Shown one piece after another: positions 1 through 39,309 of a DNA stretch of 39,309 bases (within the stretch, counting starts at the first letter, position 1; each line of letters opens with the position of its first letter). A model generated the notes under the pieces. The model made no database searches and was not told the origin of the DNA. It saw only the letters and a program-made list of their open reading frames with translations. The stretch covers positions 1-39,309 of the forward strand of contig RFMS01000120.1 of NCBI GenBank assembly GCA_009927575.1. The letters are read 5' to 3'. The position numbers were made by a program, and so were the translations under genes. This stretch comes from Actinomycetota bacterium. GTDB lineage: Bacteria; Actinomycetota; Actinomycetes; Nanopelagicales; Nanopelagicaceae.

Positions 1-462
1 TTGGCCAGAAGATATAGAACTGTTCTTCAATACTTAACGACCAAAGGTGCAGAAGTGGTTTTTCAACGGCTGCAGCATCAAAGTAGTTCACTTGTGCAAA
101 GAGAACGAAGTTAGTATAAAAACAGACGAACCCGCTAATACTGAGCCAAACTGCGAGAAATCCTCGGGTAGCAGTAAGACCCAACCGAGAATAAGAGCAA
201 CAAGGAGTGCAATGAGAAGGCTTGGGATAATTCGTCGAATACGACGTGAATAGAAGTTCCGTATTTTGAAATTTCCGTTATCAAGCTCGGCAACGATTAT
301 TTGAGTAATAAGAAATCCGGAAATGACAAAGAAGATATCAACGCCAACAAATCCACCCGGTACTAATGATGGAAAAGCATGGAAAGCAATGACACTCAAA
401 ACAGCAATTGCGCGTATCCCGTCGATATCGGGGCGGTAATTACTAGTTTTATGAGAGCGCAC
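1..462 (-). CDS. Acyltransferase family 3 (OatA/WecH-like membrane acyltransferase), 3' end outside window, one apparent frameshift near 110-125
   Basis: N-terminus [44 protein letters not shown] is the classic acyltransferase-3 signature. After the ORF stop at 88, another minus-strand frame continues as [36 protein letters not shown], also typical of the family. Confidence 0.9.
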
Positions 463-525
463 GTGTCATTTTGGCATAATTTAAAAAATCGGTAGGCTTC
501 AGACCTTCCCAAAAGCAACAAATCT

Positions 526-598
526 GCGCTCGTAGCTCAACGGATAGAGCATCTGACTACGGATCAGAAGGTTAGGGGTTCGAATCCCTTCGAGCGCG
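526..598 (+). tRNA. tRNA-Arg (anticodon ACG)
   Basis: Cloverleaf read by eye: acceptor GCGCTCG/CGAGCGC, D-arm AGCTCAACGGATAGAGCA, anticodon stem TCTGA-CTACGGA-TCAGA, T-arm GGGGTTCGAATCCC, discriminator G. Confidence 0.95.
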
Positions 599-622
599 CA
601 CTAGTTGGAAGAAAGGCTTTCA

Positions 623-1216
623 ATGAAAATTCTTGTAGTTGGTTCAACAGGACTTATTGGTTCGTATGTAGCGAAAGCTCTAGAAAAGCATGGGGAAGTT
701 GTTGGAGTTTCTCGTTCCACTGCGATATCAGTGGACGTGAAAGATCCAGCTTCAATTAAAGCTATGTATGAAAAAGTAGGAAAAGTAGATGCGGTTGCTT
801 CGTGCATTGGGAAAGTTGCGTTTAAATCAATAACTGAATTGACCTATGACGAGTATCTGGCTGGCCTGAAAGACAAAGTAATGGGCCAAGTAGAACTTGT
901 GAGAGTAGGTATGGAGTATGTAAATGACGGCGGCTCATTTACTTTGATGACTGGAATTTTGGCGCGAGATCCGATTCCTGCTGGTTCAGTGGCTGCGCTA
1001 GCAAACGGTGCGATTGAATCATTCACCTTGGCAGCGGCTATCGAATTACCGAGAAATTTACGTATTAATACAGTCAGTCCGAACGTGTTAGTGGAAGCAA
1101 CGAGTTATCACTCAGCATTTCCAGGATTCCATCAAGTACCCGCTTCAGTTGTTGCAGATACGTACGTGAAATCAATTATGGGCAAACAGACTGGTCAGGT
1201 TTATAAGCTCGATTAA
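623..1216 (+). CDS. Short-chain dehydrogenase/reductase
   Basis: N-terminal Rossmann-like VVGSTGLIGSYVAKAL; typical SDR length; start at ATG 623 preferred over the upstream start in the ORF track. Confidence 0.8.
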   Translation: MKILVVGSTGLIGSYVAKALEKHGEVVGVSRSTAISVDVKDPASIKAMYEKVGKVDAVASCIGKVAFKSITELTYDEYLAGLKDKVMGQVELVRVGMEYVNDGGSFTLMTGILARDPIPAGSVAALANGAIESFTLAAAIELPRNLRINTVSPNVLVEATSYHSAFPGFHQVPASVVADTYVKSIMGKQTGQVYKLD

Positions 1217-1373
1217 TAGGTAACTCGATTAGCGTGAAATGCGTGGTAATTCGAATGAGAAATCACTGTTAGAATTCACCCTGTAACGCCAGCGCTTGCA
1301 CAATGTCAGCGCCTTGCGAGTCTTAATCACTAATCACCACCGAGACGCGCATCATGTCTCGAATGGAATATGT

Positions 1374-2667
1374 ATGTCTTTTGCTCAACTTGGAGTTAAC
1401 CCTGCAATCGTAAAGTTATTGCAGTCATCTGGAATTACTGAACCTTTCCCGATTCAAACAGCGACTTTGCCTGACGCTATAGGGGCAGAGATATTTTGGG
1501 TCGCGGACAGACGGGATCAGGTAAAACGCTTGCGTTTGGTCTTGCTCTGCTTAGTCGTTTAGCGAATCGACAAGCGAAACCACAACGCCCGCTAGGACTA
1601 ATACTTTCTCCTACTCGCGAACTAGCGATGCAGATCTCTGATGTCATCACACCACTATCTCGCGCAGTGAATTTGAATTCACAAGTTATTGCTGGTGGAT
1701 TGGCATATTCAAAGCAGACTCAAGCGCTCAAGCGCGGAGTTCCTATTTTGGTTGCAACGCCGGACGTTTAATCGATTTGATTGAAAAAGGCCATGTCGAA
1801 CTAGATGCAGTTGAGATTACAGTTCTGGATGAAGCTGATCAGATGGCGGATATGGGATTTTTGCCAGTTGTAAAAGAGATTTTGGATCAGACAAAACCAA
1901 ATGGTCAGCGAATGCTCTTTAGCGCAACACTTGATCGCGACGTCGATTCATTAGTGAAGAAATATTTAAAGAATCCGGTTACACATTCATTGGCAGTGGA
2001 GAAGAAAACAGAAGCAAATATGGCGCACCATGTTTTGGTTATGGAACATGGCCATAAAGATGAAATCACTACTCAGATTGCAGCTCGCGAAGGCAGAACA
2101 ATTTTCTTCGTTCGAACAAAGCATGGCGCGGATAAATTAGCTGAAAAGATGATGAAAGCAGGTGTTCCAGTTGGAGCGCTACATGGTGGCAAAACACAGG
2201 GTCATCGCACACGCGTCTTAGATGCTTTTAGATCTGGAAAAACCAAGGCGTTGGTGGCAACTGATGTAGCCGCTCGCGGAATTCACGTCGATGATGTTTC
2301 GTTAGTAGTACACGTGGATGCGCCGGAAAATCATAAAGATTATTTACATCGAGCTGGTCGAACAGCACGTGCTGGAGCAGTTGGAACCGTTGTTACATTA
2401 GCGACGCATAAGCAGCGAAAAGGCGTTCATGGCCTTACAGCAAGAGCTGGTGTGAAACTTCGTGAAACAGCTGTGCGTCCATTAGATAAAGAATTAGTGA
2501 GAATTACTGGCGCTGTTGAACCATCTGGAATCTCAGTAGAAGTTGCGCCAACACCAAAACGCGAACGCAGTAAACCTGGAAGAAGTTTCCGAGGATCACG
2601 CGCTCGCGGTGGTGGAAAGCATAAGAAACGTCCGAACGATCGCCGTTCGAGAAGTTTTAGGGATTAA
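1374..2667 (+). CDS. DEAD-box RNA helicase (two apparent one-base deletions near 1481 and 1764)
   Basis: MSFAQLGVNPAIVKLLQSSGITEPFPIQ (Q motif), GRGQTGSGKT (motif I), PTRELA (Ia), VLDEADQMADMGF (motif II), FSATL (III), VATDVAARGIHV (V), HRAGRTARAG (VI), basic C-terminal tail. The parts lie in three frames. Confidence 0.95.
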
Positions 2668-3034
2668 TACCAGCAGCTTTTAGCGTTGCTGCGTATGCAG
2701 CTTCAGCAGCCTTATTAGCAGCATCGCGATTAGCGATTGCTGTGTCAACTGCTTTGGCGTAATCAGCAAGTACCGGAGCTGTTTTCTTGTTAGCAGTTCG
2801 GGCTGCAGTTAATGCAGCATCGCGATTCTTTTTTGCCGTTGCAACCGCAGCTGCGTAGGCGGCTTTTGCAGCATTGAAAGCGGCAAGACGAGTTTTCTGT
2901 GCAGCTTTCTGAGTAGCTGCTTGTGCAGCAGTGAGCTTTGTGGTCACCGTTGTTGTATCTGCATGTGCCGTAAGTGCAGAAGTTGAAAGAAGCGCACCGA
3001 CAACAATTGCGGTGAGGGAACGTTTGATTTTCAT
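2657..3034 (-). CDS. Small secreted Ala/Lys-rich helical protein of unknown function
   Basis: ATG at 3034; signal peptide MKIKRSLTAIVVGALLSTSALTAHAD; mature part is Ala/Lys/Asn-rich, e.g. AAFNAAKAAYAAAVATAKKNRDAALTAA. The ORF-track extension to 3136 is upstream of the convincing start. Confidence 0.7.
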   Translation of the reverse strand: MKIKRSLTAIVVGALLSTSALTAHADTTTVTTKLTAAQAATQKAAQKTRLAAFNAAKAAYAAAVATAKKNRDAALTAARTANKKTAPVLADYAKAVDTAIANRDAANKAAEAAYAATLKAAGINP

Positions 3035-3098
3035 TATGAAACCTTTCGCTGAGAAGGCAAATGTAGTTTGGCTTCTTACTATCGGCAAATGAGCGACT

Positions 3099-3723
3099 GT
3101 GAAAGAATTGCCTGTGCGTAAAACTGCCTTAGTCACTGGGTTTGAACCCTTTAATGGTGCAGCGCTAAATCCTTCGCACGAGATAGTCCAAGAATTAGCA
3201 AGAAAGAAATTTGATGACGTTCAACTGATCACAGAAACCTTGCCCTGTGTCTTCAGCACGGCGAGCCAGCTTTTAAGTGGGCTAATAGAGAAAAGTAAAC
3301 CAGACGTAGTTATTGCGTTGGGCCAAGCTGAAGGTCGCAACCAGATCACTCCAGAGAAAATTGCTATCAACCTCGATGATGCGCGAATCGCTGATAATGC
3401 AGGCGAGCAGCGAAAAAACTTGAGAATCATAGAAAACGGCCCAGATGGTTTATTTAGCACGCTACCTATTGATCGAATTGTTTCAGAAATAAGTAGCTAC
3501 CGGAATTCCGGTGGGAACTTCTTTTACCGCTGGAACTTTCTTATGCAATAACGTTTTCTATTCAATGCAATATCTACTTCAAAGTTCCTCGACACTTTCT
3601 GGATTTATTCATGTGCCGCTTATGAGTGAACAGGCAGATGATTTTCCAGGATTGCCAACTATGGATTTAGAGAAGATGGTTGAAGCAATCTCGATCGCAA
3701 TCACGGTAGCGTGTCACTCATGA
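3099..3723 (+). CDS. pcp: Pyrrolidone-carboxylate (pyroglutamyl) peptidase I, one apparent one-base insertion near 3500
   Basis: LVTGFEPFNGAALNPS; TPEKIAINLDDARIADN (catalytic Glu region); AGTFLCNNVFY (catalytic Cys); GFIHVPL (catalytic His). Frame changes at taccggaattccg; reading tacgga restores SSYGIPVGTSFTAGTFLCN. Confidence 0.93.
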
Positions 3724-4726
3724 CCATACGTTGGGCTGTTGTTGCCACTGGCGGTATGGCGCGTGCCATGGTTGAAGATTTTCATCTCATTTCCGATGCA
3801 GAGATAAAAGTTATTGTTTCAAGAACTCAGGCTCGCGCAGATGAAGCGGCTCGTGAATGGAATATTGCAGAAGGAAGTTCTGACTACGATTCAGTTCTCA
3901 AACGCTCAGATATTGATGCGGTGTATATCGCGACACCACATGTCTTTCATTTCGAGCAGTCGAAGCGTGCTCTCGAAGCAGGCAAGCACGTATTAGTGGA
4001 AAAACCGATCACCATGAACGCTAATGAAGCGCGAGAGTTACAGACAATTGCAAAGGCTTCCGGTAAATTTTTGATGGAAGCAATGTGGATGGTATTTAGC
4101 CCGGCGATTGTTGAAGCGCTACTTCTCGCAAAATCTGGCGCGCTAGGAACAGTGACATTCGTCGAAGCAAATTTTGGCGTGGCATTCGATTTCGATCGAA
4201 GCAAGGCAGCGACGAACCGTTTATGGAATAGAAAGCTAGGTGGCGGAACCTTGCTCGATCAAGGTATTTATCCGATTTCATTGGCCCACGAACTATTCGG
4301 CAAACCTATTGAATCCCATGTTCGGGGCGATATCGGGGAAACTGATATCGATATTGAAGCAGCAATGGTGCTTGAGTTTGCAGGAGGTGAGCGAGCTGCG
4401 CTTTCATCATCGATGCGAAACCACACACCGCTCAACGCTTCGATTAGTGGAGATAAAGGATTTATAGAGATTGAAAGTCCATTTTGGGCCCACCTGCGAT
4501 TAGAAAATTGACGCGCGATCCAAAAACGCAACGAATTCTTACTGATGAACGAGAAGAATTTATAAAAGAAGGCAATGGCTATGTTCCGATGTTGCGAGAA
4601 GTACATCGGGCTATAAAGTCTGGAGCAACGGAACACCCTATGAGAACTCTCGATCAATCAATATCTGTAATGGAAAATATTGATGGATTACTTGCAGATA
4701 TTCGACGCACTAATGGGAAACCGTAG
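3720..4726 (+). CDS. Gfo/Idh/MocA-family oxidoreductase (one apparent C deletion near 4490)
   Basis: IRWAVVATGGMARAMVEDF, YIATPHVFHFEQSKRALEAGKHVLVEKPIT, GGGTLLDQGIYPI. An extra C in tgggccc-acctgcg joins SPFWA to PPAIRKLTRDP in the next frame. ATG overlaps the pcp stop (ATGA). Confidence 0.92.
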
Positions 4727-4741
4727 AAAGAAAATGAAGTC

Positions 4742-7437
4742 GTGAGCACTCGAGCAATAGATCGTTATGCATATGCTCATGATGCATCTCATTACTTACT
4801 CATTCCAAACGAAGTTATTAAGGCTGAAGACACCGATCACGTTGAGAGAAAATTACGCGAAGCTTTTGCATCTGGCGTGCCGATCACATTCCGTTCCGGT
4901 GGAACAAGTTTGAGTGGTCAAGCCGTAACCGACTCATTAATGATTGATACTCGAGCGCATTTTAAAAAGATTGAAGTTCTTGATAACGGTGCTCGAGTTC
5001 GAGTTCAACCTGGCGCAACTGTAAGAGAGGTAAATACTCGACTAGCGCGATTTGGTTACAAATTAGGTCCAGATCCAGCAAGTGAAGCTGCTTGCACCAT
5101 TGGTGGAGTTATTGCAAATAATTCAAGCGGCATGGTCTGCGGTACCGAGTTCAATACGTATAAGACTTTAGAGTCCGTGGTTCTGGTTTTCGCTAACGGA
5201 GCACGAATTAATACCGCAGATAAAGATGCCGATAATCAGCTGAAATCAAAGCTTCCTGAGCTGTACGAAATGATGGTGCGGTTAAGAGATCGCATCCACT
5301 CACAACCTCATGTTGTAGAAGAGATCAAACGCCAGTTCTCTATTAAGAACACTATGGGATACGGAGTAAACGCCTTTCTCGACTTCACGTCACCAATCGA
5401 CATCATCACTCATCTGATTATTGGAAGCGAAGGAACACTTGCATTTGTCGCTGAGGCAACTTTTCGAACAGTCCCCATCAAACCGCATGTGGCTACTTCA
5501 CTTCTCGTTTTTGATTCGCTCCAACAAGCCACATTTTCATTATCGCAATTAGTTGAATCAGGTTTAGCAGCAATTGAACTTTTGGATTCCACATCATTAA
5601 AAGTTGCTCAACTCGATCCAAAAGCGCCTAGTGAACTACAAGATATTCAAGTCAAGAGCCACTCAGCGCTTCTGGTTGAGTTCCAGGAACTTAATCAAGA
5701 AACGTTGAAGGCAAGAATTGATGGTGCGCAGGAATTACTAAGAAAAACTTACTGTGTCAAACCATCCACAATTTCATGAAGGCTCGAAAGTTCGAGGCGA
5801 TCTGTGGCATATTCGTAAAGGGTTATATGCAACTGTTGCTGGGAATCGACCATCAGGTACGACTGCGTTGTTAGAGGATGTTGCTGTTCCACTTCCACGC
5901 CTGGCAGAGACCTGTGGTTCACTTGTAGATCTTTTTACTAAACATAACTATCAAGAAAGCGTAATTTTCGGACACGCGAAAGATGGAAATATCCACTTCC
6001 TTCTTAACGAACGCTTCGATGACAAACTTTCCTTAGCAAGATATTCCAAATTCACTGACGATATGGTCGAACTTGTACTTGGAAATGGTGGAACGTAAAG
6101 GCAGAACACGGAACTGGACGCATCATGGCGCCATTTGTAAGGCGTCAATACGGTGAAGAAATCTATGCAATTATGCGGGAAATCAAAGCAATTTTCGATC
6201 CTCGAAATATCTTGAATCCAGGCATCATGATTTCAGATGACTCAGAGCTGCATGTAAAGAATTTGAAATCCGTACCATCAATCGAGAAAGAAGTTGATCG
6301 ATGCGTTGAGTGCGGATATTGCGAACCAGTATGTCCGAGCAAGAACATCACCTTGACACCAAGACAGCGAATCGTGCTTCGCAGGGAATTGGTGAGTGCT
6401 CAGCAAAGAGGAGATGTAAAACTACAACGAGAGATTGAGCGAGATTATTCTTACGATGGAGTTGACACTTGTGCCGTAGATGGCATGTGCCAGGTTGCAT
6501 GTCCGGTACTCATTAACACTGGTGATTTAGTCCGCCGGTTACGTGATGAACAGGCAGCTGTAGGAGAAAAGGCTGTGTGGACCTTATTAAGCAAACAGTG
6601 GAGCTACGGAACTCAATTACTTGGCTCACTTATTTCATTGGCACATAAAGTTCCAACTCTGAGTGCGCTCGTTTTGAATTCTCTTAGGAAAATATCGGCC
6701 AAGGTCCCCTTAATTAATACGGAAATAATTTCTGGAGGAAAAGCACGAACGGGCTTAAGAAATCCCCACGCAACAGTTGTGTATTTCCCTTCGTGCACGA
6801 GTTCGATTTTTGGTGGCTCAACTCCTGATGCCTTTCTTGAGTTATGTCAGAAAGCCGGAGTAACCGTAAAAATTCCAAAGGAGATCGCTGGCGCATGTTG
6901 TGGAACGCCATGGAAATCTAAAGGGATGAACGATGGATACCGTTCAATGCGAGCTCAAACTGGCGAACTATTAAATAAGTTGACTAAAGATGGTGCGCTT
7001 CCCATTGTGAGTGATAGTTCCTCGTGCACGCAGGGCTTAGGTGAAATTAATTCAGAGTACAAAGTTATTGATGTGGTGACATTTACTCTCACTACGTTAG
7101 TGCCGGCGCTAAAACTGCGAAAAATAGGGCTTTGGCGCTCCATCCCACCTGCTCTTCAACTCAGCTTGGAATTAACGATGATTTAGTTGCACTCGGAAAG
7201 GCAATTTCAGAGAACGTATATGTCCCTGATGCGTGGAGTTGCTGCGCTTATGCCGGAGATCGCGGAGCGATTCATCCAGAACTCACTGAGTCTGCGACGC
7301 GAGCCGAAGCCGACGAAATTAAATCTCAACAATTTGATCGGTATGCATCCTGCAATCGAACCTGTGAAATTGGTATGTCACAAAGTACGGGGAAGAATTA
7401 TCAGCACATCATTGAATTAGTAAACGAACTGTCATAG
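4742..7437 (+). CDS. FAD-linked oxidase with C-terminal 4Fe-4S/CCG domains (D-lactate/glycolate dehydrogenase-like), three apparent frameshifts
   Basis: FAD-4 domain: FRSGGTSLSGQAVTDSLMID, GGVIANNSSGMVCGT; HIRKGLYATVAGNRPSGTTALLEDVAVP; KAEHGTGRIMAPFV; Fe-S: CVECGYCEPVCPSKNITLTPRQR, CAVDGMCQVACPV; CCG: FPSCTSSIFGG, GACCGTPWKSKG, HPTCSSTQLG, CCAYAGDRG. Frame changes near 5746, 6091, 7127. Confidence 0.9.
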
Positions 7438-7446
7438 CCTCGCGAA

Positions 7447-8106
7447 ATGAAATATCAGCCAGAACGAATACCAATCGACGATGCGTTAAAACGCGGCAGA
7501 GCTTTCCATGAATTGATGGAAGGTCGACGAAGTGTTCGAATGTTCTCGGATGAGCAAGTACCTCGTGAATGTATAGAGATTGCGGTCGCAACAGCAAATA
7601 CTGCTCCGAGCGGAGCGCATCAACAACCATGGACTTTTTGTGCGACAAACGATCCTGAGATAAAACACGAGATCAGATTGGCTGCAGAGAAAGAAGAACG
7701 AGAAAATTACGAAGGCGGGCGGTTACCACCTGCCTGGCGAGAAGCGCTCGCGCCGATTGGGACAAATTCTGATAAGAGTTATCTCGATGTGGTCTCATGG
7801 ATTGTTGTTGTCTTTGCTCAAAAATCAACACCGATGCCGGATGGTTCGCTTCGTAAGAATTATTATGTGAGCGAATCTGTAGGTATCGCGTGTGGGTTAT
7901 TTATCGCAAGTTTGCATTCACAAGGTTTAGCGACTCTTACACATACGCCAAATCCCATGGGTTTTCTCAATGAGATTTTTGATAGACCTTCGACAGAACG
8001 GCCTTACATTCTCTTTCCCATCGGATATCCCGCAAAAGATTGCGTAGTTCCTGATCTCACCCGCAAAAGCGTCGATGACGTATTGCTTGAATTTAAGCGT
8101 AAATAG
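7447..8106 (+). CDS. Nitroreductase-fold flavoprotein, iodotyrosine deiodinase (IYD)-like
   Basis: RRSVRMFSDEQVPRECIEIAVATANTAPSGAHQQPWTF, EERENYEGGRLPPAWREALAPIGTNSDKSYLDVV, NYYVSESVGIACGLFIASLHSQGL, FPIGYPAKDCVVPDLTRKSVDDVL. These closely match the IYD subfamily as I recall it. Confidence 0.85.
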   Translation: MKYQPERIPIDDALKRGRAFHELMEGRRSVRMFSDEQVPRECIEIAVATANTAPSGAHQQPWTFCATNDPEIKHEIRLAAEKEERENYEGGRLPPAWREALAPIGTNSDKSYLDVVSWIVVVFAQKSTPMPDGSLRKNYYVSESVGIACGLFIASLHSQGLATLTHTPNPMGFLNEIFDRPSTERPYILFPIGYPAKDCVVPDLTRKSVDDVLLEFKRK

Positions 8107-8122
8107 CTGAAAAACTCAGGGG

Positions 8123-8950
8123 TTAGCGGAGAAAGAGCGCTGTTAATCGTTTCGTGGTGAAGAACAATCCAAGGCAAATCATCGCAACGAAGTAGAGAAT
8201 ATGTATCAGTGTTGCAATACCTACCTGTCCTAACATGATGCCACGAACAAGTGAAATCGCGTGCCACAGTGGTAAGGCTTGGATAATCCATTGAATAAAT
8301 TGCGGATACACAGAGATAGGAAAGAAAGAACCAGAAAAGAGAAACATTGGCAACATAAAAATATTGATCATGTTCATCTGTTGATAGGACTTCATGTACG
8401 ACGTGATGGCCATACCAAATGAAGCAAAACCAAAAGCGATTAATACTGCGGCAGGGATAGCGAGAAGCCCCCACCAACTAGTTACTAAACCTAACGGTGT
8501 AACAACGGCCATGAAACCGAGTGCATAAATCAAACCACGAAAGAGCGCCCAAGCAATTTCACCTAATGCAACATCAAGAGCGCCAAGTGAAGTTGCGAGC
8601 ATTGATTGATAGAGCTTACTTTCGTTAATTTTCCAGAATACGTTCCACGTAGAGTCATACACTGCGCCATTCATAGCGCTCGTTGCTAAAAGGCCAGGAG
8701 CAATATAGGCAGCATACGAAATAGTTTGACCGTTGCTTGTCATTCCACCAATAAGAGAGCCCACACCAAAACCAAAAGAGAAGAGAAAGAGAACGGGCTC
8801 AAGAAAACCACTCAACACGATAATCCATGTCGAAGATTTGAACGCTAACCAACTGCGTTCAAGTGGACTGTTAACTCGACCAGCAAAATACTTCTCAAGC
8901 GGCTTGCCGATTCGACTTTCGGCGATAGCAACTGCGCTTTTAGTAATCAT
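8123..8950 (-). CDS. ABC-2 type exporter permease (NodJ/DrrB-like)
   Basis: Multi-TM ABC-2 permease, PGLLATSAMNGAVYDSTWNVFWK, MLPMFLFSGSFFPISVYPQFIQWIIQALPLWHAISLVRG. Confidence 0.9.
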   Translation of the reverse strand: MITKSAVAIAESRIGKPLEKYFAGRVNSPLERSWLAFKSSTWIIVLSGFLEPVLFLFSFGFGVGSLIGGMTSNGQTISYAAYIAPGLLATSAMNGAVYDSTWNVFWKINESKLYQSMLATSLGALDVALGEIAWALFRGLIYALGFMAVVTPLGLVTSWWGLLAIPAAVLIAFGFASFGMAITSYMKSYQQMNMINIFMLPMFLFSGSFFPISVYPQFIQWIIQALPLWHAISLVRGIMLGQVGIATLIHILYFVAMICLGLFFTTKRLTALFLR

Positions 8951-9793
8951 TTAGCGAGCCGATTCGTATATGCGTTTTGAGCGGCACGGATACCGATAAC
9001 CAAAATAATGGCGAGGAATGAAATGTGAATGGCAAGCATTTGCCCGGAAATAGAGTGCCCATAGGTGAAATATCGGCCTAATTCAGTGGCATGCCAGAGC
9101 GGTGAGATCCATCCAATTGGTTGAAGGAATATCGGCATTGTTGAGAGTGGGGTAGAAAGTTCCGGAGAATAAAAATAGCGGCATGATGATAAAACGACCG
9201 AGAATTGAGAAGAAGAAATCTTCCTTTACTACTTTTCCTGCGATTGCCAACATCATCGCACCGAATGCCGCACCGGCAAACATCGCAACCGCAATTGCTA
9301 ACCACGCGGTTCCAGCTTTTAATGCGCCAAAGAAAAAGAGAAGAATCCAATAAATAGCGACAGTAAAAGCAACGCGAACCAAAGCCGCAATATAGACGCC
9401 ATTAGCAATCTGCTTTCCGGTGAGAGGAGTCGCATTCATCGCGAAAAAATTCTTATTCCATTTGAATCCTTGAAGCGTTGGCATCACCACTTCATCAATT
9501 GCACCTTGAATAGCAGTACTTGCTAAAAGTGCTGGTCCAAGGAAAGTTAGATAAGGGACGCCATCAACGCCGCGCGATCCTTGATTTGCATCAACAAGAG
9601 AGCCGATTCCTACTCCAACAGAAAGTAAATAAAGAAGTGGGTTGGCAATTGCTTGCGTAATAATCCCGTTAAGCCACTTAGCCATATGTTTAAAACGGGA
9701 TTCACTGACAAATAGCGCGCCAAATCGATGTATTCGTTTTGTGTCAACGAGAGTGAGTGAACCTTTTCTCGTCCGTTCGTAGATAGACATCAC
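8947..9793 (-). CDS. ABC-2 type exporter permease, one apparent frameshift near 9140
   Basis: GPALLASTAIQGAIDEVVMPTLQGFKW, MPLFLFSGTFYP; the other frame continues MPIFLQPIGWISPLWHATELGRY. Stop overlaps start of the next permease (ATGA). Confidence 0.88.
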
Positions 9794-10716
9794 TCAACCA
9801 AACTTCGACCAGTGAGTTTTAAGAAAACGTCCTCGAGTGATGTTCGTCGAACAAGCGAAGTAATCGGATGGGCACCGCCACTCATGATGTTTGAGAGAAG
9901 TGTTTCACCATCGTCGCTATAGAGAAGAATTCGATCAGGTAATTGTTCGATGTGATCACAAGTGTCGTGGAGTTTTTCGGCCATCTCAGCATTCTTTTCT
10001 GAGCCAAAACGCAGTTCGACTACCTCTTTTGTGGAGTATTTTCGGATTAATTCAGCTGGGCTGCCCTCAGCCATGATCTTGCCTTTATCCATCACGATTA
10101 AACGACCACAGAGTTGTTCGGCTTCGTCCATGAAGTGAGTAGTAAGAAGCAATGTCACACCAAGTTCTTTTAATCGGAAGAGGCGGTCCCACAAGATATG
10201 ACGAGCCTGCGGATCAAGACCAGTTGTTGGTTCGTCGAGCATCAAGATTTCCGGTTCGCTGACGAGACCTCGTGCAATTGTTAATCGGCGCTTCATTCCA
10301 CCACTAAGTGCGTCGACTTTCACATTGCGCTTCTCTTCGAGTTGAGCAAATTCTAGAAGTTCTTCAATTTTATTCTTAATGAATTTCTTAGAGAGCCCAA
10401 AGTAGCGACCGTAGATATAAAGATTTTCGGTAACAGTAAGTTCCCCATCGAGATTATCTTGTTGTGGAACTACGCCAAGGTGTGCGCGAATTTGTGGGCC
10501 AAGTTTCTCTGGATCTTTTCCAAGAATTGTTAATTCGCCAGATGTGCGTTGAAGCGTTGCACCAATCATGCGCATCGTTGTTGATTTACCTGCACCATTT
10601 GGTCCAAGGAGACCAAATGATTCGCCTTTTGCGACGTCAAAATCTATATGGTCAACCGCAGTAAATTCACCATAAGTTTTTGTAAGTTGGCGCGCGACAA
10701 TAAGTGGAGAGGACAT
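9790..10716 (-). CDS. ABC transporter ATP-binding protein (NodI/DrrA-like)
   Basis: Walker A GPNGAGKSTT, signature LSGGMKRRLTIARGL, Walker B ILMLDEPTTGLDP, H-loop TTHFMDEAE. Confidence 0.97.
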   Translation of the reverse strand: MSSPLIVARQLTKTYGEFTAVDHIDFDVAKGESFGLLGPNGAGKSTTMRMIGATLQRTSGELTILGKDPEKLGPQIRAHLGVVPQQDNLDGELTVTENLYIYGRYFGLSKKFIKNKIEELLEFAQLEEKRNVKVDALSGGMKRRLTIARGLVSEPEILMLDEPTTGLDPQARHILWDRLFRLKELGVTLLLTTHFMDEAEQLCGRLIVMDKGKIMAEGSPAELIRKYSTKEVVELRFGSEKNAEMAEKLHDTCDHIEQLPDRILLYSDDGETLLSNIMSGGAHPITSLVRRTSLEDVFLKLTGRSLVE

Positions 10717-10728
10717 CGGATCAGGTTA

Positions 10729-12066
10729 TTACAAACCGATCTCAGTAAGTGACTTACTGAAGATCTCTAAACCGAGTTTGGCGTCACTTTCCGAGATATT
10801 GCACGGTGGATTGAAGTGGATGCGATTAAAGTTATTAAACGGCATTAATCCATTCTTCTTACATGTAGCAACAATCTCGTTCATCTTTGGACTTGATGCA
10901 CCATATGGTGCGAGTGGCTCACGCGTTGCTCGGTCAACGACCATATCAACGCCCCAGAAAACACCAACACCACGAATATCGCCCATTACTTGGTGTTTCT
11001 TCGCGAGCTCAACCAGACCTGGGCCCAGAACCTTTTCACCAATATGTAGGGCGTTTTCAACCATCTTCTCTTCTTTCATGACATCGATGGTTGCGATAGC
11101 TGTTGCGCACGCAAGTGGATGTCCTGAATAAGTAAGGCCACCAGGGAATACGCGCTCATTAAATGTTTCAGAGATTGGCTGTGAAATTACAACGCCACCA
11201 AGCGGTAAGTAGCCAGATGTCACGCCTTTAGCAAAAACAATGAGATCGGGGATAGCGGGCGTATGTTGATAAGCAAACCACTTACCAGTTCGGCCAAATC
11301 CAGCCATCACTTCATCAGCAATCCAGAGAATTTCATATTTATTACAGAGCGCGCGAATTCCTTCGAGATATCCCTTAGGTGGAACGAGTACGCCAGCAGT
11401 TCCTGGAACGCTTTCAATAAGTATTGCAGCGATTGTCTTTGGTCCTTCAAAAATAATTGTCTGTTCTAAATGTTCAAGTGCACGTGCGCACTCTTCTTCT
11501 TCAGTTTTCGCCCAGAAGGATGAGCGATAGAGATATGGACCCCAGAAATGAACATGGCCGTGTGAAAATTCGTTAGGTAAACGTCGCGGATCACCAGTTG
11601 CATTTATCGCAGCACCAGTATTGCCATGATACGAACGATAAGTAGAGAGAATTTTATGCTTGCCTGTATGAAGTCGAGCGAGGCGTACTGCATTCTCGAT
11701 TCCATCTGCACCGCCATTGGTGAAGAACACCTTAGAGAAATGTGCGCCAGCGAGTTCAACAATTCTTTGCGCTGCACCGTTTCTCGCAACGTTGGCATGC
11801 TGTGGCGCGATCGTTGTCAGGATGTCGGTTTGCTTCTTGATTGCTTCAAGAACTTTTGGATGTTGATGGCCAATGTTGGTAAAGACAAGTTGGCAGGAGA
11901 AATCTAAATATTGGTGTCCGGTGTAGTCCCAGAAGTATGAGCCGGCTGCGCCAGCGACTGTCATTGGGGAAATTTGAGCCTGTGCGGACCAAGAATGGAA
12001 AACGTACTTGCGATCGTCTGCAAAAACTTGCTTGCCCTCTTCGGGGTTTGGATGTGGCGTACTCAA
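10729..12066 (-). CDS. Class-III PLP-dependent aminotransferase (taurine/beta-alanine:pyruvate-type)
   Basis: YFWDYTGHQYLDFSCQLVFTNIGHQHPKV, FFTNGGADGIENAVRLAR, YRSYHGNTGAA, IADEVMAGFGRTGKWFA, VFAKGVTSGYLPLGGV (PLP Lys), TYSGHPLACA. TTG start preceded by GAAGGAG. Confidence 0.93.
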   Translation of the reverse strand: MSTPHPNPEEGKQVFADDRKYVFHSWSAQAQISPMTVAGAAGSYFWDYTGHQYLDFSCQLVFTNIGHQHPKVLEAIKKQTDILTTIAPQHANVARNGAAQRIVELAGAHFSKVFFTNGGADGIENAVRLARLHTGKHKILSTYRSYHGNTGAAINATGDPRRLPNEFSHGHVHFWGPYLYRSSFWAKTEEEECARALEHLEQTIIFEGPKTIAAILIESVPGTAGVLVPPKGYLEGIRALCNKYEILWIADEVMAGFGRTGKWFAYQHTPAIPDLIVFAKGVTSGYLPLGGVVISQPISETFNERVFPGGLTYSGHPLACATAIATIDVMKEEKMVENALHIGEKVLGPGLVELAKKHQVMGDIRGVGVFWGVDMVVDRATREPLAPYGASSPKMNEIVATCKKNGLMPFNNFNRIHFNPPCNISESDAKLGLEIFSKSLTEIGL

Positions 12067-12135
12067 CTTAGACTCCTTCGTGAATGCCTAATCTAAGCAT
12101 TTTTCGCTTGGAATATATAGATGTAACCTCCGTAC

Positions 12136-13619
12136 ATGAAGAAAATTTCGCATTGGGTTAATGGCAAAGTTTCGACAGAAACATCAGGACGTACCGGAGA
12201 TATTTACAATCCGGCGACAGGAAAGGTTTCTGGCACAGTTGAGTTTGCATCGACCGCACAAGTTGGAGCCGTCGTTGATGTCGCAACAAAAGCATTTCAA
12301 GAATGGCGATATAGCTCACTCACAAAGCGCACCCAAGTACTTTTTGCTTTTCGTGAACTTCTCAATGCGAACAAATCCAAAGTTGCGGCGCTCATCACTG
12401 AAGAGCATGGCAAAGTTTTAAGCGATGCAGCTGGTGAAGTAACACGTGGCTTAGAAGTTGTTGAATTTGCTTGCGGTATCCCACATCTTCTAAAGGCGGA
12501 TACTCCGAAGAAGTTTCTACAGATGTTGATGTCTACTCCATTCGTCAGCCGCTTGGACCAGTAGCAATTATTTCGCCATTTAATTTCCCAGCAATGGTTC
12601 CAATGTGGTTCTTCCCAATAGCAATTGCATGCGGCAATACAGTCGTTGTAAAACCGTCAGAAAAAGATCCAAGTGCGATCATGTATGTAGCGGAGCTATT
12701 AAAAGAAGCAGGGCTACCAGACGGTGTTTTCAATGTTGTTCATGGCGATAAAGAAGCAGTTGATGCGCTACTTACACATCCAGGAATTAAATCGGTCTCA
12801 TTCGTAGGTTCAACTCCAATTGCTCAATATGTTTATGAAACTGGAACAAAAGCTGGCAAGCGCGTACAAGCATTAGGTGGCGCGAAGAACCACATGGTGG
12901 TTCTGCCGGATGCGGATCTAGATTTAGCAGCGGATTCAGCGGTAAATGCAGGATTCGGTTCCGCAGGAGAGCGTTGCATGGCGATTTCAGTGCTCGTTGC
13001 TGTCGAACCTGTAGCCGATCCATTAATTGCCAAGATCAAAGAACGAATGGCAAAAATCAAGACTGGCGATGGCACGCAAGGTGCCGATATGGGTCCACTT
13101 GTTACCAAAGTACATCGCGACAAAGTTGCTTCATATATTGATGCCGGTGCAAAAGAAGGTGCAACTCTTGTTGTTGATGGTCGAGAAGTTAATCCAGGAG
13201 GCGAAGGATTCTGGCTTGGACCAACTCTCTTTGACAATGTCACAACAAAAATGAGTATTTATAACGAAGAAATTTTCGGACCTGTACTAAGCGTGATTCG
13301 CGTAAAGAGTTATGACGAAGCACTCAAGTTAGTGAATGATCACAAATATGGAAACGGCACAGCAATTTTCACCAATGATGGTGGCGCAGCGCGTCGCTAT
13401 CAAAATGAAGTTGAAGTGGGAATGGTTGGAGTCAACGTTCCGATCCCAGTACCGATGGCATATTTCTCATTCGGTGGATGGAAGGCATCACTCTTTGGTG
13501 ACACGCATGCACATGGAACCGAAGGTGTTCACTTCTTCACTCGAGGAAAAGTCGTTACAAGCCGTTGGTTAGATCCAAGCCATGGTGGACTTAACTTAGG
13601 TTTCCCAACTAACGTATAA
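12136..13619 (+). CDS. mmsA: CoA-acylating methylmalonate-semialdehyde dehydrogenase-like, one apparent A deletion near 12495
   Basis: ISHWVNGKVSTETSGRTGDIYNPATGKV, IRQPLGPVAIISPFNFPAMVPMWFFPIAIACGNTVVVKPSEKDPS, GSAGERCMAISVLVAV (catalytic Cys), NEEIFGPVLSVIRV. Extra A in ctaaaggcgg gives HLLKGGYSEEVSTDVDVYSIRQ. Confidence 0.93.
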
Positions 13620-13623
13620 GAAA

Positions 13624-13641
13624 TTCGTTCTTAAGAACGAA
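13624..13641. terminator. 18-bp perfect palindrome between convergent mmsA and aminotransferase; possible terminator
   Basis: TTCGTTCTTAAGAACGAA; as RNA a 7-bp stem with a UUAA loop; on the minus strand followed by TTTCTTAT. Confidence 0.45.
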
Positions 13642-15025
13642 CGTACGTAGCAAAGTTTCGGAAATCTTCAACCTGGAAATCTATTTCCTTTTGGCCATGT
13701 GCAAAACTAATAAGCCACTGTTCATCTAATCCAGGCGGAGTCATAATGTTGTGGTTGATTGACCAGAGGAATGAAAGTTCAGCGATGTCAAAATCTGTTG
13801 CTTTGTAATCTCGGTAATTTCGGACTGGTTCTGCCGACCAAGTTGTGCACCCTTTAACACCGAAACCAACAGAGTGAGCAGGAAGCTCGAATTCGCCAAT
13901 AATTTCGCCAATTCTGTTCAGCGCCTGATGATTGAAAGCTTCGCATTCTGCGAGTTTTTCGGGAGTTGCGATCCGATCTACGGCGCGAACTGCAGCCATC
14001 GCTAACGCATTTCCGTTAAATGTTCCAAGATGTGCCATTCGTCCATCAGAAACTGCGTTCATATATTGGTTCTTACCGCCGAATGCTGCGAGTGGAACTC
14101 CACCACCAATTGATTTTGCTAAACAGATGAGATCTGGTTTTACACCTAAACGTTGTGCAGCGCCTTGTGGTCCAGCAGTGAGTCCGGTCTTAACCTCATC
14201 GAAAATTAAAATAATTCCGTATTCGTCACAGAGTTCACGCACTCGCTCTAAGTAACCTTCGTCAGGAACAACAATTCCGATATTTTCTAGAACAGGCTCA
14301 AGGATGAAGCACGCGATGGTCTTGGCATGTTTTTTGAAAACTCTTTCCAAAGCATCTGCGTTGTTATAAGGAACAACATGAACTTCACCTGCTACCGCAG
14401 AGGCAGGAACATATGGAATCGGATCGTCCGCAGAACCAATTTTATCTAGTGGTGGTTTTGTCGAGACCATAAGCGAATCTCCACTGCCATGGTAGCCACC
14501 TTCAATTTTTACAATGCCATCTTTACCTGAAGCTGCGCGAGCTGTTCGAATTGCATACAACGTCGCTTCAGTTCCAGAGTTTGTAAATCGAACCTGATCA
14601 ATACCAAAGCGTTTACACACTCGCTCTGCCGCGTCGCGCGAAGTTGGAGAAGGATTTGTATAGAGAGTTCCAATATCTAAAGTAGCTTTTAGCTCGGCGA
14701 CAACATCAGGATTGAGATGGCCAACCAACATTGCGCCAAAACCCATAGATAAATCAAGCATTTTCCGGCCATCAACATTGATCATCCACGCGCCTTCAGC
14801 AGATGCGATAGAGACTGGGTATGGCTCCCATGATTGAAATGAGGAGTGGACTCCAAGCGGTATTGATTCGAGCGCTTTCTGGTTCTCTTTTCCAGAATTA
14901 GCGTTTACTTTTTTATATAACTCCCACTGTTCTTGTAACTTGCTTTGAATTACAGCGCGGGAAATCGGTTTGCCTGGTCCATAAGTCGCGCGAAAAGTTT
15001 GCGCATGATGCGTTTGGGTTTTCAT
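13631..15025 (-). CDS. Glutamate-1-semialdehyde aminomutase-like class-III aminotransferase
   Basis: DGRKMLDLSMGFGAMLVGHLNPDV, RFTNSGTEATLYAIRTARAASGKDGIVKIEGGYHG, IFDEVKTGLTAGPQGAAQRLGVKPDLICLAKSIGGGVPLAAFGG. Confidence 0.9.
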   Translation of the reverse strand: MKTQTHHAQTFRATYGPGKPISRAVIQSKLQEQWELYKKVNANSGKENQKALESIPLGVHSSFQSWEPYPVSIASAEGAWMINVDGRKMLDLSMGFGAMLVGHLNPDVVAELKATLDIGTLYTNPSPTSRDAAERVCKRFGIDQVRFTNSGTEATLYAIRTARAASGKDGIVKIEGGYHGSGDSLMVSTKPPLDKIGSADDPIPYVPASAVAGEVHVVPYNNADALERVFKKHAKTIACFILEPVLENIGIVVPDEGYLERVRELCDEYGIILIFDEVKTGLTAGPQGAAQRLGVKPDLICLAKSIGGGVPLAAFGGKNQYMNAVSDGRMAHLGTFNGNALAMAAVRAVDRIATPEKLAECEAFNHQALNRIGEIIGEFELPAHSVGFGVKGCTTWSAEPVRNYRDYKATDFDIAELSFLWSINHNIMTPPGLDEQWLISFAHGQKEIDFQVEDFRNFATYVRS

Positions 15026-15133
15026 TGATGTGTTGTACAGCCAAAGGTGGTTCTAGTTTCGAACCGAAGTTTGTGGTGCACGCTCCTAGCGGGTTTGTGT
15101 TACTGGGCGAGTCTACCAGCGTAAATTATTAAT

Positions 15134-16696
15134 TCAACCCCTGAGATTTATGCGTAATACGTTAGGTATCGTGAGTTGATCGTGTGAAATAACAATCAGG
15201 GTATTTTTACTTAAACGCTCAAATACTTTCTTGGAAATCCTTTGCGCTTGGTCCATTTCTAAGAATTCAAATGGTTCATCAAGAATATAAATGGGAGTGT
15301 TACGGACCAAAGCTCGAGCAAGTCGAATTCGTTGCTTTTCGCCTCCCGATAGTTGTGTTCCATAAGTTCCGATTACCGAGTCCACACCAGACGGAAGATG
15401 TGAAATCACATGATCTAGTTCAACAATTTTGAGAATTGACTCCAATTCTTGATCAGTGATGTTTGGATTACCTATTCGTATATTTTCTTTAATTGACGAG
15501 TTAAAAATATGATCACTTTGAAGAGAAAGTGTGGCAAATTCAGAACAGGCGAGGTGAGAATTGCTCTCGCCACCAATGAGAATTGTTCCTTCATATGGAA
15601 TGAGTCCAATGATTGCTAGTGCAAGACTGCTCTTTCCGATACCGCTCTCACCTGAAATGAGGAGCGGCGTGCCAGGCTCAATTAAGGCAGTGATTGGCTG
15701 ATGATTGAGGCTTTCGCCGCCCCACTGAGCTCTTACGTTGTTTAGAGATATCTCAAACGTTTCAGGAATCTTCGTACCGAGAGAGATCGGTGTCTGATGT
15801 GCCAAACCTTCAATATTTTTTTGAGCTGACTCGATTCTTCCAATCAAAGTAAATGCAGATGGAAGAGTTGAAATGCCATCAAAAATCATTAACGGCAGAA
15901 GAGTTAGAGTCGCAATATTTACAGCACCAAGTTCGCCTTGAGATACATTGTGAATAGCTGTAGTAAGACCAATAATTACAGCACCGCTCGTTGCAAGAAT
16001 ATTGAGAGCTACTCCAATGCCACTTCCTAAATCCAGGATGCTCTCTTTACGTGCGAGCGCGATGTCGGTCTGACGTAGTTTCTGTTGTAGTGAAACTGAA
16101 TATCCATAAATTTTTGCCTCGAGAAATCCCCGTGAAATATTCGATATTTGCGAGACAATTTCGGTTTCGTCTACATAAGAAACATTTGATGCATGAAGCG
16201 ATAGGCGTCGAGTTAACATGGGGATTCCTATGAGTGAAGCGATGAACAATGTACCTATCAGTGTCCCAGCACGTGGCGAAAGAAAATAGATTGCACATAT
16301 GCCAGCTAATCCTGAAATAGCTGCAGAAATCCATGGAATATAGATTCGTAACCAGCGATCTTGAATGATTTCGACATCACGAATTATCCCTGCGAAAAAA
16401 GATGACCCTGTTCGTTCCTTCAAAGGAACTGCACGCTCCAAACCACGATAGAGATGCGTTTGTAATTGAGTTTGATTTCGAAGAATTGCATCATGGCTCA
16501 TTACGCGCTCGCCATAACGGAATACACCTCGAGAAAGCCCAAAGAAACGAACTGAAACGATTGCCACTTCAAGAACAAGTATTGGTGGTTGGGTTGAAGC
16601 CATAGCAATAAGCCAGGCGCTACTTCCAAGCAATCCGACAGCCATAGTCAAAGAGAGACCACCGAGGAGAGAACTTAAGAGCAGACGTTTACTCAT
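15134..16696 (-). CDS. cydC: ABC exporter, thiol reductant CydC
   Basis: Fused TM-NBD, SGESGIGKSSLALAI, LSGGEKQRIRLARALVRNTPIYILDEPFEFL; position downstream of cydA, cydB and cydD. Confidence 0.93.
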   Translation of the reverse strand: MSKRLLLSSLLGGLSLTMAVGLLGSSAWLIAMASTQPPILVLEVAIVSVRFFGLSRGVFRYGERVMSHDAILRNQTQLQTHLYRGLERAVPLKERTGSSFFAGIIRDVEIIQDRWLRIYIPWISAAISGLAGICAIYFLSPRAGTLIGTLFIASLIGIPMLTRRLSLHASNVSYVDETEIVSQISNISRGFLEAKIYGYSVSLQQKLRQTDIALARKESILDLGSGIGVALNILATSGAVIIGLTTAIHNVSQGELGAVNIATLTLLPLMIFDGISTLPSAFTLIGRIESAQKNIEGLAHQTPISLGTKIPETFEISLNNVRAQWGGESLNHQPITALIEPGTPLLISGESGIGKSSLALAIIGLIPYEGTILIGGESNSHLACSEFATLSLQSDHIFNSSIKENIRIGNPNITDQELESILKIVELDHVISHLPSGVDSVIGTYGTQLSGGEKQRIRLARALVRNTPIYILDEPFEFLEMDQAQRISKKVFERLSKNTLIVISHDQLTIPNVLRINLRG

Positions 16697-18357
16697 TGAG
16701 AAGCCACTTTATTTGGATTGTTTCTGAGGTTTTTGTTTAGATCAATGACGTGGTCTGCTAGCGAGATCAACTCCGGTGAGTGGGATACCACCAGAACGAT
16801 ATTTCCTTTATGGGCAAAGTCTTGTAGATGTTTCGCGATTGATAGTTCGCTTTCTTGATCAAGTGATGCAGTGGGTTCGTCCATAACAATGATGGAGCGT
16901 TGCGAAATGAGTGCGCGAACAATTGCTAATCTCCTGAGTTGTCCCAGTGAAATCCCGTTGTTGTTATCTGTAAGTGATTTTTCAAGCATGGAATCATGTA
17001 AGCCCGTAATGCGAAGTGCTTCGGCAACTATTTCTTGCTTATTGTCTCCGGCAATTTCGCGTAATGATTGGGATATCAGCCCAGGTGGAAATTGTGGATC
17101 TTGTGAGACCCATGCAATGGAACGGAGCCATTGCTCACGATTAATTTCTTGCAGATTGAAATGTCCATTTTCGTGATGGAGAGTGATAACACCAGTCGAT
17201 GGAGTCACGAGAGAAAGTAAGGTGTTAATTAGCGTTGTCTTACCAGAACCTGAAGGACCAGCTATAACAGTAAGTTCCCCAGATCGAATCTCGTGTGCAG
17301 AAATTCGCTGTGTGATCCGGTTAGGGTATTCAATTTCAATGTCTGTCCACGCTAGCGCTTTGATATTTGGCGGCGGTGTAATTGAACCTTGAGGCAAATT
17401 TACATTTAGATCGAGAATGTCAAAAATTTCGCTTGCTGCTGTTACTCCTTCTGCAGAGGCATGAAATAGAGCTGATACCTGACGAATCGGCCAATAAACC
17501 TCGGGAGCGAGCAATAAAACAATTAACCCAACATTGAGAGAAATCGACCCATTAACTAGCCGCAATCCAATGGAAACTGCCAACAGCGCTACCGATAAAG
17601 TAGCAATCAATTCTAAAGCGAGCGATGAAAGAAATGAAATACGAAGGACTTTCATTGTCTCGACTCGGTAACGTTCACCAACTATGTGAATCTTCTCTTC
17701 CTGCTTTTGTGATCGATTGAATACTTTAAGAGTGAGCAATCCATTAAAGAGATCGACAATGAAATTCGAGAGAAGGCCCATTGTTCGCCACTTCTTCATC
17801 ATGGCTGATTCAGTGTATTTGCCAATCAATATGCCAAAGAGTGGGATCAATGGAATCGTGAACAAAATTATTACTCCGGATAAGAAGTCATGCAGAACAA
17901 TTGTTATACCGACAAATAATGGAACAAAGAGAGCGATGAAGAGTTGAGGGATAAATCTATTGAAATATGGTTCTAATTGTGTGATACCACGTGTAGCTAC
18001 GAGCGAGAGTTTTCCCGCACCGAATTGTGCATTGATCTCTGCACCTTTGTTAATGCTTTGAGTGAATAATAACGATCGCAACTCAGCGCGAATGCGCGCA
18101 CTAATTCTCCGATTAATAAGATCGCTGGCTATTGCGAGTAATGCTCTTGCCGTAAAGATAAAAATAAGCAAAAGAATTGAAGTTTTTAGTGTTTCAACAG
18201 CTTCGCGTTTCTGAAAAGCTCTTACTACCAAGTCGGCAATTGTCATCGCCTGAAGAATTGTTAAGAAGGTAAGAGTTAATGCGGCCAGAATCGAAAGTGA
18301 AATGAATCCGCGGCTGCTTCGAGAGAATCGAAACAGCCGCGGGTCAAAGAACTTCAC
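16693..18357 (-). CDS. cydD: ABC exporter, thiol reductant CydD
   Basis: Fused TM-NBD, AGPSGSGKTTLINTLLSL, ISLGQLRRLAIVRALI, IIVMDEPTASLDQ; overlaps both neighbours by 4 bp. Confidence 0.93.
   Translation of the reverse strand: MKFFDPRLFRFSRSSRGFISLSILAALTLTFLTILQAMTIADLVVRAFQKREAVETLKTSILLLIFIFTARALLAIASDLINRRISARIRAELRSLLFTQSINKGAEINAQFGAGKLSLVATRGITQLEPYFNRFIPQLFIALFVPLFVGITIVLHDFLSGVIILFTIPLIPLFGILIGKYTESAMMKKWRTMGLLSNFIVDLFNGLLTLKVFNRSQKQEEKIHIVGERYRVETMKVLRISFLSSLALELIATLSVALLAVSIGLRLVNGSISLNVGLIVLLLAPEVYWPIRQVSALFHASAEGVTAASEIFDILDLNVNLPQGSITPPPNIKALAWTDIEIEYPNRITQRISAHEIRSGELTVIAGPSGSGKTTLINTLLSLVTPSTGVITLHHENGHFNLQEINREQWLRSIAWVSQDPQFPPGLISQSLREIAGDNKQEIVAEALRITGLHDSMLEKSLTDNNNGISLGQLRRLAIVRALISQRSIIVMDEPTASLDQESELSIAKHLQDFAHKGNIVLVVSHSPELISLADHVIDLNKNLRNNPNKVASQ
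18308..18342 (-). other. Strong RNA hairpin at the 5' end of cydD coding sequence
   Basis: Minus-strand RNA CCGCGGCUGUUUCGA-UUCUC-UCGAAGCAGCCGCGG; 15 consecutive pairs with one U-G wobble, 5-nt loop. Confidence 0.75.
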
Positions 18358-19394
18358 GGATTAATGCGATCAAGAACTCCGACTTCAGGCGTCGAAATCT
18401 GTTTTGCACTGACACGTTTTCTGAACACCCAATAAGTCCAACCTTGATAGATCAAGACAATAGGAGTCAGAATTAGTGCAACGATCGTCATCACTTTGAG
18501 AGTGTAATCCGTGCTTGACGCATTAGTGATATTTAATGACGCACTTTCAAGTAGTGAACTTGGCATGACATTTGGATACAGCGCAGTAAAAAGTGTGATT
18601 ACTGCGAATGCAAGCGCAATTGAAGAGAATAAGAAGGAGTAACCTTCCCTGCCCTTTAAATTGAATTGCAAAGCAGCTAACCACGAGAGTGCAACGATAA
18701 AGGCAAGCGCATACACCTCATGCTTATCATTGAATGCCACTGTAGTAATGCCTAAGAACGCGACAGTTGCGACAGCTGCTACTAAACCAATCTTTGTCAC
18801 AAGCGCGCGTGCTCGTTCTCGAATGGCACCATCAGTCTTGAGGGATAAGAAAATAGCGCCATGTGTAAGGAAGACGGTAAGCGTTACAACGCCACCAAGT
18901 AGTGCATATGGGTTGAGGAGGTTGAAGAATCCACCTGCATACTCGATAACACCATTCTTCTTCTCAAGGGGTACACCACGAACAATGTTTGCAAATGCAA
19001 CACCCCAAAGGAGTGCTGGTAGAAAGCTTGCAACAACAATTGCGTTATCCCATCGAGCACGCCACTGTTTATCGCCATACTTACTACGGTATTCAAAAGC
19101 AACGCCACGAACTATTAGTGCAAGGAGAATGAGAAAGAGTGGGAGATAGAAGCCACTGAACAAAGTGGCATACCACTCTGGGAAAGCAGCGAATGTTGCG
19201 CCACCAGCAACGAGTAGCCAAACTTCATTGCCATCCCACACAGGGCCTAGCGTTGTAAGTACTGCTCGTCGCTCAGCTTGATCCTTGGCTACTGCTTTCA
19301 GCAACATACCAACGCCGAAATCAAACCCTTCAAGAATGAAGTATCCAATCCACAAGACTGCGATAACGATGAACCAGAACGTATTGAATGTCAT
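18354..19394 (-). CDS. cydB: Cytochrome bd ubiquinol oxidase subunit II
   Basis: FWFIVIAVLWIGYFILEGFDFGVGML, GPVWDGNEVWLLVAGGATFAAFPEWYA. Confidence 0.98.
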   Translation of the reverse strand: MTFNTFWFIVIAVLWIGYFILEGFDFGVGMLLKAVAKDQAERRAVLTTLGPVWDGNEVWLLVAGGATFAAFPEWYATLFSGFYLPLFLILLALIVRGVAFEYRSKYGDKQWRARWDNAIVVASFLPALLWGVAFANIVRGVPLEKKNGVIEYAGGFFNLLNPYALLGGVVTLTVFLTHGAIFLSLKTDGAIRERARALVTKIGLVAAVATVAFLGITTVAFNDKHEVYALAFIVALSWLAALQFNLKGREGYSFLFSSIALAFAVITLFTALYPNVMPSSLLESASLNITNASSTDYTLKVMTIVALILTPIVLIYQGWTYWVFRKRVSAKQISTPEVGVLDRINP

Positions 19395-19403
19395 GACATC
19401 CTC

Positions 19404-20810
19404 CTAGTAAGCCATCGTCAGTGTGCGGTCTGAATCTCCGCCGACTGCGACATCTTCAATTGGTCGATCAAATGTTTCAGGTCCAACTTTGATTGCTCTT
19501 AACATGAGACCGAATTCGATTATGGCGAGCACTCCATAGAGAAGAGTGAAAACAACAAGTGTAAATGCGACCGAACCTGCACCGACGGCAGGGCTGACAC
19601 CATCTGCGGTTTTTATAAGTCCAAAAACAGCCCATGGTTGGCGAGCATTTTCGGTGAATATCCAACCAAACGAATTTGCGAGTAATGGTAAGAACGGCAT
19701 TGAAATCATTGCTGGCAAGAACCATTTACCTTTTGGCAATTCGTTGCGATTGATTCGGTAGAGAGCGATGAGCGAGAACAACAGAGCAAGGAAACCAAAT
19801 CCGATCATGAAGCGAAATCCCCAATACGCAATCGGAATATTTGGCGTGTAATCGCCAGCGCCGAATTGTTGTGCGTATTTGTTCTGTAGATCATTGATGC
19901 CTTCCACTACACCGTTTGTGCTGCCAGTGGACATAAATGAAAGAACTCCTGGTAGATCAATTTGAAATACCGATCGTGAACCATCAAGTGTTCCAATAGT
20001 GAAGAGAGAGAATGGAGCATTTGCTTCCGATGAATAAAGCGCTTCTGCCGCTGCCATCTTCATCGGCTGTTGGGTAGTCATAATTCGTGCGGTCAAATCA
20101 CCAGTTACCGCCACAAGAATGAAGGCGACAATAACCGTGATAAATCCCAGACGCGCAGTGCTTCGTGCCATTGTGACATCGCGATTCTTAATTAATAAGT
20201 ATGCGGAAACGCCAGCGACAAACGCGCCAGCAGTAAAGAAGGCGGCGGGAATCGTATGTCCGAACGATGCAAGAGCGGTGTTTTGCGTTAATACTTTGAA
20301 TATATCTGTTAGTTCAGCTCGACCACGAGCAGTATTCATTGTGTATCCAACCGGATGCTGCATCCAAGCATTTGCAGCGAGAATGAAATAAGCCGAAAAG
20401 AGGGTACCGAATGATGCCGCCCAGATACTTGCTAGATGAAGTTTCTTTGGCAGTCGATCCCAGCCGAAGATCCATATTCCCAAGAATGTGCTCTCCAAGA
20501 AGAAAGCCAGTAATCCTTCCATCGCAAGAGGCGCTCCGAAAATATCTCCAACAAAACGACTGTATGAAGACCAATTCATTCCAAATTGGAATTCTTGAAC
20601 GATTCCCGTCACGACACCCATTGCAAAGTTAATAAGGAATAACTTTCCAAAGAATTTCGTCGCTCGAAGGTAATGTGGCTTTGACGTTCGATACCAAGCG
20701 GTTTGTAAGCCAGCGACAAGAAAACCGGTACCGATAGTAATTGGTACAAAAATAAAGTGATAAACAGTTGTAATGGCAAATTGCCATCGGGCAAGATCAA
20801 GCGAATTCAT
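19404..20810 (-). CDS. cydA: Cytochrome bd ubiquinol oxidase subunit I
   Basis: LDLARWQFAITTVYHFIFVPITIG, NFAMGVVTGIVQEFQFGMNWSSYSRFVGDIFGAPLAMEGLLAFFLESTFLG, QPMKMAAAEALY, YWGFRFMIGFG; SD aaggagag upstream. Confidence 0.98.
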   Translation of the reverse strand: MNSLDLARWQFAITTVYHFIFVPITIGTGFLVAGLQTAWYRTSKPHYLRATKFFGKLFLINFAMGVVTGIVQEFQFGMNWSSYSRFVGDIFGAPLAMEGLLAFFLESTFLGIWIFGWDRLPKKLHLASIWAASFGTLFSAYFILAANAWMQHPVGYTMNTARGRAELTDIFKVLTQNTALASFGHTIPAAFFTAGAFVAGVSAYLLIKNRDVTMARSTARLGFITVIVAFILVAVTGDLTARIMTTQQPMKMAAAEALYSSEANAPFSLFTIGTLDGSRSVFQIDLPGVLSFMSTGSTNGVVEGINDLQNKYAQQFGAGDYTPNIPIAYWGFRFMIGFGFLALLFSLIALYRINRNELPKGKWFLPAMISMPFLPLLANSFGWIFTENARQPWAVFGLIKTADGVSPAVGAGSVAFTLVVFTLLYGVLAIIEFGLMLRAIKVGPETFDRPIEDVAVGGDSDRTLTMAY

Positions 20811-20833
20811 ATTCTCTCCTTTGCTTCCCGCAG

Positions 20834-20929
20834 TTCACATTCTGCTCGCTAAATAAATCAGCGATAACGGAATATCTTGTGCGACCGCTCACGCTGATGA
20901 AATTGTGCGAAGAATGTGAAGATGTTGTG
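20834..20929. promoter_or_regulatory. Candidate regulatory region upstream of cydA (Rex-box-like element, repeated TTGTGCGA, 10-bp inverted repeat)
   Basis: TTGTG-N8-CACGC at 20877-20894; TTGTGCGA at 20877 and 20903; TTCACATTCT (20834-20843) versus AGAATGTGAA (20911-20920). Confidence 0.4.
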
Positions 20930-20962
20930 GCACTTTGAGTGCTAGCCCTTTACCATAAGTAA

Positions 20963-22434
20963 ATGATTCGTCGATTACTTATCACGATGTCGCTCCTGAC
21001 GTTTATTCCGATAATTCCTGCACACGCTACGGAAACCCAAATCAAAGTAATGTCTCGCAATTTGTATTTAGGCGCTGATGTCGGAGTAGCGATGAAGTTA
21101 CTTCCGAAATTCTCGGACGCAGCGCAATTTATGTGGGATCAGATGAAAGCAAATGATTTCTCCAAGCGAGCACCAAAATTGGCACAAGAGGTAGCGACAT
21201 ATAAACCAGATGTCATTGGATTGCAGGAAGCGACAATTTGGTATTGCAAAAAGAATGCCTGGAGCAAGAAAGTAGAAGTACTTAATTTTACAAAGCAATT
21301 CTTGGCAGCTACTAAGGATCTCGGTGAAGAATATGTTTTAGCTGAGAAAAACGGGGTTATTGCCCGTAATCCAGGGTATTCAATCGCGCCGGTTCCCTAT
21401 TTAACTATGGTGAATGATCCCGCGACATTTCAACCACTATTCGGAGAAGACAAAGCAGCGTGTGGTTTTGAAATCGGGGATGCACTTGCAGTGCGGAAAT
21501 CTCTAGCTGAGAATATTCAACAAGTTGGAAATACAGAGTACGAACAGACCTACACGATTATTCCAACACTGATGACAATTTATCGTGGTTATACGTGGGC
21601 TGATATTGACTTCAATGGTGTACGAACACGATTTGTTACAACACATCTTGAATCGATTTGGGATAAGAACAAAGTTCCCAATTCAGCGATTCAAGCGGAA
21701 CAACTCGTTCAGGATTTGAGCTCAACAAAACTTCCACTTGTTGTTATTGGAGATTTCAATTCAGATCCACGAGATCCTCGACCGGCGACTGCGTCAAATC
21801 CGGGCGAGCAACCAGTCGCAAGTGAAAAGTGTCCTGCGCAAGTTGATCGACCAGTTATCGAAAATGCTGAGTCACCATGTAATGCGTATTGGATCATGAA
21901 GAGATCGGGATTTTTTGATGCGAGCCCCGATCCACAGAATCCATCGAACTTCACATGGGGCGCTAACGCTTTATTAGCGGGTCCAGATAAAAATCGTTAT
22001 CAATCGGCAGTAGCTATGGGTAATACAAATGGATTTACTGACCGACTTGATTATGTCTTTATTAAGAATGGCGTAACTTCAATTTCGGCGCAGATTATCG
22101 GAAATCAATGGCCAGTTGGATTAAGTACGTGGCAATGCAATACGCCAGAACAAGTTGCAAATACAAAGTTAATTGCCTCATTGGAAAAGATTGATATTCC
22201 TAATGTGGGATTTTGTTTTGCGACAGATCACGCTGGTGTATTTGCGACAATGGGAGTTAGTGATGTCGCTGATTCTGCTGGAGATATCGCGCCACCAGCC
22301 ACAAACCATTTCCCATTTCCTTTTGGCAGTGGGTAGGAATTGCGATACTCCTCTTTATTGGTTGGCGTCTACGACGTCGATTGAGGCGTAATCAATCTGA
22401 GGATCAAGCGGAAGATCTCGAAGAAGAGAGCTAA
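20963..22434 (+). CDS. Secreted endonuclease/exonuclease/phosphatase-family protein with C-terminal membrane anchor (apparent frameshift near 22322)
   Basis: Signal peptide MIRRLLITMSLLTFIPIIPAHA; KVMSRNLYLGADV, DVIGLQEATIWY, TRFVTTHLES, VVIGDFNSDPRD, DRLDYVFIKN, ATDHAGVFATM. With one extra T the frame continues WQWVGIAILLFIGWRLRRRLRRNQSEDQAEDLEEES to TAA at 22432-22434. Confidence 0.85.
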
Positions 22435-22449
22435 TTCTGCGGTGTATAG

Positions 22450-23889
<1,440 letters not shown>

Positions 23890-23896
23890 ATCATCC

Positions 23897-23969
23897 GCGT
23901 ACGTAGCTCAACGGATAGAGCATCGGTCTTCGGAACCGACGGTTGGGGGTTCGAGTCCCTCCGTACGCA
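23897..23969 (+). tRNA. tRNA-Arg (anticodon TCG)
   Basis: Acceptor GCGTACG/CGTACGC, D-arm AGCTCAACGGATAGAGCA, anticodon stem TCGGT-CTTCGGA-ACCGA, T-arm GGGGGTTCGAGTCCCTC, discriminator A. Confidence 0.95.
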
Positions 23970-24094
23970 CAAACAATCTGATCGACTCTCAGTAAATTGC
24001 TCGGAAATTCTGAGCCGGATGCGACCTCTTCGTACTAAGTTATCGACACTTCCCAGTTATAGAGACTTCCCACCGTTAAGCGAGGAGAGCGCCT

Positions 24095-25021
24095 TTGAGT
24101 AATGATGACGAGAATGACGACATCATCACTGAAGAAATGTTGTGGGAAAGAATTCCTGAAACTGAAGGCGAAGAGCGCGCAAATACTTATTACGAATTAA
24201 GTGCGCGAATTTATGCACGCGGACAATATGACGAAGCGTTAGCGCTCGCCGAATCTGCTCGCGATATCTACTCTGAACTTGGTGCAAATGTTCCTAAAGA
24301 AGGATTAGCTCAAGCTTATTCAGCAATTGGTTACAACCTCAATCAACTCAAGCGAATTAATGAAGCTGCAGGCGCAATGAGTAAAGCAGTGGAGCTACTA
24401 CGAGAAAGCAAGTCTGCAGTTGCACTCGAACTGGCATGCACACTCGGTGAGTGGTGGTACGCATCTAAAGAATATGAAAAAGCAATTGAATGCATGGAAG
24501 AGTGCGTACAAGAACATTTAGTCGATGGAAATGAAATAGGTGCAGCAAACGACTTCCATCTTATTGGATGTAGTTATCGTGAATTGAAAAAGTACGATCA
24601 AGCGCTAGAGGCATTCCAAGAAGCGCGCGCACTCTTCAAAGGTTTAAAGGAAGTAATTCACGTTGCACGTTGTGATCAAAATATCGCGCACTGCCTTACT
24701 GAGAAAGGTGATGCCGAAGGTGCGCTGCGAGCGGCACAGAAAGCGCTAGATGTTTTTGAAACAGCACACGATCATCGTCGAGAGAATTTCGCGCTCTTTG
24801 AATTAGCAAAAGCACATGTTCTCAATGATCAGCTTGATGATGGACTTCAAGAAATGGAGAAAGTTCTTGATATTGTGGCTGAATCTGAGCCAAAAGACTT
24901 CGAATTTATTATGGAAATTGAGAAGGAAATCGCTTCAGTGCTTCGTCGAATTGGTCGAGATGCCGAAGCAGATGAAATTGATCGACGTTTAGAATCTATT
25001 TCGGAAGTGATTGACGAGTAG
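24095..25021 (+). CDS. Tetratricopeptide-repeat protein
   Basis: Repeated TPR-like units, e.g. GLAQAYSAIGYNLNQLKRINEAAGAMSKAVELL, AANDFHLIGCSYRELKKYDQALEAFQEARALFK. Confidence 0.85.
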   Translation: MSNDDENDDIITEEMLWERIPETEGEERANTYYELSARIYARGQYDEALALAESARDIYSELGANVPKEGLAQAYSAIGYNLNQLKRINEAAGAMSKAVELLRESKSAVALELACTLGEWWYASKEYEKAIECMEECVQEHLVDGNEIGAANDFHLIGCSYRELKKYDQALEAFQEARALFKGLKEVIHVARCDQNIAHCLTEKGDAEGALRAAQKALDVFETAHDHRRENFALFELAKAHVLNDQLDDGLQEMEKVLDIVAESEPKDFEFIMEIEKEIASVLRRIGRDAEADEIDRRLESISEVIDE

Positions 25022-26143
25022 CAACGCTATTCCAGCAATCGCACCACATCCTGCAATAACAAGTGGAATCTCAATCGCGCTTTTCTGCCACATCGCTCCG
25101 CCCCAGATTCCTGCGCCTAACACTGCAAAATTCATCGCAGATTGAAAAACTCCTTGTGCGTATCCGCGCTCACTCTGTGTTGAGAGTTTTGCGATCCAGG
25201 ATTTACCAACGCCATCTGTAAAAGCAGGGAAAAGTCCGTAAAGTGCGATAACAATAATTGCGAGTGTGTGGCTCTGAGAAAGTCCCAAAGCGATATAGGA
25301 AATAGCAAAAGCTGAAAGTCCAACAGCATAAGCAAACGCAGGAGGCATTCGATCGGCGAGCGCGCCTGCGGGAAGTGCGGCGAGCGTTGCGACGAGATAG
25401 TAGAGAATGTAAAGAGCAACGACATGTTGAGCCGAAAAACCAATATTGCTTAACCTCAGAAGAATTAGTACATCTGGAATATTTAATAATTGGATTAATG
25501 TCAGAATTCCAATGGTTCTCTTTAGTGAATTACTGAGAGGAACTTTCTCATGTTTTACTTTTTCAGTTACGACAACTTTGCTTTCTCGTACAAAAAAAGT
25601 TAGAGAACCAGAGAGCAACGCAGGAATAATCGCAAAGAGTGCAACTTTCTTCACGTCATTATCGAAAATCATGAGCCCTAAGAGGGCGAAAATTGGGCCA
25701 ATAACAGCGCCAAGATTGTCGCCCGCACGATGAAATCCAAAAGCTTTTCCAAGATCGTGCTTTTCAATTCCATCGCTAATGAGTGCGTCACGTGGCGAAG
25801 ACCTAAGTCCCTTACCAATCCGATCTGTAACTCTTCCGAGAAGTACTACATTCCACGATGTTGCGGTAACAACAAAAGTTTTACCAACAGCTGCGAGCCA
25901 ATATCCGCTAGATACAAACGGTTTTCGACCATATCGATCACTGAGTTTTCCACTCAGAAGTTTGGTAAAGCCTGCCGCTGCTTCAGCTGCGCCTTCGATA
26001 AGACCAAGTACAACTGGCGGAGCGCCGAGAACGACCGTAATGAGTAATGGAATTAATGGGTAGAGCAATTCACTTGCAGCATCTTGAGTGAGTGAGACAA
26101 GAGTTAAAACGATGAGGTTTCTTGTCATCCAAGATCTGCGCAT
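24989..26143 (-). CDS. MFS transporter
   Basis: About 12 hydrophobic segments; GKLSDRYGRKPFVSSGYWLAAVGK loop motif; GRVTDRIGKGLRSSPRDALI. Confidence 0.9.
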   Translation of the reverse strand: MRRSWMTRNLIVLTLVSLTQDAASELLYPLIPLLITVVLGAPPVVLGLIEGAAEAAAGFTKLLSGKLSDRYGRKPFVSSGYWLAAVGKTFVVTATSWNVVLLGRVTDRIGKGLRSSPRDALISDGIEKHDLGKAFGFHRAGDNLGAVIGPIFALLGLMIFDNDVKKVALFAIIPALLSGSLTFFVRESKVVVTEKVKHEKVPLSNSLKRTIGILTLIQLLNIPDVLILLRLSNIGFSAQHVVALYILYYLVATLAALPAGALADRMPPAFAYAVGLSAFAISYIALGLSQSHTLAIIVIALYGLFPAFTDGVGKSWIAKLSTQSERGYAQGVFQSAMNFAVLGAGIWGGAMWQKSAIEIPLVIAGCGAIAGIALLLVNHFRNRF

Positions 26144-26173
26144 TGCGCCATCTTGTCACTAGAATTTGGGGAT

Positions 26174-26686
26174 ATGCCATTTACTGGAAATAAATACATT
26201 GAGAATTTGCGTACAAAACGCGAGATAAGAATCGTTTTCGTCTGTCTCGGCAATATCTGCCGCTCTCCGATGGCGGCGGCAATTATGAGTGGAAAGATCG
26301 CGTCGATTACTCAACCCAAAATTCTGATTGAAAGCGCCGGTACTTCATCATGGCACGTAGGACAAGGACCAAACCCGCAATCGAAAAAAGCGTGGGAAGC
26401 GCAGGGCTATCGCTACAACCATGTTGCGAGCCAATTTACTCAGGAACGATTAAAGCAAGCAGATCTTGTTCTTGCAATGGATCAGGAAAATTTCCGGAAC
26501 ATCATGTCCTTATCAAGCGACCAAGATGATTCACGAAAAATATTCTTAATGCGGGATTTTGAAATGGGAGCAGAAGAAGGGTCAGAAGTGCCTGATCCTT
26601 ACTCACTTCCTGATGATGCATTCGAGCATGTCCGTGAAATGTTAGAAAATGCGATTGACGGGTTAATAAGAAATTTAACTGAGTAA
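26174..26686 (+). CDS. Low-molecular-weight protein-tyrosine phosphatase
   Basis: VFVCLGNICRSPMAAAIM (P-loop CX5RS) and VPDPYSLPDD (general acid Asp). Confidence 0.95.
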   Translation: MPFTGNKYIENLRTKREIRIVFVCLGNICRSPMAAAIMSGKIASITQPKILIESAGTSSWHVGQGPNPQSKKAWEAQGYRYNHVASQFTQERLKQADLVLAMDQENFRNIMSLSSDQDDSRKIFLMRDFEMGAEEGSEVPDPYSLPDDAFEHVREMLENAIDGLIRNLTE

Positions 26687-26689
26687 ATT

Positions 26690-27328
26690 CTACTTATGTA
26701 GGTGTTGCATACCCCATGCATACATCGCAATAGCAGCAGCAGCTGAGGCATTCATAGAACGTGTCGAACCAAATTGAGATATTTCATAAATCTTCTCGCA
26801 TGCAGCGATTGCTTCATCTGACATGCCTGCGCCTTCTTGCCCAAAGAAAAGTACACACCGAAGTGGAAGTTCAGCTTTCTCTAATGGAAGTGAGCCGGGA
26901 ACATTATCTATTCCAATGATGGGACAGGAATTTTCCTTGCTCCACTCTTGGAATTCACTAACTGTTGCGTGGTGAATGACATGTAGATATTTATCAGTCA
27001 CCATCGCGCCACGACGATTCCAGTCTCGTTTTCCAACAATATGAACACTTGAAACATTAAAAGCATTTGCGGTGCGAACGACCGAACCGATGTTGAGATC
27101 ATGTTGCCAATTTTCAATTGCAATACTAAGTAAATGACGTTTTGTATCGAGATCGGCGACAATTGCTTCTACTTTCCAATAACGATATTTATCAAGAACA
27201 TTTCGTCGATCGCCATTTTCAAGTAATTCAGGATCGTAGTGATCTCCTGTTGGCCATGGCTTGTCATGAGGACCAACTCCAACAACAGGAAAGAATTCAC
27301 CTGGTCCAATTACCGGCGGATTACTCAT
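26690..27328 (-). CDS. TrmH/SpoU-family RNA 2'-O-methyltransferase
   Basis: NIGSVVRTANAFNVSSVHIVGKRDWNRRGA, LFFGQEGAGMSDEAI, QFGSTRSMNASAAAAIAMYAW. Confidence 0.93.
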   Translation of the reverse strand: MSNPPVIGPGEFFPVVGVGPHDKPWPTGDHYDPELLENGDRRNVLDKYRYWKVEAIVADLDTKRHLLSIAIENWQHDLNIGSVVRTANAFNVSSVHIVGKRDWNRRGAMVTDKYLHVIHHATVSEFQEWSKENSCPIIGIDNVPGSLPLEKAELPLRCVLFFGQEGAGMSDEAIAACEKIYEISQFGSTRSMNASAAAAIAMYAWGMQHLHK

Positions 27329-27347
27329 AGTTGAGTACTTTACAGAG

Positions 27348-28250
27348 GTGAAACGATCATCTTCGACCTCGTGGATACCACTTTATTTGGCGCTGGGCGT
27401 GGTTTGGGGATGTTCATTCATTTTTATCAAATTGGGATTGGAATTCTTAACACCATTCGGTGTGGCTTTTGTTCGGTGCGCACTTGGCGCAATTACGTTG
27501 ATAATTATTGTGATAGGTCGTCGTTTCACATTTCCACGAGATATCAGAATTTGGTTACATCTATGGATAATCTCGCTTTTGCTCAATTCCATACCTGGTG
27601 TACTTTTTGCACTCGCTGAAACAGAAGTAACTTCTATTCTTGCGGGGATACTTAATGCAACAACTCCGCTCATGACAATCTCAGTAATCTTTCTTGCTTT
27701 CCGTGAAGAAAAACCGCAACGCCATCAAATTATTGGGTTATTACTTGGAGCGGTTGGAGTACTTGTCGTACTTGGGGTCTGGGAAGGTATTGGCAATAAT
27801 CCTATTTGGGCTGTCGGAGTGCTACTTGCCGCAACTCTCTGTTATGGAATTTCCTTTCCATATTCCAGAAAATTTATCATTCCACTTAAATTACAACCTG
27901 AAGTTGCAGCAGCAACTCAATTAATTGTTGCAACAACAACTCTTCTACCATTTTTCATTTTCAACGGTTTAGCAAACTTCGAATTTCGAACTGAATCAGT
28001 CATGGCCATGTTAGCCATGGGAATATTTGGAAGTGGATTTGCGTATATATGGAATTTCCAAATTATTGAACGTGCGGGGAGCGCTATTGCAAGCACGGTT
28101 ACATACGTGACACCAGTAGTAGCGGTCGTAGTGGGAATACTTTTTCTTAGTGAAAATTTAAAATGGTATGAACCAGTCGGTGGCTTAATTGTTTTATTTG
28201 GCGCTGCGACGTCGCAAGGGCGCTTTAGTCGATTCTTTGTAAAGGCTTAG
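27348..28250 (+). CDS. EamA/DMT-family transporter
   Basis: About 10 TM segments, YLALGVVWGCSFIFIKLGLEFLTPFGVAFVRC, AGSAIASTVTYVTPVVAVVVGILFLSENL. Confidence 0.92.
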   Translation: MKRSSSTSWIPLYLALGVVWGCSFIFIKLGLEFLTPFGVAFVRCALGAITLIIIVIGRRFTFPRDIRIWLHLWIISLLLNSIPGVLFALAETEVTSILAGILNATTPLMTISVIFLAFREEKPQRHQIIGLLLGAVGVLVVLGVWEGIGNNPIWAVGVLLAATLCYGISFPYSRKFIIPLKLQPEVAAATQLIVATTTLLPFFIFNGLANFEFRTESVMAMLAMGIFGSGFAYIWNFQIIERAGSAIASTVTYVTPVVAVVVGILFLSENLKWYEPVGGLIVLFGAATSQGRFSRFFVKA

Positions 28251-28253
28251 GCT

Positions 28254-29407
28254 ATGGACATGCGAAAAACCGCGCGCATCGCGTTCATTTATCTGTTGTG
28301 GACGATTGCAGTAATGAATCCTGTTCAAGCAGATGATCAACTCGTCGCCACGCAACAACTTCCACAAAAATTCTTTGCATATGCCTCGTCGACTAAGTTG
28401 GCAAACCCAGGAATGCTGATCGTAGATCCAAATAGTAAAACTGATCTATACAACGTGAGTGGAGACCAAGGGCATATACCAGCATCAGTTTTCAAACTTG
28501 TATCGACATTTACTGCCCTTAATGTATTAACAGCAGAACGAAAGTTTGCGACGGCGGTATTTGCAACAGAGAAAAACAGAACGATTGTTGTTCAAGGATC
28601 TCGAGATCCGTGGCTAACTTCGACCTTCGATCTTTCAAAGAAGAATGGCCAGGTTTATTTACCGGGTCTCATCGCAAAATCTGATGTGATGAATACCGCT
28701 ACATCAAAATCTTCACCATTTACGATTGAATATTCTGGTTTATTTGCCAACGATATTAAAGATCTCAAATCATATTTTAGTAAGCGCCATATTAAAGTTA
28801 CTTTAAAGAGCGTTACATCAGAGACAGCCAAGCGGATTCAACTGAGTTAATTTCTAGTGCAGAATCGCTTCCGATTTTTGATATGGTGAAATTCGCAATT
28901 TTATGGAGTGATAATCAATTAGCGGATCGACTTGTCCGCGAAGCGGCACGCCATGAGAACTTGCCGACGGATCAACCGGGGCTACAGAAAGTTGTTGAAA
29001 CCTCATTGCGCGCTTATGGAATCTCAACCGAAAAACTTTTTATTGTTGATGGCGCTGGTTTGGCTAAAGAAAATATGGTTACGCCACGAACCATCATCCA
29101 AGTGTTAATGACGATGAGAAATAATCCGAATTTTCAGGCAATTTATGAAGGTCTTCCAGTATCTGGTCAGACTGGCACGTTAAAGAATAGATTTCTGACA
29201 ACTGGTACTAACGCTGTTGGACTAGTAAGAGCAAAAACCGGTTGGCTAAACAGTGTTGTTAGTCTTGCGGGTTACGTGACAGTAGGTAAGAACGAATATG
29301 TATTTGCAATTATCGCTGATCACATCACTCCCGGATTCAAGTATCGAAACCGCGCAAGAGAGACTATCTATTCCTTATTGGGAACTATTGCAGCTCCACC
29401 TAATTAA
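28254..29407 (+). CDS. dacB: D-alanyl-D-alanine carboxypeptidase (PBP4/DacB family), one apparent frameshift near 28840
   Basis: SVFK (SxxK), SDN (SxN), AKTGWLN (KTG); halves lie in two frames with plausible continuation DSTELISSAESLPIFDMVKFAILWSDNQLADRL. Confidence 0.88.
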
Positions 29408-29419
29408 ATAAGGTCAAAA

Positions 29420-30499
29420 TTAAATGTTGTCGAAGACCTTTATTGCACCCAAATAGCAAGCAACCCACGTTCGCTGATGTATTGATTCAAAAGTAACGCC
29501 AATTGGCTGTTCGCACACTTTAATTGTTTGTAAGATGGCGAAATCGCTAGTTCTTATTTTCGAGACTGTTCCACTATTAAAGTTCACAACAAAGAGAGCC
29601 GTCCCATCAGAAGAGATATCTAGACTTCGTGTTGCCGCGCCAGTTTTCACAGAATTAACAACTTTATTTTGTGTCCTATCGTAGGCAACAACTTGACCGC
29701 TTTTATTAAGAGTTGCATAGATCGTGTTTTGATCCGGTGACAAAACGAGCGCACGCGGATTGACACCAATAGTAAGTTTCTTAACTGTAAATTTTTGCAA
29801 ATCAATTTGATGGATAACTGAGCCACCCATCTGGGCTACGAATGCGTATCGAGAGTCTTTTGATACGACTATTCCTCGGGGATAAGGGCCAATTTTGATT
29901 ATTTTAATGATCTTCTGAGTTGCAACGTCTAGTACATAGAGATCGTAAGAACACCAGTTACTTACTAAAACATATTTATTATCAGGAGTTACTTTCACTA
30001 CTTTTGGAACTGTTCCCACTTTATAAGCGGCATCTATTGAGTAAGTACTGAGGTTGATTCGGTAGAGAAAACTGCGATCGTATCCAGAAGTGGGCGAGCA
30101 GACATCATGGCCTTCTTTTGTAAAACCTTTGCCATACATGGCGTAGTTAGTGACGTAGAGATATTTATTGTCGGGCGAGAATGCACCTTCAACTGGTGCA
30201 CCTTGATGTGTTCCCGAGTACCCGGTAAATCCAAGCTTGGTGAGATCAACTCGATCAGGGATAGTAGCGAGAAGTTCCATAGTTTCTGCGTTGTACAAAG
30301 TTACTGAATGTCGATACATCATGTTATGTGCGCTAATTAATCCATTTGATGATGCAACTGATTTTGGTCGTATTTCGCCGGTGATGGTTTTAATCAGCAC
30401 CATCTTTGAATCCTGCGAAAGTGTTTCAGCTGAAGCTGTATGAAAAGATGCTGTTAAAACAATACTCAAAAGAAATAAAAAGTGGCGCAGCTTTTTCAC
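29420..30499 (-). CDS. Secreted YVTN-type beta-propeller repeat protein
   Basis: Signal peptide; repeated VKVTPDNKYVLVSNWCSYDLYVLDVATQKIIKIIKIGPYPRGIVVSKDSRYAFVA units. Confidence 0.88.
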   Translation of the reverse strand: MKKLRHFLFLLSIVLTASFHTASAETLSQDSKMVLIKTITGEIRPKSVASSNGLISAHNMMYRHSVTLYNAETMELLATIPDRVDLTKLGFTGYSGTHQGAPVEGAFSPDNKYLYVTNYAMYGKGFTKEGHDVCSPTSGYDRSFLYRINLSTYSIDAAYKVGTVPKVVKVTPDNKYVLVSNWCSYDLYVLDVATQKIIKIIKIGPYPRGIVVSKDSRYAFVAQMGGSVIHQIDLQKFTVKKLTIGVNPRALVLSPDQNTIYATLNKSGQVVAYDRTQNKVVNSVKTGAATRSLDISSDGTALFVVNFNSGTVSKIRTSDFAILQTIKVCEQPIGVTFESIHQRTWVACYLGAIKVFDNI

Positions 30500-30526
30500 T
30501 GCGCCACTCTAACTTAATGAATTTTT

Positions 30527-30979
30527 TTAATCGTCTCCGTTGGGACCATCATCATGACCAAACCCATCACCGTCACCATGAGGAGGGCGTGGATGGTTTG
30601 GATCAAACTTCCCATCTCGATGTCGATTGGCACCGGTCCAATTATCACCATCAGGATCAACACCTTGACCAGGTCCACCTTGTGGTCCGCCCGTAATAGT
30701 AGGAGCGGGGAGATTGCTATTTTGATTTGGATCGCTCTGTTGGCTAACTAAAGTGTCATCAATCGCAGACGAGCCATCTGATTTTTGATTGATGCCATAG
30801 GCAGCTGCCGCGCCAACAATAGCTAGCGCTGCAACGATTGGGACAACTCGATTTCTCTTGAAAGAACTCTTTGTTGAACTTTCTAGAGGAGAATTTTCTT
30901 GCGAGTGTGAATCATCATTAACTTTTGCAAACCATTCAGGTTGGTTCTCTGAATGTGGTGAATTGGGTTGTTGTTCCAT
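30527..30979 (-). CDS. Single-pass membrane protein with Asp/Gly/His/Pro-rich outer tail
   Basis: TM VVPIVAALAIVGAAAAYGI, then low-complexity PQGGPGQGVDPDGDNWTGANRHRDGKFDPNHPRPPHGDGDGFGHDDGPNGDD. Confidence 0.7.
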   Translation of the reverse strand: MEQQPNSPHSENQPEWFAKVNDDSHSQENSPLESSTKSSFKRNRVVPIVAALAIVGAAAAYGINQKSDGSSAIDDTLVSQQSDPNQNSNLPAPTITGGPQGGPGQGVDPDGDNWTGANRHRDGKFDPNHPRPPHGDGDGFGHDDGPNGDD

Positions 30980-31054
30980 GCCAGAAGAGTAAAGAAATTT
31001 CCTGAGAGAAAACTGCGAACCACGATGGGATTGGCTGGGTTGTAGGGTGGGCAG

Positions 31055-31921
31055 GTGAAGGTCGCAGCACCATATATCGCTCTGATGAAGTTACGAGTTG
31101 TCGAGTTGTTGCTCGTAACCACACTTCCAGCGCTCTTTCTCGCCTCGCGAGGTCTTCCTCCTCTTGGCGTTTCGATAGCGACGCTTATCGGGGGCACTCT
31201 GGCAGCCGGAGCGGCCAATGCATTCAACATGGTGATTGAGAGTGACAGTGATCGACTAATGGGTAGAACTGCGCATCGACCGATTGCAAATAAAGATATT
31301 TCGGAAGGTCGCGCACTTGCTTTTGCATTTTCAATCTCACTTATTGCTTTGGCAATAATGTTTGCTTTCACCAACCTCTTAGCAACCGGGCTAACGATTT
31401 CAGCGATTACCTATTACGTTTTTATCTACACGATTGCGTTGAAACGTCGGACATCACAGAACATCGTTTGGGGCGGTATCGCCGGTTGTTTCCCAGTAGT
31501 CATCGGCTGGTCTGCAGTAACTGGTTCGTTAGCTTCACCAGCTCTCTGGTTCTTTCTCCTTATTTTCTTCTGGACACCTCCTCATTTTTGGGCGTTAGCC
31601 ATCAAATACAAAGATGACTATGAAGCTGCTGGAATCCCGATGTTGCCGGTAGTAGCAACTCAGAAAAATGTTTCAACCCAAATGTGGTTTCACACGCTAG
31701 CAATGACGGTCACTTCATTCATTGTGTTACAGAGCGCAGATTTCCCTAAAGTTTTTTATCTTGCCAATGCTCTTCTCAACCTATTTTTTATCTGGCTTAT
31801 GAGCAAGATGCGTGGGGAAAAAATTCAGATTGAACGAGCTGCGATAAAAATTTTCCACGGTTCAATCACGTATCTCACGCTTTATTCATTGATGCTGATT
31901 CTTGGGGCGTTTTATGTCTAA
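31055..31921 (+). CDS. ctaB: Protoheme IX farnesyltransferase
   Basis: GGTLAAGAANAFNMVIESDSDRLMGRTAHRPI, TPPHFWALAIKYKDDYEAAGIPMLPVV; GTG start. Confidence 0.96.
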   Translation: MKVAAPYIALMKLRVVELLLVTTLPALFLASRGLPPLGVSIATLIGGTLAAGAANAFNMVIESDSDRLMGRTAHRPIANKDISEGRALAFAFSISLIALAIMFAFTNLLATGLTISAITYYVFIYTIALKRRTSQNIVWGGIAGCFPVVIGWSAVTGSLASPALWFFLLIFFWTPPHFWALAIKYKDDYEAAGIPMLPVVATQKNVSTQMWFHTLAMTVTSFIVLQSADFPKVFYLANALLNLFFIWLMSKMRGEKIQIERAAIKIFHGSITYLTLYSLMLILGAFYV

Positions 31922-32843
31922 TGAACGTTCGTTAGCGATAGCAGTTGATGACCTATCGAAAAAATATGGTGATCAGGTAGCGCTTTCTCATGCAACTTTC
32001 CACGTTCCTCTCGGAACTATTTGTGGCTTTGTTGGACCAAATGGTTCTGGCAAAACCACAACAATTCGTATGTTGCTGGGTTTAATTAGCTCAAGCGGTG
32101 GAACGGCGAAAATCTTGGGTGAATCAATCGCGCATCCAGAAAAATATCTCCCACGAGTCGGTGCAATGATTGAAGGACCAGCGTTCTATCCAGCGCTAAC
32201 CGGAAAAGAGAATCTCAATGTGCTGGCAACTTTAGGTGGTTACCCATTAGATCGAGTAGATCAATTGCTTCACAAAGTTGGGCTTGGAGATCGTGGCGAT
32301 TCAAAATATAAAACGTATTCATTAGGCATGAAGCAAAGGTTGGGAATCGCAGCAGCATTGCTTCCGAATCCACAATTATTGATTTTGGATGAGCCGACTA
32401 ATGGTTTAGATCCTGCAGGGATTCATGAAATTCGAGAATTGCTTCGTTCATTGGCTCAAGATGGCATCACTGTATTTGTCTCATCGCACTTATTAAGTGA
32501 GATAGAAATGATTAGTGAGTATCTCGTGATGCTCCGAGACGGAAAGGTTATTTTCTTCGGCAAAACCACTGATCTATTGGAGCGACAGCGACCAACGCTT
32601 GTTGTAAAGCCGGAGAAGGAAGATGATCTAGAACGTTTGCGGCAACTGTCAGAAAAGTTAGGTCATCGAGCTACGGTCAGCAACGGCCAACTTCATATCG
32701 ACGCTGAAGGTAATTGGTCTGCTCCATTCAATAGAGCGGCATTTGAATCTGGCATCACACTATCGAGCATTGCTGTAGTACTACCTACTCTCGAAGAGAC
32801 ATTCTTTGAGATGACTTCTAATCAGAGCGGAGGTCAGCAGTGA
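31914..32843 (+). CDS. ABC transporter ATP-binding protein
   Basis: GPNGSGKTTTIRMLLGL, YSLGMKQRLGIAAALL, LLILDEPTNGLDP; ATG at 31914 overlaps the ctaB stop. Confidence 0.95.
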   Translation: MSNERSLAIAVDDLSKKYGDQVALSHATFHVPLGTICGFVGPNGSGKTTTIRMLLGLISSSGGTAKILGESIAHPEKYLPRVGAMIEGPAFYPALTGKENLNVLATLGGYPLDRVDQLLHKVGLGDRGDSKYKTYSLGMKQRLGIAAALLPNPQLLILDEPTNGLDPAGIHEIRELLRSLAQDGITVFVSSHLLSEIEMISEYLVMLRDGKVIFFGKTTDLLERQRPTLVVKPEKEDDLERLRQLSEKLGHRATVSNGQLHIDAEGNWSAPFNRAAFESGITLSSIAVVLPTLEETFFEMTSNQSGGQQ

Positions 32844-33630
32844 TTCGAGTTATAAACGCTGAATTGCGTAAGTTGCGTAGACCAACGTTATTTCTAGGAA
32901 CTCTCGGCTCCGTTGTTGGGTTACAGTTCTTGTGACTTCACTTCTTTATTTACTTATTGATCGACCAGGTGGCAATGCTGAGCGTGGCACATTTATCTCG
33001 CGCGAAATTCTTAGCGCTGCCAACGGTTTAACAATCGGATTTTCTGCATCAGCGGGATTACTTGGAATTGTTGCGTTATGTGTCTTTGCCGCTCAGACAG
33101 CGCAGGAGTACACCTATGGCACCTTGCGGAATCTTCTCGTGCGTCAGCCTTCGCGAATGAAAATTCTCATTGGAAAGTTACTCTCTATGAGTATTTTCCA
33201 ATTGGCAATTGTTTTAGTTTCAGGAGCGGTAAGTATCGCGGTCTCATTTGCGCTTGCCCCGCATGCAAAAGTTTCTACTGACTTATGGAGCTCAAGTGCC
33301 GCCATAACTTCAGTTCTTCATACAACAATAAATGTCTTTATCTCAGCGATTGCATATGGGCTTTTTGGTATGGCATTGGGGCTTTTGTTGAGATCTCCCA
33401 TCAGTTCAATATCAATCGGAGTTCTCTGGCTCTTAATTGTTGAAGGAATTCTTGGCACTGTCTGGTCGACTGCAAATAAGTGGCTACCTGGTTCACAATT
33501 TAGCAACGTTGCTCAAGGCGGATCGGCTGAGATTTCTTACTCATATTCCGTGGCTGCAACCACCGTGTACCTCGTAATAATAAGTATCGCGGCAGCATCA
33601 CTTTTTAAGAAGCGAGACGTCTCTAACTAG
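32840..33630 (+). CDS. ABC-2 type permease, one apparent G deletion near 32918
   Basis: GTG at 32840 overlaps previous stop; VIRVINAELRKLRRPTLFLGTLGSVVG then frame change to TVLVTSLLYLLIDRPGGNAERGTFISREILSAANGLTIGFSASAGLLGIV. Confidence 0.88.
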
Positions 33631-33709
33631 ACACAAGCCAGATTTCCCAAGCGAATCTCCTTTCAGGCTTTATTCTTTTCCAGTTCCCTAAATTCCCCGA
33701 GGGGTATAA

Positions 33710-34915
33710 GTGATACGTAATAGTTCGTTTCGAGCGGTAGCAATCGCGCTCACTATTTCACTCTCATCCTCGGCCATTGCATATGCGGTTCCAAAACCAA
33801 CGCAGGCAGAAATTGATGCTGCAAAGAAAGCGGAAGCTGCGAAAAAAGCCGCAGCAGATAAACAGAAAGCTGCGCTAGACCAAGCAAATAAAACATTGCG
33901 ACAACTCACGGCGATTGCTCGCTCGGCTGAAGCTAAATATCAAGCGGCTCTTAAAGAATTAGCGCAAGCCACAAAAGTTGCTCACGCTGCTGCAGTCCAT
34001 GCTCAATTGGCTTCGGAAGCGGTAAACGCGACACATCGAGAAATTGGAAAACTCGCAACCAATGCGTACATCATGGGTTCTGGATTTACTGACCTTAATT
34101 CGTTATTGAATTCAGATGGACCACAAGATCTCATTGATCGACTCAACACGCTAGATCGACTTGGTGCAACTAATTCGACTGCACTCAAAAGATTTAAAGC
34201 TGCTGAAGAGGTAGCGATTGCTGCAAAGAAAGAAGCAGATTCCGCGAAAGAAGCACAACAAAGAGCAACTGAGAAAGTTGCAGCAGCAAAGAAGGTTGCG
34301 GATGATGCGAGAGCAACTCAACAGAAAGAAGTAAATCGTCTGCAAAAGATTCAAGATCAACTTCTCAAAGATCTTGAATCAGCGCGTAAAGTTCGACTGA
34401 CATTAGAGCAACAACGACAATTGGCACTTCTTGAAGAAGCAAACGCTGATCAAGCAGGGCAGACGAAAAATCAAGCGAAGATTTGGCCAGATATTGGTTT
34501 CCCTTCGAAGGCCATTATTCGATCAACGGAATCACAACGACTTCGAGCAGTTGAGTACGCCAAGAAACAAGTTCTGGCACGTAAGCCTTATATCTGGGGA
34601 ACGGAAGGGCCAAACTCATTTGATTGTTCTGGTTTGGTTTTTGCTGCATACAGGAACGCAGGACTTGGCTGGCCACAATGGGATCGCCTTAACTCGTCGC
34701 TCTATTTCAGCACGACAAAACATATTCCGCTCAATGCGATAGAACCTGGCGATTTACTGTTCTACTCCTATAAAGGAACCGTGAACACAATTCATCACAT
34801 CACTATTTATGCTGGAAACGGAATGATGTGGGAAGCAAATTCAAAGGGCAAAGGCTTGCTCTACTCAAGCATTTACAGCATTAATGGGTTAATGCCATAC
34901 GGAGGCCGGGTCTAA
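33710..34915 (+). CDS. NlpC/P60-family peptidoglycan hydrolase with N-terminal coiled coil
   Basis: Signal peptide, long Ala/Lys/Gln coiled coil, then YIWGTEGPNSFDCSGLVFAAYRNAG (Cys) and TIHHITIYAGNGMMWEA (His). Confidence 0.95.
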   Translation: MIRNSSFRAVAIALTISLSSSAIAYAVPKPTQAEIDAAKKAEAAKKAAADKQKAALDQANKTLRQLTAIARSAEAKYQAALKELAQATKVAHAAAVHAQLASEAVNATHREIGKLATNAYIMGSGFTDLNSLLNSDGPQDLIDRLNTLDRLGATNSTALKRFKAAEEVAIAAKKEADSAKEAQQRATEKVAAAKKVADDARATQQKEVNRLQKIQDQLLKDLESARKVRLTLEQQRQLALLEEANADQAGQTKNQAKIWPDIGFPSKAIIRSTESQRLRAVEYAKKQVLARKPYIWGTEGPNSFDCSGLVFAAYRNAGLGWPQWDRLNSSLYFSTTKHIPLNAIEPGDLLFYSYKGTVNTIHHITIYAGNGMMWEANSKGKGLLYSSIYSINGLMPYGGRV

Positions 34916-34924
34916 TCTTCTCCT

Positions 34925-35899
34925 GTGGGAGAGACAAGCGCTTCATATCAAATTCGAAGTTCAATTCGTAGCGCGCTGGAATTTTCTGCTCCTGGTGATC
35001 GTGTCCTGGTTGGCGTTTCTGGTGGTGCAGATTCATTAGCGCTCGCGCAAGGGTTAATTCTCGAGGCAGAAGAGTTTGCAATTCAACCCATTGCAATCAT
35101 TATTGATCATCAACTTCAAAAAAATTCTCATGAAGTTGCTCTATCAACGGAAAAAATATTAATAGGAATTGGGTATACAGATGTACGGATTATCAAAGTT
35201 AGCGTTGATGGTCGTGATGGCATGGAAGCATCTGCTCGTCGCGCTCGGTACTCAGCATTTGAAGACGTTGCCCGGGCAGTTGACGCGACACTTTTCTTAT
35301 TAGGTCACACCAAGGATGATCAAGCAGAGACTGTTTTGTTGGGACTTGCACGTGGTTCCGGAACCCGTTCCTTATCAGGAATGGCGGAACAATATGGAAT
35401 CTTTTTCAGACCGCTATTAGCAATTACTCGCGAACAAACGATTCGTGCTTGTGAGGAATGGAAGCTTTCTCCGTGGTCAGATCCACACAATGACGATTTT
35501 CAATATACGAGAGTTAGGGTCAGAAAGAACGTTCTTCCTACGATTGAACGAGAACTTGGTCCTGGAATCGTTGATGCGTTAGTGAGAAGTGCGAAATTAC
35601 TTCGCGATGATGCGGATGCGCTTGATGAATGGAGCGCATCGCTCTTTTCGGGAATGAATCCACTCGATTTAGATGTTGTAGCCCTTGAATCCCTTCCGCG
35701 AGCGGTCCGAACTCGAGTCTTGCGTCTGGCGATTTATGCGGCGGGAGCTCCTGCCGGATCGCTCAACGCCGAGCACATTGCTCCGGTAGAGGCCATGGTC
35801 TCGGCGTGGCGCGGCCAAGGCGAGTGCTCACTTCCGGGCGGTGTGAAGGTTCAACGAATTTCGGGCAGACTTTCGCTCCTTCGACCGAACCAGAATTAA
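34925..35899 (+). CDS. tilS: tRNA(Ile)-lysidine synthase
   Basis: VLVGVSGGADSLALAQGL P-loop, EASARRARYSAFEDVA, LGHTKDDQAETVLLGLARGSG; adjacent to hpt and ftsH. Confidence 0.96.
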   Translation: MGETSASYQIRSSIRSALEFSAPGDRVLVGVSGGADSLALAQGLILEAEEFAIQPIAIIIDHQLQKNSHEVALSTEKILIGIGYTDVRIIKVSVDGRDGMEASARRARYSAFEDVARAVDATLFLLGHTKDDQAETVLLGLARGSGTRSLSGMAEQYGIFFRPLLAITREQTIRACEEWKLSPWSDPHNDDFQYTRVRVRKNVLPTIERELGPGIVDALVRSAKLLRDDADALDEWSASLFSGMNPLDLDVVALESLPRAVRTRVLRLAIYAAGAPAGSLNAEHIAPVEAMVSAWRGQGECSLPGGVKVQRISGRLSLLRPNQN

Positions 35900-35901
35900 C
35901 A

Positions 35902-35947
35902 CCGGGAACTAATAAACCCGGGCATTAATGAGTACTCGTCATTAATG
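35902..35947 (+). promoter_or_regulatory. Stem-loop followed by duplicated CATTAATG palindrome, upstream of hpt-ftsH-folE
   Basis: CCGGG(35902-35906)/CCCGG(35917-35921); CATTAATG at 35923-35930 and 35940-35947. Confidence 0.4.
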
Positions 35948-35971
35948 ATTAACGCACGATAGGGAGATAAC

Positions 35972-36523
35972 GTGGATTTAGAAGCAATCAAAGGCGACAT
36001 TGAACGCGTCATTGTTTCTGAAGACGATCTTCACAAGCGAATGAAAGAACTCGCTGCGCAAATTACCTCGGATTACAAAGATCGAGATCTCCTTTTAATT
36101 GGCGTACTTAAAGGCGCAGTGATGGCGATGGCTGATCTATCTCGGTACATCCAACGTCATGTTGATATGGATTGGATGGCGGTCTCCTCCTACGGTTCTG
36201 GAACTAAATCAAGTGGCGTTGTACGAATTTTGAAAGATCTCGATCGCGATATTACTGGTCGTGAAGTTTTGATTATTGAAGATATTGTCGATACCGGGCT
36301 CACGCTTTCATGGTTGCGTTCAAATCTAGAATCACGTGGCGCAAAGAGCGTGGAGATTTTGACAGTCCTCCGTAAACCTACAGCTGCAAAAGTGGAAGTA
36401 AATGTTAAGTATGTTGGATTCGATATCCCGCCAGATTTCGTAATTGGTTACGGTCTGGATTTTGATGAGAAATATCGCAATCTGCCTTTTATCGCCGTGC
36501 TCGCAAAGCACATGTATGAATGA
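35972..36523 (+). CDS. hpt: Hypoxanthine phosphoribosyltransferase
   Basis: LIGVLKGAVMAMADLSRYI, VLIIEDIVDTGLTLSWL, FDIPPDFVIGYGLDFDEKYRNLPFIAVL. Confidence 0.97.
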   Translation: MDLEAIKGDIERVIVSEDDLHKRMKELAAQITSDYKDRDLLLIGVLKGAVMAMADLSRYIQRHVDMDWMAVSSYGSGTKSSGVVRILKDLDRDITGREVLIIEDIVDTGLTLSWLRSNLESRGAKSVEILTVLRKPTAAKVEVNVKYVGFDIPPDFVIGYGLDFDEKYRNLPFIAVLAKHMYE

Positions 36524-36532
36524 TTGTGACTT

Positions 36533-38569
36533 ATGACCGACGATAAAAAGAGCAAGAAAAAAGTTAAAGAGAATAAAACCGGCAACAAACTTCCTGATCC
36601 AAATCGGGTAAGAAAAGTTGCTCGGCGACCACTTTTCTGGATCTTGTTAGCGATAGTCGGAGTAACGCTATTTGGCCAAATATCTAATGGCGGAAATCAG
36701 TACACCAAAGTTTCGACCTCGGCAGTGATCGCAGCGATCTCCAATAATGATGTGGAATCTGCGATTGTTGTTGATCGAGATCAAGTAGTTCGAGCCATTT
36801 TGAAGCCTGGAAAGGCGATAAAAGGCGCGACAAAAATTGAAGCGTCATATGTGACTGGGCAAGAGCCACTCATTGTTGAGCTCCTTACAAGTAATCCACC
36901 GCCAAAGGAATGGAATGTTTCCGTTCCGCACCAGAACCTTTTTATTTCGCTAATTTTCTCGATGTTGCCGTTCATCATCATCGCTTTAGTTTTCTTTATG
37001 TTGATGGGGAATGCGCAAGGCGGAAATCGCGTATTTTCATTTGGTCGCTCTCGCGCAAAATTGCAATCACCTGATGCACCGAAAACTACCTTTGCAGATG
37101 TTGCCGGTGCAGATGAAGCGGTTGAAGAATTACGAGAGATAAAAGATTTCTTGGCAGATCCGAAGAAGTATCAGGAAATTGGCGCAAAGATTCCAAAAGG
37201 TGTTCTACTTTTTGGCCCGCCTGGAACTGGAAAGACACTGTTGGCTCGAGCTGTTGCAGGCGAAGCAAAAGTTCCGTTCTATTCAATATCAGGATCAGAC
37301 TTTGTTGAAATGTTTGTTGGTGTTGGTGCAGCGAGAGTTCGCGATTTATTTAATCAAGCGAAAGCACATGCACCTGCGATTGTTTTCGTCGATGAAATCG
37401 ATGCGGTTGGCCGGCAACGTGGCGCAGGTTTAGGTGGTGGTCATGATGAGCGCGAACAGACGCTCAATCAATTGTTGGTTGAAATGGATGGCTTTGAAGC
37501 CAATGGTTCTGTCATTCTCATTGCTGCAACGAACCGTCCAGATGTTTTAGATCCAGCTCTTCTTCGTCCTGGCCGCTTTGATCGCCAAATAGGAATTGAT
37601 AGACCAGACTTAAAAGGTCGAGAAGCAATTCTCAAAGTTCATGCAAAGAACAAACCACTTGCAGAAGACGTTGATTTACTTGGGTTTGCGCGCAGGACTC
37701 CAGGGTTTACGGGTGCGGATCTGGCGAATGTTCTTAATGAAGCAGCGCTTTTGACTGCACGTGAAAATGCAAAAGTAATTACCAATAAATCGCTCGATGA
37801 ATCCATCGATCGTGTAATGGCAGGCCCGCAACGCAAGAGCCGATTAATGAGTGAAGAAGAACGAAGAATTACTGCGTATCACGAAGGCGGACACGCGCTC
37901 GTTGCACATGCGTTGCCTCATACAGATCCGGTTCACAAAATTACGATTATGCCGCGCGGACATGCGCTGGGTTACACCATGGTTCTGCCAGATGAAGATA
38001 AGTACTCAACTTCTCGTAACCAAATGCTCGATCAATTGGCATACACAATGGGTGGCCGCGCTGCTGAAGAGTTGGTATTCCATGATCCAACTACTGGCGC
38101 TGCAAACGATATTGAGAAAGCAACCACGCTGGCTCGTGCAATGGTCACGATGTATGGCATGACAGAGAAACTTGGTGCAATCAAACTTGGAACATCCGAC
38201 TCCGCACCATTCCTCGGCCGAGATTTTGCGCATCAACGTGATTACTCAGAAAACGTTGCAGCAATCGTTGATCAAGAAATTCGACAATTGATTGAAGATG
38301 CTCATCAAGAAGCCTACGAAATTCTTGTCCAAAATCGAGCAACACTTGATGCGTTGGTAGAAGAGTTGATGGAGAAAGAGACTCTCAATAAAGAAGAGAT
38401 CGCGAAAATATTTGCCAAAGTAAATGGCAGACCACCACGTCCAGCTTGGACAGGTTCTCCGCTTCGTAAACCTTCGTCACTTCCGCCTATTGAAATAAAA
38501 GAACGAGCCAATGAAAGTGATGATGTGAAGAAACCACGGAAAAAGCGAGCTCAAAAGAGCGACGAATGA
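36533..38569 (+). CDS. ftsH: ATP-dependent zinc metalloprotease FtsH
   Basis: [71 protein letters not shown] (HEGGH zinc motif). Confidence 0.98.
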
Positions 38570-39183
38570 GTGAGATTAATTCAGTTTCTATGGGCCCACA
38601 CGATGGCCGAGCGAAATCTGAATTTGATCAAGCGCGCGCAGAACGTGCTGTCACAGAGTTACTTCTTGCGCTCGGTGAAGATGTTTCGAGAGAAGGACTT
38701 CGCGATACTCCGGCACGAGTAGCGCGTGCGCTCAAAGAGAATTTTGAAGGGCTTTGGCAGGATCCACGGGATGTCCTAACAACAACTTTTGATATCGGAC
38801 ATAAAGAATTAGTAATTGTTAGAGATATCGAAGTTTTCTCACATTGCGAGCATCACCTCACTCCTTTCCACGGAGTGGCACATATTGGTTACATTCCTGG
38901 CGAAAGCGGTCGAATAACTGGATTATCCAAACTTGCACGCTTAGTGGATCTCTTTGCGCGACGACCACAAGTACAAGAACGTTTGACCTCTCAAATCGCG
39001 GATGCACTCGTTGAAATTTTGGAAGCGGCTGGCGTAATTGTCATCATTGATTGCGAACACTTGTGTATGTCTATGCGAGGTGTCAGGAAAACCCAAGCAC
39101 GTACGACAACAAGTGCAGTTCGTGGTCAGTTACGTGATGCTGCTACTCGCGCAGAAGCAATGGCGCTCATAACCGCTCGTTAA
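38566..39183 (+). CDS. folE: GTP cyclohydrolase I
   Basis: [64 protein letters not shown] overlap with ftsH. Confidence 0.98.
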
Positions 39184-39187
39184 ATTT

Positions 39188-39309
39188 ATGACGTCGCAAT
39201 CATCCACTCTTGTCATGGGAATTCTTAATGTCACGCCAGATTCCTTTGCAGATGGAGGACGGCATTACAAATTTTCAGATGCAATTGCACGAGCTGAATC
39301 TATGATTGC
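39188..39309 (+). CDS. folP: Dihydropteroate synthase, N-terminal part only (runs off window)
   Basis: MTSQSSTLVMGILNVTPDSFADGGRHYKFSDAIARAESMI; DHPS signature GILNVTPDSFxDGG. Confidence 0.93.
   Translation, partial: MTSQSSTLVMGILNVTPDSFADGGRHYKFSDAIARAESMI

Follow-up and report, generated by a model that had tools for sequence, protein, structure and literature searches.

The window analysed here (39,309 nucleotides) is an entire 39.3-kb contig from a small, freshwater-type actinobacterium of the acI kind (Nanopelagicales), whose assembly of 1.41 Mb is 80.6% complete. It carries an intact gene for a flavoprotein of the iodotyrosine deiodinase (IYD) type (Table 1), which is the only gene of nitroreductase fold that we found in this assembly. 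In the animal thyroid, enzymes of this type remove iodine from tyrosine. The product begins with MKYQPERIPIDDALKRGRAFHELMEGRRSVRMFSDEQVP, and on the reverse strand opposite the gene, stops interrupt reading. The open reading frame and the motifs quoted in the first-pass annotation were all found exactly as given there. The protein starts at the point where the catalytic domain of the animal IYDs begins and has no N-terminal extension (the first helix of the model described below spans residues 10–25), so the annotation was also right that the membrane anchor is absent.

Immediately upstream, with its end 9 bases ahead of the IYD start codon, is a gene for an FAD-linked oxidase and Fe-S protein that is split into four pieces read in different frames, and convergent ABC-2 transporter genes come after the IYD gene. 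Farther upstream, a pyroglutamyl peptidase gene is split over two frames (3129–3714); most genes after 7447 are intact. These upstream frame breaks (3129–3714 and 4742–7437) may be assembly errors or real decay. Elsewhere in the window, a methylmalonate-semialdehyde dehydrogenase gene (12136–13619) is apparently split into two overlapping frames (142 and 382 amino acids), of which the 382-amino-acid piece matches model positions 117–477 only. On the minus strand (15134–20810), the genes for cytochrome bd subunits I and II precede a pair of ABC exporter genes, probably CydDC-type, in what is an ordinary cyd cluster.

Table 1. Features of the IYD locus and predicted functional residues of its product (positions in the window).
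Feature	Position	Strand	Remarks
tRNA-Arg(ACG), edge of IYD-bearing variable region	526..599	+	in this genus
FAD-linked oxidase + Fe-S/CCG protein (D-2-hydroxyacid dehydrogenase type, YdiJ/GlcD-like)	4742..7437	+	four pieces, different frames
Iodotyrosine deiodinase-type flavoprotein gene	7447..8106	+	219 aa, ATG..TAG, intact
RRSVR, residues 27-31	7525..7539	+	FMN contacts by alignment, = mouse R96-R100
PSGA, residues 54-57	7606..7617	+	predicted FMN contacts P54/S55; A57 = mouse A126
E84, predicted lid residue for substrate zwitterion	7696..7698	+	= mouse E153
Y88, predicted lid residue for substrate zwitterion	7708..7710	+	= mouse Y157
K110, predicted lid residue for substrate zwitterion	7774..7776	+	= mouse K178
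T167, predicted flavin N5 hydrogen bond	7945..7947	+	= mouse T235, human T239
R206, predicted FMN contact	8062..8064	+	= mouse R275

Automatic annotation labels the gene just "nitroreductase family protein," and hence the spread of this IYD is easily overlooked. Among Pfam families the protein matches Nitroreductase only (PF00881, 8e-16), and its NCBIfam matches are both below the cut-off (BluB, TIGR02476, 40.8 bits vs. a cut-off of 150 bits; FbiB C-terminal domain, TIGR03553, 37.7 bits vs. 249.55). Comparison with the sequences in the PDB (phmmer) is more specific. The best solved relative is the IYD of Haliscomenobacter hydrossis (hhIYD; 5ko7/5ko8; E = 2.6e-68), and human and mouse IYD are next (E about 1e-49). 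The short bacterial IYD 6pz0 follows at 5e-20, and all other nitroreductases are at 1e-12 or weaker. Against five orthologues, codon positions 1 and 2 are 84–86% identical and third positions are 27–43% identical (near saturation). As the third positions have diverged while the first two were kept, the protein is under strong purifying selection. This codon-position pattern, together with the E values for hhIYD and the mammalian enzymes, excludes a chance resemblance.

The tree and the predicted fold give the same placement. With BluB and FbiB-type sequences as the outgroup, the window protein falls within the IYD clade, together with hhIYD and mouse IYD, and BluB and FbiB are split off with 100/96 support. 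Its nearest rows are proteins from acI-type and other Nanopelagicales and Actinomycetota, and then from Nocardia, Acidimicrobiia, and other phyla; the deep branches are poorly resolved. We also modelled the protein as a monomer with AlphaFold2, from an alignment of 34 sequences (A1) and without templates (pLDDT 92.4, pTM 0.89). When this model was compared with the PDB by Foldseek, the first 25 chains were all IYD. The best match was the closed, iodotyrosine-bound structure 5ko8 (TM 0.95, rmsd 1.2 Å), ahead of the ligand-free IYD forms (TM 0.79–0.87). The first protein that is not an IYD had a TM of 0.71 at 4.8 Å, and other nitroreductases had a TM of 0.71 or less. The model agrees with a lid capable of closing on an amino-acid substrate, although it is not independent of the IYD structures, which are present in AlphaFold's training data.

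The residues expected to bind the flavin and the substrate are conserved as well. To map them, we aligned the window protein with hhIYD, mouse IYD, and 40 homologues and read off the positions in mouse numbering. Mouse IYD contacts FMN through R96, R97, S98, R100, P123, S124, T235, and R275 (PMC3930498), and all eight are identical in the window protein. E84, Y88, and K110 align with the mouse triad in the lid columns (Table 1), which bears out the equivalent spacing of Glu, Tyr, and Lys that had been proposed. These three residues, along with A57 and T167, are identical in 38 of 38 bacterial homologues (not counting the degraded reading L043 and the remotely related L044), and the triad is among the 41 invariant columns of alignment A1. 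The equivalent of T167 in the mouse enzyme forms a hydrogen bond to flavin N5, and the backbone NH of mouse A126, the equivalent of A57, contacts the phenolate of the substrate. Thus, the PDB ranking, the tree, the fold, and the lid residues all agree with the IYD-like identity put forward in the first-pass annotation, and sequence-level tests that could have refuted it did not.

Among the characterised enzymes, hhIYD (5ko7, 5ko8, 5krd) is the most similar, with 48% identity over the whole chain (structural match) and an rmsd of 1.2 Å to the closed-lid form. The FMN contacts are alike except for one S/T exchange, and the Glu/Tyr/Lys triad and a THT motif are common to both. However, the window protein has an extra Gly after Y88, and two residues ahead of K110 it carries Ser where hhIYD has Trp; the phyla also differ, Actinomycetota for the window protein and Bacteroidota for hhIYD. 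Human and mouse IYD (DEHAL1; 4ttc, 3gfd, 3gh8) are about 40% identical to the window protein (rmsd 1.3 Å), and the catalytic and binding residues are all conserved; the animal enzymes differ in having the membrane anchor and in a TTTPLNCG motif in place of the bacterial THTPNPM. 6pz0, from Thermotoga neapolitana, has the same fold and an annotated IYD activity, but it has a shorter chain and is only 28% identical, and the window protein is much nearer to hhIYD and to the animal enzymes. BluB, the FbiB C-terminal domain, and generic nitroreductases share the FMN-binding superfamily fold and the arginine-rich N-terminal motif, but they form the separate clade described above and match the fold markedly less well.

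Both changes in the lid are found in relatives of the window protein. The inserted Gly (the "GG" of YEGGR, between Y88 and K110) is common to nearly all of the actinobacterial relatives, and Ser108, where hhIYD and mouse IYD carry Trp, is also Ser in most of them. Because of these two changes, the substrate range may differ from that of the characterised enzymes.

The IYD gene is patchily distributed. Orthologues (67–83% identity) are present in 13 of the 296 genomes in our sample of the order, all from one family, and in 4 of the 108 good-quality genomes. Within the genus, tRNA-Arg(ACG) (position 526 of the window, 3864 of locus L004, and 4772 of locus L018) marks the start of a variable stretch that carries the gene together with differing cargo; in other genera, the gene is located elsewhere. 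A 99%-complete relative (G015) retains a 77-codon remnant in which residues 28–54 are joined to residues 184–213 (L059:1360-1650, G015:C38). As the middle of the gene has been deleted, this is a case of gene loss. The simplest reading of the patchiness is loss, transfer, or both. (An apparent fusion protein of 492–503 amino acids at L018 and L054 was rejected because a scaffold gap, filled with N, makes up its N-terminal part.) More broadly, 22 of 397 Actinomycetota genomes (about 5%) have a homologue at E < 1e-30. The first-pass annotation had called the function unexpected for a compact bacterial genome. The small-genome setting is indeed unusual, but given this frequency, and given that crystal structures of bacterial IYDs date back to 2017 (5ko7/5ko8, 6pz0), the function itself is less so: the enzyme type was already known from bacteria of other phyla, and the window gene adds a member. 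In the literature that we searched, we found no paper linking Nanopelagicales to dehalogenation.

The gene neighbourhood does not point to a particular pathway. The genus's four other genomes lack the FAD/Fe-S oxidoreductase, and the neighbours of the orthologues vary (pyroglutamyl peptidase, a GlcD-like oxidase, subtilase, amidase, an agmatinase-type protein, rhodanese, purine biosynthesis, FMO), so we rejected a conserved operon with IYD. As different genes adjoin IYD in different relatives, we do not claim a shared pathway partner. Genes of halogen or tyrosine pathways were absent from the IYD neighbourhood. Several of the neighbours degrade proteins or amino acids, which would fit a salvage of protein-derived halotyrosine; we regard this as no more than suggestive. 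On a linear plasmid of Streptomyces sp. NBC_00525 (L077:6288-7660), an orthologue with 66% identity is divergent from a regulator of the Lrp/AsnC family. This pairing hints at an amino-acid substrate and possibly at amino-acid-sensing control; among the loci that we checked, this plasmid is the only one with such a regulator beside IYD.

A homologue of IYD is also encoded on two phage contigs, at L074:2911-3651 (IMGVR_UViG_3300043418_000287) and L075:2911-3651 (IMGVR_UViG_3300043466_003447). It is 44% identical to the window protein, its best PDB match is hhIYD (8e-61), and the Glu/Tyr/Lys triad and the Thr for flavin N5 are conserved. The gene is on the opposite strand, between genes for the terminase subunits (on the small-terminase side) and a gene for a ParB-like DNA methyltransferase. 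(These gene calls are from PHROG matches on L074 only, and the layout of open reading frames on L075 is identical.) These flanking genes give it the look of cargo carried by a phage or prophage. With its triad intact, this is the most surprising find of the analysis, more so than the window gene. We found no IYD in annotated phage records, and no paper in the literature searched describes iodotyrosine deiodinase as a phage auxiliary gene.

We propose that the window gene very probably encodes a soluble, FMN-dependent iodotyrosine deiodinase (a halotyrosine dehalogenase), with the activity argued from homology. A homodimer, expected to be domain-swapped as in the IYD family, would bind FMN via R27, R28, S29, R31, P54, S55, T167, and R206. 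Free halotyrosine (iodo-, bromo-, or chlorotyrosine) would stack on the flavin, the backbone of A57 holding its phenolate, while E84, Y88, and K110 would grip its ammonium and carboxylate groups and close the lid. With a hydrogen bond from T167 to its N5, the reduced flavin would then give two single electrons, so that the halide leaves and tyrosine is released, and a cellular reductase would recharge the FMN. The outline of this mechanism (reduction of the flavin, ordering of the lid, and two one-electron steps) is that of the IYD family. The likely role is the salvage of tyrosine and the disposal of halotyrosine, from halogenated proteins or peptides taken up by a small heterotroph.

The most serious alternative, to which we give a minority chance, is that the protein has the IYD fold and the clamp for the zwitterion but that its natural substrate is another aromatic amino acid derivative (for instance, tyrosine in chlorinated or nitrated form, or a halogenated metabolite derived from peptides), with deiodination being incidental. 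Iodine is scarce in fresh water, and the lid departs from the characterised IYDs not only at Ser108 and the extra Gly but also at I104. Chlorotyrosine natural products, perhaps reversed by microbial dehalogenases, have been suggested (ISME J, PMC9751292). The orthologue on the Streptomyces plasmid, with its divergent regulator of a typically amino-acid-responsive type, would fit this alternative too, but this is just one of the loci checked, and every residue by which IYD recognises halotyrosine has been kept.

Two other explanations are much less probable. One is that the protein is a generic NAD(P)H flavin reductase or nitroreductase (like NfsB, FRP, BluB, or FbiB) and that its likeness to IYD is not functional. 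Pfam and NCBIfam alone would lead there, but the scores are far from the cut-offs (41 of 150 bits for BluB and 38 of 250 for FbiB), while sequence, tree, and fold all lead to IYD and the IYD-specific triad is invariant; we strongly disfavour this explanation and consider it very improbable. Even less credible is a decaying gene without function, as might be imagined from the split FAD/Fe-S and pyroglutamyl-peptidase genes upstream and from the remnant in G015: the reading frame in the window is full length, its key residues are all intact, and it is under strong purifying selection.

A broader and rather doubtful idea is that streamlined freshwater actinobacteria exchange a laterally mobile enzyme for halotyrosine salvage, kept on the tRNA-adjacent variable region, with a lid altered (S108 and the extra Gly) to favour chloro- or bromotyrosine over iodotyrosine. 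If true, this would be an unrecognised step in the turnover of organohalogens in lakes. To our knowledge, it is still unsettled why an enzyme with which animals recycle iodide is retained by bacteria. Closely related strains with the gene, without it, and with a deleted copy make up a defined comparison set. As few dispensable genes survive in genomes of 1.1–1.8 Mb, an intact, selected, and patchily kept IYD gene points to a genuine benefit under selection, for instance through the salvage of halotyrosine from environmental protein.
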